Of a stretch of DNA of 64,000 bases, positions 1-64,000 are shown one piece after another. Each line of letters starts with the position of its first letter. The first letter of the stretch is position 1. A program made the translations under genes and the position numbers. The DNA comes from Thermotogae bacterium (GTDB lineage Bacteria > Thermotogota > Thermotogae > Mesoaciditogales > Mesoaciditogaceae), in assembly GCA_026988035.1 (NCBI GenBank), contig JALSLY010000023.1, positions 1-64,000 of the forward strand. The letters run 5' to 3'. The notes under the pieces are model-generated. The model made no database searches. It saw only the letters and a program-made list of their open reading frames with translations, and was not told where the DNA came from.

Positions 1-156
1 GGCTTAAGGGACTTCGTTGAGCGTATGAGAATAATTTATTACGTTGTACTTTTTCGCTTGATTGCACATAATCACAGATTTCGTCGTAAGCTTGAGAGTT
101 TTCTTAGTCAGACTTGCATAATTTGAGACAGTTTTGGTGTAACGTGGAGTAACATC

Positions 157-1821
157 GTGTCAGTTACAACCAAAGGACCCGCAAGTGTAAGTGGAAGAGT
201 TTACACGTATACTGGCAAATCTTCATTCATATCAAACACAGAGATAGGTGACGCTCCATTGAGCACTGTCTCAAACGAAGCTGAATATGTCCCAAACGAA
301 GTGATAGTCTCTTTCAAAAATCTACAATCTGTTAACAGTGCCCTGTCAAATGTGAGAGTTCCCTTTAGTTTTGAAGTTAAAGAGAACTTTTCTTCAAAAG
401 ACGGAAAGTTTGGCTTTACAGTACTAAAAATCAAAGAAAATTCGGTGGAAAAAGCTGTTAAATTCTTTTCGAGCCTTTCAAACGTTGAATATGCTGAACC
501 AAACTACATCGCAAGTGAATTAGTAACACCTAACGATGCTTACTATTCAAAACAATGGAATCTTCCAAACGTTCACATGCCATCAGCATGGAATGTGGAA
601 AAGGGAGACAACACTATTATTGTGGCTGTGGTGGATACTGGTGTGGATTATTATCATCCCGATTTGAATTCAGCGATAATAACAAATAAAGGATACGATT
701 TTGTCGATAACGATTATTATCCCTTTGACAAGAGAGGACATGGTACACACGTGGCTGGCATAATTGCAGCAGAAACGAATAACTCTCAAGGTGTCGCAGG
801 AGTAAATTGGGGTGGATACTACTCCACGAAGATCATGGCTGTCCGCGTGCTCAATGAAAACGGAAAAGGTTCTTATTCAAATATAGCAAAAGGGATCGTA
901 TACGCACTTGAACACAGCGCAAAAGTAATAAACATGAGTCTTGGAGGAGTTTCTCCTTCTACAACGCTTTACAACGCGGTAAAATATGCGTATTTAAATG
1001 ATGCTCTTTTAGTAGCTGCGGCTGGTAACAATAATTCATATCAACTACTTTACCCGGCAAAATACACAAACTACGTCATCTCTGTAGGTGCTGTTGCACG
1101 AGACAACACAAGATCGTATTATTCAAACTACTATCCTTCTCTTGAAATCGTCGCACCTGGAGGAGAAATGAGCTATGCTGGAGATCCATACGGTGTGTAC
1201 AGCACATATTATGCCACATCCACCAACTATCACACTTACAAATACATGCAGGGAACATCTATGGCTGCTCCACACGTTTCGGGATTGATCGCTTTAATGC
1301 TTTCCAAAGGTATTACCGGCAACTCACTCATAAGATCTATACTCCATGCCACTGCAATTGATTTAGGTGCAACTGGAAAAGACTCATATTATGGTTACGG
1401 ACTCATCAATGCATACGCAGCTCTTACTTATACAAGCTCTTGGGAGCCATTAATTGTTTGGGCTGTAAATAGCAGTAATAATACTACACTTCAAACAACC
1501 TACGCAAACGATGATGGCACATATTCACTTGAAGTACCACCGGCAACCATAAAGTTGTACGCTTGGCAGGATTTTGATCATTCTAATACTATAAGTTCTG
1601 GAGACTTTTACGGTTACTACGGCTATAACGGAGGCTCAACATCACCCATAACTTTCACTGTCAACGCAGATTACAGTTACAACCATAAAACGATTCGTGT
1701 AAGTTCAAGAATAGACGACACATATAAACCCATCATAACAAACGAAATCTTGAAGATGAAAGAAAAAGCGATAAAAGAACATTACAAGATACTTCAAGAA
1801 AAAATGGAGGATAAACTCTAA
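157..1821 (+). CDS. S8 family subtilisin-like serine protease
   Basis: A 554-residue subtilase, related to thermitase- and fervidolysin-type proteases that degrade proteins outside the cell. Order: a propeptide-like region (about residues 45-120, inhibitor I9 style, ending near YAEPNY), then the catalytic domain (about 130-430). The triad is visible as Asp160 (VDTGVD), His195 (GHGTH) and Ser368 (GTSMAAP), with the oxyanion Asn291 (AAGN). After it comes a small beta-rich module (about 440-525) with a DFDHSNTISSGDFYG segment, then a Lys/Glu-rich charged tail. The start is a GTG. An in-frame TGA at 124-126 blocks extension, and no signal peptide is visible, which is odd for a secreted protease. 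Bases 1-156 hold no convincing gene. The catalytic domain is certain; the N-terminus is doubtful. Confidence 0.9.
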   Translation: MSVTTKGPASVSGRVYTYTGKSSFISNTEIGDAPLSTVSNEAEYVPNEVIVSFKNLQSVNSALSNVRVPFSFEVKENFSSKDGKFGFTVLKIKENSVEKAVKFFSSLSNVEYAEPNYIASELVTPNDAYYSKQWNLPNVHMPSAWNVEKGDNTIIVAVVDTGVDYYHPDLNSAIITNKGYDFVDNDYYPFDKRGHGTHVAGIIAAETNNSQGVAGVNWGGYYSTKIMAVRVLNENGKGSYSNIAKGIVYALEHSAKVINMSLGGVSPSTTLYNAVKYAYLNDALLVAAAGNNNSYQLLYPAKYTNYVISVGAVARDNTRSYYSNYYPSLEIVAPGGEMSYAGDPYGVYSTYYATSTNYHTYKYMQGTSMAAPHVSGLIALMLSKGITGNSLIRSILHATAIDLGATGKDSYYGYGLINAYAALTYTSSWEPLIVWAVNSSNNTTLQTTYANDDGTYSLEVPPATIKLYAWQDFDHSNTISSGDFYGYYGYNGGSTSPITFTVNADYSYNHKTIRVSSRIDDTYKPIITNEILKMKEKAIKEHYKILQEKMEDKL

Positions 1822-1849
1822 CCCCCTTCCTAATTTCTTTCTCCCTTTT

Positions 1850-1884
1850 ACAATCCCCATCTCTGAGATGGGGATTGTTATTGT
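1850..1884 (+). terminator. Rho-independent terminator after the subtilase
   Basis: A perfect 13-bp inverted repeat (CAATCCCCATCTC and its complement) with a 1-nt spacer lies 29 nt after the stop codon and is followed by TTATTGT. A T-rich stretch on the other side means it could work in both directions. Confidence 0.75.
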
Positions 1885-2022
1885 AAATAAATCACACACG
1901 TATTACAAGGAGTTTTATTCCTTCATCAGCACAAATCTTTCACAGACTTTTCATATTGGAGAAAGTATTCAAGTGTAAAATCATAATTAGCATAAGACCA
2001 TAATAATATGGGGATGATATTA

Positions 2023-2442
2023 ATGGGAAGACCAAAGAAATACAGGATCGTCGAATACCTTTTGAAACCTACGAATTTCAAACCAACTGACAGAAAAGCC
2101 AATGGCTATGTTGAAATAACAATAGATGAACTGGAAGCCATCCGTCTTGCAGATCTTGAGGACATGTACCAGGAAAATGCCGCACGTGTTATGGGAGTTT
2201 CCAGACAAACATTCGGTAGAATCGTAAAATCAGCTCACGCGAAGATTGCTGATGCCATCGTAAACACAAAAGAGATCAAAATAGGAAAGGACGAGAAGTG
2301 TCGCAATGTCAAACTAATAAAATGCATTAACTGCGGCAAAATATGGAGAGTCCCAATAAGTTATAGCATGCACAAATGTCCTGAATGTCATGCGAAGAAT
2401 GTTGAAGTTCTTAGGATAAGCAAAAGTGAAGGGGAGAAATAA
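2023..2442 (+). CDS. DUF134 (UPF0251) DNA-binding protein
   Basis: A 139-residue member of the DUF134/UPF0251 family, small putative regulators. It begins with the typical MGRPKK. A sigma-70 region 4-like helix-turn-helix covers about residues 51-70 (ARVMGVSRQTFGRIV). A C-terminal zinc ribbon has Cys101, Cys104, Cys119 and Cys122. An ATG 15 nt further upstream is possible, but the GGGGAT sequence about 7 nt before 2023 fits this start better. The stop codon is 1 nt before the start of the flavin oxidoreductase, so the two are co-transcribed and the regulator may control it; that link is inference. The DNA target is unknown. Confidence 0.85.
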   Translation: MGRPKKYRIVEYLLKPTNFKPTDRKANGYVEITIDELEAIRLADLEDMYQENAARVMGVSRQTFGRIVKSAHAKIADAIVNTKEIKIGKDEKCRNVKLIKCINCGKIWRVPISYSMHKCPECHAKNVEVLRISKSEGEK

Positions 2443-2443
2443 A

Positions 2444-4351
2444 ATGAGCTTTGACATACTTTTTTCCAAGTTAAGACTCGGAAATCTGACATTGAAAAAC
2501 AGAATAATTTTTCCACCAATTTCAACTAATCTTGCAAGTGTTAATGGCGAAGTAACTGATAGGTTTGTTTATCACTACGCACGAAGGGCAAAGGGTGGAG
2601 CAGCACTAATAACTGTAGAAAACGCATGCATTGATTATCCCGCAACCATGGAAGGAGCAACACAACCAAGATTCGATGACAAAAGCTTTGTTCCTGGATT
2701 GAGTTACTTAGTCGAAGAGATCCATAAATATGGTGCTTTGGCCTTTGTCGAGCTTACCCATCAGGGTCTATTTGCTTCACATTTGCCAGTACTCGCACCA
2801 TCGAATGTTTCGTTGAGACCCGATGGTGCATGTCCACATGTCCTAAATCATCAAGAAGTTGAAGAAGTGGCAGATAAGTTCGCCAAAGCGGCATTAATAG
2901 CAAAAAAAGCAGGTTTTGATGGTGTGGAAATTGAAGCAGCTCATGGGTTACTTGTAAATGAATTTTTGTCTCCTATTGCAAATAAAAGGACAGATGACTA
3001 CGGTGGAAATGTGGAGAATCGCACAAGATTTGCGAAACTTATTATTGATAAGATCAAGAAAACCTGTGGCGGAAATTATACTGTTACTGCAAGATTGGGA
3101 GTCATCGATTATATTGATGGTGGAGTAACTCCTGAAAAAGATGGTGTTGAAATAGCTAAGAAGTTCGAAGAATACGGTTATGCTGCAATTCACGCAGATG
3201 TGGGCTTTGGAGATAAGGAAAAGAGGCTTGAACCCATGGCTTATCCTCAAGCATGGAGAGCAAACCTTGCCAAAGTTCTAAAAGACGGTGGAATTAAAAT
3301 CCCCGTCATAGCTGTTGGCATGATAAGAGAACCAGAAATTGCAGAAAAATTGTTAGAAGATAGAATAGCAGACATTGTGGCATTGGGCAGAGCACTCATA
3401 GCAGATCCGGATTGGCCAACAAAAGCTAAATACGGAAATGAAAAAACGATCAGAAAATGCATTGGCTGCTCTGAATGTATAGTTTCGCGACATGCTGCGG
3501 GAACAGTTATAAGATGTGGTGTTAATCCTAATGTGGGAAAGGACAGGAATTATGAACTCTTGATTCCTACTGCAAAACCCAAAAAAGTAGTAATCATAGG
3601 AGCCGGACCAGCCGGATTGGAAGCCGCTCGAGTGAGTGCACTTAAGGGACACAAAGTCATAGTATTTGAGAAAGAAAAAGAAATTGGTGGAGCTGTTAGA
3701 CTGGCAAGCGTACCACCTGGAAAAGACAAAATGAACTGGCTAATAGAATATTACGAACATGAATTAAAAAATCTCAAAGTTGAAGTACATACATCAACAT
3801 TTGCAAATGAAGAAACCGTCATGTCTGAAAATCCAGATGAAGTTGTATTGGCAATGGGCTCTGAACCACTTATTCCATCAATCAAGGGTATAAATGGTCC
3901 CAACGTTATCCTCTATCCTCAAATACTCAATGGCAGTAAAAAGATCTATGGAAAAAATGTGGTTGTTGGAGGCGGTGGATTGGTGGGATGTGAAACTGCT
4001 CTTTATCTTGCAAAAAAAGGAAATAATGTTACTATCGTGGAAATGCTACCAAATATAGCAATTGGAATGGAACCAATAAGCAGAAACTATCTCATTAATG
4101 AATTAAAGAAAAATGATGTTAAAATTCTAAAATCGTCAAATATAAAAGAACTTACCAAGAGTTCCGTAAAGTTTGAAAGAGATAGAAAATTGGAGGAAAT
4201 TCCTTTTGATAATTTCATCGTAGCTTTTGGTGGAAAGCCAAGACAATTCAAAGGGCTTTTTATTCCAACTCACGTGATTGGAGACGCAAGAAAAGTTGCA
4301 AAATTGGTTGAAGCTATACGTGATGGATACGCAGTAGGATTTGATATATAG
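2444..4351 (+). CDS. NADH:flavin oxidoreductase, 2,4-dienoyl-CoA reductase type (OYE family)
   Basis: A 635-residue three-cofactor enzyme. The N-terminal old-yellow-enzyme TIM barrel (about 1-330) binds FMN and carries the family signature AAHGLLVNEFLSP..N.R.D.YGG (about residues 165-188). A 4Fe-4S cysteine cluster follows (CIGCSEC plus further cysteines, about 335-355). The C-terminal part has two Rossmann dinucleotide motifs, IGAGPAGLEA for FAD and VGGGGLVGCE for NAD(P)H. Such enzymes reduce enoyl-CoA, enones or related substrates using NAD(P)H; the substrate cannot be read from sequence. The ATG at 2444 is chosen because GGGGAG lies 7 nt upstream. It forms an operon with the DUF134 regulator and ends at a strong terminator. 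Confidence 0.93.
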   Translation: MSFDILFSKLRLGNLTLKNRIIFPPISTNLASVNGEVTDRFVYHYARRAKGGAALITVENACIDYPATMEGATQPRFDDKSFVPGLSYLVEEIHKYGALAFVELTHQGLFASHLPVLAPSNVSLRPDGACPHVLNHQEVEEVADKFAKAALIAKKAGFDGVEIEAAHGLLVNEFLSPIANKRTDDYGGNVENRTRFAKLIIDKIKKTCGGNYTVTARLGVIDYIDGGVTPEKDGVEIAKKFEEYGYAAIHADVGFGDKEKRLEPMAYPQAWRANLAKVLKDGGIKIPVIAVGMIREPEIAEKLLEDRIADIVALGRALIADPDWPTKAKYGNEKTIRKCIGCSECIVSRHAAGTVIRCGVNPNVGKDRNYELLIPTAKPKKVVIIGAGPAGLEAARVSALKGHKVIVFEKEKEIGGAVRLASVPPGKDKMNWLIEYYEHELKNLKVEVHTSTFANEETVMSENPDEVVLAMGSEPLIPSIKGINGPNVILYPQILNGSKKIYGKNVVVGGGGLVGCETALYLAKKGNNVTIVEMLPNIAIGMEPISRNYLINELKKNDVKILKSSNIKELTKSSVKFERDRKLEEIPFDNFIVAFGGKPRQFKGLFIPTHVIGDARKVAKLVEAIRDGYAVGFDI

Positions 4352-4375
4352 TGAAAATGCCTTCTTTAAATTAAT

Positions 4376-4402
4376 AATTCCGGCTTAGGCCGGAATTTTT
4401 TT
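4376..4402 (+). terminator. Rho-independent terminator after the OYE gene
   Basis: A 9-bp perfect stem (AATTCCGGC / GCCGGAATT) with a TTAG loop runs straight into a 7-T tract. Confidence 0.9.
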
Positions 4403-4437
4403 AACACTTTTAACTTTTTTGCTTAACCATCTTATGC

Positions 4438-4466
4438 TTGTATTTTCACAAAGATGGTAGTAAAAT
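4438..4466 (+). promoter_or_regulatory. Sigma-70-type promoter for the ACR3-like transporter
   Basis: TTGTAT (4438-4443), a 17-bp spacer and TAAAAT (4461-4466) lie 51 nt before the start codon, directly after the upstream terminator. Confidence 0.55.
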
Positions 4467-4517
4467 TAATTTTGAGCATATGACCAAAACAGCTATTAGA
4501 AAGCAGGTGAAATAATC

Positions 4518-5576
4518 ATGAACAAAATGAAGAATATGGGAAAAACGGAAAAACTCAAGAAGCATCTTGACAAATTTATTCCTGTTTATGTCCCTATTCT
4601 TATGACAATTGGATTGTTTATCGGGTTACCATTGCACCACCAAATAACAATGAACAAATCCATATTCAGTATACTGAATTTAATCGTTGTACTAACAATG
4701 ATCTATCCAATGATGGTGGGACTAAACATGTCAGAAATGAAAAATTCGTTCAGGATGTGGAAATTATTACTCTTTGGTCTGGTGATGGGTTTAGTTTATC
4801 CTCCAGTTATCATGTATTTGCTATCATTGATCATACCTTTGAACTCCTATCTCGCGTTTGGTTTAATATTAGCCGTAGCCGTTCCATGTTCTTCAATGTC
4901 TATAGCCTACACAGGATTATCTAAAGCCAATACGGAACTCTCAACAATTCTCGTCGCAATATCGTTCATACTTGCCCTTGTAACTGTACCATTTTGGCTT
5001 TCAATCTTTGGAAGCAGTTACCATGTCCCAGCTCCGATGTTTCAAATCTTAAAAACCATAATCATGATAGTAGTGATCCCAATGACTCTCGGTTACGCAA
5101 CAAGAGAATCGATCCTTATCAAGAAAGGAAAGAAGGCATTTTCAAAGGCAAAAGCCTCATTTCCCGTTATGTCTTTACTTGGAATGTACGCAATAATATT
5201 TTTGATATTCATGGAAAAAGCCACAATGATAATTGGAAAATGGCATGCAATATTGATAGCCTTGGCACCACTTTCTCTTTATTATGCAATTACTCTTACG
5301 TTTCTCACAATGATCGATGTGGCATTTAGAGTGCGCTATCGAGACCATATGGCAATAACCTTCACATCTGTTGGGAAAAACGAAGGTACAGCCATGGCAA
5401 TAGCACTTGGCGCAGGAATAGGGTTGGCAGCCGTTCCGGCAGCTATAACACCATTAATTCAAATACCATTTTTGGTGACTTACATGAAACTACATTGGAA
5501 AATAGCGGGAATATTTGCCAAAAAATCATTGGCTTTGGTTAGTGAATATGAACTGCACGAATTGGAAGAATCTTAA
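4518..5576 (+). CDS. ACR3/bile acid:sodium symporter (BASS)-fold transporter
   Basis: A 352-residue integral membrane protein with about ten hydrophobic segments, fitting the BASS/ACR3 fold (usually 320-400 residues). Family-like features are the proline-containing motif AVPCSSMSIAYTGLSKAN in the fourth to fifth segments and TSVGKNEGTAMAIALG near the C-terminus, corresponding to the two unwound crossing helices. ACR3 members export arsenite; other BASS members move organic anions with sodium. There is no arsR or arsenate reductase next to it and the typical ACR3 Cys context is altered (PCSS rather than PCTAM), so the substrate is uncertain. An AGGTGA SD precedes the ATG. It sits alone between a terminator and the convergent comF. 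Confidence 0.75.
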   Translation: MNKMKNMGKTEKLKKHLDKFIPVYVPILMTIGLFIGLPLHHQITMNKSIFSILNLIVVLTMIYPMMVGLNMSEMKNSFRMWKLLLFGLVMGLVYPPVIMYLLSLIIPLNSYLAFGLILAVAVPCSSMSIAYTGLSKANTELSTILVAISFILALVTVPFWLSIFGSSYHVPAPMFQILKTIIMIVVIPMTLGYATRESILIKKGKKAFSKAKASFPVMSLLGMYAIIFLIFMEKATMIIGKWHAILIALAPLSLYYAITLTFLTMIDVAFRVRYRDHMAITFTSVGKNEGTAMAIALGAGIGLAAVPAAITPLIQIPFLVTYMKLHWKIAGIFAKKSLALVSEYELHELEES

Positions 5577-5587
5577 TAAATTGAAAA

Positions 5588-6250
5588 TCAGTTCTCTTTC
5601 ATAGACTTTGCCAATGTGTACACCAAAACTTTAGATGCTCCTTGCGCTTTCAATACCCGAGAGCATTCATTCACAGTTGCTCCGGTGGTAAAAACATCAT
5701 CTATAAGTACAACAACCCCAGATGTCTTGTAAAGCCTTTTACGAATGACTTCATATTTTCCGGCAATTTGCGTTCTTCTTTCCATTTGAGATAGTCCAAC
5801 TTGCCCTTTCGTTTGGCGAGATACTTCAAGTAAACTTAAAGATTTTATGCCAGCCTTTCTGGAAATTTCCAAAGATATTCGTTTTATATGGTCAAATCCC
5901 TTCTCTTTTAGAGAACCAAATGTTATAGGTACGTGTGTAATCACAGCATTATTTGGTGGAGGAAATCGTTCGAAAAGTTCCAGAAAGAGATCAGACAAAA
6001 AATGTGATAGCGATGGACGAGGAATGTATTTGTAAGTTCGAATTATCTTCCCCATTACTCCACTATAAGGTGCACGATAGAAAAATTCATCAAAATACCA
6101 TTTCGCCGTGAAATTTGTTTGTTGAAAAGGCAATGGTGGAATTTTGGTCACGCATTCCAAACAAATCAAATCTTTTCCTATGATCTTCTTTCCACATACA
6201 GGACAGTATTTGGGAAAGAAAACGTTCAAAATTTCGCTTAGCACACACAT
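5588..6250 (-). CDS. comF: ComF family phosphoribosyltransferase-like protein
   Basis: A 220-residue ComF homolog, required for transformation in competent bacteria. It opens with a zinc finger (Cys16, Cys19, Cys30, Cys33) and ends with a PRTase-type PRPP-binding motif VVLIDDVFTTGAT. Overlap with the Memo gene sets the N-terminus: the ATG at 6250 lies 13 nt inside the end of Memo; a GTG at 6244 is an alternative. An upstream open frame to 6373 exists but reads through Memo coding sequence and is not family-like. As the last gene of the pilus operon it supports a DNA-uptake role for the whole set. Confidence 0.88.
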   Translation of the reverse strand: MCVLSEILNVFFPKYCPVCGKKIIGKDLICLECVTKIPPLPFQQTNFTAKWYFDEFFYRAPYSGVMGKIIRTYKYIPRPSLSHFLSDLFLELFERFPPPNNAVITHVPITFGSLKEKGFDHIKRISLEISRKAGIKSLSLLEVSRQTKGQVGLSQMERRTQIAGKYEVIRKRLYKTSGVVVLIDDVFTTGATVNECSRVLKAQGASKVLVYTLAKSMKEN

Positions 6251-7062
6251 GCAGCCATGTATCCAACTTCTTGTTCGTAATCTCTGGAAACTTCTCCGCT
6301 CGTTGAATGAGAGAGAATTTGTGGAGCCCCTATACTTGTATACAACAACGTTGCTACAGCCCCAAAACCACACATTGTAATCTTTTCCTCATATATTACA
6401 CTGTAAAGCCCATCCACATCGTTTTGTGAAATTGCCTCAATGACCAACTTATCTTTCAAAAGTGTCGTTTCATGCTCTTCATAGTGGTTCAAGTCTGTTG
6501 ATGCCACAATCCAAAATCGCCTGTTTTTTAAGATCTCATTTAGTGCACGAGAAAGCTTAAAGGCACTTTCTTTTCTCTGATCACCCAAACATATGGGAAG
6601 TATTTCAATTCCCGTCCCGAGTGTAAACTGAATAAATGGAAGCTGAACTTCAATGGAGTGTTCCATAATGTGACCATCATAATCCAGAGATGCTGCTGGA
6701 AATACTTTAACCAAATCGCTTGCAGCATTTTCATCAACTCTTACACTTCCAAGAGGAGTTTTCCAAGAACCCATTGGCCAAACAGATATAGGACTTCCAG
6801 CTCCTGTGTGATTAGGTCCCAAAATTACAACTAAATCTGGCTTCCCGAATTTTGAAGCTGCCATATATGCATGACATGCCGTCGCCCCCGAGTAAACGTA
6901 GCCCGCATGTGGTACAATAAGACCCACACTTTTTTCAAATCCATCCGGATCTGGAAGCGCTCCTGGACCACGCTTACACAGAAATAATTCTCTTATATAA
7001 TCTCTTAACTCTTCTGGGTCCGCTGGATAAAAACTGCCAGCTGCTACCGGTTTTCTATCCAT
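6238..7062 (-). CDS. Memo family protein (AmmeMemoRadiSam system protein B)
   Basis: A 274-residue Memo/MEMO1 homolog of the class III extradiol dioxygenase fold. Recognisable blocks are RKPVAAGSFYP at the N-terminus, VPHAGYVYSG (His52), LGPNHTG, EHSIEVQLPF and STDLNHYEEHE; the conserved histidines match the metal-site positions of the fold. The biochemical role in bacteria is not established; it is often found with AMMECR1 and a radical SAM protein, neither of which is nearby. It starts 6 nt after the secretin gene stops and overlaps comF, so it is co-transcribed with the pilus genes. Confidence 0.9.
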   Translation of the reverse strand: MDRKPVAAGSFYPADPEELRDYIRELFLCKRGPGALPDPDGFEKSVGLIVPHAGYVYSGATACHAYMAASKFGKPDLVVILGPNHTGAGSPISVWPMGSWKTPLGSVRVDENAASDLVKVFPAASLDYDGHIMEHSIEVQLPFIQFTLGTGIEILPICLGDQRKESAFKLSRALNEILKNRRFWIVASTDLNHYEEHETTLLKDKLVIEAISQNDVDGLYSVIYEEKITMCGFGAVATLLYTSIGAPQILSHSTSGEVSRDYEQEVGYMAACVC

Positions 7063-7068
7063 AAGTTC

Positions 7069-10000
7069 TCATTCCTTTACTATTTTGGCCGTTATAAATA
7101 TATCAAGGTTATCAGTGGAATCTTGAAATGTTGTTGATCTAAAAAATTGTCCTATAAATGGCAAATCTCCAAGAAAAGGTATCTTAGTAACGTTTTCTGA
7201 TCTGGTATGTTTGGTGAGCCCACCTATCATAAGTGTTTGTCCATCTGAAACCACAACTTTCATGGATGCACTACGCGTATTGACAGCCGGAATGCCGTTA
7301 ACAGCATGTCCCCAGTCAGCCTCACTAACTTCTATGGTAATCGTCAAAGAGATTTGCCCATTTGGAAGAACAAGTGGCAGGATCGTAAGTTGGATACCCG
7401 TATCCAAGAATTTTAGCTCTTGCCTTTGCTGATTATTCACGATTGTAGTAACCATATAAGGATATTTCGAACCAACGAGAATATTAGCTGATTCTCCACT
7501 TTGCGTTGTAAGGACTGGAGCAGAAAGAACGGACCCTGATCCTGTCGTTTGCGAAACTTTCATGTTCATCGTCGCATTTGATGAGACAACTTTATCAGCA
7601 ATTCCAGATAAGAATTGTGGGAGATTCGCTACATCAATAAGTTTAAAATGCAAGTTCAGTCCGTTGTTAAATATCAGCTGGGGTGTCATAAAAGTTGTAT
7701 TTATATTTTGAGTCAAACCACTGTTCTTACTAACATCTATAATCTTTGCCTCTATCTCGACATCTTTCCTAGGACTGATTAAAGGCTTCACCATGGCATC
7801 GAGTTTTTCAGCCTTTGATGGAGTTAGCCCGCTTACCACAATTACTCCCGTGTTACTATCAGTGAAAACCTTACCTCCTACAAATTCCGCCATTGATTTT
7901 ATTTTATCCACATTGCCACTTGCCCTATAAATTTTTGTTATCCCAGCAGCATTGGCTTCCACAATAACAAGTGACGTTCCTGTGAATGTTAGATTGTATG
8001 CGTTAGAAATGGCGTACTTAAATTGATCAAGGGGGACGTTTGAAAGTTTAAGTGTTACAATCGGAAGATTGTGAACAGCAAAGATTACATTTCTACCAAA
8101 AGCCTTGTACACACGCTGAATCAATGATGAAAGTGGATATTCTTCAACATCACAACTCACTTTACCATTTTTCACGACAACACTTTGCACTCGTGTTGCA
8201 ACTTGGGTAGGTGTTGATTTAACAATGGGAGTGTGCGCAAGACCACTTGTTTCCATCATAGCTACTATATTCCCAACTTTAAGTTTCGGTCCAGAGATTA
8301 CCACCAAAATCGAAGTTGCACGCGTTGTCGGAGATGATGGGCCGTAAAAGCTAAGTCCCTTTGCCACTACTATGGACTTAACAGTCTCATAGTCATTTGG
8401 GCTTATTCTTACAACTGTTGTCACAGGAGGCGCCTTTTCATGTTCAACCTTTGAGGCTTGCGAACTAATAAAATTTACTGCACCATCAATTTCGTATGAA
8501 TCTTTACCATAAATGACAAACTCTTTTAAATTCTTAAGATACATAACGTTGATCCCGGGATATTTCAACTTCACCAAAGTTTCGAGATCGCTTGCAACAA
8601 TTTCATTGCTCCAAGGAATCTCACGGATATACAAGTTTCTTCTATTTAGCACATTTGAAGCCTTAAGAGTAGCTTTCTGAATGAGTCCTGCTCTCTCAAT
8701 ACTATCGATGAAATTCTTAACACTGGTTGCCGGACCACTTACCACATATTTTAGGGTTTTTGCAGTTGAAGATGCAATTGTGCCTGTTCCAAATAGAGTG
8801 GGATATTCTTTTTTAAGAAGAGCATTAACAGAGTTCAGATCACTTGGAGATATCTCAACTGTGACTGTCATTCGTTGAATGCCAAGAGTTTCCTTTGGAG
8901 CACGTTCTTTTGCAAAATTAGCAGCCATATCCACATCTTGAGCATTCGTGCCATAGAAAAGTATTTGGCCGAACGATGTTAAATATTCGTATTTGACATC
9001 TGGATACATTATGTTGATAATTTTGAACAGATCCCCAACAGAACTTTTATCACTCCAGTTTGCAAAGTTGAAATGAACAGTTCGTGGTTTTGCAATTGTC
9101 AGTGTACTTGCTATCAACTCAACATTTTTTGCAAACTCAGAGACCTGCGTTTTTGGCCCACTCACTATGTACACGACATTTGAAGCTTTATAAGATGGGG
9201 AACCGTATGCTGTAATAGAAGGAAACTTACCCGTGAATTGCAAAAATGCTGGAACATTTTGTATAGGTACACTAAAAGTCAATGTGATTTTAGGACCGTT
9301 TTGTGACAAAATCTCAGCGTACTTTGAAATCACTCTAAAAGCTTTTTCTAAATCTCCCTTGGCTCCTCTCAGCACTATAGTTGAAAAGCTTTTCAAATAC
9401 AGCATTTTTACCGTTGGGTACATAGTTGTGATTAACTTTTGAAGATCTGGTTCAGAACTATTGTCTTTCCATTCAACTGTTTTGAAGTCTTCACTCTCTT
9501 TTATGAAATTCATAAGGCTCTTTATGGTTTTTTGTTGTTCAACAGTTGCTTTTACAATCGCATGGGAACCAATAAAACCTATCACTTTGTTTTCTCCAAA
9601 AAGATTACTGACCAAAGATGAAAAAGTTGAAGATGCGACGTTGGTTGTAGACAAATCGTAAAAACTCACGATGTTGTTGTAAGTTCCAACCCCCAATTTT
9701 CCAAGATCTTTCACAAGAGAGTCTACAGGAGCGATATAGTATGTCCCATCTGGAAGTATGGCATATCCAACACCTGGTGAAGATATTAACACATCGTAGA
9801 AAGCTTCCGCGGGTGTTACGTTGCTAAGAGTAATATTTATCGATTTTTTAGCGATTTCCGGTTCTATGACAAGGTTCCTCTTCAAAATTCGTGCAAGATA
9901 TTTTATGGCAAGTCCAAGAGTAGATCCTTTCTCACCAGAAAAATCTATTGATATTCTCGTAGCAGGCCCGGTTAACGCCAGACTTTGGGATATGCCAAGC

Positions 10001-10344
10001 GTCACGAAACTCACCACAAGACTATGATCTTTCTCGCCAACAAAAGTGCTCACTATAAACGGAAATCTGAAAATTACAACACCACGTGAATCCGTGGAAA
10101 ATATTGTTGCTTTCACAGGTCCCCAGCTCACTTCTCTTGAAACGTTTGCAGAAATCGTCCCATCGAACGTGATTTGAGGAGAATTGCCAAGAACTCCATT
10201 TAAAGTCCAGTTTGGCTTTGAGTCAAAAAAAAGCTTGGCTTGAAATGTCCCTTGTGTTGCAAAAAAAGTTAAATTTTGTAGTGTTGCTCCAAAGATTATA
10301 AAAGGTGCAAATGTCAAAAATAACAAAACAATACTTTTTTTCAT
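7069..10344 (-). CDS. pilQ: Secretin (PilQ/GspD-like), unusually large, with repeated periplasmic modules
   Basis: A 1091-residue outer-membrane secretin, larger than typical PilQ (about 700). Signal peptide at residues 1-19. An STN-type domain (about 128-208) is followed by three tandem modules of about 130-140 residues (near 289-418, 424-553 and 571-698). Each opens with a segment like W-x(10)-LxxLxxxxYPxxxxxYLxxF and closes with a VSGPxxxV motif. A second STN-like domain lies at about 733-793. The secretin core is at about 858-1091, with SGSVLSAP, NILVGSKYPY, the VVVSDGQTLMIGGL motif and the closing PFLGDLPFIGQFFRS. The start at 10344 has AGGTGG upstream; an in-frame start 21 nt earlier lies too close to the SD. 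It should form the exit pore of the pilus/DNA-uptake machine. Confidence 0.92.
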   Translation of the reverse strand: MKKSIVLLFLTFAPFIIFGATLQNLTFFATQGTFQAKLFFDSKPNWTLNGVLGNSPQITFDGTISANVSREVSWGPVKATIFSTDSRGVVIFRFPFIVSTFVGEKDHSLVVSFVTLGISQSLALTGPATRISIDFSGEKGSTLGLAIKYLARILKRNLVIEPEIAKKSINITLSNVTPAEAFYDVLISSPGVGYAILPDGTYYIAPVDSLVKDLGKLGVGTYNNIVSFYDLSTTNVASSTFSSLVSNLFGENKVIGFIGSHAIVKATVEQQKTIKSLMNFIKESEDFKTVEWKDNSSEPDLQKLITTMYPTVKMLYLKSFSTIVLRGAKGDLEKAFRVISKYAEILSQNGPKITLTFSVPIQNVPAFLQFTGKFPSITAYGSPSYKASNVVYIVSGPKTQVSEFAKNVELIASTLTIAKPRTVHFNFANWSDKSSVGDLFKIINIMYPDVKYEYLTSFGQILFYGTNAQDVDMAANFAKERAPKETLGIQRMTVTVEISPSDLNSVNALLKKEYPTLFGTGTIASSTAKTLKYVVSGPATSVKNFIDSIERAGLIQKATLKASNVLNRRNLYIREIPWSNEIVASDLETLVKLKYPGINVMYLKNLKEFVIYGKDSYEIDGAVNFISSQASKVEHEKAPPVTTVVRISPNDYETVKSIVVAKGLSFYGPSSPTTRATSILVVISGPKLKVGNIVAMMETSGLAHTPIVKSTPTQVATRVQSVVVKNGKVSCDVEEYPLSSLIQRVYKAFGRNVIFAVHNLPIVTLKLSNVPLDQFKYAISNAYNLTFTGTSLVIVEANAAGITKIYRASGNVDKIKSMAEFVGGKVFTDSNTGVIVVSGLTPSKAEKLDAMVKPLISPRKDVEIEAKIIDVSKNSGLTQNINTTFMTPQLIFNNGLNLHFKLIDVANLPQFLSGIADKVVSSNATMNMKVSQTTGSGSVLSAPVLTTQSGESANILVGSKYPYMVTTIVNNQQRQELKFLDTGIQLTILPLVLPNGQISLTITIEVSEADWGHAVNGIPAVNTRSASMKVVVSDGQTLMIGGLTKHTRSENVTKIPFLGDLPFIGQFFRSTTFQDSTDNLDIFITAKIVKE

Positions 10345-10361
10345 GCTTCCACCTCCGATGT

Positions 10362-10877
10362 TCACTCGGTGATCATCCCTCGAGAACTAACTATACTTAA
10401 TTTTCCATTAGAAAGATTCATAATTACGGCTCCTTCTAAAGTTGGATTAAAATAAACCACCACGTATTCTTTACCGTCAAACGAAAAACGGGTTTTCCCT
10501 GAATCAAAATCAAAAGTGACGCTTTTACCAGCTAACGACAAAGTCACCATATCCGCATCGTGGCTTTTAACACCACTTATGTATACTAACCTCTTGTTCA
10601 TATTTGCATTAGATAAGGGAGCTTTTAGAAGATTTATAAGATCATTTCGATCCAATTTTACAATAAGAGGAGAAAATGGGTCACGAGTTATTCTCACAGG
10701 TCTTATGTAATCCATTGCGACTTTTTTTGCAAGCACAGATTCGATTTGAAATGTTGGTGGTGTAAATCTTGACGCGTTGCTCCTATGTGCTTTGGGAAAG
10801 AAAAGCACATATCCTATCCAAACAAAAACCGCAACTACAAACAGCAGTAATACTACCACAAGAGTCTTGTTTTTCAC
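10362..10877 (-). CDS. Membrane-anchored pilus assembly protein in the PilP position
   Basis: A 171-residue protein with one N-terminal transmembrane segment (about 5-27) followed by a proline-containing stretch and a small beta-rich C-terminal domain (about 80-171). No clear sequence family is recognised. Its place between the PilO-like gene and the secretin, its single anchor and its DPFSPL segment (like the DPFxP motif before PilP/GspC homology regions) suggest it is the PilP/GspC analogue linking the inner-membrane complex to the secretin. That role is inferred mainly from context. The gap to the PilO-like gene is 4 nt and to the secretin start 17 nt. Confidence 0.65.
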   Translation of the reverse strand: MKNKTLVVVLLLFVVAVFVWIGYVLFFPKAHRSNASRFTPPTFQIESVLAKKVAMDYIRPVRITRDPFSPLIVKLDRNDLINLLKAPLSNANMNKRLVYISGVKSHDADMVTLSLAGKSVTFDFDSGKTRFSFDGKEYVVVYFNPTLEGAVIMNLSNGKLSIVSSRGMITE

Positions 10878-10881
10878 TTAC

Positions 10882-11352
10882 TTAGCCTCCATAAACCTTT
10901 ACCACAAGCTTTTCAAGTATAACGCGTTCGCTAAAACCACTTTTGTACTCAAATCCAACGTATTTAATAGGCATCAAAGACTTCATTGAAAATTCCACAA
11001 CGCTCACATTTGTAAATTCTCCGAGTAGATTCAATAATGTTACTGGATCAACTTGTACTGGCTTGGAAAGCACCAAAGTGTCCCCTGATACTTTGACTTT
11101 TGCAGAAGGAAGAGATGACACAATCTCTTTTTCCAATTTTGACAGCGATATAGAGTGTGATCTTAACTTCTTTGAATATAAAGATAGTTGCTGATCCATC
11201 CTAAAATTTTGGGAATAAAGAGTGTCAAATTTTTGAATAGAACGCGTTATCCTCTCAAGACTTCCAGAAAAGCGTAAAAACATAACAAAATCAAATATCA
11301 CTATCAATACCAAAACGACAAATATCAAGCTCAATGCGAGTTTTCTGCTCAT
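10882..11352 (-). CDS. pilO: PilO-like inner-membrane assembly protein
   Basis: A 156-residue bitopic protein: transmembrane helix at about 8-30, a coiled-coil-prone segment (about 32-80) and a small ferredoxin-like C-terminal domain. It matches PilO in topology and gene order though not in strong sequence motifs, and is shorter than proteobacterial PilO (about 200). It overlaps the PilN-like gene by 4 nt (ATGA type). It would form the PilN-PilO periplasmic scaffold between the PilM ring and the secretin. Confidence 0.7.
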   Translation of the reverse strand: MSRKLALSLIFVVLVLIVIFDFVMFLRFSGSLERITRSIQKFDTLYSQNFRMDQQLSLYSKKLRSHSISLSKLEKEIVSSLPSAKVKVSGDTLVLSKPVQVDPVTLLNLLGEFTNVSVVEFSMKSLMPIKYVGFEYKSGFSERVILEKLVVKVYGG

Positions 11353-11933
11353 GATCCACCTCTTAGAACAGAAACTATGTCATTAGAAGCTTTGTACCAA
11401 TTTGATGCTTGAGATTTCTCTATGTAAACCTTATAACCAAGACTTTCAAAAATCTTTTTCTCAGTAGCAAGAACATTAGAATTCTCTTCGGTTCGGAATT
11501 GAATAAAAAACAAAGGTGTTGCTGACTTTTCCACGTAACGAAGATATGAAAACGAGATTTTTCCACTGATCTCATTAGTCACAAAATTCAGTGCTGTGAG
11601 GATGGAGTGAAATTTTTCAACATTTTCAAGACCATTTTTTATCGAGAAAAGCATGTGAGATTGAGAGTTCAAAAGATTAGTATATCTCTGAATCTGCTCG
11701 TCTACGCGAGACTGAATTTCACTTTTAGGAACACTTGAAAAAGATGAAATACCAGCAATAGAAAGCAACTTGTCATCAGCTGAGAGAGCATTTTGGTACA
11801 AATTGTTGATCACGCTTTCACCAATGAAATAAAAAAGAAGTCCTATGCCTACTACTAAGCCGATCACCATGAAAAATCTCGTCAACTTTATCTTTCTACT
11901 TTTTTTTCGATAAAAATTTAGCCTTAGAATCAC
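11349..11933 (-). CDS. pilN: PilN-like inner-membrane assembly protein
   Basis: A 194-residue bitopic protein. The N-terminus MILRLNFYRKK resembles the short cytoplasmic PilM-binding motif of PilN (I/V-N-L-L/F-P/Y). It is followed by a transmembrane helix (about 18-42), a coiled coil (about 70-115) and a compact C-terminal domain. It overlaps the pilM gene by 38 nt, so the two are translationally linked. The assignment rests on topology, the N-terminal motif and gene order. Confidence 0.78.
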   Translation of the reverse strand: MILRLNFYRKKSRKIKLTRFFMVIGLVVGIGLLFYFIGESVINNLYQNALSADDKLLSIAGISSFSSVPKSEIQSRVDEQIQRYTNLLNSQSHMLFSIKNGLENVEKFHSILTALNFVTNEISGKISFSYLRYVEKSATPLFFIQFRTEENSNVLATEKKIFESLGYKVYIEKSQASNWYKASNDIVSVLRGGS

Positions 11934-12861
11934 CCATCACCCCCCTCATGGCAAGACTGTACGCATTCAGAGGTACATCTATCTTAAGATCAACAACTTC
12001 AGAATAAGAAAATGCCTTGTCAGCTATCTGGAGTTCTGCCAAGATGTTACACCACAGATCACTGTACTCTTCAAGCTCAGATACACAAATCACTGAATCC
12101 ACTTTTTCATTCAACATAGAAAACCTTGAAAGCATCATTTTAGAAAGCTTTTGCAAGCTATCAGATAACTCTCTATAATGCGATTTTATACCATCACTAT
12201 TTGTACTATCAGTTATGCTTTCGGTTCCTCCTAAAATGCTATCAACACCTACAAGCCTTCCATCTTTAAAAAATTCCACAAAAGTTGAGGAGATGTCTTC
12301 AAAAACGACAAACGTTAGTCCCTTTGATAAACGATTTTCAAGTAGATAATTGAATTTGAAATATCCTGCATCAAGAATGTCAGGAAACGGAAGACCTGAT
12401 TTGAAAAACAAGCTGTTGAATTTTGATATATCTTCGTTTCTCACCACAAAAGCTGAAATTACCAAATTAGAGCTATTCATACTCGTGTTTACATCCACTT
12501 CAACCGTGATCTCTTCTGGTGAAATAGAAAGCTCTTTTACGATCTGAAATTTTGCCGCATTAAGAACCTGCTGCATTGGCATATTTGGAATTTCAATTTG
12601 TCTAAACAATATTCTATCGGGGAAAAGAGCGGTAGAGATCACATCTTCTATGTCTATCTTCAAGACAGTTCCCACATTGCCTAAAGTGATTATGACCTCA
12701 TTTTCATTTTCCAAAGTTTCACCATCAAAAGCTCTTTTCTTGTATGGAATGGACACCTTAGAAACAACTTCTATCTTTTTTCCGCTTTTTCTAAGTTTTA
12801 CACCATCTATTTTATATCTTCCAATGTTCAATCCAACATAAAAGTTAGTAAACAACCCCAT
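11896..12861 (-). CDS. pilM: PilM-like actin-fold ATPase
   Basis: A 321-residue protein of the PilM/GspL cytoplasmic actin-like family (usual length about 350). It begins with a beta strand VGLNIGRYKIDGVKL that matches the phosphate-1 strand of PilM (VGIDIGSSSIKAVEL). Other typical segments are the mid-protein PNMPMQQVLNAAKFQIVKELS and a C-terminal PLNAYSLAMRGV. Several phosphate-loop residues differ from the family consensus, so nucleotide binding is not assured. It sits 1 nt after the pseudopilin gene and overlaps pilN. Role: cytoplasmic ring recruiting PilN and, elsewhere, the motor ATPase, which is not encoded in this window. Confidence 0.82.
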   Translation of the reverse strand: MGLFTNFYVGLNIGRYKIDGVKLRKSGKKIEVVSKVSIPYKKRAFDGETLENENEVIITLGNVGTVLKIDIEDVISTALFPDRILFRQIEIPNMPMQQVLNAAKFQIVKELSISPEEITVEVDVNTSMNSSNLVISAFVVRNEDISKFNSLFFKSGLPFPDILDAGYFKFNYLLENRLSKGLTFVVFEDISSTFVEFFKDGRLVGVDSILGGTESITDSTNSDGIKSHYRELSDSLQKLSKMMLSRFSMLNEKVDSVICVSELEEYSDLWCNILAELQIADKAFSYSEVVDLKIDVPLNAYSLAMRGVMGDSKAKFLSKKK

Positions 12862-12862
12862 T

Positions 12863-13273
12863 TTACCACTTCCAAGTCAAATTTATTTTTCCGATCACAG
12901 GTGTAATGCTGATCTTGGCAATAAAAGAGTTGCCAACAAAAAATCTTAAAGTGCCAGAAATATATGGTACACCATTTGAAAAGGCTAAATATTTGTTTCC
13001 CTCAATCCGAACAAAATCAATGGAACTCGTTCTAACAATATTTTTATCTGATACAACTTCTACGCTTCTTTTCGAAATGCGGACATCCACCCGATTATTT
13101 CTCAAAGTTGATAAAAGTCGAGCATATCTTATTGAACTTCTGATTTTGTTTATCTCCGCAATTGATCCAACACGCTCTATCCATACTTTTGAATTTGGAA
13201 GTATAAACGATAAAATCAAAAAAACAATTGTCAAATAAACTAAAAGTTCTACAAATGTGCTGCCTTCTTCCAT
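12863..13273 (-). CDS. Type IV pilin-like prepilin (pseudopilin, GspH/FimT-like)
   Basis: A 136-residue prepilin. The class III leader is very short, MEEG, followed by STFVELLVYLTIVFLIL, giving a prepilin-peptidase cleavage site after Gly4 and the conserved Glu at mature position 5, then a hydrophobic helix. The globular part is beta-rich, as in GspH/FimT minor pilins. It follows the gspF/pilC gene by 2 nt and precedes pilM. It is probably a minor pilin of the uptake pilus. A major pilin and a prepilin peptidase are not in the window. Confidence 0.82.
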   Translation of the reverse strand: MEEGSTFVELLVYLTIVFLILSFILPNSKVWIERVGSIAEINKIRSSIRYARLLSTLRNNRVDVRISKRSVEVVSDKNIVRTSSIDFVRIEGNKYLAFSNGVPYISGTLRFFVGNSFIAKISITPVIGKINLTWKW

Positions 13274-13275
13274 TC

Positions 13276-14475
13276 TTAAAAGTGTTGGCCTACTCCCTGC
13301 TCAAGACTAAACATCGTTTGATAAAGGCTGAAAGCTAAAAAGCCAACAAAAAGTCCTATAATCCCAATCATGGCAGGTTCAACCATGGAGACGATTTGTT
13401 TCAGCTTAACGGACACTTCTTGATCATAAAATTCTGCGACTTTATTAAGCATCTCGTCAACTCTCCCAGTTTCTTCGCCAGTTCCTACCATTTCGACAAG
13501 TAGTTGAGGGAAATAATTTGATTTTTGCATAGCTTCTTTAAGAGTTCCACCGTTTTTAAGCGTATCGATCATCAAAGGAACTGAGCTTATTAATTTATGG
13601 CTTGAAGTCGCATTAGCAGCCATTTCAACTGCATTTGTGATCGACACACCACTGGATATCAAAGTTGCGAGAGTTTTGCTAAAACTCGAAGAGTTTTCCA
13701 AACGTCTAAGTTTTTTTATTGGGGGAAAAAGGTTCAAAACAAAACTTTTTACCATAACGCCGTACGGTGTGCGCATGAAAAGTGCTCCACCAATGAAAGC
13801 GGAAGCCAGAAACACAACAACAGTTAACCAATTATGAGCAATGTAATCATTGGTATTTATAAGAACAGCAACAACACCACCTGGTTTCATGTTTCCAAAT
13901 GCTTTAAAAAGATTCGGAAGTATGAATAAACTTATAACCATTAATATCAATATGGCGAATATAGAAACAAAAACAGGGTAAGCCATAGCCGAACGAATTT
14001 CATCTCTCAACTTTTTTGAATCCTCATAAAACTTTGAAAGCTTTGATAGAGATTCATCAAGCACTCCACCACTTTCTCCAGCCTGCATAAGATTAGTCAG
14101 AACAGGATCAAATGCCCCTGCCTGCTCGAAAGCCTCAGAAAGCGACATCCCACCATCAATGGAAACCACAAGTTCGGATATAATTTTTCTAAAGGACTTG
14201 CTGAAAGCTTCTTGTCTTGATAAAAGATTGAGCGCGTTTTTTATTCGAACTCCCGCGTTTATCATGGTAGAAAACTGACGAGTAAATAATACTAAGTCTG
14301 AAAGCTTTGCACGAAGTTTCATGCTCCTTTTTTTCTTTGAAACAGTCTGAACATTTAACACCACATATCCTTCTTGAGAAAGCTTGTTGACGAGTCCTAC
14401 TTCACTTTCCGCATCCAATTTCCCTTTAACAATTTTCCCGTTAGGGTTTACAGCATCAAACATATAGGTAGGCAT
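13276..14475 (-). CDS. pilC: Type II secretion/type IV pilus platform protein (GspF/PilC)
   Basis: A 399-residue polytopic membrane platform protein with the two repeated GspF domains (about 65-190 and 265-390). Each carries the family motif, seen as FTRQFSTMINAGVRI and SFSKTLATLISSGVSI, and three strong membrane segments. N-terminal MPTYMFDAVNPNGKIVKGKL is typical. The ATG at 14475 is chosen because GGGGGTGG lies 6 nt upstream; earlier in-frame codons run into the tRNA terminator. It is the first gene of the nine-gene pilus operon and links the assembly ATPase to pilin insertion. Confidence 0.93.
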   Translation of the reverse strand: MPTYMFDAVNPNGKIVKGKLDAESEVGLVNKLSQEGYVVLNVQTVSKKKRSMKLRAKLSDLVLFTRQFSTMINAGVRIKNALNLLSRQEAFSKSFRKIISELVVSIDGGMSLSEAFEQAGAFDPVLTNLMQAGESGGVLDESLSKLSKFYEDSKKLRDEIRSAMAYPVFVSIFAILILMVISLFILPNLFKAFGNMKPGGVVAVLINTNDYIAHNWLTVVVFLASAFIGGALFMRTPYGVMVKSFVLNLFPPIKKLRRLENSSSFSKTLATLISSGVSITNAVEMAANATSSHKLISSVPLMIDTLKNGGTLKEAMQKSNYFPQLLVEMVGTGEETGRVDEMLNKVAEFYDQEVSVKLKQIVSMVEPAMIGIIGLFVGFLAFSLYQTMFSLEQGVGQHF

Positions 14476-14503
14476 GGTCATCCACCCCCATTCATTGATA
14501 AAG

Positions 14504-14509
14504 ATTATA
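14504..14509 (-). promoter_or_regulatory. Candidate -10 box for the pilus operon
   Basis: A minus-strand TATAAT lies 29 nt upstream of the pilC start and just after the tRNA terminator. No good -35 is visible at 16-18 bp, so the call is tentative. Confidence 0.4.
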
Positions 14510-14514
14510 ACACG

Positions 14515-14558
14515 AAAAACAAAGGGAAGATTACATTCTCGGCAAATGCAATCTTCCC
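14515..14558 (-). terminator. Rho-independent terminator of the tRNA cluster
   Basis: On the minus strand, GGGAAGATTGCATT pairs with AATGTAATCTTCCC (one G-T pair) around a 7-nt loop and is followed by TTTGTTTTT. It lies 10 nt after tRNA-Phe. Confidence 0.85.
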
Positions 14559-14568
14559 TATTCCTAAA

Positions 14569-14644
14569 TGGTGCCGAGGCCTGGAGTTGAACCAGGGACA
14601 CGAGGATTTTCAGTCCACTGCTCTACCACCTGAGCTACCTCGGC
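14569..14644 (-). tRNA. tRNA-Phe (GAA)
   Basis: 76 nt including an encoded CCA. Acceptor GCCGAGG pairs with CCTCGGC, the anticodon loop reads CTGAAAA with GAA, and the T-arm GGTTCAA is present. Last of the four-tRNA transcript; only 2 nt separate it from tRNA-Asp. Confidence 0.96.
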
Positions 14645-14646
14645 GT

Positions 14647-14723
14647 TGGCGGGGACGACGAGGCTCGAACTCGCGACCACCGGTGTGACAGACCGGCATG
14701 CTAACCAGCTGCACCACGTCCCC
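14647..14723 (-). tRNA. tRNA-Asp (GTC)
   Basis: 77 nt with encoded CCA. Acceptor GGGGACG pairs with CGTCCCC, the anticodon loop is CTGTCAC, and the T-arm GAGTTCGAG is present. Confidence 0.96.
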
Positions 14724-14731
14724 ACTCCACG

Positions 14732-14806
14732 TGGTGGGAACGGCAGGGCTTGAACCTGCGACCTCCTGCTTGTAAGGCAGGCGCTCTCCCGCTGAGCTAC
14801 GTCCCC
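14732..14806 (-). tRNA. tRNA-Val (TAC)
   Basis: 75 nt with encoded CCA. Acceptor GGGGACG pairs with CGTTCCC (one G-T pair), the anticodon loop is CTTACAA, and the T-arm AGGTTCAAG is present. Confidence 0.96.
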
Positions 14807-14812
14807 AAACCT

Positions 14813-14888
14813 TGGCGCCCTCATGGGGATTCGAACCCCAGCCGCCGGCGTGAAAGGCCGGTGTCCTAGACCACTAGACGATGAGGGC
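14813..14888 (-). tRNA. tRNA-Glu (TTC)
   Basis: 76 nt with encoded CCA. Acceptor GCCCTCA pairs with TGAGGGC, the anticodon loop is CTTTCAC, and the T-arm GGGTTCGAAT is present. First tRNA of the cluster. Confidence 0.96.
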
Positions 14889-14908
14889 AACTCATCATAG
14901 ACAGGAAT

Positions 14909-14938
14909 ATCTTACATTAAGAGAGGGGGGCTTGTCAA
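14909..14938 (-). promoter_or_regulatory. Promoter of the tRNA-Glu-Val-Asp-Phe cluster
   Basis: Minus-strand consensus TTGACA (14938-14933), an 18-bp spacer and TAAGAT (14914-14909) lie about 20 nt upstream of tRNA-Glu. Confidence 0.8.
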
Positions 14939-14977
14939 GTAAAAAACGTTGAAAGTGCCAAGAAAAGGTCCTCTTTA

Positions 14978-16723
14978 TCATTTTTCATTAGCCACAACAA
15001 CCTGATTCTTACCACGCATCTTTGCCATATAGAGTGCCCTATCTGCCGCAGCTACTATTTCACTTACATCCGCAGCATCTGTTGGACAACAAGCCACTCC
15101 TATACTAACCGTGATTTTGACAGGAGAATCACCCATGGTGACTGAAAGTCTTATTCTTTCAGAGATCGTCTTGGCCATCTTTTTATCTATTCCTCTCAAC
15201 ACCATCGCGAACTCTTCTCCTCCATAACGTGCCGAAACGTCTCTTTGTCGGGTAGATGACTTTATTACGTTGGCTATATATGAAATTACTCTGTCACCAG
15301 TCTGATGGCCATACGTGTCATTCACAAGCTTAAAATCATCTATATCCATCATTATCAAACAGAATTTTTCTTTTCCTTTGACCATTTTTTCAAGTTTGTT
15401 GTAAAACTCTGTATGATTGTAAAGTCCGGTCTGACCATCTCGTAACGCCTTTTCTTGGAGAGTTTCAAATTCGCTTGAATTTTCAAGTGCGAGCATAACT
15501 TGATTTGCAAATATTTCAAGCACTGTGATATCATCAAACGTTGGACGTATACCGTTTTTGGGTTTATCAGGTGAGATGAGTGCAATCATCTCACCATTTC
15601 TGTCTGTTATTGGAATCCATAACAGATCTTTTTCATGCCAACTGTTTTCATCTGTTACATCATATTCTCCTATATACATCTCGTTGGGCGGTATATACAC
15701 TTGTGCTTCTTCTGGAATAAAGTAAGAGTTTGACACTTTAAATTCATCTTTCATCAACGATTTTATGAATTCAAAAGATGGTGGGTTCTTTTTGAGTCTT
15801 TCAAAATCCTCCGGACTAATTCCGGCAGATGCAACGCGTTCAACTTTATTATCTGGAGTTATCATGCTCACCAGCACGTACTCCCAACCAAGATCATTAT
15901 GTATTATAGACGCAACGCGATTCATAAGATTAACCACTGAAATATTCGATTTCAACATCTCAGAAACTTCGAATACACGCTTAAGTTTGTCAAGACTTCG
16001 AGAAAGGGCAGATTTTTCAAATTCCATTTCTTTGTTTATTCTGTATTGTATAGATAATAACTTGGTAAAGATAACTGGGAAGATGAGTGTATAAACCGCG
16101 AGAAAATCTGTGATAAAATCTCTTTTTTGGGCAAGGGCAAAAACTATTGGTACAGTTAGAGAAAAAAAGGCGATCTCCATCAGAGAATCTTCTGCCACCT
16201 TTTTCATACTCTCCCATGTTTTCCGAAAGTAATCGTAAAACATGTCAACTAAAATTGAATTTAAAGTCTTGAAAACCACCATAGAAACAATAAGCCCAAC
16301 CCACCCGGTGCCTATCATTTGCAAAACCACACCGGCAATGTAATATGATATTCCGTATTGTGCAGCGCCATATATTCTGCTTTGAAGGGGATAGTTTTTC
16401 CTGTAAGCCAATATAGTACTTACATACACCACAACGGACGTAGGGACAGGGCCGAAAAGTGCAAGCATCGGAAAAAGCGCAAAAAAGTGGGGTACAACAG
16501 TGACCTTCCAAAACTTTGCTCTCCCAAAAGATTGAACAAGGTACGCAAAAACTGCCAACACTAAAAACAAACCATAATTTTCAACAGAAAAAAACTTACC
16601 CCTTCCAAAGAAAAGAAGGAAAAGATAAAGAGCATTCAACACAAAAATAGAGGCTGTAAAAAATTTAACTGATATTTCTTTCCCAAACTGTTCTTGCTTT
16701 TCCATTTTCCCTAAAAACAACAT
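14978..16723 (-). CDS. Membrane-bound GAF-GGDEF diguanylate cyclase
   Basis: A 581-residue cyclic di-GMP synthase. The N-terminal third (about 15-225) holds six or more hydrophobic segments. A short coiled linker and a GAF sensor domain (about 265-420) follow, then the GGDEF domain (about 430-578). The active site is intact, YGGEEF, and the product-inhibition I-site RQRD lies five residues before it. DIDDFKLVNDTYGH is the usual substrate-binding segment. The first ATG has GGAAGGGGG right before it; a second ATG six codons later (16705) is also possible. It stands alone between the tRNA cluster and the phosphatase. Together with the HD-GYP protein at 36.7 kb it points to c-di-GMP signalling. 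Confidence 0.93.
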   Translation of the reverse strand: MLFLGKMEKQEQFGKEISVKFFTASIFVLNALYLFLLFFGRGKFFSVENYGLFLVLAVFAYLVQSFGRAKFWKVTVVPHFFALFPMLALFGPVPTSVVVYVSTILAYRKNYPLQSRIYGAAQYGISYYIAGVVLQMIGTGWVGLIVSMVVFKTLNSILVDMFYDYFRKTWESMKKVAEDSLMEIAFFSLTVPIVFALAQKRDFITDFLAVYTLIFPVIFTKLLSIQYRINKEMEFEKSALSRSLDKLKRVFEVSEMLKSNISVVNLMNRVASIIHNDLGWEYVLVSMITPDNKVERVASAGISPEDFERLKKNPPSFEFIKSLMKDEFKVSNSYFIPEEAQVYIPPNEMYIGEYDVTDENSWHEKDLLWIPITDRNGEMIALISPDKPKNGIRPTFDDITVLEIFANQVMLALENSSEFETLQEKALRDGQTGLYNHTEFYNKLEKMVKGKEKFCLIMMDIDDFKLVNDTYGHQTGDRVISYIANVIKSSTRQRDVSARYGGEEFAMVLRGIDKKMAKTISERIRLSVTMGDSPVKITVSIGVACCPTDAADVSEIVAAADRALYMAKMRGKNQVVVANEK

Positions 16724-16766
16724 CCCCCTTCCTCATATACATATAGAATTCTACAACTTTTAATAA

Positions 16767-16802
16767 AAAATAAAAAATGGTCCAGGAAAAATCCTGGACC
16801 AC
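16767..16802 (-). terminator. Rho-independent terminator of the phosphatase gene
   Basis: The 10-bp stem TGGTCCAGGA / TCCTGGACCA with a short A-rich loop is followed on the minus strand by TTTTTTATTTTTT. It lies 18 nt after the stop. Confidence 0.92.
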
Positions 16803-16819
16803 ATGATTTTCAATCAACC

Positions 16820-19012
16820 TTAATGTGCCGCTTTAATTGTGAAAGTATCAAGCGTACCAGAATAAGGTTCAAAAGCGTTTTCTTGTTTATCATTTATCTG
16901 TTTCAATACACCTTTAACTACGACAGACATTGTATCACCATTAACTTTTATAAGCGTGTAATGATGAATATTTGCTATAGATTTTACAGTGAATGGCCAC
17001 CATTTATCTTTCGGCTTGAGTTGGTACATTGGCGCACCACCACCAGCAGTTGTCACGTAATTTATGCCATTAACCAGGAAACGTTCATAAGCATGGTAAT
17101 GGCCATTGAAAACAATGTTTACACCGTATTTTTCAAATACGCTTTTCCAATATTTAATGAGCTCTGGATTACCAGTCTCACTTGTTGTGTTAGTCCAAAA
17201 CGGCTGATGGAAGAAGACAAGTTTGAATCTCGCATCCTTGTTTGCTTTGAGATCTTTCACAAGCCACTCCGTTTGTTCCTGCATCTTTTCGGGATTCTTT
17301 TCCATCAAAATAACGTCTGCATCAAGTACCACTATGTGAATCGGACCGTAATTGAAACTGTACCATTCTTCGTTACTTGTTCCCCCACCTTTCGGAAGCG
17401 GGAACGCATCATAATAATACGAAGAATTGTATTCGTGATTTCCAAGAATTGGATAGTACGGGACCTGACGCGCGAGGTTGTGAATCGCCCAGAAGAACCT
17501 GTTCCAATTTGCCATAACCCTGCCGTCCATGGTGAGATCACCTATGTTGAATACCAACCTTGGTTTGGCAGGATCTTTCGCGATGGCATCGCAAACGATC
17601 TTGTTTCTGAGTTGGAATGTTCTGGTATCTCCATACACAACGAACGAAAAACTTTTAAGAGTATCGTCAAGCGGAGCAGTAACAAAACTTGAGATTTTTC
17701 CCAAAAGTTTGCCAGTAACAGGATCCATAGAACTCACAATATAGGTGTACTTTGTGTTTGGCATTAACCCTTTGAGCTCTATATGATGATAAACGTTTGC
17801 ACCATTTTCAACAACTGAATTTGTGAACTTCTCGCTCTTCACATAATCAGATGATTTTGCATACTTTACTGTTACAACAGACGGAAGAAGTGTTTTGAGA
17901 TTTACATATACCGAATTGGTAGAAACATTCGTCAAATAAGTTGGCCAAACGAAAGCATTTTTCTTAACATAGCTAACTGTAAAGGTTGGAAGCTTTCCGC
18001 TTACTTGTACCTTGAAAGTCATTGCTTTGGCATTATATCCAGGCTGAGCGATGTTCAATGAATATTTTCCATTCTCAAGGTAAAGTGTGTATTCTCCAGC
18101 AGCGTTAGTCTCAGTTTCGCTCACGATCAAACCTTTTTCATCTTTGACAACTAATTTGGCAAATGGAACTGTATTGCCAAAAACATCTACAACTCGACCT
18201 TCAAGAGTAGAGTAAGGAATAGTCCTAAGATCAAACGCAGTTTTTTCAACTCCGGCAAGTGTTGGAGCAACTATGAATTCACGTTCATATGTTATAGACT
18301 TCCCAGCTCCTATCACCGCTTTGGGAATTATCTCAGGATCGCTGTAGATATAAGCTATATGGATAGGCCTCATTTTTCCAGTGGTTGGATCGATCTGTGT
18401 TGTGGTGAAACCATAAGATATTCCGTTTCCAACTCCTGCAATCAGAGGAGAATTGAATTTCTTGAACGAGAATCCGTTTCCATAAAGGAAAGGTCTTGCA
18501 TATCCAAAGAAAGCAGCATCTCCAAGTATCATGGGGCCAACGGTCTTGGTAGAAGTGTTGGTCAGAGTTGTTCTGATCACCACGTAGTTGGAATTCCCCG
18601 ACAGTGTATAAGTGGTGTCAATCTTGATGTATGGCATATCACTTTTGTATCCGACAGCTTCGACAATCGCATTTCCCGATTGCCTTCCATTGTCTTTAAT
18701 GATAAGTTTCTTGTAAATCGCCTGTTTGGGCCAAGAGTAATACGTATGAACTTCGTCAAAAAGATCGTTGCTTTGACCAGCAAGAGACGCATCTAATATA
18801 TTTCCACCACTTTTCATATAACCGTGAAAGTTATTTGGTGCACCAATCAAAACACGTATTGAGGAGTTCTGGAGCACGTAATCTCCCACTCTCCCAGAAG
18901 CTGATGGCCCTCCGATCAATTGAGACGGATCGCTAACCTGGATAGCCGTAGCCGCAAAAAGTGTAATTGCCATCGCGACTATCACGAATAGAACAGCGAC
19001 TTTCCTTACCAT
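16820..19012 (-). CDS. Secreted purple acid phosphatase-like metallophosphoesterase
   Basis: A 730-residue exported enzyme. Signal peptide at about 1-22 (MVRKVAVLFVIVAMAITLFA). An N-terminal beta-rich domain (about 25-265) of unknown type comes next, then a carboxypeptidase-regulatory-like fold (about 268-336) and a purple-acid-phosphatase FnIII-like domain (about 356-445). The metallophosphoesterase domain is at about 455-700 with ligands visible in GDTR, IGDLTMDG, LGNHEYN, FFHQPF and FNGHYHAYER. The start at 19012 is set by AGGAGGGAG; the longer frame lacks an SD. It probably hydrolyses phosphomonoesters outside the cytoplasm. It is monocistronic, with a leader hairpin before its SD and a strong terminator. 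Confidence 0.9.
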   Translation of the reverse strand: MVRKVAVLFVIVAMAITLFAATAIQVSDPSQLIGGPSASGRVGDYVLQNSSIRVLIGAPNNFHGYMKSGGNILDASLAGQSNDLFDEVHTYYSWPKQAIYKKLIIKDNGRQSGNAIVEAVGYKSDMPYIKIDTTYTLSGNSNYVVIRTTLTNTSTKTVGPMILGDAAFFGYARPFLYGNGFSFKKFNSPLIAGVGNGISYGFTTTQIDPTTGKMRPIHIAYIYSDPEIIPKAVIGAGKSITYEREFIVAPTLAGVEKTAFDLRTIPYSTLEGRVVDVFGNTVPFAKLVVKDEKGLIVSETETNAAGEYTLYLENGKYSLNIAQPGYNAKAMTFKVQVSGKLPTFTVSYVKKNAFVWPTYLTNVSTNSVYVNLKTLLPSVVTVKYAKSSDYVKSEKFTNSVVENGANVYHHIELKGLMPNTKYTYIVSSMDPVTGKLLGKISSFVTAPLDDTLKSFSFVVYGDTRTFQLRNKIVCDAIAKDPAKPRLVFNIGDLTMDGRVMANWNRFFWAIHNLARQVPYYPILGNHEYNSSYYYDAFPLPKGGGTSNEEWYSFNYGPIHIVVLDADVILMEKNPEKMQEQTEWLVKDLKANKDARFKLVFFHQPFWTNTTSETGNPELIKYWKSVFEKYGVNIVFNGHYHAYERFLVNGINYVTTAGGGAPMYQLKPKDKWWPFTVKSIANIHHYTLIKVNGDTMSVVVKGVLKQINDKQENAFEPYSGTLDTFTIKAAH

Positions 19013-19034
19013 TATGACTCCCTCCTTTTTTTGA

Positions 19035-19056
19035 TTTTGGGACTTCAATCCCAAAA
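19035..19056 (-). promoter_or_regulatory. Leader hairpin upstream of the phosphatase SD
   Basis: A perfect 8-bp inverted repeat (TTTTGGGA / TCCCAAAA) with a 6-nt loop lies about 10 nt before the SD, within the presumed 5' untranslated region. Its role is unknown. Confidence 0.5.
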
Positions 19057-19157
19057 CTTAACTCACGTTGTGCATCAACTTTACAACCTATGAGTATTTA
19101 AATGAACATCGCTTTTCAAGCGATAAAGGAATTTTTTTCGAAGTCTTACGAGACTTA

Positions 19158-19502
19158 TCCTTTAACGTCATCCTGAAGACCGTAGGTTGTCCCGGACTTG
19201 ATCCGGGATCTCATACTTGATTCAGGATCTCGGGATCTCATCCTTAGATTCCGGCTCGTAGGCCGGAATGACGTTATGGTTAAAGACTCAGTTATGATTG
19301 TCAAGCCCGCAATGACGTTATGGTCAAGGACTCTGTTAAAGCATGCTGCATACCTAACACCTTCCACCGCTACGCGGTCCCCCTTCTCGGCTACCGCCTC
19401 GGTCATGGAAGTGGGAAAGACATTGCACACCGTGCAATCCCACTCCTCATATTTTGTGAACTTTCAGATGGCGAGCTCATATGTCCTGATGAAAACTTCG
19501 AG
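19158..19502. repeat. Modular intergenic repeat, copy A
   Basis: About 345 nt of non-coding, higher-GC sequence in the 648-nt gap between the divergent phosphatase and EEP genes. It consists of short palindromes (GTCCCGGA..TCCGGGAT, GATTCCGGC..GCCGGAATGAC) followed by a block containing GCATGCTGCATACCTAACAC and GCTACGCGGTCCCCCTT. It ends with a GAGCTCATATGTC..GATGAAAACTTCGAG block. The same blocks recur at 29.95-30.42 kb, and palindrome units recur inverted at 40.85-41.0 kb. Short open frames across it are not protein-like. Confidence 0.8.
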
Positions 19503-19658
19503 TAAGATGTGAAAAACCTCTTTCTTTACAGATTTTGGATCATTTTGTAATGTTGTGCTCAATCCGAGAACCAAAAACGCAATATATTTTAACATAATTC
19601 TTCAATTATTCTTCTTTTCTTAATTGTATCACAAACCTTCCTTCTTTATTTCTTAGAG

Positions 19659-19670
19659 AAGTGGTATAAT
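19659..19670 (+). promoter_or_regulatory. Extended -10 promoter for the EEP/CDF pair
   Basis: TGGTATAAT (TGn plus a consensus -10 at 19665-19670), 32 nt before the ATG. The -35 is weak. Confidence 0.6.
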
Positions 19671-19702
19671 CTGTTATCAAACATTTAAGGAGGGAAAATA
19701 CT

Positions 19703-20779
19703 ATGGCGCTTGTTGGTCAGATTTTCATTTGGACACTTATCGGTATTTTGGGCATTTTAGGAGCCTTTTTACTTTTTTCCACCGTGAATATGTACTCACC
19801 TCAACCTGTTCTGACTTTATCCCCAATTAGTGCTCCTAATAACTTAAGTGAAAATGTACCATATAAAATTTCGGTTTTAACATGGAATCTGGGATACGCA
19901 GGACTTGACAAATCCGAAGATTTTTTTATGGATGGTGGTACTATGTCCATGCCTAAAAACAAAAATGTGGTGGAGCAAAACATGAAGGCCATAACAAGTT
20001 TTCTTTCCTCAAACAAAACAGATTTTATAATATTACAAGAAGTTGACAAACAAGCGGCACGCACTTATGGAATAAATGAAGTCGAGCAAGTCATAAAAAC
20101 TTTAAGAAATTATGAGGCATTCTATGCAATAAACTATAAAGTAGATTTCGTTCCAGTTCCGTTAAATCATCCTATGGGAAATGTTGAATCAGGAATTATG
20201 GTCCTCACAAAACACAAGCCTCTTAGCGCCGCTCGATATGCTTTTCCCGGTGATTATTCATGGCCTATCAACCTTTTTCAGCTCAAACGTTGTTTCATCG
20301 TAACGCGATATAAAATAAAAAAATCTACTAAGGAACTGGTCCTCGTAAATCTCCATTTATCCGCTTTCGATAAAAGTGGAAATCTAAGAAGAAGACAACT
20401 GGATTTCTTAAAAAAATTCATACTGAAAGAGTACAAAAAAGGTAATTATGTTCTCGTAGGTGGAGATTGGAATAATATTATGTTAGGAATCTCTATGGAT
20501 CATTTTCATTACACTACTCCTAAGAAATATATCACTGGTATATACATGAATTTGCCAAAAGATTGGACTCCCAAAGGATGGAAATGGGCATTCGATCCTA
20601 ACATTCCAAGCGTGAGATCTGATGAAAAGCCTTACACCAAAGGCGAAAATTTCACCACAATAATAGATGGATTTCTCTTATCACCAAATCTGAATCTCAT
20701 TTCTGTGAAAACCTTTGATCTTGGATTTGCTAACAGTGATCATAATCCTGTCAAACTGGTTGTAGAAGTTAAGAAGTGA
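19703..20779 (+). CDS. Membrane-anchored endonuclease/exonuclease/phosphatase (EEP) family protein
   Basis: A 358-residue protein with an N-terminal transmembrane segment (about 8-30) and an EEP hydrolase domain (about 50-355). The family residues are visible: LTWNLGYA (metal-binding Asn), LQEVD (catalytic Glu), the HLSAF histidine, VGGDWNN and the final SDHNPV (catalytic Asp-His). Such enzymes cleave phosphodiesters or phosphomonoesters (nucleic acids, sphingomyelin, inositol phosphates); this substrate is unknown. AAGGAGGG sits 7-8 nt before the ATG. The stop overlaps the GTG of the CDF transporter, so the two are translationally coupled. Confidence 0.85.
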   Translation: MALVGQIFIWTLIGILGILGAFLLFSTVNMYSPQPVLTLSPISAPNNLSENVPYKISVLTWNLGYAGLDKSEDFFMDGGTMSMPKNKNVVEQNMKAITSFLSSNKTDFIILQEVDKQAARTYGINEVEQVIKTLRNYEAFYAINYKVDFVPVPLNHPMGNVESGIMVLTKHKPLSAARYAFPGDYSWPINLFQLKRCFIVTRYKIKKSTKELVLVNLHLSAFDKSGNLRRRQLDFLKKFILKEYKKGNYVLVGGDWNNIMLGISMDHFHYTTPKKYITGIYMNLPKDWTPKGWKWAFDPNIPSVRSDEKPYTKGENFTTIIDGFLLSPNLNLISVKTFDLGFANSDHNPVKLVVEVKK

Positions 20780-21687
20780 TCGTGGAAAAGACAAATAACA
20801 ACAGAACTTACCAAAGTCTCAAGGCTGTTAAAATTGGAATATTTGGCAACATCATTCTTGCAATTTTTAAGATCATCCTTGGGATATTCTCATTCTCTTT
20901 TGCGCTCATCGCAGATGGAATAGATACAACATCAGATGTTGTGAAATCGGTGCTCGTCTATCGAGCGGTAAAAATTGCATCAAGACCTCCATCACTGGAC
21001 TACCCTTATGGTTATGGCAGGGCTGAAACGATCGTAACCAGTGTGGTTGGTATGTCCGTTTTGTTCACAGCCATCTTGATATTTATAGAGGCTTTAAAAG
21101 ATATAGAAAAGTCAGAAGTTATTGGTTCTTTAATGATAGTTGGTGCCTTAATAAGTATTCTTGGGAAAGTGGGATTGTCGTTTTACATGCTTCACATTGG
21201 AAAGAAATTCTCAAACCAAGCACTTTTAGCCAACGCTAAAGACTACTTTAGCGATGTATTCGCATCTGGAGCAGTGCTGGTAAGCGGTGTTCTAATTTTG
21301 CTCAGTGGAAACCCAATTTTCGATCCTTTGGCCTCTATTGTTGTATCAGGGATTATAGGATACATGGGTGTAGAGATAGTGAAATCCAGCATTCCTGAAA
21401 TAATGGAGAAAGAGCCTTCACCTGAAATGGTGAATGCTATAGACAGAATTGTTAAAAATATACCTTATACTTTTCACCCGCATCTTGTCAGAATTAGAAA
21501 ATTGGGACCATATTATCTCGTTGATATGCATGTGGAATTACCGGGAAGGATGAGTTTAAAAAAATCTCATGAAATAGTAACTTCAATTGAAAAGCATATA
21601 AAAGGCCAACTTCCAAATGTGAAAGAAGTGATAATTCATGCCGAACCCATTGGAGAAGGAAAAGATACAAACTGGAATGAAAGGTAA
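20776..21687 (+). CDS. Cation diffusion facilitator (CDF) metal exporter, Mn-type ligands
   Basis: A 303-residue CDF transporter with six membrane helices (about 18-220) and a C-terminal cytoplasmic domain (about 225-295). The transmembrane metal site reads Asp50-x3-Asp54 in helix 2 and Asp156-x3-Asp160 in helix 5. In this family the all-Asp DxxxD arrangement goes with manganese exporters, while Zn exporters use HxxxD. The loop motif usually HPYGHG is YPYGYG (Tyr76, Tyr80). It starts at GTG 20776, overlapping the upstream stop by 4 nt. Mn specificity is inferred, not shown. Confidence 0.88.
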   Translation: MIVEKTNNNRTYQSLKAVKIGIFGNIILAIFKIILGIFSFSFALIADGIDTTSDVVKSVLVYRAVKIASRPPSLDYPYGYGRAETIVTSVVGMSVLFTAILIFIEALKDIEKSEVIGSLMIVGALISILGKVGLSFYMLHIGKKFSNQALLANAKDYFSDVFASGAVLVSGVLILLSGNPIFDPLASIVVSGIIGYMGVEIVKSSIPEIMEKEPSPEMVNAIDRIVKNIPYTFHPHLVRIRKLGPYYLVDMHVELPGRMSLKKSHEIVTSIEKHIKGQLPNVKEVIIHAEPIGEGKDTNWNER

Positions 21688-21700
21688 ATAGCGTGTTTTG

Positions 21701-21709
21701 TGGTAAAAT
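21701..21709 (+). promoter_or_regulatory. Extended -10 candidate for the ExbB-ExbD-TonB-like operon
   Basis: TGGTAAAAT lies 63 nt upstream of the ExbB-like start, in the gap after the CDF gene. No convincing -35 is visible. Confidence 0.4.
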
Positions 21710-21771
21710 ACAAAAAAGCGGCACAAGTCATTGAGTTCAATTACATACCTTATTAAAAGGAGGATGGAGAG

Positions 21772-22413
21772 ATGTCCTTAGGAAAATTCATTAGTGGTGG
21801 GGGACCTATACTCATCGTAATTCTGGCTTTGGGTGCACTGGGCCTTCTCTTCTTTTTCGAAAGACTTTTTGTGATCTTGAAGGAGAAAAGTGAATTAAAG
21901 GTATTGTCAACCAAAGTCAGAAATTCGATAGCTCAGAAAAATTTTACAGCTTCCAAACAACATTGCAGATCGTCTTCCAGCATTTTCTCTTCTGTAATGC
22001 TCAAAGCATTTGAGTATTATGAAAGCGATCGAATCTCAGAATTTGAAGGGGCGCTTCAAGGATTTGTGGAAGATGAAACTTTCAAACTGGAAAAGAACTT
22101 TAGGTACATAAGTATGTCAGTGGCTGTTTCCCCTTTGCTTGGTTTTTTTGGAACGGTTATAGGCATGGTTCAAGTTTTTAGCGGTATCCAACAGTCTGGC
22201 GGTCTTTACGGGCTTAAGGGGCAGGCATCACTTGCTCAAGGTATAAGCATCGCTTTGTACACAACTGTTGGAGGTTTGGCAGTGGCAATCATTTTAGCTA
22301 TACTTATGACTCTTTTGAGAGAATTAGAAGACAAACTTATCAACACAACTGTGGAAGAAATACGTGTAGCTATTGGAAAACTTAAAACCATCCCTGTGGG
22401 GGAGGTGCATTAA
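21772..22413 (+). CDS. MotA/TolQ/ExbB family proton channel subunit
   Basis: A 213-residue membrane protein with three transmembrane helices (about 12-35, 115-140 and 160-185). The helix 2/3 core contains SPLLGFFGTVIGMVQVF and GISIALYTTVGGLAVAI, characteristic of ExbB/TolQ. It uses the proton gradient to power an ExbD/TonB- or TolR/TolA-type partner across the periplasm. AAGGAGGATGGAGAG lies before the ATG. It is followed immediately by the ExbD-like and TonB-like genes. Confidence 0.9.
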   Translation: MSLGKFISGGGPILIVILALGALGLLFFFERLFVILKEKSELKVLSTKVRNSIAQKNFTASKQHCRSSSSIFSSVMLKAFEYYESDRISEFEGALQGFVEDETFKLEKNFRYISMSVAVSPLLGFFGTVIGMVQVFSGIQQSGGLYGLKGQASLAQGISIALYTTVGGLAVAIILAILMTLLRELEDKLINTTVEEIRVAIGKLKTIPVGEVH

Positions 22414-22414
22414 G

Positions 22415-22834
22415 TTGAGAAGAAGGTCTGGTAATGGAACAGAGGATTTTAGAATAGAACTAACGTCTCTCGTAGACATAGTATTTTTATTGATCCTCTT
22501 TTTGGTACTAACCACGACCTTCACGGTTAATCAAGGCATGTTCAAGGTGAATTTGCCAAGTGCAGTTACCAGTGTTTCCAAACCTACGCAAGATCATAAA
22601 GTGTTAACCATTGTGATTACACGCAACAACTCCATATATGTAAACAACACAAATGTAGGATTAAAAGGATTGCTGAACTTTATCAGTACTTACGTCGATC
22701 AATATGGTACACCTACTGCCGTTCACCTTAAAGCCGATCGAAAAGCCGAATACGGCACCATAATAGAAGTTATGGATGTATTGAGAAGTAAAAAAGTTCT
22801 TAATATAGATCTGATAGTAAAAAGACTCCAGTGA
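22415..22834 (+). CDS. ExbD/TolR family protein
   Basis: A 139-residue bitopic protein: cytoplasmic N-terminus, one transmembrane helix (about 18-42) containing the key aspartate in LTSLVDIVFLLILF, then a periplasmic domain. The TTG at 22415 is chosen because GGGGAGGTG lies about 8 nt upstream and it starts 1 nt after the ExbB-like stop; the longer frame would overlap ExbB coding sequence. It forms the proton-driven complex with the preceding gene. Confidence 0.88.
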   Translation: MRRRSGNGTEDFRIELTSLVDIVFLLILFLVLTTTFTVNQGMFKVNLPSAVTSVSKPTQDHKVLTIVITRNNSIYVNNTNVGLKGLLNFISTYVDQYGTPTAVHLKADRKAEYGTIIEVMDVLRSKKVLNIDLIVKRLQ

Positions 22835-22853
22835 TCCTGGGGGGTGAGGTTTA

Positions 22854-23627
22854 ATGAGATATGTAACTTCTGCCGTTTTGGCGGTAATATTGGAGCTGCT
22901 GATTTTAGCTGGTTTGGTTGGGATGATCAACTCCGCACCAGCTAATTTGGTGACGTATCCGGAGATGATATCCATAAGGTTGAAAGCTACAACAGTTCCA
23001 ACATCTGCGAAAAATACGTCGGCAAATCCGACCCGTAAAGGAGAAAGTTTAAAGGGCAATAATATTCCAAGCCTTTCGCCTGTTGACGCGAGAGTTCTTA
23101 GCACTTTGAAATCTTTCAAAAAACCTAAACCTCCAAGATCTGTGGGAAATCCAAAGGGAACTAATGTACCCCTTCGTGTAATAAAAGAAAAGCCAAGCAT
23201 GCCTTCATCTTTAGTGGGAATCTTGAAACCATCAGAAATTAATCCTGTCTTATCCAAAACTGTGAACCCACAATTTGTATCAGCTAACGCTTCTTTCACA
23301 AGAGCTTACACTTTTTCCCAATTGATGGATCTCGGAATTCCAAATTTTCAATCAATCGAAGGAGCCATGAAACGAGACTACGAACTTGAACTTTCCAAAC
23401 TCCCCACAGAAATGGCTTACACTCTTGGAGGAGTAGTTAGAGGTATTGTTGAGGTCCAAACTGATGGAAGTGTTAAAGTTCAACGGATCTTAAGCTCTCC
23501 AAGTGTTATACTAACGGACATATATGTGCGAAACTTAGAAAAATTCGTAACATTTCCAAGAAGTTTCGCACTTCAGGATCTTGAAATAGATGCTGTATTC
23601 AATCCATCATCTGGTGAGATTAAATGA
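22854..23627 (+). CDS. TonB-like energy transducer
   Basis: A 257-residue protein with an N-terminal transmembrane anchor (about 5-27) and a long Pro/Lys/Ser-rich linker (about 45-130, including KKPKPPR). A C-terminal domain follows with VVRGIVEVQTDGSVKVQRIL and YVRNLEKFVTFP, resembling the TonB C-terminal fold (VxxxfxVxxdGrvxxvxvxxSSG). Gene order and topology support TonB; sequence similarity is modest and a TolA-like role is possible. GGGGTGAGG precedes the ATG. Its stop codon is 1 nt from the stop of the convergent HD gene. Confidence 0.72.
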   Translation: MRYVTSAVLAVILELLILAGLVGMINSAPANLVTYPEMISIRLKATTVPTSAKNTSANPTRKGESLKGNNIPSLSPVDARVLSTLKSFKKPKPPRSVGNPKGTNVPLRVIKEKPSMPSSLVGILKPSEINPVLSKTVNPQFVSANASFTRAYTFSQLMDLGIPNFQSIEGAMKRDYELELSKLPTEMAYTLGGVVRGIVEVQTDGSVKVQRILSSPSVILTDIYVRNLEKFVTFPRSFALQDLEIDAVFNPSSGEIK

Positions 23628-23628
23628 A

Positions 23629-25074
23629 TCACCAACGCGTTGTTGTTTCAATGCTTTCTTTTGGTATAAGATCATAGCGGTATATCAAATCGCGAAGATC
23701 GTTTTTCATATATATCCTCACCAGTTGCAACATATTTCCTGACATGAGCTTATATGTCGGGTATTTGCGTTCAAATTCTTCGAATGTCATAACCTTTCCA
23801 TCGTCATCTTGTATGTAAACACGATTGGAAAGAAATTCGTCGGGATGGACCAATGTAAGCTTGTAAGGAGTGTCAACAACGAAAAGTTCATCGAAATTTT
23901 CCAGCAAAACTTCCGCCGCTTTTAGGTCTTTTTTGTCTATTTTGGAGCTGTCAATCAGATCTTTTAGTCGTTCTTTCATTTTTTTTAGTGTTTCATCACC
24001 AAGGGATTTTGAAATTGTGCTTGGATCTATTCCGGTAGCGGAAAATGGAATTTCAATTACGAGTTTCCATAAGTCACGTCTTTTCAACCTTTGAATTATC
24101 TCATGAGCATCGCGAACATTTTTTGACAAATTACCAGATTTGACACCTTGCTGATAAAGTAAATTCATTCCTTCAAAAACTAGATTATCGCTAAGTTGCA
24201 AAAAACAGTCAAGGTCTTCAAGGCATTTTGCAAAATCAAGAGGTTTCATTGCACTCTTAAGAAGCTCTTGTATCATCATATCTGCAGCCCTTGAAGTTTT
24301 ATGAAAATAGACATTTTTGTACATCATAAACCTTCCAAAGAGCACAGTATATATATCATCAACTACCTTTAAATTATAAGCTAAAACCCTTCTCTCCTCT
24401 CTGTTGGTAATAAGCGAGTTACGAACGATCCTATTTATCGGCACTGTTCCATAGTGTCTGACACCGCTGAAATAAGCGTCTCTGATAACAAAATCCATAC
24501 GATCTGCTCCCAATGGCCCTTGGATAACATTGAAAAGCGGATCACCGAGTTTTTCTCCCATAAATATGTCGTTAACTTTTTCCACGAGAGCCTTAAAAGG
24601 GTTTTTAGGAATACTTCCGAATATTATCTCCATTTCTTCCATCGCGTACTTTTTAAACACTTCAGATGAAGAGTCAAATTTCATCTTCATGTATTCCGAA
24701 AGTTTTTCCAGTAAGAGTCTTTCTCTAAATTGATCGTGTCCTTCTTCGTACCCAAGAGACGAAAACACCACATCGTCAAATTGATGACTAAAAGGCCCAT
24801 GCCCAACGTCATGAAGTAGACCTGCGAGCCGGCAAAGCTTGAATTGAGATGAATTTTCACCAAAGAGGTGTGCCGCATACATTCCGGAAACATGCATCAC
24901 CCCAAGTGAATGTGAGAAACGTGTGTGAGTAGCACTCGGGTAGCTCATCTGGGCACCTGTAAGTTGTGACAACAGTCTCAATCTTTGAACTACAGGTGTA
25001 TCTATTGCCAAAATTTCCAAAGGGTAGAGAAATATTTCAGAATACAATGGATCGCGCGATACTTTATGGTACAA
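23629..25074 (-). CDS. HD superfamily phosphohydrolase (dGTPase/SAMHD1-like)
   Basis: A 481-residue HD-domain hydrolase of the YwfO/SAMHD1-like group, presumably acting on nucleotides. The segment LAIDTPVVQRLRLLSQLTGA and the HTRFSHSLGVMHV histidine motif precede the HD pair in LLHDVGHGPFSH; HDQF and GPLGADRMDFVIRDA are further conserved blocks. The open frame extends to 25149, but homologs begin just before VSRDPLYSEIFL. The TTG at 25074 is preceded by AAGAGG with 8-nt spacing and is chosen. It is divergent from the cation antiporter with 57 nt between starts. Confidence 0.88.
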   Translation of the reverse strand: MYHKVSRDPLYSEIFLYPLEILAIDTPVVQRLRLLSQLTGAQMSYPSATHTRFSHSLGVMHVSGMYAAHLFGENSSQFKLCRLAGLLHDVGHGPFSHQFDDVVFSSLGYEEGHDQFRERLLLEKLSEYMKMKFDSSSEVFKKYAMEEMEIIFGSIPKNPFKALVEKVNDIFMGEKLGDPLFNVIQGPLGADRMDFVIRDAYFSGVRHYGTVPINRIVRNSLITNREERRVLAYNLKVVDDIYTVLFGRFMMYKNVYFHKTSRAADMMIQELLKSAMKPLDFAKCLEDLDCFLQLSDNLVFEGMNLLYQQGVKSGNLSKNVRDAHEIIQRLKRRDLWKLVIEIPFSATGIDPSTISKSLGDETLKKMKERLKDLIDSSKIDKKDLKAAEVLLENFDELFVVDTPYKLTLVHPDEFLSNRVYIQDDDGKVMTFEEFERKYPTYKLMSGNMLQLVRIYMKNDLRDLIYRYDLIPKESIETTTRW

Positions 25075-25131
25075 TTGAATCGCCTCTTTAATACTGTATT
25101 TGTTTACAATTTTAGCACAAAGGTGATTGTT

Positions 25132-26070
25132 TTGTACATTTTGATACAAATGATCTTACTTATAGTTGCCCTTCTGTTGCTTGAGAGAGGATCTGACTGG
25201 CTTGTCGAAGGTTCATCTGGATTAGCGCGAAAGTTCAAGGTTTCAGATCTTTTCATTGGCCTCACAATAGTTGCTTTCGGAACAAGTGCGCCAGAACTGG
25301 CAGTAAGCATGATTGGCGCAGTTCAACACAGCGGGGGTATCTCAATTGGTAACGTTGTTGGATCAAATATGGCCAACGCAGCCCTTGTGCTTGGAAGCGC
25401 AATAATAATAGGTAACGGTATGATAATTAAAAAGCAAACATTACAATATGAGATACCACTTATGATCCTTGCTCAGCTCATTGCGACCATGATGCTTTTG
25501 AAAGATGGCTATCTCGATTACCACAATGGAATTGTGCTCTTAAGCTTTTTCATTATATTTCTTGTTTATGCCCTTTCAACTTCTAAAAATGGATTTAAAG
25601 AAATCAGCGTTAAACAGCGTTCCTTATCTGCTTACTCATTGCTAACCGTTATTGGCATGATAGGTGTAACAGTTGGTGGGGAATTGAGCGTGTACTCAGC
25701 TGTAAATCTTGCAAGGTCATTCCATGTCAGTGAGACATTGATAGCCACAACCATTGTTGCTTTTGGAACCAGCATCCCAGAGCTTGCAACATCAATCAAA
25801 GCAGCCTTAAAATCAAAAAAGGATCTCGCAGTTGGCAATGTGGTGGGTTCTAATCTCTTCAACATTTTGACCGTCCTTGGTATTTCTTCGCTTCTTTCTC
25901 CTATAAAACCAGATAGAACTGTAAAACCAGATTTGATTTTTATGAATGTCACAGGAATTCTACTGCTATTTTTGTTCTTAAATCGAAAATATAGAGCCAA
26001 GAGATGGAAAGGCTTATTACTTGTGATAATTTACGCTTCTTACATAATTTACGAAATATTCGCTCGTTAG
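25132..26070 (+). CDS. Calcium/sodium:cation antiporter (CaCA family)
   Basis: A 312-residue antiporter with about ten helices and the two inverted alpha repeats. Repeat 1 is AFGTSAPELAVS..GNVVGSNMANAALVLG and repeat 2 is AFGTSIPELATS..GNVVGSNLFNILTVLG, with Glu in each GTSxPE motif coordinating the cation. Likely function is Na+/Ca2+ or H+/Ca2+ exchange. The TTG at 25132 is chosen because AGGTGA is 5 nt upstream; an ATG at 25150 is the alternative. The 3' end overlaps the stop of the convergent aminotransferase by 4 nt (TTAG). Confidence 0.9.
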   Translation: MYILIQMILLIVALLLLERGSDWLVEGSSGLARKFKVSDLFIGLTIVAFGTSAPELAVSMIGAVQHSGGISIGNVVGSNMANAALVLGSAIIIGNGMIIKKQTLQYEIPLMILAQLIATMMLLKDGYLDYHNGIVLLSFFIIFLVYALSTSKNGFKEISVKQRSLSAYSLLTVIGMIGVTVGGELSVYSAVNLARSFHVSETLIATTIVAFGTSIPELATSIKAALKSKKDLAVGNVVGSNLFNILTVLGISSLLSPIKPDRTVKPDLIFMNVTGILLLFLFLNRKYRAKRWKGLLLVIIYASYIIYEIFAR

Positions 26071-26906
26071 GACGAAATCATTTCTTCAAATGCGGTCATC
26101 AGCTTTTTCGTCACGCTTCCAAACGAAAAATTCATGTCATCAATTTTCACAACAGGCATAACTTTTGACACGGTGCTCAAAAGCATCACTTCTTTCATAC
26201 GTTGAACTTCATCAAGCCATACTCTACGTTCAATAACTTCAAAACCCATACTTCTTGCAATAGATAGCACCTTAGAACGAGTTATGCTGGGTAAGATGTT
26301 ATCTATTTTGGGAGCAACAATTTTCTCTCCATCAAAAAATATATAAGAAGAGCTTCCACCCTCAGTTACATACTTTTCCCCATTCTTTGTTCGAAACATC
26401 AAAGCTTCATAGCCGCCTTTGGAATGCGCATAATTTTTTGCAAGCACATTTGGGAGCAGATCGATCGTTTTGTGTTCGCACAAACCGTGGCGCATATCTG
26501 GATATGTAACAAGTTTGGCCCCAGTTTGCCACAAATTCGCGTCAATTCTCCTTAAAGGCTGTACCACTTCAAGAAAGGTTGGAGCATATTCTTTTTCAAA
26601 AATGTGATCCCGAATTGTATCGGCTCCCCTTGTTATCTCAAGAAAGAGCTCTCCACTTTCTATTTTGTTTATCGAAGACAATTCTTGTGCTATAGCCTCG
26701 ATTTTGTCCAGATTGTACTCAAACTTTATCTTGAAAAACTTCGAACTTTTTTCCAATCTTCCGACATGGTCTTTTATAAATGGGAACTTTCCGTTTACAA
26801 CTTTGATCACCTCGTAAAGTCCATCACCAAAAGTCATTCCTCTGTCAAGAGCTTTAATAGTTGGAGAATCGGAATTTACGATCCTGCCGTTGAAGAACAC
26901 TTTCAT
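26067..26906 (-). CDS. Class IV aminotransferase (branched-chain/D-amino acid/ADC lyase type)
   Basis: A 279-residue PLP enzyme of fold type IV. It begins MKVFFNGRIV and contains DRGMTFGDGLYEVI, the PLP lysine in CEHKTIDLLPNVLAKNYA (matching KSLNLLPNVLAK in D-amino acid aminotransferases) and TEGGSSSYIFF. Distinguishing D-alanine aminotransferase, BCAT and ADC lyase is not secure; the SLN-like context favours the D-AAT-like branch. The ATG at 26906 is preferred (AGAGGCGA about 8 nt upstream) over nearby upstream ATGs. Confidence 0.85.
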   Translation of the reverse strand: MKVFFNGRIVNSDSPTIKALDRGMTFGDGLYEVIKVVNGKFPFIKDHVGRLEKSSKFFKIKFEYNLDKIEAIAQELSSINKIESGELFLEITRGADTIRDHIFEKEYAPTFLEVVQPLRRIDANLWQTGAKLVTYPDMRHGLCEHKTIDLLPNVLAKNYAHSKGGYEALMFRTKNGEKYVTEGGSSSYIFFDGEKIVAPKIDNILPSITRSKVLSIARSMGFEVIERRVWLDEVQRMKEVMLLSTVSKVMPVVKIDDMNFSFGSVTKKLMTAFEEMISS

Positions 26907-27000
26907 AATCATTCGCCTCTTTTTTCTGAGTATATCTACCATTAGATATAGGTTATGCACTTTAGTAGATTTTAACTCATTTTTGCTTCATTCACAATGC

Positions 27001-27019
27001 TGCGAAAAAAAATTTCGCA
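27001..27019. promoter_or_regulatory. 19-bp palindrome, site 1 (candidate operator)
   Basis: TGCGAAA-N5-TTTCGCA, a perfect 7-bp-arm inverted repeat with an A-rich centre in the 310-nt gap between the class IV aminotransferase and the SPW gene. A second site with the same outer six bases and the same length lies 57 bp away centre to centre. Confidence 0.5.
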
Positions 27020-27057
27020 CCAAAAAATAAGAAATAGGGCACTTTGAGCAAAGAGCA

Positions 27058-27076
27058 TGCGAAAAAAAACTTCGCA
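27058..27076. promoter_or_regulatory. 19-bp palindrome, site 2 (candidate operator)
   Basis: TGCGAA-N7-TTCGCA, with arms identical to site 1. The rest of this gap (26907-27216) is AT-rich with no gene; a CTATATAAAAT box at about 27176-27186 may be the SPW promoter -10. Confidence 0.5.
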
Positions 27077-27216
27077 ATTTGCACACTACTTATTCTTTAT
27101 TGATATTTTCAACGCAAACAAATCGGCATTTTTTTCCGCAATGGCTAAGATTGTTTTAATACGGCATGAGTTTTGCTATATAAAATGAAAATTTAATTTC
27201 ATAGGAGGTGTTGAAA

Positions 27217-27540
27217 ATGTCTTGGAAAGGTTGGGTTGCTTTAATACTTGGTATCTGGTTTATCGTTGCAGCGTTTATTCCCGGTATGCTTGGAACTGCT
27301 AATCTTGTCAATGATCTAATAGTGGGAATAGTCCTTGCAATCGTGGGATTCATGATGATCCCATCTGGTTCTACATGGCAAGGCTGGATAATAGGGCTCA
27401 TTGGCGGAGTCTGGATGATCATTGCAGCGTTCATACCGGCCATAACTGGTAGTCACACTTACAGTCTATGGAATGATCTGATAGTGGGTATTATAGTCGT
27501 AATATTTTCACTGTTTGAAAGATCAAAAAAGAGCGCTTAA
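27217..27540 (+). CDS. SPW-repeat small membrane protein
   Basis: A 107-residue protein with four hydrophobic segments arranged as two SPW-type repeats: SWKGWVALILGIWFIVAAFIP with NDLIVGIVLAIVGF, then TWQGWIIGLIGGVWMIIAAFIP with NDLIVGIIVVIFSLFE. The repeats are clearly duplicated. Function of this family is unknown. AGGAGGTG lies 6 nt before the ATG, stronger support than the in-frame GTG at 27208. It is a single-gene unit ending in a strong terminator, preceded by two 19-bp palindromes. Confidence 0.85.
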   Translation: MSWKGWVALILGIWFIVAAFIPGMLGTANLVNDLIVGIVLAIVGFMMIPSGSTWQGWIIGLIGGVWMIIAAFIPAITGSHTYSLWNDLIVGIIVVIFSLFERSKKSA

Positions 27541-27556
27541 TATCAATAGCACGAGT

Positions 27557-27591
27557 AAAGTAAAGACTGCCTACTCGGCAGTCTTTACTTT
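27557..27591. terminator. Bidirectional terminator between SPW gene and fliD
   Basis: A perfect 15-bp stem (AAAGTAAAGACTGCC and its complement) with a 5-nt loop, with A/T-rich flanks, between convergent genes. Confidence 0.88.
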
Positions 27592-27660
27592 AAAATTTGA
27601 AAAAGTGCATCCCTCAGCTTTGTAATTACTTCGCTATTTTCAAAATTCCGCTTGATCCTT

Positions 27661-29505
27661 TCAATACGTCGTCCCTGACGAATTTGAAAGACTTGAGATG
27701 AAATTACTTTGTCCAGAGAGCTCACCTATCATTTGCTCCATTGCAGTGTATTGCTGTATGTAATAAAGCTGTTGTTGCTTGAGAAGACGAGCAGTTTGTA
27801 CAATTTGAGAATTCAGATCGAGCAATCTTGAACCTATGTATCCTTGATTTGAAGCATACTGATCTATTATCCCATTGAACTCCGTAAAGGAATAAAGAGT
27901 ATTATCTAAATTCTGAATCACGCCTGTTCCCGCTTCTGCATCTCCATTTGGACTATCGGGATCGTTCGCGAAAAGTTCGTAAACCTGCTGCGGGTCATCT
28001 TGAAGAGCTTGCTTCAATTTATCATCATCTATTGAGAGAGTACCGATCATTGTTTGATACCATCCAGATCCTACTGCTCCCGTACTTATTCCTATCGATG
28101 GCAAACTATTGTACTTCGAAAGTCCTGATACCATTTGATAGACCATGCTTTTCATTTTAGAAAGTACACTATCAAGCATTTCGTTATGATAAAGTGCTCC
28201 CTGGGCGGAACCACTTGTGGTCGTGGTTTGGTTTTGGGGAGGTTGCTGATTGTATTGGGTGTTTATCCAATTGACTATATTATTAAAAGAATTTACAAAA
28301 TCTTCAATTGCTGATATTGCTTTAGAAGTGTCTTGGGAGATGGTTAGTGTTACCGATGATGTCGATGCCGAATGAAGCGTAAGAGTCACACCAGATAACA
28401 CGTCCGTTATTGTATTGGTAGATCTTGTGTATGTTGTCCACGTAGAACCGTTGTCAGAGCTGATTTCTATCTGAGCATTTTGTCCTGTGTTTTGAGTAGC
28501 TGTATCCCATCCAAAAGTGCTTATAACATTTGTTGGGTTGTTTGGATCCCCTTCTGCTGTTGTTATAGAAACAGGGCCACCAATATTCGATCTCATATAC
28601 ACTTTGTCTGCATTTGAATCATACCAAGCTGTAACATTTGCAGCCGAGTTGTTGATGGCTGATATCAGTGAGGCAAGCGTTTGGGTGGAATCCACGGCAA
28701 TTTGCACACCATTAATCAATATATTTCCAGAATTTATGCCAAGACTTGAAAGTGTAAACGAAGTGCTAACGGCACCAAGGTGCACAGTAGAAGACACTGT
28801 TGTGTTTCCATTTGCGTCAAGAGTCTGAGGAGCATTTTGAATATACGTGGCCTGCAAAAAATTTGATGTATCTCCTGGAGAACCGAGATTTATAACAGCA
28901 TTTCCATTTCCGGTCAACACGAGAACATCATTTGTAGAATCATAAGAAGCGGTAACTCCAGCTGAAGAGTTGTTTATCGCATTTATCACATCATCAAGGG
29001 ATTGTGTTGATGGATCCACATTTATTTGTACACCATTTATTGTAAAATATCCGCTACTTATTGGTGTTCTAAGCTGAAGATCTGAAAGTAATTTTGTTGG
29101 ATCAATAGCGTTACCAACATTCTTTGAAGGGTTCAAAGTTGTGAATGTTGCCATATTATCAACTTTCACTAAATATGTACCGCTTAAAGCTGAAGAAGTG
29201 GCAGTCGCATCTAAAACGGAGGTATCAGAAACACTCGATGATTTTGCAAGAAATGTAGATTGCAACTCAAGAGTCAACAAAGACTGGCGAAAGTTTTCTA
29301 ACATTGGTTTAAAAGTATTTTCGAGTGCACTCTGTTCATTCTCAAGAGACGTTTTTTGAGCTTCAAGTCTATCCAGCGGTTTTTCTGAAATACTCATGAG
29401 CTTTTTTATTATCGATTGCCAATCCATGCCACTAGTTAGGCCAGGTACAGAAAGAGGCATCGACAGGTAATCATTTATATTAGAACTTGTCGGATTCACG
29501 TTCAT
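27661..29505 (-). CDS. fliD: Flagellar filament cap protein FliD (HAP2)
   Basis: A 614-residue FliD. The N-terminus has GLTSGMDWQSIIKKLMSISE and a coiled heptad region (about 35-90). Two repeated hook-type modules follow (TINGVQINVD..DVINAINNSSAGVTASYD, and LINGVQIAVD..SLISAINNSAANVTAWYD). The C-terminal FliD domain (about 390-610) includes SIGISTGAVG and a terminal coiled coil. It caps the growing filament and promotes flagellin folding. AGAGAGG lies 8 nt before the ATG at 29505; the upstream GTG and ATG are too close to it. It is second in the flaG-fliD operon behind a sigma-28 promoter. Confidence 0.93.
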   Translation of the reverse strand: MNVNPTSSNINDYLSMPLSVPGLTSGMDWQSIIKKLMSISEKPLDRLEAQKTSLENEQSALENTFKPMLENFRQSLLTLELQSTFLAKSSSVSDTSVLDATATSSALSGTYLVKVDNMATFTTLNPSKNVGNAIDPTKLLSDLQLRTPISSGYFTINGVQINVDPSTQSLDDVINAINNSSAGVTASYDSTNDVLVLTGNGNAVINLGSPGDTSNFLQATYIQNAPQTLDANGNTTVSSTVHLGAVSTSFTLSSLGINSGNILINGVQIAVDSTQTLASLISAINNSAANVTAWYDSNADKVYMRSNIGGPVSITTAEGDPNNPTNVISTFGWDTATQNTGQNAQIEISSDNGSTWTTYTRSTNTITDVLSGVTLTLHSASTSSVTLTISQDTSKAISAIEDFVNSFNNIVNWINTQYNQQPPQNQTTTTSGSAQGALYHNEMLDSVLSKMKSMVYQMVSGLSKYNSLPSIGISTGAVGSGWYQTMIGTLSIDDDKLKQALQDDPQQVYELFANDPDSPNGDAEAGTGVIQNLDNTLYSFTEFNGIIDQYASNQGYIGSRLLDLNSQIVQTARLLKQQQLYYIQQYTAMEQMIGELSGQSNFISSLSNSSGTTY

Positions 29506-29535
29506 AGCCATCACCTCTCTAACAGCTCTGCGATT

Positions 29536-29892
29536 TTATACATGTTTATCCACAAAAAGTCCCAAAAGATCATCTATTGCTTTCGCAAGACGCACAGCTT
29601 CTTCAGGCGGTATCTGCCTTATTACTTCCCCGTTTTCCTCGTTTACCATTTTCAAAACGATCATGTCTGGATTTTTTAATATTTCGTACTTAAAGCGTGT
29701 CTTCACAATTTTCCTAAGATCTTCTAACTTTTTAGCTAACTCCTTGAAAGCTTTTTGAGAAGACACAGAATTGATATCTTTTTCTTTCTCATTAGTGCCA
29801 CTTTTAGTATGATCAGTTATTTTTCTCACATTGTGAATTGCTTGCAAATCCTGAGCTTTCGGAAGCTTTACGCTTTGAATTTTATCCACCAT
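29536..29892 (-). CDS. flaG: FlaG family flagellar protein
   Basis: A 118-residue FlaG homolog. The variable charged N-terminal half is followed by the conserved C-terminal domain FKYEILKNPDMIVLKMVNEENGEVIRQIPPEEAVRLA (about 68-105, given here as the family's usual pattern of a Phe-Lys-Tyr start and an IRQIPPEE end). FlaG influences filament length and is usually next to fliD, as here. GGAGGG lies before the ATG. A GCCGATAA-type promoter is 20-46 nt upstream. Confidence 0.9.
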   Translation of the reverse strand: MVDKIQSVKLPKAQDLQAIHNVRKITDHTKSGTNEKEKDINSVSSQKAFKELAKKLEDLRKIVKTRFKYEILKNPDMIVLKMVNEENGEVIRQIPPEEAVRLAKAIDDLLGLFVDKHV

Positions 29893-29911
29893 TTTTATCC
29901 CTCCAACACGA

Positions 29912-29938
29912 TTATCGGCAAAAATCTTTATAACTTAA
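29912..29938 (-). promoter_or_regulatory. Sigma-28 (FliA) flagellar promoter for flaG-fliD
   Basis: On the minus strand TTAAGTTA, an 11-bp spacer and a perfect GCCGATAA match the sigma-28 consensus TAAAGTTT-N11-GCCGATAA (6/8 plus 8/8). The predicted start of transcription is a few bases before the flaG SD. Confidence 0.8.
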
Positions 29939-29952
29939 GCGCACTTACCTGA

Positions 29953-30424
29953 TTCTTTAACGCTGTCCTGAACCAGCCATAGGTTGTCCCGGAGTGACCG
30001 CAGGTCATCCTGAACTTGATTCAGGATCTCGGGATCTCGTCCTTAGATTCCGGCTCGTAGGCCGGAATGACATTATGGTCAAGGACTCTGTTAAAGCATG
30101 CTGCATACCTAACACCTTCCACCGCTACGCGGTCCCCCTTCCTCAAGGAAGGACTACCTTTCGTTGGCTTCGCCGCCACCTTCTCGGCTGCCGCCTCAGA
30201 CATGGAAGTGGGAAAAACATTGCACACTGTGCAATCCCACTCGGCTACCACTTGTGCCTACTACTCGGTTGCCACCTCAGACACAAAGAGGAAGTGATGA
30301 TACCACAGGCATCTCCCCTCCCTACAAAATACAGTAGAACGGTCATGGAAGTGGGAAAGACATCGCAGACCGGGATGTGTAATCTTTAATAGTGAGCTCA
30401 TATGTCTTGATGAAAACTTCGAGG
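29953..30424. repeat. Modular intergenic repeat, copy B
   Basis: About 470 nt, most of the 603-nt gap between flaG and the nitrilase-like gene. It shares the palindrome units, the GCATGCTGCATACCTAACAC block, the GGAAGTGGGAAA block and the terminal GATGAAAACTTCGAG with copy A. It has extra segments absent from A (CTCAAGGAAGGACTACC, GGCTTCGCCGCC, CAGACACAAAGAGGAAGTG). The GGAAGTGGGAAAGAC unit occurs twice. No protein-like frame. Confidence 0.8.
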
Positions 30425-30454
30425 GAATTGTATAAAACGAAAAGCAACTAAAAA

Positions 30455-30463
30455 TGTTATAAT
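30455..30463 (+). promoter_or_regulatory. Extended -10 promoter for the nitrilase-like operon
   Basis: TGTTATAAT (TGn plus consensus TATAAT at 30458-30463), 32 nt before the GTG start. Confidence 0.55.
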
Positions 30464-30495
30464 TACGTTGCTTGAAATGGTGGAGGCGATTCGAA

Positions 30496-31056
30496 GTGTT
30501 AAAAGTTTTCGCTGGGCCTGTACCAGTTTCTACAGAATTTATAGACTTCGATATAGCTGTAACCGTAGATCGAGAAGTTCCAAAATATGGATTATGGTTT
30601 GTGATCTCACAAAATGGTATATCATTTCATAATTCTGGTCTCGAAATAGGAGAGCGGAAATGGCGTGTACCAATAGCGATCGATGAAACCATATTTGAGG
30701 TTGAAGGGCTCAAAATCGCCGCGTTGTATGGAAAAGAACTAAGAATGAGGAAATTCCTTCGCAAAGTTTCTTCAATGAATGTGGATATGATTTTAGGTTA
30801 TCTTAAGACAGAGGACTATAATCCTTATGCTTTAATGGCAAGCGGATGGGGATGTGCCCAATATACCGGTGCCCCAACATTGGTTGTAAATCTTGCAGAT
30901 GACAGGATTGGATATTCTCTGTTTTCAAAGATGAATGGTTTCAGTGATGGAGTACAGTTGCTTTTCGAAAGATATGCCATAATGAAAGCTCCTGTAGAAA
31001 AAGGGCGTAATTTGAACAAGCGAATAAAAAGAAACAAAGGCCTTAAAAATGATTAA
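30496..31056 (+). CDS. Partial nitrilase-fold protein lacking the catalytic cysteine
   Basis: A 186-residue protein resembling the second half of carbon-nitrogen hydrolases. The segment LKIAALYGKELRM aligns with the nucleophile elbow (typically KIGVLICYELRF) with Gly where the Cys should be. MNVDMILGYL corresponds to GADLILVP and TLVVNLADDRIGYSLF to the later NxxGxS block. The N-terminal region carrying the catalytic Glu is missing, so no hydrolase activity is expected. The GTG at 30496 follows GGAGG at 9 nt; the longer frame has no SD. It overlaps the next nitrilase-like gene by 8 nt, suggesting a partner role. Family placement is by eye and moderate. Confidence 0.6.
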   Translation: MLKVFAGPVPVSTEFIDFDIAVTVDREVPKYGLWFVISQNGISFHNSGLEIGERKWRVPIAIDETIFEVEGLKIAALYGKELRMRKFLRKVSSMNVDMILGYLKTEDYNPYALMASGWGCAQYTGAPTLVVNLADDRIGYSLFSKMNGFSDGVQLLFERYAIMKAPVEKGRNLNKRIKRNKGLKND

Positions 31057-31870
31057 TAAATTAAAAAAATTCTTTTCCTCTTTTTTGTTCATAAAAAGAA
31101 CACGTTTCCAACCGCATGTCTCCATAAAACATACGAAACAAGGAAGTAAAATTTCGCGAGTAGCGGCTGTTCAAATAAGGTTTCAAGCTTTCAAAAACGT
31201 GAATGACTTTTATTACAGTGTACTCAAAAACATAGAGGAAGCAAAAGAACAGGGTGCTCAGTTGATCTGCTTTCCAGAAGGTATGAATCTTGAACTTCAA
31301 CCGATCTCACACAACATTATGTCAGATTCGCAGCGTACATATATTTCCGAATTGTATTCTAAGGTCTTCATGGATATTTCCACTAACGAGGGAGTGTACA
31401 TCTCTGAAGCACAAAAATGGAGAAATACAACCATAAAAAGTATATGGACTCCTGATGGTCACAGGTTAAGCGGAGAAAGAATGAACTGCGGCGGAAGGAA
31501 AATAGGCTTTTTCGGAGAAGAAAACTATTTTGACGACAAAATAGAACTTGTGCTCAATCCTGCTATGACACGTGCATGGATGGGAGATTACGAGTCATTC
31601 AGAAGCGCATGGCTTCTCTCACAGCAAGTGTATGTTTACGCTGTAGAGAGCTACATGGTTGGGAATTATGAAGGCACGCAGTTTTTTGGTAAAAGTGGAA
31701 TATACGGACCGATAGAAGTCACAAATTCACAAAACGGTATACTTGCTCTTTCGAAAAGCGAGAGTCTTGAGGATCTGATCGTCGCGGAACTGGATTTTAC
31801 AAGATTGGAAAAGATTGTAAACTTAATTAGAGATAAAAACTACGATCGCTTACTCTCAGATAATACCTGA
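31049..31870 (+). CDS. Carbon-nitrogen hydrolase (nitrilase)-fold protein, apparently inactive
   Basis: A 273-residue protein. After a basic N-terminal extension (1-35) it shows the nitrilase start SRVAAVQIRF and AKEQGAQLICFPEG with the first catalytic residue Glu77. The nucleophile region reads KIGFFGEENYF, again lacking Cys, and no convincing catalytic Lys is seen after TPDGHRLSG, where the protein looks shortened. Later blocks (LLSQQVYVYAVESYMVG, FFGKSGIYGP, IVAELDF) match the fold. Likely a non-catalytic homolog paired with the upstream protein. AAAGG lies 8 nt before the ATG. Alternative: an enzyme with a shifted active site. Confidence 0.68.
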   Translation: MINKLKKFFSSFLFIKRTRFQPHVSIKHTKQGSKISRVAAVQIRFQAFKNVNDFYYSVLKNIEEAKEQGAQLICFPEGMNLELQPISHNIMSDSQRTYISELYSKVFMDISTNEGVYISEAQKWRNTTIKSIWTPDGHRLSGERMNCGGRKIGFFGEENYFDDKIELVLNPAMTRAWMGDYESFRSAWLLSQQVYVYAVESYMVGNYEGTQFFGKSGIYGPIEVTNSQNGILALSKSESLEDLIVAELDFTRLEKIVNLIRDKNYDRLLSDNT

Positions 31871-31882
31871 GATAGAGACTAA

Positions 31883-31891
31883 TGATATAAT
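31883..31891 (+). promoter_or_regulatory. Extended -10 candidate for the transketolase gene
   Basis: TGATATAAT in the 46-nt gap between the nitrilase-like and transketolase genes, 25 nt before the ATG. The -35 is not clear. Confidence 0.5.
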
Positions 31892-31916
31892 CTGGTTGCT
31901 ATTTGGAGGTGAAAAA

Positions 31917-33842
31917 ATGCTCGAGGAACGCTTTAAATTTGAAACTCTCCCAGAATCAGAAATCGAAAGATTGAAAGAACTTGGACGCTTGTGTAGAGGT
32001 GATATCATTAAAATGACTACTGTTGCCAAATCAGGGCATCCAGGTGGTTCAATGAGCTCAGTTGACATATATCTTACAGTCTTTTCCTACGCAGCTGTAA
32101 ACCCAAAAGATCCTTTCAATCCGTCACGCGATAGAATTATTGTGAGCCACGGTCATACATCCCCAGGCGTCTACTCTGTTTTAGGAAGATTGGGTTTTCT
32201 AAACATTGAAGATGTCATAACAGGTTTCAGATACGTAAACTCTCCCTATGAGGGTCACGTAACACGGGGAATTCCCGGTGTTGAATGGTCAACTGGTAAC
32301 CTTGGCCAAGGTCTGAGTGCTGCATGCGGTATGGCACTTGCTTCAAGAATAACAGACCTTGATTACCACGTTTTCGCCTTGATGAGTGATGCAGAACATG
32401 CAAAAGGACAAGTGGCAGAAGCAAGGAGATTTGCCAAGAAATATGGACTTTCCAATATTACGGTGATCGTGGATTACAATGATGCGCAAATAAGCGGACA
32501 TATGCGTAACGTTATGCCAGTGAATATAAAGGGAGAATATGAGGCTGCCGGTTGGAGAATCCTTGAAGTTGATGGTCACGATTACGCTCAATTATACAAT
32601 GCGATCAAATATTCGATTAATAACAATGACATCCCAACGGCTATCCTTGCGCGAACAATTATGGGAAAAGGCGTGTCTTTTATGGAAGATGATGTTTCAT
32701 ATCATGGGAAAGCCCTTTCCATCGAGATGTGTGACCGGGCTTTAAAAGAACTCGGCGTAGACAACGACGTGGAAAAGTACATTGAAAAAAGAAAGGTATT
32801 TGAGAAGTCTCATTTTACTATAAAACCTTATCCAATTAAAGTTGAAACAGGTGAAATCCGAATTTACGAGAAAGATCAGAGTGTTGCGAACAGAGATGCC
32901 TTTGGAAGAGCTCTGGCTGATATGGCATACGTCAATTCTAAGTCAAAAAAAAATACGCCAATAGCAGTTCTCGACTGTGACTTGAAGCCATCCACCAAAA
33001 CCAACACCTTTGAACGCGTGAGCCCTGAACTTTTTTATCAAGTTGGCGTTCAAGAGCACAATGCAGCGACCATTGCAGGTGCACTTTCTTCGCAAGGCGT
33101 AATCACATTCTTTAGTGATTTTGGTGTTTTTGGAATAGACGAAACTTACAATCAACAAAGATTGAACGACATAAACTACACAAACTTAAAACTTGTTGTA
33201 ACTCACGTCGGGACAGATGTAGGTGAAGATGGAAAAACTCATCACTGTGTTGATTATGTAGGCATTTTGCGAAACCTTTATCATTTTAAACTTATTGTTC
33301 CTCAGGATGCAAATCAAACCGACAGGACGGTCAGATATATCACAAAAGTTTATGGAAACTACGCGGTCGCCATTGGAAGATCCAAAATACCAATTATAAC
33401 TAAACCCTCAGGTGAAATCTTTTTCGATCAAAACTACGAATTCGTGTATGGAGAATGTGATCTCTTTAGAAAAGGGGATGAGGTCACCGTTTTCACATAC
33501 GGGCAAACTTCTCATATTGCGGTTAAAGCAGCAGACGAACTCTTGAAAGAAGGGATCAGCATAACCGTTATAGGAGTCCCTTGCCCATTTGATTTGCCTG
33601 ATTGGATAGAAGCATACATTTCAACCAAACACGTTATAACCTTTGAAGATCACAATGTTTATACGGGATTAGGAACAATACTCTCCGAATTCATATTAGA
33701 GAAAAGTTCTTATCCTAAGAGTTTTACAAAGATTGGTTTGACGGATTACACAAAATCTGGAACGGCCAAATCCCTTTACGCCATCGAAGGCCTTGATGAT
33801 GAATCTCTTAAAGGGAAAATACGTGAAATTTTGTCAAAATGA
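31917..33842 (+). CDS. Transketolase family protein
   Basis: A 641-residue full-length transketolase-type thiamine diphosphate enzyme moving two-carbon units between sugar phosphates. N-terminal half: KSGHPGGS, STGNLGQGLS and SYHGKAL match transketolase. The TPP motif is altered: GDGE becomes SDAE, while the metal-binding Asn is kept in VDYNDAQISG. Middle domain: GVQEHNAATIAGAL carries the catalytic Glu (usually AEQN) and THVGTDVGEDGKTHH is conserved. The C-terminal domain is intact. The deviations suggest a divergent paralog with possibly different substrates. GGAGGTGA lies 5-6 nt before the ATG at 31917. It overlaps queH by 4 nt. Confidence 0.88.
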   Translation: MLEERFKFETLPESEIERLKELGRLCRGDIIKMTTVAKSGHPGGSMSSVDIYLTVFSYAAVNPKDPFNPSRDRIIVSHGHTSPGVYSVLGRLGFLNIEDVITGFRYVNSPYEGHVTRGIPGVEWSTGNLGQGLSAACGMALASRITDLDYHVFALMSDAEHAKGQVAEARRFAKKYGLSNITVIVDYNDAQISGHMRNVMPVNIKGEYEAAGWRILEVDGHDYAQLYNAIKYSINNNDIPTAILARTIMGKGVSFMEDDVSYHGKALSIEMCDRALKELGVDNDVEKYIEKRKVFEKSHFTIKPYPIKVETGEIRIYEKDQSVANRDAFGRALADMAYVNSKSKKNTPIAVLDCDLKPSTKTNTFERVSPELFYQVGVQEHNAATIAGALSSQGVITFFSDFGVFGIDETYNQQRLNDINYTNLKLVVTHVGTDVGEDGKTHHCVDYVGILRNLYHFKLIVPQDANQTDRTVRYITKVYGNYAVAIGRSKIPIITKPSGEIFFDQNYEFVYGECDLFRKGDEVTVFTYGQTSHIAVKAADELLKEGISITVIGVPCPFDLPDWIEAYISTKHVITFEDHNVYTGLGTILSEFILEKSSYPKSFTKIGLTDYTKSGTAKSLYAIEGLDDESLKGKIREILSK

Positions 33843-34378
33843 AGATCCTTTTGCATATTTGCTGTGCTCCTGATGCAACGACAGCCTACAAAAGATTGGC
33901 GCTGCATCATGAAGTTGTTGGATATTTTTTCAATCCAAACATACAACCACGTCAGGAATATGAAAAAAGAAAAAATGCGCTTGAAAAATTATCAAGAGCA
34001 TGGGATTTTGACGTCATTTATCCCGATTACGATCCAAAACCATGGTTTAAATCTGTTAAAGGGCTCGAGAAATTTCCGGAAGGTTCCATACGTTGTAAAG
34101 CCTGCATGGCATTCAGACTCAGATATACGGCAGAATTGGCAAAAAAGCTGAATTTCGATGCTTTTGCAACTTCTCTTACCACGAGCCCTCATAAAGATGT
34201 GGAATTTATAAATGATATCGGTACCAGGATTGCAAAACACGTAGGCGTTAAATACATTCCAAGCGTCTTCAGAAAAAAAGATGGTTTTTTAGAAAGTGTG
34301 CGTGTTTCTCGCAAGCTTGGCCTTTACAGGCAAAATTACTGCGGTTGCATTTTCAGTTTGAGGAATGATGAAAATTGA
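33839..34378 (+). CDS. queH: Epoxyqueuosine reductase QueH
   Basis: A 179-residue QueH (formerly DUF208), the last step of queuosine synthesis, reducing epoxyqueuosine in tRNA. All cysteine motifs are present: HICCAPD at the N-terminus, RCKACMAFRL, and YRQNYCGC near the C-terminus, with TSPHKD between. These ligate the Fe-S and second iron centres. The ATG overlaps the transketolase stop by 4 nt and the stop overlaps the next TTG by 4 nt. Confidence 0.95.
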   Translation: MKILLHICCAPDATTAYKRLALHHEVVGYFFNPNIQPRQEYEKRKNALEKLSRAWDFDVIYPDYDPKPWFKSVKGLEKFPEGSIRCKACMAFRLRYTAELAKKLNFDAFATSLTTSPHKDVEFINDIGTRIAKHVGVKYIPSVFRKKDGFLESVRVSRKLGLYRQNYCGCIFSLRNDEN

Positions 34379-34986
34379 CGGATATTTGGGAAGAAATAGG
34401 GAAAAAATTGAACGAGTTGACAGATAGTGACATTGCTTGTATTGATTCTGATGGAAATGTGAGATTCGCTAACTTTCAAATGGATCCACAGATAGAAGAA
34501 TCCGTAGCCATTGCTTTGCGTACAAAAGTGAGAGTAAGCCTTTCATTAAAACACGAAAAAGTTCTTATCCTACCCATGAATTTTGGTGGAAAGAACGGAA
34601 TTGTGGTTGTCAATAAATATGATTTTTCTGAAGATACATTTGTAAAGCTCATAGAGAGCGTTGTTGAGGATACGTTCAACTTAGAAGAATATCTGTCAAG
34701 TTCAGAAGTACCACACGAAATGCTGATAAAGAACTTCAAAGAAGACGTTGAATCTGTGAGAAAAACTATTTTGGAAAAGCTCGCCCCTTATCCCGAACTG
34801 ATCAAAACCCTTCATATTTTTTTCGAAAATGGAGCAAGCGTTATCAAGACATCTAAAGTTATGGGAATTCACAGAAATACACTACTATATAGATTAAACA
34901 AAGTCAAAGATTTAACACATTTGGAACCAAGAAGCTTCAAAGGTGCCGTCATACTTTATCTGGTAATCGGACAAATATCTGTATGA
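34375..34986 (+). CDS. PucR/CdaR-like helix-turn-helix regulator
   Basis: A 203-residue protein. The C-terminal ~60 residues form a PucR/CdaR-type HTH (LHIFFENGASVIKTSKVMGIHRNTLLYRL; key features are NGASVxxTxxxxxIHRNTLxYRL). The N-terminal ~120 residues resemble the sensory part of sugar-diacid regulators (ACIDSDGNVRFAN) but are short. It starts at TTG 34375, overlapping the queH stop (TTGA). It is followed by an RsbW-like ATPase with a 4-nt frame overlap, so it may belong to a regulatory pair. Ligand and targets are unknown. Confidence 0.8.
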   Translation: MTDIWEEIGKKLNELTDSDIACIDSDGNVRFANFQMDPQIEESVAIALRTKVRVSLSLKHEKVLILPMNFGGKNGIVVVNKYDFSEDTFVKLIESVVEDTFNLEEYLSSSEVPHEMLIKNFKEDVESVRKTILEKLAPYPELIKTLHIFFENGASVIKTSKVMGIHRNTLLYRLNKVKDLTHLEPRSFKGAVILYLVIGQISV

Positions 34987-35021
34987 TTTTTATATCCCTT
35001 AAACAAAAAGGAGGACATTTT

Positions 35022-35435
35022 GTGACTGAAATTCCAAAGATCGTTGTTGTGGTACCAGCTGCTTTAAAAGTTGTAAAAGCTGTTCGAGATATCACTAAAG
35101 ACTTCCTTATATCAAACGGTGTAGTTGACGCTGATACAATCTACGATCTCGAACTTGTTGTGGCTGAAGCCTTGATAAATATTGTAAAACACACTTATAA
35201 GTTTGATCTATCTCAATTGATTTCCTATACAATAGAAATGAAAGATGGCTCAGTGGAGATAAAGATTAGAGACTTTGGACCAAAGATCAACTTAAAAGAA
35301 TTGAAGCCAAGAGAACTCTCTGAACCTCGAGAAGGAGGCCTGGGACTTCATTTGATAAGAACGCTTGTCGATAATTGGGAATATGAGGAGGTTCGCAAAG
35401 GAAACCTTCTTTTCATGAGGAGGAGGGTTTTTTGA
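35022..35435 (+). CDS. RsbW-like anti-sigma/histidine kinase-type ATPase
   Basis: A 137-residue HATPase_c domain protein of the RsbW/SpoIIAB group. The N-box is ELVVAEALINIVKH, the G1 box RDFGPK, and the G2 box EGGLGLHLIR. Such proteins bind sigma factors or anti-anti-sigma proteins and phosphorylate the latter. No sigma factor or STAS-domain antagonist is adjacent. The GTG at 35022 is chosen (AAGGAGG, 7-nt spacing) over an ATG at 34983. It overlaps the TTG of trmFO by 4 nt. Confidence 0.85.
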   Translation: MTEIPKIVVVVPAALKVVKAVRDITKDFLISNGVVDADTIYDLELVVAEALINIVKHTYKFDLSQLISYTIEMKDGSVEIKIRDFGPKINLKELKPRELSEPREGGLGLHLIRTLVDNWEYEEVRKGNLLFMRRRVF

Positions 35436-36689
35436 TCCATATAATTGGAGGCGGTCTTGCGGGTTCTGAAATAACATATCAAGTGGCAAAAGCTGGATAC
35501 AATGTCATTCTTCATGAAATGCGTCCCGAAGTGGAAACAGGGGTTCATAAAACAGACAAATTAGCAGAGCTGGTTTGTTCTAATTCACTAAAGTCCAAAG
35601 ATACCAAGAATGCTTCTGGACTATTAAAAAAAGAATTAGAAAGGATCGGCTCCTTTGTTCTTGAAGTGGCTAAGCGTAATGCCATACCTGGAGGAAAAGC
35701 CCTTGTCGTAGACAGAGAAGCATTTTCGAACGAAATAACTCAGATACTCAAATCGATGCCAAATGTGAAAATCGTTCGCGAAGAGGTTACTTGTATACCG
35801 TCAGAAAATTCAGGCGACATTTGGGTTGTTGCCAGTGGCCCTGCAACTTCATCAAAATTGTACGCATGGATCAGCAACGAATTTGGAAAAAGTGCCCATT
35901 TTTTTGATGCTGTTGCTCCAATCGTAGAGGCAAACACGATTGACACTTCGAAGGCTTTTTTTGCAAACAGATATGAAGGAGGAACAGATTATCTCAATTG
36001 TCCCTTAAACCGCGAAGAGTACATTCACTTTAGAGAGGCACTGATCGGTGCAGAAGTATTACCCATCAAAGGATTTGACAAGAAGTTACTCTTTTCCCGC
36101 TGTCAACCTATTGAAGAGATCGCAAAAAGCGGGTTTGATTCTATGAGGTTTGGTCCTCTCCGCCCTGTAGGATTAACAAGATCTGATGGAAAAAAGTTTT
36201 ACGCCGTCGTACAGCTCAGACGTGATAATTCTATAGGAACGCTCTATAATATTGTAGGGTTTCAGACAAGATTGAAATGGCCAGAACAGGACAGAGTCTT
36301 CCGTATGATACCAGCTTTGAAAAATGTAAAGATTGTACGATATGGTGTAATGCATGCTAATGTTTATATTGAGCCTTACAAAGTGACAGATGAGTTTTTC
36401 AGAGCAAAAAATCGGAAGAATCTCTTCTTCGCGGGTCAAATAACAGGTGTAGAGGGGTACGTTGAGTCAATTGCTTCCGGATTATACGTAGCCATAAATA
36501 TATTGAGAGTATTGAATGGCAAAATGCCCGTAACTTTTCCAAGAAAAAGCATGATTGGGGCGCTGATGGATTACGTTGCTCGCACTCCCGATTTGAAACC
36601 TATGTATGCAAATTTTGGCTTGATTGACAAAAACAACGTTGCGAACGTAATTGGTGTGAAAGAAATGCTTTCGCTTCAAGGGGTGAAAA

Positions 36690-36700
<11 letters not shown>
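35432..36700 (+). CDS. trmFO: tRNA (uracil-5-)-methyltransferase TrmFO (folate/FAD-dependent)
   Basis: A 422-residue flavoprotein methylating U54 of the tRNA T-loop using methylenetetrahydrofolate. N-terminal FAD motif HIIGGGLAGSEITYQ, then LHEMRPE and the signature LAELVCSNSLKS. The FAD-binding C-terminal part has GQITGVEGYVES and ASGLYVAIN. The start is TTG 35432, overlapping the RsbW-like stop. The 3' end overlaps the HD-GYP gene by 11 nt. Confidence 0.96.
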
Positions 36701-40843
<4,143 letters not shown>

Positions 40844-40847
40844 TCAT

Positions 40848-41010
40848 AACGTTATCCTGGCCACTGACCCGTTGAATGGAGTCTTTAACCACAACGTCAT
40901 TCCGGCCTACAACCCGTTGAATAGAGTCTTTAACCACAACGTCATTCCGGGCTTGACCCGGAATCTAAGTATGAGATCCCGAGATCCTGAATCAAATTCA
41001 GGATGACATG
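40848..41010. repeat. Modular intergenic repeat, copy C (inverted) with 45-bp tandem units
   Basis: Fills the gap between the convergent ligA and osmC genes. It begins with a 45-bp tandem unit, clear at 40867-40905 and 40912-40950 (39 bp identical except one G/A) with a degenerate half copy before. Then come hairpins TTCCGGG..CCCGGAA (about 40946-40963) and ATCCTGAAT-CAA-ATTCAGGAT (40984-41004). The palindrome part is the reverse complement of units in copies A and B. The hairpins may end transcription of both genes. Confidence 0.75.
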
Positions 41011-41047
41011 CAAGTTCAAAATTTTTATCAAACGTCTTGAATTGAAT

Positions 41048-41455
41048 TCAGGAAAAGATTATCTCATAAGAAAGATCTGCCGCCTTTCTAAGCATAGCTG
41101 AGGCACTACAGTACTTGGTTTGAGAAAGTTCGACAGCCTTTTGAGCTTTTTTTCTATCTATATTTCCCTTAAAGATGTATTTGAGATGCAATTTTGTATA
41201 AACTTTTGGATGTGCAGGGGCTTTTTCATATTCAACTTCAACCCTGAAATTTTCAGGCTGAGCTTTCATCTTTGAAAGTATGGAAATGATATCCATAGCT
41301 GTACAACCGGCTAAAGATACCAGCATGAGCTCCATAGGTCTGGCAGCCGTATCATCTCCTCCGCTTTTGGGTGAAGAATCAATTTTTACTTCATGTCCAG
41401 AAGGAGTATAAGCAGTGAAGATCATGTTTTCTTTCCATTCTAACTTGAGATTCAT
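41048..41455 (-). CDS. OsmC family peroxide-detoxifying protein
   Basis: A 135-residue OsmC/YhfA-like thiol peroxidase. The two reactive cysteines are in LVSLAGCTAMDIISIL and TKYCSASAML. It reduces organic hydroperoxides. The ATG at 41455 has GGAGGTAA 5-6 nt upstream; the longer frame to 41590 overlaps the divergent coaE and is rejected. A TGATATAAT box (reading leftwards, TATAAT 41526-41521) may be its promoter. Confidence 0.9.
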   Translation of the reverse strand: MNLKLEWKENMIFTAYTPSGHEVKIDSSPKSGGDDTAARPMELMLVSLAGCTAMDIISILSKMKAQPENFRVEVEYEKAPAHPKVYTKLHLKYIFKGNIDRKKAQKAVELSQTKYCSASAMLRKAADLSYEIIFS

Positions 41456-41484
41456 TCTTTTACCTCCAAAAATGGTTTTGCACA

Positions 41485-41526
41485 TTGATACACCAACCCT
41501 GTAGTAGTATGCATTTAAGATTATAT
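41485..41526. promoter_or_regulatory. Divergent promoter region osmC/coaE
   Basis: In the 94-nt gap, a rightward TTGATA (41485-41490) with a 17-bp spacer and TATGCA (41508-41513) could serve coaE. A leftward TGATATAAT (TATAAT at 41526-41521) could serve osmC. Confidence 0.4.
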
Positions 41527-41549
41527 CATAATTTATGAGGTGAGGATTT

Positions 41550-42146
41550 TTGAAACTGATCGGAATTACTGGAGGCATAGCCACTGGCAAAAGTACCGTA
41601 GCGAAATTGATACAAAATAGCGGTCACCCTGTAATAGATGCTGATTTGATTGGCCATAAAGCCCTCGAAAAAGAAAGTATCAAACAACGTGTGATCAAAG
41701 AGCTTGGTGATGTTTTAAACAATTATGGAATGATCGATCGAAAGAAATTGGGAGCTTTAGTCTTCGAAAATCCCAAAAAGTTAAGAATTCTAAATAACAT
41801 TTTGCATCCTGAAATGATAAGAATGATTCTTGAAATGTCCAAAAAACTTGGAGAATTGAGCAAGGAAGTTTTTGTAGAAGCAGCGGTGCTCTTTGAAATG
41901 AAATTGGACAAATACACGGATTTTATAGTTATCACGGATTGTCCAGACGAATTAAGAGTTGAACGGTTGATGAAGCGCGATCATTTGAGCTTTGAAGAAG
42001 CAAAAAAACGCATTACTCTTCAACTATCTCGAGATGAATTTTTGAAAAGGGCCGATTGGGTGATTGACACTTCAAGAAATATAGAAAATACTTTAGAACA
42101 GGTTTTCAAAATGTTGAAATTGAGACCGTGGAGTGCTAAAATATAA
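41550..42146 (+). CDS. coaE: Dephospho-CoA kinase
   Basis: A 198-residue CoaE, the last step of coenzyme A synthesis (ATP-dependent 3'-phosphorylation of dephospho-CoA). P-loop GGIATGKST (residues 8-16), DADLIGHKAL, and the lid segment RDHLSFEEAKKRI are present. The TTG start has GAGGTGAGG upstream. Its 3' end contains the promoter of the following binding-protein gene. Confidence 0.94.
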   Translation: MKLIGITGGIATGKSTVAKLIQNSGHPVIDADLIGHKALEKESIKQRVIKELGDVLNNYGMIDRKKLGALVFENPKKLRILNNILHPEMIRMILEMSKKLGELSKEVFVEAAVLFEMKLDKYTDFIVITDCPDELRVERLMKRDHLSFEEAKKRITLQLSRDEFLKRADWVIDTSRNIENTLEQVFKMLKLRPWSAKI

Positions 42147-42147
42147 T
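42120..42147 (+). promoter_or_regulatory. Promoter of the sugar-type binding protein gene
   Basis: TTGAGA (42120-42125), a 16-bp spacer and TATAAT (42142-42147), ending at the coaE stop codon. Confidence 0.75.
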
Positions 42148-42184
42148 ACTACGGTCATCAAAATTAAAAAAGGAGGGGTTTTTG

Positions 42185-43438
42185 ATGAAACGTATTTTAA
42201 TCGTCGTGCTTGCCTTATCGTTGCTGATCGTAAGTTTTACTTTTGCAAAAACCACCGTGGTTTTCTGGAATTCCATGGGCGGTGCTCAAGGTAAAGCGTT
42301 AAGCGAAATCGTGAGCGAATTCAATTCCCAACACCCAAATATCGAGGTAAAATCGATTTACGTGGGTAACTATGGAGTTCTTTCTCAAAAATTGCTGGCT
42401 GGCGCTGTAAGTGGGCAACTTCCCACCATGAGCCAGGTCTATTCTAACTGGACTGCCCAACTCATGAAATCAGATGTTGTACAACCAATGGAAACTTTCA
42501 TTGACAATCCAAGCGTTGGACTTTCCAAATCTCAGTTAAATGATATATGGAAAGTTTTCATAAAAGCAAACACCTGGAATGGTAAAATATACACACTCCC
42601 ATTTAACAAGTCTGTTTACGTTCTTTACGTCAATACCGATGCTCTGATGCTTGCCGGAATTGATATACCAAGAACCATTCCAGAACTTATCAAAGATGCA
42701 AAAATTCTCACTGTAAAGAACGAATCCGGAAAAGTTATCCAATATGGTCTTGGTTTAAGGACCACTGTAGATACTTTCGAGGTTTTTCTTAGACAAATGG
42801 GAGGACATATACTCAGCCCTGACTACAAAAAAGCATTACTCGATTCCCCAGTGGCGCTTAAAACTTTAAAAATGCTTGTTGATCTCGTAAAGAGCGGAAC
42901 AACATTCGCACAAGGAGGATATCTTGACGGACCATTCGGAAACGGACGGATCGCGATGTACATTGATACTTCTGCCGGAATATCCTACACCGCCAGAAGT
43001 GTTGGTGGAAAGTTTGCGTGGACAATAGCTCCTGTTCCAAAAGGAAAGGTTCAAGCTCCACCATTTGCCGGAACCGATGTGGCAATTTTCAAGACAGCAA
43101 CTAAAAAAGAACAAATGGCTGCATGGGAATTTATGAAGTTTTTACTGAAACCAGAAATTCAAGCATTCTGGGCTATAAAAACAGGCTACCTGCCAGTTGT
43201 TAAGAGCGCACTTGACACAGAAGCATGGAAAGATTACTCTTCTGCAAATCCAATGGCTGATGTTTTGATTTCGCAGATTCCACATGGCTCATTCGATCCG
43301 GGAATCGCCGTATGGTATCAAATTAGAACCAAAGTCGGAAATGCCGTTTCAGACGCGATGTTTATGAAAAAAACACCAGCAGAGGCTTTGAAAACAGCTC
43401 AAGAGCAGGTCACGAAGCTTTTAGAAGAATCTAAATAA
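42185..43438 (+). CDS. Extracellular solute-binding protein, family 1 (UgpB/MalE-like)
   Basis: A 417-residue exported binding protein of an ABC importer. Signal peptide at about 1-21 (KRILIVVLALSLLIVSFTFA). Mature start KTTVVFWNSMGG, IVSEFNSQHPNIEVKSIYVGNYG, and TLPFNKSVYVLYVNTDAL are typical of carbohydrate or glycerol-3-phosphate binders, with a UgpB-like flavour. The ligand is not determinable. AGGAGGGG precedes the ATG. There is no permease or ATPase gene beside it, which is unusual. It is a monocistronic unit with its own promoter and terminator. Confidence 0.9.
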   Translation: MKRILIVVLALSLLIVSFTFAKTTVVFWNSMGGAQGKALSEIVSEFNSQHPNIEVKSIYVGNYGVLSQKLLAGAVSGQLPTMSQVYSNWTAQLMKSDVVQPMETFIDNPSVGLSKSQLNDIWKVFIKANTWNGKIYTLPFNKSVYVLYVNTDALMLAGIDIPRTIPELIKDAKILTVKNESGKVIQYGLGLRTTVDTFEVFLRQMGGHILSPDYKKALLDSPVALKTLKMLVDLVKSGTTFAQGGYLDGPFGNGRIAMYIDTSAGISYTARSVGGKFAWTIAPVPKGKVQAPPFAGTDVAIFKTATKKEQMAAWEFMKFLLKPEIQAFWAIKTGYLPVVKSALDTEAWKDYSSANPMADVLISQIPHGSFDPGIAVWYQIRTKVGNAVSDAMFMKKTPAEALKTAQEQVTKLLEESK

Positions 43439-43456
43439 ATATCACTCTTTCATTAT

Positions 43457-43481
43457 AAAGGGCCCTTTTCAGGGCCCTTTT
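43457..43481 (+). terminator. Rho-independent terminator after the binding protein gene
   Basis: Stem AAAGGGCCC / GGGCCCTTT with a TTTTCA loop, between convergent genes; usable in both directions. Confidence 0.88.
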
Positions 43482-43482
43482 A

Positions 43483-44166
43483 TCAAACATTTATCCATTC
43501 TCCCGGTTTCATGATCAAACATTCTACTTTTATATGCTCTACACCAGTTTTGAACTTTTCAGTATCTGCTTTAATGATATCCCACGTGTTGTAATGTATC
43601 GGAACAACCTTTTTAGGCATTATAAAAGAAGTGGCACGAATCGCGTCAGACACGTCCATAACGAAATTACCACCTACTGGAAGAAATGCCACATCGATCA
43701 GTTCATCCCTCAGAAGCTGCATTTCAACTGTTAGACCCGTATCACCAGCGTGATACAACTTCTTCCCATTTGATTCTAATAAGAAGCCGGCTGGCATCCC
43801 GGCGTAGATCACATTATTACCATCACTAATAGAAGAACCATGAAAGGCTGGAGTGAGTTTAACATTCCCGAATTCAAAAGAAAACTTTCCGCCTATATGC
43901 ATTGGATGCGTTTTAACTCCTTTTGATTCAAGGTAATTACATATCTCGAAATTCGAGATCACTGTTGCTCCATCCCTTTTTGAAATTTCCACAGCATTTC
44001 CAATATGATCACCGTGCCCATGAGTAACAAGCACGTAGTCCACTTTTGGTAGTTCGTCGACAGATACTGGACATTGAGGATTTCCTTCAATGAATGGATC
44101 TAAAATAAGCCGTGTTCCTTGGGTTTCCACCATCAAGACAGAATGACCAAGATATTGAACTTTCAT
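43483..44166 (-). CDS. UPF0173 metal-dependent hydrolase (metallo-beta-lactamase fold)
   Basis: A 227-residue member of the UPF0173 (YtkL-like) group. The metal-binding motif THGHGDH has His49, His51, Asp53 and His54; HAGDTG supplies the bridging Asp and PIHYNTW the last His. The natural substrate is unknown. Family-typical length. Upstream is a fragment of the dispersed repeat. Confidence 0.93.
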
Positions 44167-44184
44167 GTGCTAACCTCCTCTCTT

Positions 44185-44283
44185 TGTTACCACTTGCAGC
44201 TTCTATTCGGTTACTATACTCAGACACAAAGAAGAAGTGATGATGCCACAGGCAACTCCACTCTGAGGAATCCCATTTCTCCT
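44185..44283. repeat. Modular intergenic repeat, fragment D
   Basis: Shares CAGACACAAAG.GGAAGTGATGAT.CCACAGGCA.CTCC (one or two differences) and the preceding CTACTCGGTT-like block with the 3' part of copy B (about 30240-30320). No gene. Confidence 0.65.
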
Positions 44284-45691
44284 AAACAGGATAAACCGTG
44301 ACTTCTGGGAACTCATTGATGTTTTCATCCGCTATATCAAAATCGACTTTTACTCTGGCAACGTACTTTTCCTCTAAGAATTTTTTCGCTACTTGTGGAA
44401 AAAGAGCATAACTGAGCAAATCTTCATCATTTTTTGCCAAAGCACCTATTTCCTCACGCAATTTATCAAGGGCCGGTTCTAACAAATCAGCAGGTCTAAC
44501 ATCAATGGGTTTTTCATCACCAAGCACCTTCTTCATCACTTCTTCGTCTATTGGTGCTGGTGGTTTTCCATACATTCCCTTGACATACTTTTTCGTCTCA
44601 TTAGTTATTATTTTGTACCTCTTTCCACTTAGAACATTGAGAACTGCTTGAACACCAACTACTTGGCTTGTTGGTGTAACAAGCGGAGGATATCCAAGTT
44701 CTTTTCTAACTCGCGGCATCTCTTTCATGACATCGTTAAATTTGTCAAGAGCATTTTGCGCCTTGAGTTGATTTACAAGATTTGACAACATTCCTCCGGG
44801 TACTTGTGATTTTAGCACTCTGGTATTTACAGTTTTCATGGAAACATCGGTATCTTTATGTGCTTCTCGCACACGAATGAAATGTTCATTCACCAAATTG
44901 ATCTTATCGATATCAAGGCTAACCTCTATGTCCTCCATATCACTAAGCATAGCAAAAAATGGCTCAACAGCTGGCTGACTTGTGCCATATGCAAGTGCAC
45001 TCGTGGCAGTATCAATTATGTCAGCACCAGCTTCGATAGCAGCGTAATAAGCAGCATCGGCCAAACCGGTCGTAAAATGAGAATGAACCTCTATCGGCAA
45101 TGAGAAGTGCTTTTTGAGCTCTTTTACCATTTTGTAAGCCATAGGAGCTGTTAAAAGGCCTGCCATATCTTTAATGCAAATTGAATCCACTCCCATATCG
45201 ACTAATGATTTTGCAAATTCCAAGTATTTTTCCACAGTGTGCACAGGGCTTGTTGTATAACTGATAGCACCTTGTACGTGTGCTCCGTAACGTTTGCCAA
45301 ACTCGATCGATTTCTGAAGATTGCGCGGATCATTAAGAGCATCGAAAACACGGATCACATTTATTCCATTTTCAACCGCTTTCGCCACAAAAAGCTCAAG
45401 AACATCATCAGGGTAATTCGAATATCCAAGAATATTTTGTCCTCTAAGAAGCATCTGTAATTTGGTGTTTTTCACATGTTTCCGAATGGTTCGTATCCTT
45501 TCCCAAGGATCTTCATCAAGATATCTCAAACAAGAATCAAAAGTGGCACCACCCCACATTTCAAAGGCATAATAACCAATAGAATCCATATCTTCAAGCA
45601 CCGGTACCATTTCAGACGTCTTCATTCGCGTTGCAAGTAACGATTGATGAGCATCTCTAAGAGTAGTGTCTGTGAAATTTACCTTCCTCAT
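44282..45691 (-). CDS. Pyruvate/oxaloacetate carboxyltransferase subunit (transcarboxylase 5S/OadA type) without biotinyl domain
   Basis: A 469-residue carboxyltransferase. N-terminal HMGL-like TIM barrel with FTDTTLRDAHQSLLATRM (metal-binding Asp) and GGATFDSCLRYL. VFDALND and VHSHFTTGLAD carry further metal ligands. The conserved C-terminal carboxylase domain begins near LKSQVPGGMLSNL. OadA and pyruvate carboxylase B normally end in a biotinyl domain with an MKM motif; here the protein ends at about 469 without it, like the 5S subunit of transcarboxylase. The biotin carrier and partner subunits must be encoded elsewhere. CAGGAGGCG precedes the ATG. Confidence 0.9.
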   Translation of the reverse strand: MRKVNFTDTTLRDAHQSLLATRMKTSEMVPVLEDMDSIGYYAFEMWGGATFDSCLRYLDEDPWERIRTIRKHVKNTKLQMLLRGQNILGYSNYPDDVLELFVAKAVENGINVIRVFDALNDPRNLQKSIEFGKRYGAHVQGAISYTTSPVHTVEKYLEFAKSLVDMGVDSICIKDMAGLLTAPMAYKMVKELKKHFSLPIEVHSHFTTGLADAAYYAAIEAGADIIDTATSALAYGTSQPAVEPFFAMLSDMEDIEVSLDIDKINLVNEHFIRVREAHKDTDVSMKTVNTRVLKSQVPGGMLSNLVNQLKAQNALDKFNDVMKEMPRVRKELGYPPLVTPTSQVVGVQAVLNVLSGKRYKIITNETKKYVKGMYGKPPAPIDEEVMKKVLGDEKPIDVRPADLLEPALDKLREEIGALAKNDEDLLSYALFPQVAKKFLEEKYVARVKVDFDIADENINEFPEVTVYPV

Positions 45692-45713
45692 GTTTTCGCC
45701 TCCTGATAGTGGT

Positions 45714-45739
45714 ATTATATCATCAATAATGACTATAAT
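45714..45739. promoter_or_regulatory. Divergent -10 boxes between carboxyltransferase gene and rqcH
   Basis: A leftward TGATATAAT (TATAAT 45719-45714) faces the carboxyltransferase gene and a rightward TATAAT (45734-45739) faces rqcH. The -35 elements are poor. Confidence 0.45.
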
Positions 45740-45787
45740 GTTCTGAAGATATACTGCTTGCTGTGTCCAAGAGGAGGGTAAAGATTT

Positions 45788-47458
45788 ATGCCTTATGATG
45801 CATTCTTGGTTTCAAAAATAGTATCTGAAATAAAAACACCGGTATATCTCACCGGAATTCACGCAGGCCCAAAAGGCACAATCGTTTTATCTCTGAAAAA
45901 ACAAGATATCGTTCTTGATATGAATGTATGGCCTCATATACACGTTACGAATAATTTCACAGTTTCCGACGATAATCCATCAGCATTCATTTCTCTCATG
46001 AGAGCACGACTCAAAGGAGCTGTACTTGTAAAAGTGGAACAAGTAAACTTTGACAGGATTGTGCGATTTACATTTGATGTTGAAAATCTTATAGGAGAGA
46101 AAGAAACATTCGAACTTTACCACGAAGTTACTGGCATTTTTGGTAATCTTGTATTAGTTAAGGATGAAATTTGTCTGGGAGCATTTAAAGATGTCATCTC
46201 ATCAAAAAGAACTATTTTGAGGGGTTCGAAGTACATTCCTCCTGAAGAAAATAGAGTCGACCCATTAAGCGTTGGAGAAGAAATCTTTACAGATTTGCAT
46301 GAAAGGTTGGATCGTGCTTTAGTGAAAAAAGTTAGAGGGCTATCGAAAAAGGATGCTCTCGAGATCACACGCAGAGCAGAGATTAGCTTTGACACCATCG
46401 TTAGGACCCTCACTACTGAGGAACAAAAACGTATTTTGAATACAGTTCATGAAATTGCAAAAGAAGCAAAAGAACCAGGAGCATATATGCTTATAGAAAA
46501 TGGTATTCCAAAAGACGTGTATGCTTTCAAGCCTTTCGGTAAATCAAAACATTTTGACAGCGTTTCAAAATCAATAGAACTACTCCTTTCCGGGAAAAAA
46601 CGCCACACAGTTATCGAATCGAAAAGAAGCAACTTGAAAAAACTGATAAAACGTTTGATAAACAAAACTGAATATACAATAAGCAAAGTCGCAAGAGAGA
46701 TTCACAATGCTGAGGGAGCAAATGAATTTAAGAAATATGGTCAACTTCTTATAGCCAATCTTCATTCTTTTCCAAAGCGAGCAGATCACGTTGAAGTTAC
46801 AGACTGGGAAAGTGGAGAAAAGATCTCCATAAAGCTCGATCAAAAGATAGACGTTTCGAAGAATGCCCAACATTTCTTCAAAGTTTACAGCAATTTGAAA
46901 CGGCAATTGGAAGGAGCAAAGAAACGGCAAAAGATTCTCAAAAAACGCTTGCTTTACCTTCAAGAATTGCAAGATGAGGTGGAAGATGCCGCAAATTTGA
47001 ACGAACTTACAGATATCGAAATTGAATTGGCTGAAGGAGGTTTCACACCAAAGAAAAATAAGATAAAACGAAAAAGACAAAAGGATCAAGAATCTATTCC
47101 TTTGACAGTTGAATACAAGGGTTTTAAAATAATCGTTGGCAAGAACAACATTCAAAACGATAGAATTACCCTAAAAATGGCTTCAAATGAAGATATTTGG
47201 TTTCATGCAAGAGAAGTTCCGGGTTCCCATGTTGTAATCGTAACAGCCGGAAAAAAGCCGCCTCAAGAAGTTATAAAAATGGCAGCTTCCTTGGCTGCTG
47301 GACATTCAAGATACAAAGAAGCTGAATGGGTTGATGTGGATTACACACTCATAAAGAACGTTTCGAAGCCAAAAGGTGCGCGTCCTGGATTTGTACTGTA
47401 CAGAAACTTCAAAACACTACGAGTCAAACCAGAAAGATGGAATTCTAAAGGAAATTAG
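45788..47458 (+). CDS. rqcH: Ribosome quality-control factor RqcH (NFACT family)
   Basis: A 556-residue Rqc2/NEMF homolog, long annotated as fibronectin-binding protein. In bacteria RqcH adds alanine tails to stalled nascent chains on 50S subunits. The NFACT-N domain (about 1-195) starts with YDAFLVSKIVSEI; HhH and coiled-coil regions (about 200-410) follow. The NFACT-R domain (about 440-545) has NDRITLKMASNEDIWFHAREVPGSH (the D-x-W-F-H-A pattern). GGAGGG precedes the ATG. It is convergent with the radical SAM gene, 9 nt away, with no terminator visible. Confidence 0.93.
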   Translation: MPYDAFLVSKIVSEIKTPVYLTGIHAGPKGTIVLSLKKQDIVLDMNVWPHIHVTNNFTVSDDNPSAFISLMRARLKGAVLVKVEQVNFDRIVRFTFDVENLIGEKETFELYHEVTGIFGNLVLVKDEICLGAFKDVISSKRTILRGSKYIPPEENRVDPLSVGEEIFTDLHERLDRALVKKVRGLSKKDALEITRRAEISFDTIVRTLTTEEQKRILNTVHEIAKEAKEPGAYMLIENGIPKDVYAFKPFGKSKHFDSVSKSIELLLSGKKRHTVIESKRSNLKKLIKRLINKTEYTISKVAREIHNAEGANEFKKYGQLLIANLHSFPKRADHVEVTDWESGEKISIKLDQKIDVSKNAQHFFKVYSNLKRQLEGAKKRQKILKKRLLYLQELQDEVEDAANLNELTDIEIELAEGGFTPKKNKIKRKRQKDQESIPLTVEYKGFKIIVGKNNIQNDRITLKMASNEDIWFHAREVPGSHVVIVTAGKKPPQEVIKMAASLAAGHSRYKEAEWVDVDYTLIKNVSKPKGARPGFVLYRNFKTLRVKPERWNSKGN

Positions 47459-47467
47459 CAAGTGTTA

Positions 47468-48958
47468 TCAAATACTACGCAGGTAATTTTCAAAGGTTTT
47501 TCGAAGATTAAACCCAAAAATTGCGAAAGTAATTGCCAATGGGAAAAGTCGCGGATGTCTGAATAAAGACCAGAAGAAAAGCTTCCAATAGTAAGATCTT
47601 TCTTTTTCTTTTATACCTAAAAACAAGATTGATTTAAGCAATGCAACAATATACACAGAACGTAAGTGAAATGGCCTTTTTTTCGGAAGTTTGAATTCCC
47701 TTAGAAAATTCATAACTCGTTTAGAATAACATTTGGGAGAATAAATCGTAGTAACAACTTCCTTATATCCTTTAACGAGAGTTTGGGGATCCATTTTGGG
47801 GACAAAGTTCATTGAAAAATCCGTATTGTCACCGGACGAATTGCTCAATAATCTATCCTCTTTTGCGAGACGTTGGTAAAGTTTGGTATCAGGAGGAGCA
47901 TTTAGCAATCCGACCATGGCAGTTACAATCCCACTCCTTTGAATAAATTCAATCAATTTTTCAAAAATCGTGGAGGTATCATGATCAAATCCCAAGATGA
48001 ACCCAGCTTGTACCTCCAAACCAACTTTCTGAATCTTTTTTACACAGGCTAATAAATCACGATTTTGATTTTGAAGTTTGCCACATTCAGCTAAACTTTC
48101 CTCGTTGGGGGTTTCTATGCCAACAAACACTGAACCAAATCCAGCTTTAACCATCAAATGCATGAGTTCCTCATCATCAGAGATGTTTATCGAGACCTGC
48201 GTACCAAAGGAAAAGGGATATTTCTTTTTCTCCATCCAGTCAATCATTGAAGGTAAGATTTCATTTTTTAATTTCCATTTGTTTCCGATAAAATTATCGT
48301 CAACTATAAATACTCTTCCTCTCCAACCCAATGAATATATACTTTCCAACTCTGCCAATATTTGATCTTTAGTTTTTGTACGTATTCTATGTCCGAAAAG
48401 TAGAGTAACATCACAGAATTCACAATTAAATGGGCAGCCTCGTGAATATTGAATACCCATGTGAGCGTACTTTTTTATATCGATCAGTTTCCAAAGAGGA
48501 ATGGGAGTCTTTTCTATATCTGAAAATTTGTTTGAAGTATAAATATGCTTTGCATGGCCGTTTTTTAAATCTTCCAAAAAGGACGGAAGGGTGATTTCAG
48601 CCTCGTTAAGCACTAAGTGATCTACATCATCAAAATCTTTGTAAAAACTTGTAAAAAGTGGACCACCTGCAACGATCTTAGTTCCCAAGGTTTTACATTT
48701 TGCGATCACTTTCTTTGCAGATTCTCTTTGAATAGACATAGCACTGATGAACACATAATCAGCCCACTTAATATCTTTATCGCTCAATGTAGTTACTGTC
48801 ATATCTACCAGCTTTTTCTCCCACTCTTTGGGTAGCATTGCCGCTACAGTCAATAAACCCAAAGGCGGATGACTTGCTTTTTTAGAGATAAATTTTAAGG
48901 CATATCTAAAACTCCAAAAGGTGTCCGGGTAATCCGGATAAATGAGAAGTACCTTCAT
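47468..48958 (-). CDS. B12-binding domain radical SAM protein (DUF4070 type)
   Basis: A 496-residue enzyme. The N-terminal cobalamin-binding-type domain (about 1-145) leads into a radical SAM barrel (about 165-380) with Cys175, Cys179 and Cys182 (RGCPFNCEFC) binding the 4Fe-4S cluster. The C-terminal DUF4070-like part (about 385-496) contains a basic, partly hydrophobic tail. Relatives (HpnJ/HpnR type and others) modify lipids or carry out methylations; the substrate here is unknown. Its ATG overlaps the mini-RNase III stop by 4 nt. Confidence 0.9.
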   Translation of the reverse strand: MKVLLIYPDYPDTFWSFRYALKFISKKASHPPLGLLTVAAMLPKEWEKKLVDMTVTTLSDKDIKWADYVFISAMSIQRESAKKVIAKCKTLGTKIVAGGPLFTSFYKDFDDVDHLVLNEAEITLPSFLEDLKNGHAKHIYTSNKFSDIEKTPIPLWKLIDIKKYAHMGIQYSRGCPFNCEFCDVTLLFGHRIRTKTKDQILAELESIYSLGWRGRVFIVDDNFIGNKWKLKNEILPSMIDWMEKKKYPFSFGTQVSINISDDEELMHLMVKAGFGSVFVGIETPNEESLAECGKLQNQNRDLLACVKKIQKVGLEVQAGFILGFDHDTSTIFEKLIEFIQRSGIVTAMVGLLNAPPDTKLYQRLAKEDRLLSNSSGDNTDFSMNFVPKMDPQTLVKGYKEVVTTIYSPKCYSKRVMNFLREFKLPKKRPFHLRSVYIVALLKSILFLGIKEKERSYYWKLFFWSLFRHPRLFPLAITFAIFGFNLRKTFENYLRSI

Positions 48959-49320
48959 TCAGAGTGCTCCACACAATTCTTAAGCAGCATGCCTAATCTT
49001 TTCTCCTCTCCTGTTAAAAAAAGATAGCCTATGACGGTCTCAAAGGCAGTAGCTTTCCTATAAAACGGCTCTTTGCTCCGAGCCGTTTTCAAATTTCTCC
49101 CACGCATAGCAATTGCTTCTTCATCCTCACTTAGCAGTATCTTGATCTTATCAAAGTATTCTGCCTGCGCTTTGGCATTTACGCGCTCGCGTACCTTTAG
49201 GTTATTAAACGAAAATTTTGTTCTACAGAAAAGTTCAAAAACAGCATCTCCCACATATGCAAGAGCTTTTGTTGAGACTTCACGAATATCTCCTTTAAAT
49301 TCAGCCCCCAGAAAATCCAT
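48955..49320 (-). CDS. mrnC: Mini-ribonuclease III
   Basis: A 121-residue MrnC, an RNase III catalytic domain without the dsRNA-binding domain that matures 23S r[18 protein letters not shown] contains the catalytic Asp, and [15 protein letters not shown] the second acidic motif. It overlaps prfA by 20 nt and the radical SAM gene by 4 nt. Confidence 0.94.
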
Positions 49321-50362
49321 TTTTTCTCTCCGTTTCCCACTTTCTTAAAGAGTTAACAATCTCGTCTAATTCACCATCCATGACATTACCAATTTTGTAA
49401 GTGGTAAAAGAATTTCTATGATCTGAAACTCTATTCTGTGGAAAATTGTAGGTACGTATTTTCTCACTACGTTCTGCCGTACCAATTTGATTCTTTCGCA
49501 TGGAAGCCAATTTTTCACTTTCCTGACGCTGTTTGAGATCCAAAATTCTTGATCTAAGTATTTTCATCGCTATAGCTCTGTTTTGAATTTGTGATCTTTC
49601 TGATTCACACACAACAACTATCCCGGTTGGTATGTGTGTAATCCTCACGGCAGATTCAGTTCTGTTAACATGCTGCCCACCAGCGCCTGAAGATCTAAAA
49701 GTATCGATCTTCACTTCTTCCGAGTTTATTTGAACATCCACTTCATTTGCTTCCGGAAGAACTGCCACGGTAGCTGTGGAAGTGTGTATTCTCCCAGAAG
49801 CTTCAGTTGCGGGAACACGCTGAACTCTATGAACACCACTTTCGTATTTAAAAAGTCTATAAGCTCCCTTTCCAGAAACAGAAAAGGTAACCTCTTTAAA
49901 TCCGCCAAGCTCTGTTTCATGCGAATAAAGAATCTCCGTTTTTAAGCCGTGGCGTTCAGCATAACGTATGTACATTCTTAAAAGATCACCGGCAAAAATC
50001 GCGCTTTCTTGTCCGCCAACTCCAGCACGTATTTCAACGATCACATTTCTATCCGCATTTGGGTCCATATGCTCTACGATTCTCGATGCTTCACTTTCCA
50101 AATCAATGATTTGCTTTTCCTTTTGAGTGATCTCATTTTTGAGCTCGTTTTCAATGTCAGAAGAAGTGATCGATCTTAACTCCTCAATTTCACTTTTCAA
50201 TTTTAAATACTCTTCATAAATCCGCGCTGCATCTTGAATCGATGCAAGTTCCTTAGAATATTTCATCACGAGCTTTGAATTAGCCGACACTTTAGGATCT
50301 AAAAGCAAAGAATTGATCCTTTTGTATTTTTCATAAAGCTCTTTGAACGCTTCTATCATCAT
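49301..50362 (-). CDS. prfA: Peptide chain release factor 1
   Basis: A 353-residue RF1, terminating translation at UAA and UAG. The stop-codon recognition tripeptide PAT is at residues 184-186 and the catalytic GGQ at 228-230 ([10 protein letters not shown]). Start at ATG 50362 or the next ATG; no good SD is visible. A minus-strand TATAAT at 50374-50369 is so close that a transcript from it would be nearly leaderless. It lies 30 nt downstream of cinA. Confidence 0.95.
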
Positions 50363-50392
50363 AACAAAATTATACCATGAATACTACGCAAA

Positions 50393-51610
50393 TTACTTTG
50401 CAATTCGCCTAATCAGCGCATCCAACGCTTCTTCAGAAGCAGTCTTTCTTATCTCATTCCTATTTCCTGCGTACACTCTCTTCCATGCTATAGCGTCATC
50501 TTTGTAAGTAAGAGCAAACCACACAGTTCCTATCGGCTTTTCTTCAGTTCCACCCGTAGGACCAGCAATGCCGGTTGTGGCGATAGAAACATCTGTCCTG
50601 AAAATCCTTCTGACACCGATGGCCATCTCAATGGCACACTTTTCAGAAACTGCACCATGAAATTTTATCGTGTCTTTTGTAACACCGAGAATCTTTACTT
50701 TTGAATCATTAGAATATGAAACCACACCTCCCATGAAAACACTTGAAATTCCTGCAACATTCACAAGTCTACTTGCTATCATACCACCCGTGATCGATTC
50801 TGCAACTGAAATCGTCAGTCCACGTCTTTTGAAAATATGATAAAGGCTTTCCTCAAGCGTTGCTTCGGATTTTCCAATGACATCTTTCGAAAATCGCTTT
50901 GTGATCTCGCTCTCGATCTTCGAGATCATTTCAATCGCTGAAGCTTTATCTTTTGCCTTCGCTGTGATCGAAATCTCTATCCATCCTTTCTTCAGAAAAG
51001 TCGCAACTGTTGGATTGGAAAAGAGAGTGAGATCGTGTATTTTGTCTTCCACATCGGACTCTCGCAAACCATGGATCCTTATCACTTTGCTCAAAATATA
51101 TGCACCGCCGAGCTTCCTCAAAAATTTCTCGAGCCCGCTTTTCAATATGGATTTTAACTCTTCCGGAGGACCGGGAAGAAGTATCAAATACTTTCCTTTC
51201 ACAGGTACAACTATACCCGGTGCCACTCCAACTGTATTCTCAAAAAGAAGTGCACCTTTCGGGATGGAAGAAAAAGATCTCACAATTCTTTCTGATTTTA
51301 CTTTTTTGTTTCTTAAAAAAGATTCTATTTCTTCATTCTTTTCGAGAGGAATAGAAGTAGCAAGAGATGCAGCTTGTTTTGAGAGATCATCCTCCGTTCC
51401 ACCAAGTCCACCAGTGGAAAGCACAATGTCTACTCTATCAAGTGCCTCTGAATATGCCTCAGCGATCCTTTTCACATTATCCCCTACAGTAGTATACCTG
51501 TAAACATCAATTCCACATCTTGCAAGTACTTCACACAAAATTCTGGCATCTTCATTGCAACTTTTTCCAAGTAAAAGTTCTGTGCCAGTTGACACTATTT
51601 CTGCTTTCAA
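50393..51610 (-). CDS. cinA: CinA family nicotinamide-nucleotide amidohydrolase/competence-damage protein
   Basis: A 405-residue two-domain CinA. The N-terminal MoaB/MoeA-like domain (about 1-170) has AEIVSTGTELLLG and STGGLGGTEDDLS. The C-terminal PncC domain (about 245-400) has SVAESITGGMIASRL and ATTGIAGPTGGTEEKPIGTVW. It hydrolyses NMN and ADP-ribose derivatives in pyridine nucleotide recycling and is linked to competence in some species. The TTG start overlaps the NUDIX stop (TTGA). Confidence 0.94.
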   Translation of the reverse strand: MKAEIVSTGTELLLGKSCNEDARILCEVLARCGIDVYRYTTVGDNVKRIAEAYSEALDRVDIVLSTGGLGGTEDDLSKQAASLATSIPLEKNEEIESFLRNKKVKSERIVRSFSSIPKGALLFENTVGVAPGIVVPVKGKYLILLPGPPEELKSILKSGLEKFLRKLGGAYILSKVIRIHGLRESDVEDKIHDLTLFSNPTVATFLKKGWIEISITAKAKDKASAIEMISKIESEITKRFSKDVIGKSEATLEESLYHIFKRRGLTISVAESITGGMIASRLVNVAGISSVFMGGVVSYSNDSKVKILGVTKDTIKFHGAVSEKCAIEMAIGVRRIFRTDVSIATTGIAGPTGGTEEKPIGTVWFALTYKDDAIAWKRVYAGNRNEIRKTASEEALDALIRRIAK

Positions 51611-52146
51611 TTCAGAAACCCCTTTTCTCGAGCTCTGAAAAATGCCGCTATCGTTTTTGAGTCAACAATTTTGTTTTCTATGATCATTCGCTCCACTTCA
51701 GACTTCGAAAACAAGTTTATTTCCACGAATTCATCTTCATCAGGGTTGGTGTTTCCCGTTTCTAATTCATTTGCAAAAAAGAGATATATTTTCTCATCCG
51801 AAAAACCAGGCGTTGTGTAAATGTATCCAAGCTTTTCCCATATTCTGGCAACAAATCCTGTTTCTTCCTCTAATTCTCTTTTGGCACATTCCAACGGATC
51901 CTCATTACCGTCCAATTTGCCAGCTGGTATTTCCCACAAAACTTCGTTTACGGGATATCTGTATTGTTTTTCAAGCACAATAGATCCATCTTTATTCGTG
52001 ACAATCACAGCAGATGCTCCAGGATGCTTCACAACTTCTCTATGAGAATTGTGACCATTCGGAAGTCGCACTTCATCCAAGTAAAGTTGAATCATTTTTC
52101 CATCGAACTTCAAAATAGAATTGATTTTTTCCTCTTTAAGTTCCAC
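51607..52146 (-). CDS. NUDIX hydrolase (ADP-ribose pyrophosphatase type)
   Basis: A 179-residue NUDIX enzyme. The Nudix box GNEDPLECAKRELEEETGF fits GX5EX7REUXEEXGU, preceded by WEIPAGKLD typical of ADP-ribose pyrophosphatases. A GTG start has AGGAGA upstream. Coupling to cinA, whose family also acts on ADP-ribose, suggests a shared nucleotide-salvage role (inference). Confidence 0.92.
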   Translation of the reverse strand: MELKEEKINSILKFDGKMIQLYLDEVRLPNGHNSHREVVKHPGASAVIVTNKDGSIVLEKQYRYPVNEVLWEIPAGKLDGNEDPLECAKRELEEETGFVARIWEKLGYIYTTPGFSDEKIYLFFANELETGNTNPDEDEFVEINLFSKSEVERMIIENKIVDSKTIAAFFRAREKGFLN

Positions 52147-52234
52147 ACAAGATTCTCCTTTCTACCTTCTCATTACAAATTCACTCCAATTGTTTAAATC
52201 AAATGTTGTTGAGCACTTCAAAACTGTTCTGTTG

Positions 52235-52252
52235 TTTTAGAGGGCTCTAAAA
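52235..52252 (-). terminator. Weak hairpin downstream of the 185-residue protein gene
   Basis: TTTTAGAG..CTCTAAAA inverted repeat about 13 nt after the stop. No T-tract follows, so termination is uncertain. Confidence 0.3.
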
Positions 52253-52264
52253 CCAGATTTTAAC

Positions 52265-52822
52265 TCAAAACGGTTCCACAAAGATCAAAGAAAAGTATGG
52301 TAGATCCTTATTCTCTTCGATATCAGCAATAAAGTAGTCGATAAAATGGTGCGACTGGCTTGAAAAGAAATACCACAAACCAAAAGAGACGGAAAAATCC
52401 GACTTGTCTATTGGCCTTGATACAGCCATTTCAAGTCTCCACGGACCTATATAATACTGTCCATAAATTCCTAAGTTAAACGTCAATTTAGAAATCACAG
52501 CTGTACCAGGAGTGCTTGTGGTACTCACCTTACCAACATTCGAAACGCTGAATAATGGTCCAAGTCGAAATCCGTTATTTTTCTCATTCCTGCCAAGAAT
52601 TGGTACATGTGCACTTATCTCGTAAACGATTGACTGAGAAGTCGATGCTGCCGTAAATACGTTGACAAAAAGCTCGTCGTTGAATCCATTCATCGCTCCG
52701 AAATTTAATACCCAGCTCCTCGAAGGAGAATATCCAAAACCTACGATATAATTCATAGAAAACATCGTAACTGTGAAGATCATCAAAAGCATTACAACAA
52801 AAATGTATACCTTTTGGGACAT
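52265..52822 (-). CDS. Hypothetical exported protein, possible small beta-barrel
   Basis: A 185-residue protein of unknown family. An N-terminal signal or anchor segment (about 5-22) is followed by alternating beta-strand-like stretches rich in aromatic residues (YIVGFGYSP, FNLGIYGQYYIG, FSVSFGLWYFF) and a C-terminal Phe. This pattern resembles outer-membrane beta-barrel proteins and would fit a toga component, but no motif proves it. It is a single gene, divergent from murJ. Confidence 0.6.
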   Translation of the reverse strand: MSQKVYIFVVMLLMIFTVTMFSMNYIVGFGYSPSRSWVLNFGAMNGFNDELFVNVFTAASTSQSIVYEISAHVPILGRNEKNNGFRLGPLFSVSNVGKVSTTSTPGTAVISKLTFNLGIYGQYYIGPWRLEMAVSRPIDKSDFSVSFGLWYFFSSQSHHFIDYFIADIEENKDLPYFSLIFVEPF

Positions 52823-52882
52823 TCGAAACCACCACCCATGATAGAATAAGAAAGATACAAAATTATATCATAGGTGAAAAAA

Positions 52883-54442
52883 TTGAGCATTAAGAGAAGA
52901 ATTGGAAAACTCATTCACTCAAGGCAAAGCATGTCTCAAGCTATCATGCTGATAACAACTCTTACACTTTTATCAAAAGGCTTCGGCTTTGTTCGCGATA
53001 TGATAGTAGCGTACTTCTTTGGTACAAGCAATACGATGGACGCTTTCTTAGCCTCTCAAAATCCCTTAAATCTACTTAGTGGAATAGTCATGGGAACAGT
53101 GGTTGCTGCATTTATTCCGCTTTTTATACGCGTTCGAAAGGAAAAAGGTCAAGATGAAGCAGAACACTTCTCTGCCACTATTTTTTACTCCTCGTTTTCA
53201 CTTTTGCTAATTCTGATAGCGTTGAGTGCATTTTTCGCCCCGGATGTTGCTAAAGTATTCGTTCCAGGCTTTTCAGGTGAAAAATTGGCACTCACTGCCA
53301 AATTTCTAAGATGGATGAGTTTTGCCGCCCTTATAACTTCTTCTTTGAATTTTATAAATGCCATCTTGAGAAGTGAGAAAAAATTTTTGGCGTATCCTCT
53401 TACTGGTCTTGGTTTTGACGTAGTCGTTATAGCAACGCTGTTTATTACCAAAAATCTCGGTGATCTATCTTTAGCTTTAGCGTGGACATCAGGTCCCCTT
53501 TTTATGATGCTGATATTGGCGTTTGCTGAAAGACATTACTTAAACCCTTTCAAATTAAAAAAAGGAATTCCTGAAACAAAAATTCTCTTCAAAATGGTAC
53601 TCCCGTTGCTCTTCTCAAGTGCCTTTGGCATGCTTAATACCATAATAGATCGTTCTTTCGCTTCAGCACTGACTACGGGTGCAATAAGCGCCTTAGGTTA
53701 CGCAGCAAGAATAAAAGGTGCAGTGAGTGGAGTGTTGGGAACTCCCGTATCGCAAGTAACGTATCCGTCTATTGCCACACACGTAACTGAAAAAGACACA
53801 AACGGACTTTCTATTACCGTGATCCGTTCCATGAAGCTCCTTTCTTTTTTCTTGATTCCTATAAGTTTTGCGCTTTTCCCACTTGCAAAGGGCATCGTTG
53901 GAATATTGTTCCAAAGGGGAAATTTCACTTACGCCTCTACGCTTCTTACTTATCCTCCACTGATTGCTAGTTCCATATCTCTGTTCACCATGGCATATAA
54001 CGGCGTACTTGTACAAGTGTACTACTCTTTCAAAGATTCCAAAACTCCGATGATATATGGAACGATTGGCATAGGAATAAACATCCTTTTGAATTTTCTC
54101 TTTATATCACCTCTAAAGCAGACTGGTCTTGCGCTTTCAACTTCTCTTGCCTCTTTTTATTTCACGATTATAATGTTACATTCCCTAAAAAGAAGATTCG
54201 GGATACGTTTCTTTAATCTATGGTACTTTTTCCGAGTTATCATATCATCGACAATCATGATGGTGGGAATGTATCTCATCATGTTGTCCATGAATGGAAG
54301 AATCAGGTATGTGATTGCCGCCCTTACCGGAATAGGAGTATATTACATCATGTCAAGAATCGTTAAAACACTTCCAAAGCACTTTCTAAGGTATCTAAAA
54401 TTTAAAAAAGTAGCTCCTGAAATTAAAGAAAAAATACAGTAG
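52883..54442 (+). CDS. murJ: Lipid II flippase MurJ
   Basis: A 519-residue polytopic MurJ/MviN with about 14 transmembrane helices, moving lipid-linked peptidoglycan precursors across the membrane. Typical segments are TLLSKGFGFVRDMIVAYFFG at the N-terminus, DAFLASQNPLNLL and IVGILFQRGNFT. The frame opens at a GTG at 52874, but AGGTGA lies 5 nt before the in-frame TTG at 52883, which is therefore preferred. The tail after helix 14 is basic. Confidence 0.93.
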   Translation: MSIKRRIGKLIHSRQSMSQAIMLITTLTLLSKGFGFVRDMIVAYFFGTSNTMDAFLASQNPLNLLSGIVMGTVVAAFIPLFIRVRKEKGQDEAEHFSATIFYSSFSLLLILIALSAFFAPDVAKVFVPGFSGEKLALTAKFLRWMSFAALITSSLNFINAILRSEKKFLAYPLTGLGFDVVVIATLFITKNLGDLSLALAWTSGPLFMMLILAFAERHYLNPFKLKKGIPETKILFKMVLPLLFSSAFGMLNTIIDRSFASALTTGAISALGYAARIKGAVSGVLGTPVSQVTYPSIATHVTEKDTNGLSITVIRSMKLLSFFLIPISFALFPLAKGIVGILFQRGNFTYASTLLTYPPLIASSISLFTMAYNGVLVQVYYSFKDSKTPMIYGTIGIGINILLNFLFISPLKQTGLALSTSLASFYFTIIMLHSLKRRFGIRFFNLWYFFRVIISSTIMMVGMYLIMLSMNGRIRYVIAALTGIGVYYIMSRIVKTLPKHFLRYLKFKKVAPEIKEKIQ

Positions 54443-54474
54443 CTTTTCCAAAGGTTTACGTAAAATTCTTTTCG

Positions 54475-54503
54475 TTGACCTAAGCGAAAAAATATGGTAT
54501 TAT
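54475..54503 (+). promoter_or_regulatory. Promoter of the tetR-type gene
   Basis: TTGACC (54475-54480), a 17-bp spacer and TATTAT (54498-54503). The predicted start falls inside the palindromic operator. Confidence 0.75.
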
Positions 54504-54505
54504 AT

Positions 54506-54519
54506 TGACCAGATGGTCA
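54506..54519. promoter_or_regulatory. Palindromic operator on the tetR-type promoter
   Basis: TGACCAGATGGTCA is a 6+2+6 inverted repeat located 2 bp after the -10 box, covering the predicted transcription start. Position and form fit autorepression by the TetR-family protein encoded next. Confidence 0.7.
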
Positions 54520-54576
54520 GTTATCTGCTTACAGTTTGGTGATTTTAAATATCTCAAGAGAGGAGATGGCCTCAGA

Positions 54577-55119
54577 TTGGGAAACAAAACAAGAGAAGCC
54601 ATACTTAAAGCGGCACGAGAGGCTTTTGCATCAAAATCTTACGCTGATGTATCAATGGAAGACATCGCATCTATTGCAAACGTCAAAAAGTCTCTGATTT
54701 ATTACTACTTTCCAAGTAAGGAAGAGCTTTTTAAAGAAGCATGGGATGAAGCTTTTCATAAACTTGAAGACAGGGTTTTTGGAATTTCTGAAGAAGACGG
54801 AAAATACGTAAAAAAGGTAAAACAATTTTTGAGATCATACATAGATTTTTTAAGAAACGAGCGTCAATCTCTGAGACTTATAGAGAGAGAAAAAACGCGG
54901 TTTTATTCTGAAAAAAGCAAAAATTGGCAATATATGAAAAACAAATACGACGTCTTTGTTCAAAAGGTAGCAGGAGTTATATCCTCAGAAACCGGAAAAT
55001 CGGCAGCTGAGTATGCAAGAGCCTTAACAGATATTGTGGGATCATCTGCACTTTTACCCGAAGGACAGATGTCACCTGATACGATTGAACTTATAATAAT
55101 AAAGGGTATTCAACACTGA
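54577..55119 (+). CDS. TetR family transcriptional regulator
   Basis: A 180-residue repressor-type protein. The N-terminal TetR HTH (about 5-52) reads TREAILKAAREAFASKSYADVSM..ANVKKSLIYYYFPSKEELF, with the typical YYYFPSKEEL end. The helical C-terminal ligand domain has no recognised type. The TTG at 54577 is chosen from homology; its AGGAG is 11 nt upstream, and the frame extends to 54505 over the operator. Targets beyond its own promoter are unknown; murJ lies upstream and the peptide ABC operon is convergent. Confidence 0.87.
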   Translation: MGNKTREAILKAAREAFASKSYADVSMEDIASIANVKKSLIYYYFPSKEELFKEAWDEAFHKLEDRVFGISEEDGKYVKKVKQFLRSYIDFLRNERQSLRLIEREKTRFYSEKSKNWQYMKNKYDVFVQKVAGVISSETGKSAAEYARALTDIVGSSALLPEGQMSPDTIELIIIKGIQH

Positions 55120-55137
55120 CGAATTATCTCTTCAAAG

Positions 55138-55167
55138 TTAAAAGCCACCCATCAGGGTGGCTTTTAA
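55138..55167. terminator. Bidirectional terminator between tetR and the peptide ABC operon
   Basis: A 13-bp perfect stem (TTAAAAGCCACCC and its complement) with an ATCA loop, A/T-rich on both sides, between convergent genes. Confidence 0.92.
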
Positions 55168-55171
55168 CTAT

Positions 55172-56200
55172 TTATCCATTTTGTTCTATCATTTCCTTCC
55201 AAAAATGACATGCAACGTAATGATCAGGCTGCACCTCGTTCAACGGTGGTTCTTTTTGAGAACATATAGGTTTTGCCATCCAGCATCTTGGATGGAATCG
55301 ACACCCAGATGGAGGATTTGCAGGACTTGGAACATCTCCCTGAAGTATGATGCGATCTTTACGCTTAACAGTTGGATCTGGTATGGGATTAGCAGAAAGC
55401 AAAGCCTTTGTATATGGATGAAGTGGGTTGATAAACAACTCGTGCTTATTTGCTATTTCCACGATCTTACCGAGATACATGACTACTATTCTATCACTTA
55501 TATGTTTAACAACACTGAGATCATGTGCTATAAAGAGATATGTAAGATTGAAATCTTTTTGAAGATCATCAAGTAAATTTAGAATTTGCGCCTGGATCGA
55601 AACATCTAAAGCTGATACAGCCTCATCGCAAACTATCAACTCAGGATTGAGTATAAGTGCACGAGCTATACCTATTCTTTGCCTTTGTCCACCACTAAAC
55701 TCGTGTGGAAATCTATTCATGTAAAGCGGAGATAATCCCACTCTATCCATATATTTTTTTACCATCTCGTAGCGTTCTTTACGAGAACCTATATGAGCTG
55801 ATTTTAATCCCTCTGCTATTATGTCTTTTGCTCGCATTCTTGGATCAAGAGAACTGTATGGATCTTGGAAAATCACCTGAAGCTTTGGTCTGTATTTTTT
55901 CATCTTACGCTTTGAAAGACTCAAAAGATCAACACCGTTGTAATGCACACTTCCAGCCGTTGGCTCTATAAGCCTTAATATCGTTTGTCCCGTAGTTGTC
56001 TTTCCACAACCTGATTCTCCAACCAATCCAAGTGTTTCTCCCTTTCTTATGAAAAAGGAAATATCATCAACCGCTTTTACCCAACCAACTGTTCTTTTGA
56101 AAACACCTGCTTTTATTGGAAAATACTTTTTGAGATTTTTGACCTCCAGCAGAATTTCGGACTTCTTTTCTGATCGTTTCTGTTCCTCAAGCTTTTCCAA
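55172..56200 (-). CDS. Oligopeptide ABC transporter ATP-binding protein (OppF/DppF type)
   Basis: A 342-residue ATPase. Walker A GESGCGKTT, signature FSGGQRQRIGIARAL, Walker B ELIVCDEAVSALD, the H-loop AHDLS, and a C-terminal oligopeptide-type extension with clustered cysteines (GCRFHPRCWMAKPIC), often an Fe-S site. It pairs with the next ATPase. The frame opens at a TTG at 56230; AAAGGCGGTG 6 nt before TTG 56200 supports the shorter form. It overlaps the upstream ATPase gene. Confidence 0.92.
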   Translation of the reverse strand: MEKLEEQKRSEKKSEILLEVKNLKKYFPIKAGVFKRTVGWVKAVDDISFFIRKGETLGLVGESGCGKTTTGQTILRLIEPTAGSVHYNGVDLLSLSKRKMKKYRPKLQVIFQDPYSSLDPRMRAKDIIAEGLKSAHIGSRKERYEMVKKYMDRVGLSPLYMNRFPHEFSGGQRQRIGIARALILNPELIVCDEAVSALDVSIQAQILNLLDDLQKDFNLTYLFIAHDLSVVKHISDRIVVMYLGKIVEIANKHELFINPLHPYTKALLSANPIPDPTVKRKDRIILQGDVPSPANPPSGCRFHPRCWMAKPICSQKEPPLNEVQPDHYVACHFWKEMIEQNG

Positions 56201-57206
56201 CTTTAGCACCGCCTTTCTGCTGCTTAACAAGATCTTTCAGTTCTGAATATCTCCAGCATCTGCTCCAATGCTGAGGTTCAACTTCAAAAAGTGGTGGTTC
56301 CTCTTCCCGACATTTACTCGTCGCATACGGGCATCTATTGTTGAATCTGCATCCTTTTGGCATATGGAATAGATCTGGAACAACACCCTCTATCGACTCG
56401 AGTCGTTCCACCTCAACATCAGGACGCGGAATGGATTTCATAAGCCCGATCGTGTATGGATGTGAAGGATTTTTAAAAAGTGTTACCACATCTGTATACT
56501 CTACTATCTTCCCAGCGTACATAACCGCTACACGTTCTGCCATTTCTGCTATGACACCGAGATCGTGTGTGATCATTATGAGAGAAGAATTGTATTCTTT
56601 CAAAAGATTACGCATGAGATCGAGCACCTGTGCTTGAATGGTAACATCAAGCGCTGTTGTTGGTTCATCTGCTATGAGCAAGCTGGGATTGCAGGATAAT
56701 GCCATAGCTATCATGACTCTCTGTCTAAGACCTCCGCTCAGTTCATGAGGATACTCGTAAATGCGCTGTTCGGGCATAGGAATGCCAACTTTTTTGAACA
56801 TCTCAACTGTATAATCAAGAGCTTCCTTCTTTTTCATCCCCAAATGGAGTTCCACCATCTCAGCAACTTGATCTCCAGCAGTGTAAACGGGATTGAGAGC
56901 CGTCATTGGTTCTTGAAAGATCATCGCTATTTCTTTTCCACGAATTCTCCGCATTTCATGTTCCGGAATCTTAAGTATATTCCTTCCTTTATATATAACT
57001 TCTCCTTGCGGAACCTCTCCTATACCTTTTGGTAAAAGCCTCATTATTGAAAGAGAAGTGACACTTTTTCCACATCCAGATTCTCCAACAATACCAAGAG
57101 TTTCACCTTCATTTATTTCAAAGTCAACTCCACCAATAGCTTCAACCGTACCGTCTTCGGTATGAAATATGGTGTGAAGATTTTTAACCTGCAATAAGAC
57201 TGCCAT
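56187..57206 (-). CDS. Oligopeptide ABC transporter ATP-binding protein (OppD/DppD type)
   Basis: A 339-residue ATPase. Walker A GESGCGKSV, signature LSGGLRQRVMIAMAL, Walker B SLLIADEPTTALD, H-loop THDLG, and the C-terminal CRFNNRCPYATSKC oligopeptide domain. It forms the heterodimeric motor with the OppF-type protein. It follows the OppC-type permease by 13 nt. Confidence 0.94.
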   Translation of the reverse strand: MAVLLQVKNLHTIFHTEDGTVEAIGGVDFEINEGETLGIVGESGCGKSVTSLSIMRLLPKGIGEVPQGEVIYKGRNILKIPEHEMRRIRGKEIAMIFQEPMTALNPVYTAGDQVAEMVELHLGMKKKEALDYTVEMFKKVGIPMPEQRIYEYPHELSGGLRQRVMIAMALSCNPSLLIADEPTTALDVTIQAQVLDLMRNLLKEYNSSLIMITHDLGVIAEMAERVAVMYAGKIVEYTDVVTLFKNPSHPYTIGLMKSIPRPDVEVERLESIEGVVPDLFHMPKGCRFNNRCPYATSKCREEEPPLFEVEPQHWSRCWRYSELKDLVKQQKGGAKVGKA

Positions 57207-57219
57207 CTAAACCACATCC

Positions 57220-58104
57220 CTATATAAGCATTCTTGGATCGAATATGTCTCTAAGAGCGTCACCAAGAAGATTCCATCCCATAGCGTAAAGCACTATGGC
57301 TACACTTGGGAACACAATTGTGTACCAATACGCAAATGGATTCCCACCAGTTGAGGAAACTATCCAGTTTCTTGAGAATGAAACTAATTGTCCCCAGCTC
57401 GCATATCCAACTGGCGCTCCGAGTCCAAGGAATGAAAGTGCAGCAGCCATTAGCGGTATGGTAGCCATATCCATGGAAGATTGAATTATGACAGGAAATA
57501 TAGCGTTAGGCAATATGTGGCGACTTATGATTCTATATCCCGGAGTTCCAAGTGCTCTTCCCGCCATGACATATTGATTTTCCTTAACTTCCAGCACACT
57601 TCCCCTTATAAGTCTTGCGTAAGTCATCCAATAAAATATCACCAAAGCCCACATAACATGATTCAAGCCGGGACCAAGTATTGCCACTATGACGATTACG
57701 CCAACGAGAAATGGAAAGGCAAGGAATATATCCGTGATTCTCATGAGAACTTCATCAACCCATCCTCCAAAGTATGCAGAAATGGTTCCCACGATCAAAC
57801 CTATGATAAGGGCAAGTCCTATAACCACAATTCCAACTTTAAATGCGGTCCTCGTTCCCCAAATTATTCCGTAATACAAATCGTACTGCCCTTGAGTAGT
57901 TCCAAATGGATTTTGCCAACTGGGTGGCTTTGGAATAGCTGACCATCCGCTCTGCGGCATTTGGTACGGTGTGTCTGGATACGGTGGCTTAGCAAGAAAC
58001 GGCGCAAAAATCGCAATCGCTACATAAAAAAGAACGAGAAGCAAACCTGCCAAAGAAGTAGGATTTCTTGCTATCTTTTTTGCTATCTTGATGAATCTTT
58101 CCAT
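57220..58104 (-). CDS. Oligopeptide ABC transporter permease (OppC/DppC type)
   Basis: A 294-residue permease with an N-terminal transmembrane helix plus a five-helix BPD_transp_1 domain. The EAA loop reads AGRALGTPGYRIISRHILPNAIFPVI. The ATG at 58104 has GGGGTGATG upstream, 7 nt after the OppB-type stop; the frame to 58128 would overlap OppB. Confidence 0.93.
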   Translation of the reverse strand: MERFIKIAKKIARNPTSLAGLLLVLFYVAIAIFAPFLAKPPYPDTPYQMPQSGWSAIPKPPSWQNPFGTTQGQYDLYYGIIWGTRTAFKVGIVVIGLALIIGLIVGTISAYFGGWVDEVLMRITDIFLAFPFLVGVIVIVAILGPGLNHVMWALVIFYWMTYARLIRGSVLEVKENQYVMAGRALGTPGYRIISRHILPNAIFPVIIQSSMDMATIPLMAAALSFLGLGAPVGYASWGQLVSFSRNWIVSSTGGNPFAYWYTIVFPSVAIVLYAMGWNLLGDALRDIFDPRMLI

Positions 58105-58111
58105 ATTCACA

Positions 58112-59155
58112 TCACCCCACTCTAACACGTGGATCTATAATTGCATAGGAAATATCTACAATAAGGTTTCCTATAACCGTTACAATTCCAAAGACAACTG
58201 CCACACCAAGAACTCCAGCATAATCAAATTGCTCGGCAGCCTGAGCTGCAAAGCTGCCAATACCTGGATAGTTGAAAATTGTCTCGGTTATAATGACTCC
58301 ACCAAGCATACCTATGAACATCAATCCCGCAACAGTTGTGGCTGGTATGAGAGCATTGCGCTTAGCGTGTTTATTCACAACTACTCTTTCGCTTAATCCC
58401 TTGGCACGTGCGGTACGGATATAATCCTGCCCAAGTGATTCAAGCATTGATGAGCGTGTGATTCTCAGCAATCCTGCTATTGAAAGGAAAGAAAGGGTGA
58501 GTACCGGATCGATGAGATGCTTAAGGATATCTAAAAACACCCAAATCCTTCCATTAAGAAGCGCATCTAACGTTGCAATGCCGGTGTAATGATGAAAACT
58601 TTTGGCATAATAAATCATTTGTGCCCATTGATCCATTCTACCCGGTGGCAACCATCCCAGTACCCCGTAAAGTATAAACAAGAGCAATAATCCAAGAACG
58701 AAGGCTGGCACTGAATAACCTAAAAGTGCCACTACCCTCAATACCTGATCTATCACCCCATTGTGATGTGATGCAGCTACAACACCTAACCATATACCTA
58801 TAAATATAACAGGTATTATGGCATAGATAGTTAGCTCAATTGTTGCGGGAAATCTTTGTTCTAAAACTTTTGAAACAGGCTCATTCAAAGAGAGCGACCA
58901 TCCAAAATTTCCATGGACAAGCCCGTCTATCCATCTTCCATACCTAAATATGAAGTTTTGATTTAGACCGTACTTTTCGATAATTTTATCCACATTCCCC
59001 GCTTGAAGTTCACGTGGACTTGTGACGTACGCACTAACCAATTGATAAGGAGACAGAAAAGATGTAAAAAAGAATATCAAAAACGTGAGTCCCAAAAGGG
59101 TCACAGGCAACAGGAGCAACCTCCTGATGATAAAGCTTATCAAGTAAGACACCAT
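58112..59155 (-). CDS. Oligopeptide ABC transporter permease (OppB/DppB type)
   Basis: A 347-residue permease: FIIRRLLLLPVTLLGLTFLIF forms the first helix, a periplasmic loop follows, and the five-helix core has the EAA loop TARAKGLSERVVVNKHAKRNALIP. The ATG at 59155 is the most likely start; nearby GTG and TTG codons cannot be excluded because AGAGAGG lies very close. A hairpin separates it from the upstream binding-protein gene. Confidence 0.92.
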   Translation of the reverse strand: MVSYLISFIIRRLLLLPVTLLGLTFLIFFFTSFLSPYQLVSAYVTSPRELQAGNVDKIIEKYGLNQNFIFRYGRWIDGLVHGNFGWSLSLNEPVSKVLEQRFPATIELTIYAIIPVIFIGIWLGVVAASHHNGVIDQVLRVVALLGYSVPAFVLGLLLLFILYGVLGWLPPGRMDQWAQMIYYAKSFHHYTGIATLDALLNGRIWVFLDILKHLIDPVLTLSFLSIAGLLRITRSSMLESLGQDYIRTARAKGLSERVVVNKHAKRNALIPATTVAGLMFIGMLGGVIITETIFNYPGIGSFAAQAAEQFDYAGVLGVAVVFGIVTVIGNLIVDISYAIIDPRVRVG

Positions 59156-59179
59156 CCTCTCTATTTGATAAGTCGACAA

Positions 59180-59212
59180 AATGGTCGGAGAAATACAATT
59201 CCCCGACCTATT
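59180..59212 (-). terminator. Intra-operon hairpin between binding protein and permease genes
   Basis: On the minus strand GGTCGG-G-GAA pairs with TTC-T-CCGACC (one mismatch) around an ATTGTAT-like loop, followed by ATTTTG. It is probably a partial terminator or RNA stabiliser giving more binding protein than permease. Confidence 0.6.
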
Positions 59213-59240
59213 TTACCAGATATTTAGCTCAGATATTCAT

Positions 59241-61100
59241 TCATTTTGAAAGTGAATAAAAATCTATTCCAGGCCTCATCGGATTGTAATACCACCCATT
59301 TATCCATGAACGTCGTACATTCATAGACAATGGTTGATCGAGGAACATATAGAGTGCTTGATCATGTGCAATAATGTTCATCTTTTGATACACCTGGGCA
59401 CGCTTTGCTTGCTCTACCATTTGCATGGATTTCATGAGCAAAGGATTCATGTTCTTCTTGGCCCATTTGATATAGTTAGAGCCTAATGTGGAACCATAAA
59501 CACCTTTAGATGCATAAAAAGGCTGTTCAAAATCATAAGGATCCGGGTAATCCGCACTCCAACCAACTACAAAGAACGGAAGCTTACCACTCTCGTAATC
59601 ATCAAGAAAAGATGCCCACAACTCGCTTACAACGTTTACCTTAAACTTTGGATTTATACGACGAGCGTAATATTTTATCATTTCGCAAGCCGTCTGCCTC
59701 TGAATGTTTCCAGAGTTGTAAACAAGAGTCATAGTAAATCCTTTATTCCAAAGTTCACCGTTGTAAGCTTTTTTAAAATACTCTCTCGCTTTTGACAAAT
59801 TCTGTCCAAACGCCTTTGGTACATTTTCGTCATATGCAAAAAGCCCTTTTGGAACTACACTGTTTGGAACTATCGCTTGTCCCATCCAAACCTGCTTTAT
59901 AAAAACATTGTATGGGAACAAATATTCAAACGCCAATCTAACATCCTTGTTCGAGAAAAAATCAGAAGGAATTCCATTGCCGTCCAACTTTCCGCTACCA
60001 ATGTACGGGTTTCCTCTCGAATTTATGTTGAAGTTAAAAACACCAACATCTATGCTAAGAAGTGGTAATCCTTTGGATATCTTTACCCCAGAGACATTTT
60101 CAACCTGCTTCATGTACTGCCTCGGAACGTAGATTATGTCAGCTTCGCCACGTATAAGATCTAACTTTCTTGTTGTGAACTCTGGAACTTTTTTTATAAC
60201 CCCGTACTTTATTTTTGCGGGACCAGCCCAATACTCATCAAATCTTTTGAATACTATTTCCCTGCCTTTGATCCACCTGTCAAGTGTAAAAGGTCCTGTA
60301 CCGTTGGTAATGGAATAAAGAGGATCCTTCTCACGAGTCGGGTTGTGGTATTTCCACCATGTATCAGCAGTGCCCGGCCACGCACCATTGTCAACAGCCC
60401 ATCTTTCGTCAAGTATAGAAGACTCTGACACACCATGTGCAAGAATATAAAGAAATGGTGGATAGGAGTGCGGAAGATGAATTATCACATTGTTGCCTCT
60501 TATTTCAAAATCTTTATTAAGGAGATTAAAAGTGTCTACCAGAGCCTGTTTGTACTTATCGTTTTTCGGCGTTCTTGTACCTTCCACAAATAAATCGTCG
60601 AAGGATTTCACACCGGCAAGTTTTACAGCCCACTGCTCGATACTATCAACGTAAGCTCCATTGATCATGGGAAGCAAGGGCTCAGCAAGCATCCACGATG
60701 GACCACCCGCACGGTCAAAAATAACAGCCCTTTCAATGGAATAAACTACATCTTTAGGTGTTAGGATATCACCGTTATGAAATTTAACATTTTGCCTGAT
60801 ATGAAAGATGTAAGTTCTCCCGTTATCCAGTATTGTTCCATCCTCCGCATTTGGCACGTTTGTCGAAAGCATTGGGCGAAACTCGGATATGCTGCTGCCA
60901 TTGTATTGAATGAGATTGTCGTAAATTTGCCATATCGCTTCTCCCGAACCAGTATCATAAGACCAAGCTGGATCAAGAGTTGGGATAAGACCTATTGTCT
61001 CCTCGATGACCATGTTGGGATTTGGTACATTCCCCGCCATGATCATAGTCACATTAAACATCAAAATTGCGGCGACAAAAAATACGCCAAGTTTCCTCAT
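59241..61100 (-). CDS. Peptide ABC transporter substrate-binding protein (family 5), copy 2
   Basis: A 619-residue exported binding protein. Signal peptide at about 1-22 (RKLGVFFVAAILMFNVTMIMA). Family 5 signatures: EETIGLIPTLDPAWSYDT, FHIRQNVKFHNGDILTPKDVVYS, and VGWSADYPDPYDFEQPFY. It is closely similar along its full length to the next upstream gene, so they are tandem paralogs. The ATG at 61100 has GGAGGAAG 5-6 nt upstream; the longer frame lacks a signal peptide start. First gene of the permease operon, with its own promoter at 61.17-61.20 kb. Confidence 0.93.
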   Translation of the reverse strand: MRKLGVFFVAAILMFNVTMIMAGNVPNPNMVIEETIGLIPTLDPAWSYDTGSGEAIWQIYDNLIQYNGSSISEFRPMLSTNVPNAEDGTILDNGRTYIFHIRQNVKFHNGDILTPKDVVYSIERAVIFDRAGGPSWMLAEPLLPMINGAYVDSIEQWAVKLAGVKSFDDLFVEGTRTPKNDKYKQALVDTFNLLNKDFEIRGNNVIIHLPHSYPPFLYILAHGVSESSILDERWAVDNGAWPGTADTWWKYHNPTREKDPLYSITNGTGPFTLDRWIKGREIVFKRFDEYWAGPAKIKYGVIKKVPEFTTRKLDLIRGEADIIYVPRQYMKQVENVSGVKISKGLPLLSIDVGVFNFNINSRGNPYIGSGKLDGNGIPSDFFSNKDVRLAFEYLFPYNVFIKQVWMGQAIVPNSVVPKGLFAYDENVPKAFGQNLSKAREYFKKAYNGELWNKGFTMTLVYNSGNIQRQTACEMIKYYARRINPKFKVNVVSELWASFLDDYESGKLPFFVVGWSADYPDPYDFEQPFYASKGVYGSTLGSNYIKWAKKNMNPLLMKSMQMVEQAKRAQVYQKMNIIAHDQALYMFLDQPLSMNVRRSWINGWYYNPMRPGIDFYSLSK

Positions 61101-61166
61101 AAATTCTTCCTCCTTCACCAAAATATGATTTTTTGCTTTCTTTTTGGATAACACAAAACTTGTAGA

Positions 61167-61196
61167 ATTATAGAACTTTAAGTTGTTAAGCTTCAA
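61167..61196 (-). promoter_or_regulatory. Promoter of the peptide transporter operon
   Basis: Minus-strand TTGAAG (61196-61191), an 18-bp spacer and TATAAT (61172-61167), giving a leader of about 60 nt before copy 2. Confidence 0.7.
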
Positions 61197-61229
61197 GATT
61201 CTATACATGATAATCACGTTGAATTCAAC

Positions 61230-61274
61230 AAAAAAAGAACAAAAAAGAAAAGGGCCCGAAACATAGCCCTTTTC
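61230..61274 (-). terminator. Rho-independent terminator after binding protein copy 1
   Basis: Stem GAAAAGGGC / GCCCTTTTC with a 10-nt loop, followed on the minus strand by TTTTTTGTTCTTTTTTT. Confidence 0.9.
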
Positions 61275-61310
61275 TCACTATATCACAAACTAATCAAGTA
61301 GACCTTTTTA

Positions 61311-63170
61311 TTACTTCGAAAGAGAATAGAAATCCACTCCAGGTCTCATGGCATTGTAGTACCATCCTTTGACCCAGGAACGTTGCACGTGAACCGCGTA
61401 AGGTTGATCGAGCCACAGGAATAGAGCATTATCATAAGCGAGAACGTTGAGTTTCTCATAAATCGCCGCACGTTTCTGTGGATCCGTGGTTTTCATGGAT
61501 GCGTTGACAAGAGGATCCATGTGTACTTTCGCCCATTTTACGTAAGCAGCACCAAGTGTAGAACCGTATGCTCCAGTAGAAGAGTAATAAGGCTGAGCGA
61601 AGTCATATGGATCAGGGTAATCAGCGAGCCATCCAAGAGAGAACATTGGAAGTTTTCCTGCAAGATAATCATCAAGGAAAGAAGCCCACAGTTCGGATTT
61701 TACGTTTACTATAAACTTGGGATTGATTTTTCTTGCAAATGCCCTGACCATTTCACACGCAGTTTGTCTTTGTGTGTTTCCAGAGTTGTAAACAATTGTA
61801 AATTTAAACCCTTTCTTCCACAACTCACCGTTGTAAGCCTTTTTGAAGTACTCAGCTGCTTTTGCAAGATCTTGATGATATGTTGGCGGGACTTTCGGAT
61901 TGTACCCAAGCATTCCCTTTGGTATCGCGCCGTTAGGAGTTATTGCATGTCCAAGGTTAACTTGATCTATAAACGCCTTGTAAGGGAAGAGATATTCAAA
62001 CGCTTTTCTAACGTCTAAGTTGGCAAAGAAATCCGGTGGAATCCCATTACCATCGAGTTTACCCGATCCAATGTATGGATTTCCTTTGGACGCTATTGTC
62101 CAGTTGAAGAACATATTGATAATCGTCAAAGTTGGAAATCCTTTTCCAGGTGTCACGTCAATTCCCTTAATTCCCTTTACCTGATTGATATACTGTATTG
62201 GCACGTAGATCATGTCGGCATTCCCACGGACAAGATCGAGTTTTCTGGTCGTAAATTCATTTATCCTCTTTATAACTGCATATTCTATCTTCGCAGGACC
62301 AGCCCAGTATTCATCAAATCTCTTGAATACGATCTCTCTGCCTTTGGTCCATCGCTCAAGCACGAAAGGTCCTGTGCCATTCATTATAGAATAAAGTGGA
62401 TCTTTCTCACGAGTCGGGTTGTGATATTTCCACCACGTGTCAGCAGTGCCCGGCCACGCACCGTTAGCAACAGCCCACTTTTTGTCAATTATCGCACCCC
62501 AGTTAGCACCGTGTGCAAGGATGAAAAGAAGTGGTGGGTAAGGATGTGGAAGATGTATTATGACATCGTTACCCTTTATCTCAAATACTTTGCTAACAAG
62601 TTTGAATGTGTCGATCAACGCTTGTTTGTACTTCGCGTTCTTCGGAGTTCTCGTTCCTTTAATGAAGAGATCACTGTAAGATTTGACGCCAGCGAGCTTT
62701 GTGGCCCATTGTTCTATACTGTCAACATAAGCTCCATTGATCATTGGTAGCATTGGCTCAGCGAGCATCCATGACGGACCACCAGCACGGTCAAAAATGA
62801 GTGTTCTTTCGAAAGAGTAGACCACATCCTCTGGTGTGAGAATATCACCATTATGAAAATAAACACCTTGGCGAATGTGGAAAATGTAAGTCTTTCCATT
62901 GTCAAGAATTGTTCCATCCTTTGCACTTGGAACATTTGTGGAAAGCATTGGAAGAAATTTCTTGATGGATGGACCATCATACTGAATGAGGTTGTCATAA
63001 ACCTGCCACATAGCTTCACCCGACGCGGTGTCATAACCCCAAGCCGGGTCAAGAGTTGCGATTGTTCCTATAGTCTCTTCGATCATGGTGTTGGGATTCG
63101 ATACCTGCGCCATACCGATGAACGCTCCCACAAGGAGCACCGCCATAAGAATTGCCAGTGCTTTTTTCAT
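61311..63170 (-). CDS. Peptide ABC transporter substrate-binding protein (family 5), copy 1
   Basis: A 619-residue exported binding protein, the same length as copy 2. Signal peptide at about 1-21 (KKALAILMAVLLVGAFIGMA). It shows EETIGTIATLDPAWGYDT, FHIRQGVYFHNGDILTPEDVVYS and LADYPDPYDFAQPYY. It is separated from the permease operon by a terminator and driven by a near-perfect promoter, so it is probably made in large amounts. Ligand differences from copy 2 cannot be read from sequence. GGGGGT precedes the ATG. Confidence 0.94.
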   Translation of the reverse strand: MKKALAILMAVLLVGAFIGMAQVSNPNTMIEETIGTIATLDPAWGYDTASGEAMWQVYDNLIQYDGPSIKKFLPMLSTNVPSAKDGTILDNGKTYIFHIRQGVYFHNGDILTPEDVVYSFERTLIFDRAGGPSWMLAEPMLPMINGAYVDSIEQWATKLAGVKSYSDLFIKGTRTPKNAKYKQALIDTFKLVSKVFEIKGNDVIIHLPHPYPPLLFILAHGANWGAIIDKKWAVANGAWPGTADTWWKYHNPTREKDPLYSIMNGTGPFVLERWTKGREIVFKRFDEYWAGPAKIEYAVIKRINEFTTRKLDLVRGNADMIYVPIQYINQVKGIKGIDVTPGKGFPTLTIINMFFNWTIASKGNPYIGSGKLDGNGIPPDFFANLDVRKAFEYLFPYKAFIDQVNLGHAITPNGAIPKGMLGYNPKVPPTYHQDLAKAAEYFKKAYNGELWKKGFKFTIVYNSGNTQRQTACEMVRAFARKINPKFIVNVKSELWASFLDDYLAGKLPMFSLGWLADYPDPYDFAQPYYSSTGAYGSTLGAAYVKWAKVHMDPLVNASMKTTDPQKRAAIYEKLNVLAYDNALFLWLDQPYAVHVQRSWVKGWYYNAMRPGVDFYSLSK

Positions 63171-63284
63171 CTAATATTACCCCCTTCTGGACATAATTCG
63201 TCGCAGGATCATGTTCAATGAAATACTTGAAAACGAATTTTGAATTGTTTTGATTACGAGCACAGATCCGTTGACGCGATTGTA

Positions 63285-63313
63285 ATTATATCCCAAAAAA
63301 CAATACATGTCAA
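63285..63313 (-). promoter_or_regulatory. Consensus promoter of binding protein copy 1
   Basis: Minus-strand TTGACA (63313-63308), a 17-bp spacer and TATAAT (63290-63285), a perfect sigma-70-type match. The leader to the ATG is about 108 nt. Confidence 0.9.
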
Positions 63314-63373
63314 GAAACATTTAACCTCGAGTTCGTTCGCCCTTAATATGAAGATTTGTTTTCTTCAAAAGCA

Positions 63374-63382
63374 TGGTAAAAT
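63374..63382 (+). promoter_or_regulatory. Extended -10 for the class V aminotransferase gene
   Basis: TGGTAAAAT, 42 nt before the ATG. Confidence 0.45.
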
Positions 63383-63424
63383 AGCTTCAAGCAACCGCTT
63401 AAATCTTCGAGAGGAGGAAGTACG

Positions 63425-64000
63425 ATGATAAAGAAACTCAGAATCATGACGCCAGGGCCAACGCCGGTTCCAGTTGATGTGCTCTTGGAAGGGGCAAAAG
63501 AAACTCTTTACCACCGTAATCCCAAATTCAAAAAAATGCTCGCAGCTGCTTCAGAAGGATTAAAAAAAGTCTTTAGGACTAACGGACATGTTTTTATACT
63601 TGCCTCATCCGGAACGGGAGCAATGGAAACAGCAGTGGCAAACACAATAAGTCCTGGTGATAAAGTTGTCACAGTAGTCGGAGGGAAATTTGGAGAGCGC
63701 TGGGCAGAGCTTTGCAGAGCTTATGGCGCAAATATGCACGAAATCAACATTGAGTGGGGAGATTATCTCAGAGTTGAGCAAATCGAAAAGGCTTTGAAAG
63801 AAAATCCAGATACCAAAGTGGTTTTCACAACTCTTAGTGAAACATCCACAGGTGTTGTGAACGATATAAAAGCTGTGGCGGAGATTGTTAAAAATGCTAA
63901 TGCCATACTGGTCGTCGATGCTGTTAGCGGCCTTATTGCAGAGCCTCTTGAAATGGATAAATGGGGTGTTGACATTGCCGTCGCGGGTTCCCAAAAAGCA
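63425..64000 (+). CDS. Class V aminotransferase (serine-pyruvate/alanine-glyoxylate type), 3' end beyond window
   Basis: The first 192 codons of a PLP-dependent class V aminotransferase; the frame is still open at the window edge. It begins [16 protein letters not shown], then [15 protein letters not shown] (phosphate-binding Gly-rich loop), [21 protein letters not shown] (the Asp that holds the PLP nitrogen), and ends in VAGSQKA with the PLP lysine. It is probably a serine- or alanine-glyoxylate aminotransferase; the natural substrate pair is uncertain. GAGGAGGAAG lies before the ATG. Confidence 0.92.

Follow-up and report, generated by a model that had tools for sequence, protein, structure and literature searches.

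What is the additional mass of an unusually large secretin made of, and might it lengthen the channel through the periplasm? The window analyzed here—a stretch of 64,000 nucleotides from a Thermotogae bacterium of the Mesoaciditogaceae (contig JALSLY010000023.1, positions 1 to 64,000)—raises this question with a secretin of 1091 residues. According to PMC5487896, the toga creates a large periplasm at one end or both ends of the rods. For Thermus PilQ, the domains N1–N5 are reported as rings of β-α-β-β-α fold, with which the complex is said to bridge most of a wide periplasm (PMC5745081), and its channel is given as approximately 35 nm long (PMC4463427). As outlined below, the window secretin is probably the outer-membrane, PilQ-like secretin of a type IV pilus or DNA-uptake machine, with a channel lengthened by added N1-type rings.

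A PilQ-like secretin at the end of a pilus-type operon

The secretin gene (Table 1) starts with ATG, and a ribosome-binding-like GGAGGTGG sits 4 nt 5′ of this codon. The C-terminal end of the protein matches the Pfam secretin domain with 149.1 bits against a cut-off of 27.5 bits. The best of the nine models listed is TIGR02515 (PilQ) with 143.6 bits (E 8.5e-42, curated cut-off 284.35 bits), and the GspD model reaches 127.5 bits (E 5.5e-37, cut-off 351 bits). Both models stay well under their curated cut-offs and, hence, sequence alone cannot separate PilQ from GspD. On these matches, we call the window secretin PilQ-like and do not file it as a member of TIGR02515.

The operon runs in the order pilC–pilin–pilM–N–O–P–secretin with the secretin as its last gene. 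Order and sizes fit a pilMNOPQ operon with pilC, in which PilN, PilO, and PilP are assigned by position alone. For the pilC gene, the best NCBIfam model is GspF. Elsewhere in the genome, there are two PF00437 ATPases, one ComEC-type protein, and two N_methyl pilin matches. The nearest named locus, L034 from a Mesoaciditogaceae MAG, encodes a secretin of 78% identity over the protein. An artefact of the MAG is ruled out, as the open frame and the repeats are kept in nine genomes of the Mesoaciditogaceae.

The neighborhood of the operon bears further genes. Directly downstream of the secretin lies a Memo-family gene (6238–7062, minus strand; PF01875, E 7.6e-70), and a Memo-like ORF is present in 47 of the 52 loci read (L035–L086). 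Beyond it, a gene with a double zinc ribbon and a phosphoribosyltransferase domain (5588–6373, minus strand), which we take to be ComF-like, might mark a link to competence. Four tRNA genes (Phe, Asp, Val, and Glu) are found just upstream of the pilC operon (14569–14888, minus strand).

Table 1. The secretin gene, the domains of its product, and the operon genes, in window coordinates.
Feature	Position	Strand	Basis
Secretin gene, PilQ-like, 1091 aa	7069..10344	-	Secretin domain and PilQ model match
Signal peptide, residues 1–19	10288..10344	-	By eye, from sequence
β-rich N-terminal region, residues 20–118	9991..10287	-	No Pfam or PDB match
First N0/STN-like domain, residues 125–205	9730..9972	-	type_II_gspD_N0, LspD N0
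N1-like segment after first N0, residues 222–284	9493..9681	-	Position; no profile match
Unit R1a, N1/Secretin_N-like, residues 285–347	9304..9492	-	hhalign, Secretin_N in homologues
Unit R1b, residues 350–420	9085..9297	-	hhalign
Unit R2a, residues 421–488	8881..9084	-	AlphaFold2 β-α-β-β-α, hhalign
Unit R2b, residues 489–565	8650..8880	-	AlphaFold2 β-α-β-β-α, hhalign
Unit R3a, residues 570–640	8425..8637	-	hhalign
Unit R3b, residues 641–708	8221..8424	-	hhalign
Second N0/STN-like domain, residues 722–798	7951..8181	-	PilQ/HofQ N0 chains, E 0.02–0.26
Membrane-proximal N1-like domain (N1′), residues 800–868	7741..7947	-	β-α-β-β-α order in low-confidence model; position
Secretin domain PF00263, residues 932–1090	7075..7551	-	E 1.2e-43
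PilP-position gene, 171 aa	10362..10877	-	Position
PilO-position gene, 156 aa	10882..11352	-	Position
PilN-position gene, 194 aa	11349..11933	-	Position
PilM-like gene, 321 aa	11896..12861	-	TIGR01175 pilM, E 0.0098, below cut-off
Pilin-like gene	12863..13273	-	NF040982 ComGD, E 8.8e-7, below cut-off
pilC/T2SSF gene	13276..14478	-	PF00482, E 2.9e-58

An array in front of an ordinary secretin

The β-rich region behind the signal peptide occupies the place that the AMIN domains hold in PilQ. It is followed by the first of two STN-like domains that a preliminary description of this DNA had proposed. For both, the support is coherent, albeit weak by sequence: the Pfam model type_II_gspD_N0 matches the first in eight of nine homologues (best E 4e-5, under the 27-bit cut-off), with the N0 of the T2SS secretin LspD as the closest PDB match (E 0.0019), and for the second, five of six PDB rows are PilQ/HofQ chains. 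N0′ and N1′ together with the secretin domain make the C-terminal part a complete ordinary secretin. Hence, the added part is the array of repeats plus a second N0–N1 set, placed in front of this ordinary secretin.

The array consists of three repeats of approximately 140 residues (285–420, 421–569, and 570–708). Profiles built from nine homologues—one per genome handle—were compared with hhalign, with 20 column shuffles as control. The first halves match each other with E-values of 1.1e-16 (R1a–R2a), 1.4e-13 (R2a–R3a), and 1.2e-9 (R1a–R3a), the second halves with 1.5e-11 (R2b–R3b), 2.7e-6 (R1b–R2b), and 1e-3 (R1b–R3b), and all six scores exceed all 20 shuffles. W10, Y27, P28, Y34, L35, G117, and P118 are invariant in a six-row module alignment. 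The repeats of 130 to 140 residues noticed beforehand are thus real, and of their proposed sequence marks, the opening W..YP..YL and, in the close, the GP hold without exception. Their number needs rephrasing: each of the three modules is a pair of β-α-β-β-α units and, hence, six domains are added rather than three.

The a and b halves are not directly recognizable as copies of each other, and only the Kosmotogaceae unit described below connects them; their direct hhalign comparison gives E 0.009 over 18 columns only, a value reached by none of 30 shuffles. N1 (222–284) and N1′ (800–868) give no hhalign profile match that would mark them as copies of array units. The modules of the window secretin are mutually 18 to 31% identical, which rules out their recent origin.

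An ordinary fold

For module R2, AlphaFold2 was run on an alignment of the three window modules and three modules of L034. The model (mean pLDDT 78.8, pTM 0.56) shows two units, one of E4–9, H13–26, E31–35, E40–45, and H48–65 and the other of E71–78, H80–93, E98–105, E110–118, and H119–131, with an uncertain a–b orientation. Both units bear the β-α-β-β-α fold of N1 (PF03958). A full-length model of the window secretin from two sequences (pLDDT 36.4) is useless for shape, and its strand–helix order repeats the same pattern.

The highest TM-score in the Foldseek list for R2 belongs to the N-domains of the secretin XcpQ (4ec5, TMq 0.58, 137 columns), and the best E-values belong to KH1–KH2 of FMRP and PCBP2 at a TM-score of 0.34 to 0.35. 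In VIA-align, the first unit is matched by a KH domain (Z 9.3), whereas PII/ferredoxin-like rows lead for the second (Z up to 9.8)—middling levels that may reflect no more than a common arrangement. The leading KH E-values and PII/ferredoxin-like rows indicate that the fold matches are partly generic.

Among PDB sequences, Deinococcus PilQ DR_0774 matches the module profile best, with a stretch of its N domains (E 0.008). Pfam Secretin_N matches R1a in five of nine homologues (best E 2.5e-4, below cut-off) and gives no match in the window protein itself; the Pfam KH model matches eight of nine homologues. Both giant secretins of the Kosmotogaceae that were scanned match Secretin_N above its curated cut-off (34.9 and 57.6 vs. 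28.2 bits). The unit profile of the Kosmotogaceae in turn matches the first halves of the window modules with E 5.7e-7 over 53 columns and the second halves with E 8.4e-5 over 48 columns, and none of 30 shuffles reaches either value. Searches with profile A7 against the PDB returned designed, PII-like, KH-like, or other chains and no secretins, and A1 found no relative in viral contigs.

The six array units hence belong to the N1 (Secretin_N) type and form three a–b pairs. A prediction of the module structure had been proposed for deciding between N1 domains and a new fold, and the R2 model comes down on the side of two N1-type units. A new fold finds no support and is rejected given this model, the likeness to XcpQ and KH domains, and the Secretin_N matches. 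The fold of the units is ordinary, and their number is not.

Copy number within and beyond the Mesoaciditogaceae

The module profile finds three copies in six of the nine Mesoaciditogaceae homologues and two in the remaining three, which form genus g2 (G006, G008, and G009), the sister to the other genomes of the family. In the alignment, g2 lacks window residues ~487 to 640—exactly one module period of approximately 150 residues. Its second module is a hybrid: the first half is 37 to 40% identical to R2 vs. 25 to 28% to R3, and the second half 34 to 39% identical to R3 vs. 21 to 24% to R2. A sister genus without exactly one module period shows that the copy number is evolvable. A tenth genome of the family, G003, gives no match to the secretin domain (PF00263), although it is 96% complete.

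Comparing module numbers across the phylum, as the preliminary description had suggested, reveals a far wider range. A search for PF00263 covered 103 Thermotogota genomes and gave matches in 96; the following lengths come from the matches listed. Large-secretin open frames of the Mesoaciditogaceae span 944 to 1108 aa (nine genomes). The large secretins of family f2 measure approximately 1183 to 1243 aa, those of f10 1273 to 1620 aa, and those of f7 660 to 910 aa, with possibly cut short frames left aside. Relatives in f11, probably the Thermotoga family, have approximately 1005 to 1292 aa and show unit matches at a median spacing of 63 to 74 residues. In f9, by inference the Kosmotogaceae, six genomes among the matches listed encode secretins of 2635, 3900, 3900, 3908, 3921, and 4575 aa; the remaining f9 frames are shorter, and those of G043, G047, and G055 start at the edge of a contig or of the sequence analyzed. 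The f9 unit profile detects 24 units in the protein of 2635 aa, 39 to 40 in each of the four of 3900 to 3921 aa, and 50 at a median spacing of 66 in that of 4575 aa.

These giant secretins are encoded in the same operon type as that of the window. In 13 loci, the genes separating the secretin from the PilM-like gene encode approximately 100 to 215 aa (ATG-trimmed) for secretins of ~700 to 4575 aa; G033 marks an exception, whose secretin lies outside such an operon. The copy number of units differs by genus and the genes at the PilN, PilO, and PilP positions are not lengthened, a pattern consistent with a variable spacer within the channel. The reading of the preliminary description is thus supported in part: the extra mass consists of periplasmic N-domain repeats, in unusual number and within a type IV pilus-type operon.

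Unit counts outside the Mesoaciditogaceae and Kosmotogaceae vary with the profile used. An iterated Ra profile (E ≤ 0.5) gives 3 to 10 matches in most proteins, iteration of the Ra seed over 51 proteins reduced it to 31 columns with fewer matches, and the Kosmotogaceae profile gives 0 to 6 in secretins outside these two families. For f7, the iterated Ra profile finds 5, 5, 0, and 1 matches in four proteins, the seed iterated over 51 proteins none in eight of eight, and the Kosmotogaceae profile one in one of eight; as these counts differ by profile, we do not claim an absence of units in f7. The a–b pairs were not recognized in the f11 relatives by the unit profile searches. In a drift control, the iterated Ra profile matched nothing in five shuffled and one reversed set vs. 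96 real matches outside the family. Among other ORFs, it gave 11 matches at E < 0.01, of which ten fall in the broken L040 secretin gene and one in L066. At E < 0.1, the Kosmotogaceae profile gave five reversed matches and one shuffled match, 26 matches in 12 other ORFs—17 of these in three L040 ORFs—and none in the window protein itself.

This broken gene (L040 of G021, f9; 4569–12427) consists of a 1374-aa frame with the N-terminal part and units, approximately 1 kb, and a 977-aa frame. The segment 8522–9541 carries the unit-coding sense on the opposite strand and is flanked by an identical stretch of 245 nt (8280–8524 and 9507–9751), which reflects either an inversion in the repeat array or an assembly error.

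Arrays of this kind might also grow neutrally, by tandem duplication of a tolerated domain and unlinked to envelope width. The one-module difference between sister genera would agree with such growth, as would the near-identical, recent duplications in the protein of 4575 aa (L067, G044). Exact repeats of at least 20 aa occur there at an offset of 268 residues and, with residues 1486 and 2361, at one of 875, and show that the array is still changing. However, the median identity between units within one giant protein is 19 to 20% and the arrays are kept open, so that most units are old and kept, and lengths are steady within groups (944–949, 1091–1108, and 3900–3921 aa). We regard growth without a link to the envelope as unlikely.

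A proposed channel of adjustable length

By analogy with Thermus PilQ, we infer one ring per domain, a longer channel, and a match of this channel to the periplasm of the toga. Each added N1-type domain would most likely contribute one more ring to the oligomer, so that the channel would reach further into the wide periplasm. Through the lengthened channel, the pilus or DNA could be passed on between the PilMNOP platform and the outer-membrane pore. The array grows or shrinks in whole steps through in-register gain or loss of repeats, and the secretin would serve as an adjustable spacer of the machine. The data suggest that the number of copies determines how far the channel extends across the periplasm. 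With our own figure of 3 to 5 nm per ring, simple extrapolation would give roughly 30 to 50 nm for the ~10 N-type domains of the window secretin and >150 nm for the relative of 4575 aa.

The N1-like units might instead not form one ring each, but surround the channel as a chain, flexible or folded back, that tethers the secretin to peptidoglycan or toga proteins and does not lengthen the channel. Many nonring proteins share KH-like and ferredoxin-like folds, the divergent a and b halves could mean that only one half per pair sits in a ring, and the fifty stacked rings implied by the 4575-aa relative would be extreme. On the contrary, all N1-type domains of Thermus PilQ are described as sitting in rings (PMC5745081), and the array is flanked by N0–N1 and N0′–N1′, which are themselves ring-type domains. 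We consider such a tethering chain rather improbable and prefer the added rings.

Tentatively, the reading of added rings can be extended to the phylum: Thermotogota secretins might be adjustable conduits, whose rings are tandemly added or removed—few or none recognized in f7, six in the window secretin, and approximately 50 in the 4575-aa protein—giving channels whose lengths range from tens of nm to perhaps >100 nm and track the stand-off of the toga, with an inner-membrane platform of constant size. If the array units are rings, the Thermotogota hold a natural series of one machine, with a channel length defined by copy number and up to several times longer. The matching of trans-envelope machines to the width of the periplasm would then become a comparison of species and of single-module deletions, and the passage of the pilus across the wide space beneath the toga would be explained.

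Relation to known secretins

Multi-ring PilQ is already known from Thermus. Thermus thermophilus PilQ (757 aa) is likewise a pilus/DNA-uptake secretin with extra β-α-β-β-α N domains, forming six N rings, N0–N5 (PMC5745081). It bears one N0 and five N1-type rings, whereas the window secretin bears two N0-like domains, six units in a–b pairs, and flanking segments at the N1 positions; unlike in Thermus PilQ, the number of units in its relatives runs from four to approximately fifty. PilQ of Deinococcus radiodurans (DR_0774, 8co1, 740 aa) is linked by the PDB sequence match named above, but is shorter and matches weakly over one stretch only. Within the phylum, an annotated PilQ is likewise known from Thermotoga, TM0088 (PMC5637354). 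Keyword searches of open-licence PMC papers yielded no account of array-bearing or giant secretins in Thermotogota.

GspD/XcpQ of the T2SS share the plan of N domains ending in a secretin domain—with XcpQ giving the best TM-score to the module—but have far fewer N domains and a different operon. That the window protein is a GspD-like secretin of type II secretion, whose long array serves protein export, is improbable: the GspD model, the LspD-like first N0, and the GspF match of the pilC gene would speak for it, but the PilQ model fits best, the second N0 matches PilQ/HofQ chains, the operon holds a PilM-like gene, the genome encodes a ComEC-type protein, and the pilQ entry tabulated for Thermotoga is TM0088 (PMC5637354).

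Two further, short secretins (386 and 394 aa; L066, 3068–5622, and L065) are encoded elsewhere in the genome of the window. Adjoining the 386-aa secretin is a secreted-looking protein of 468 aa, which has no Pfam match and, by eye, an STN-like start.
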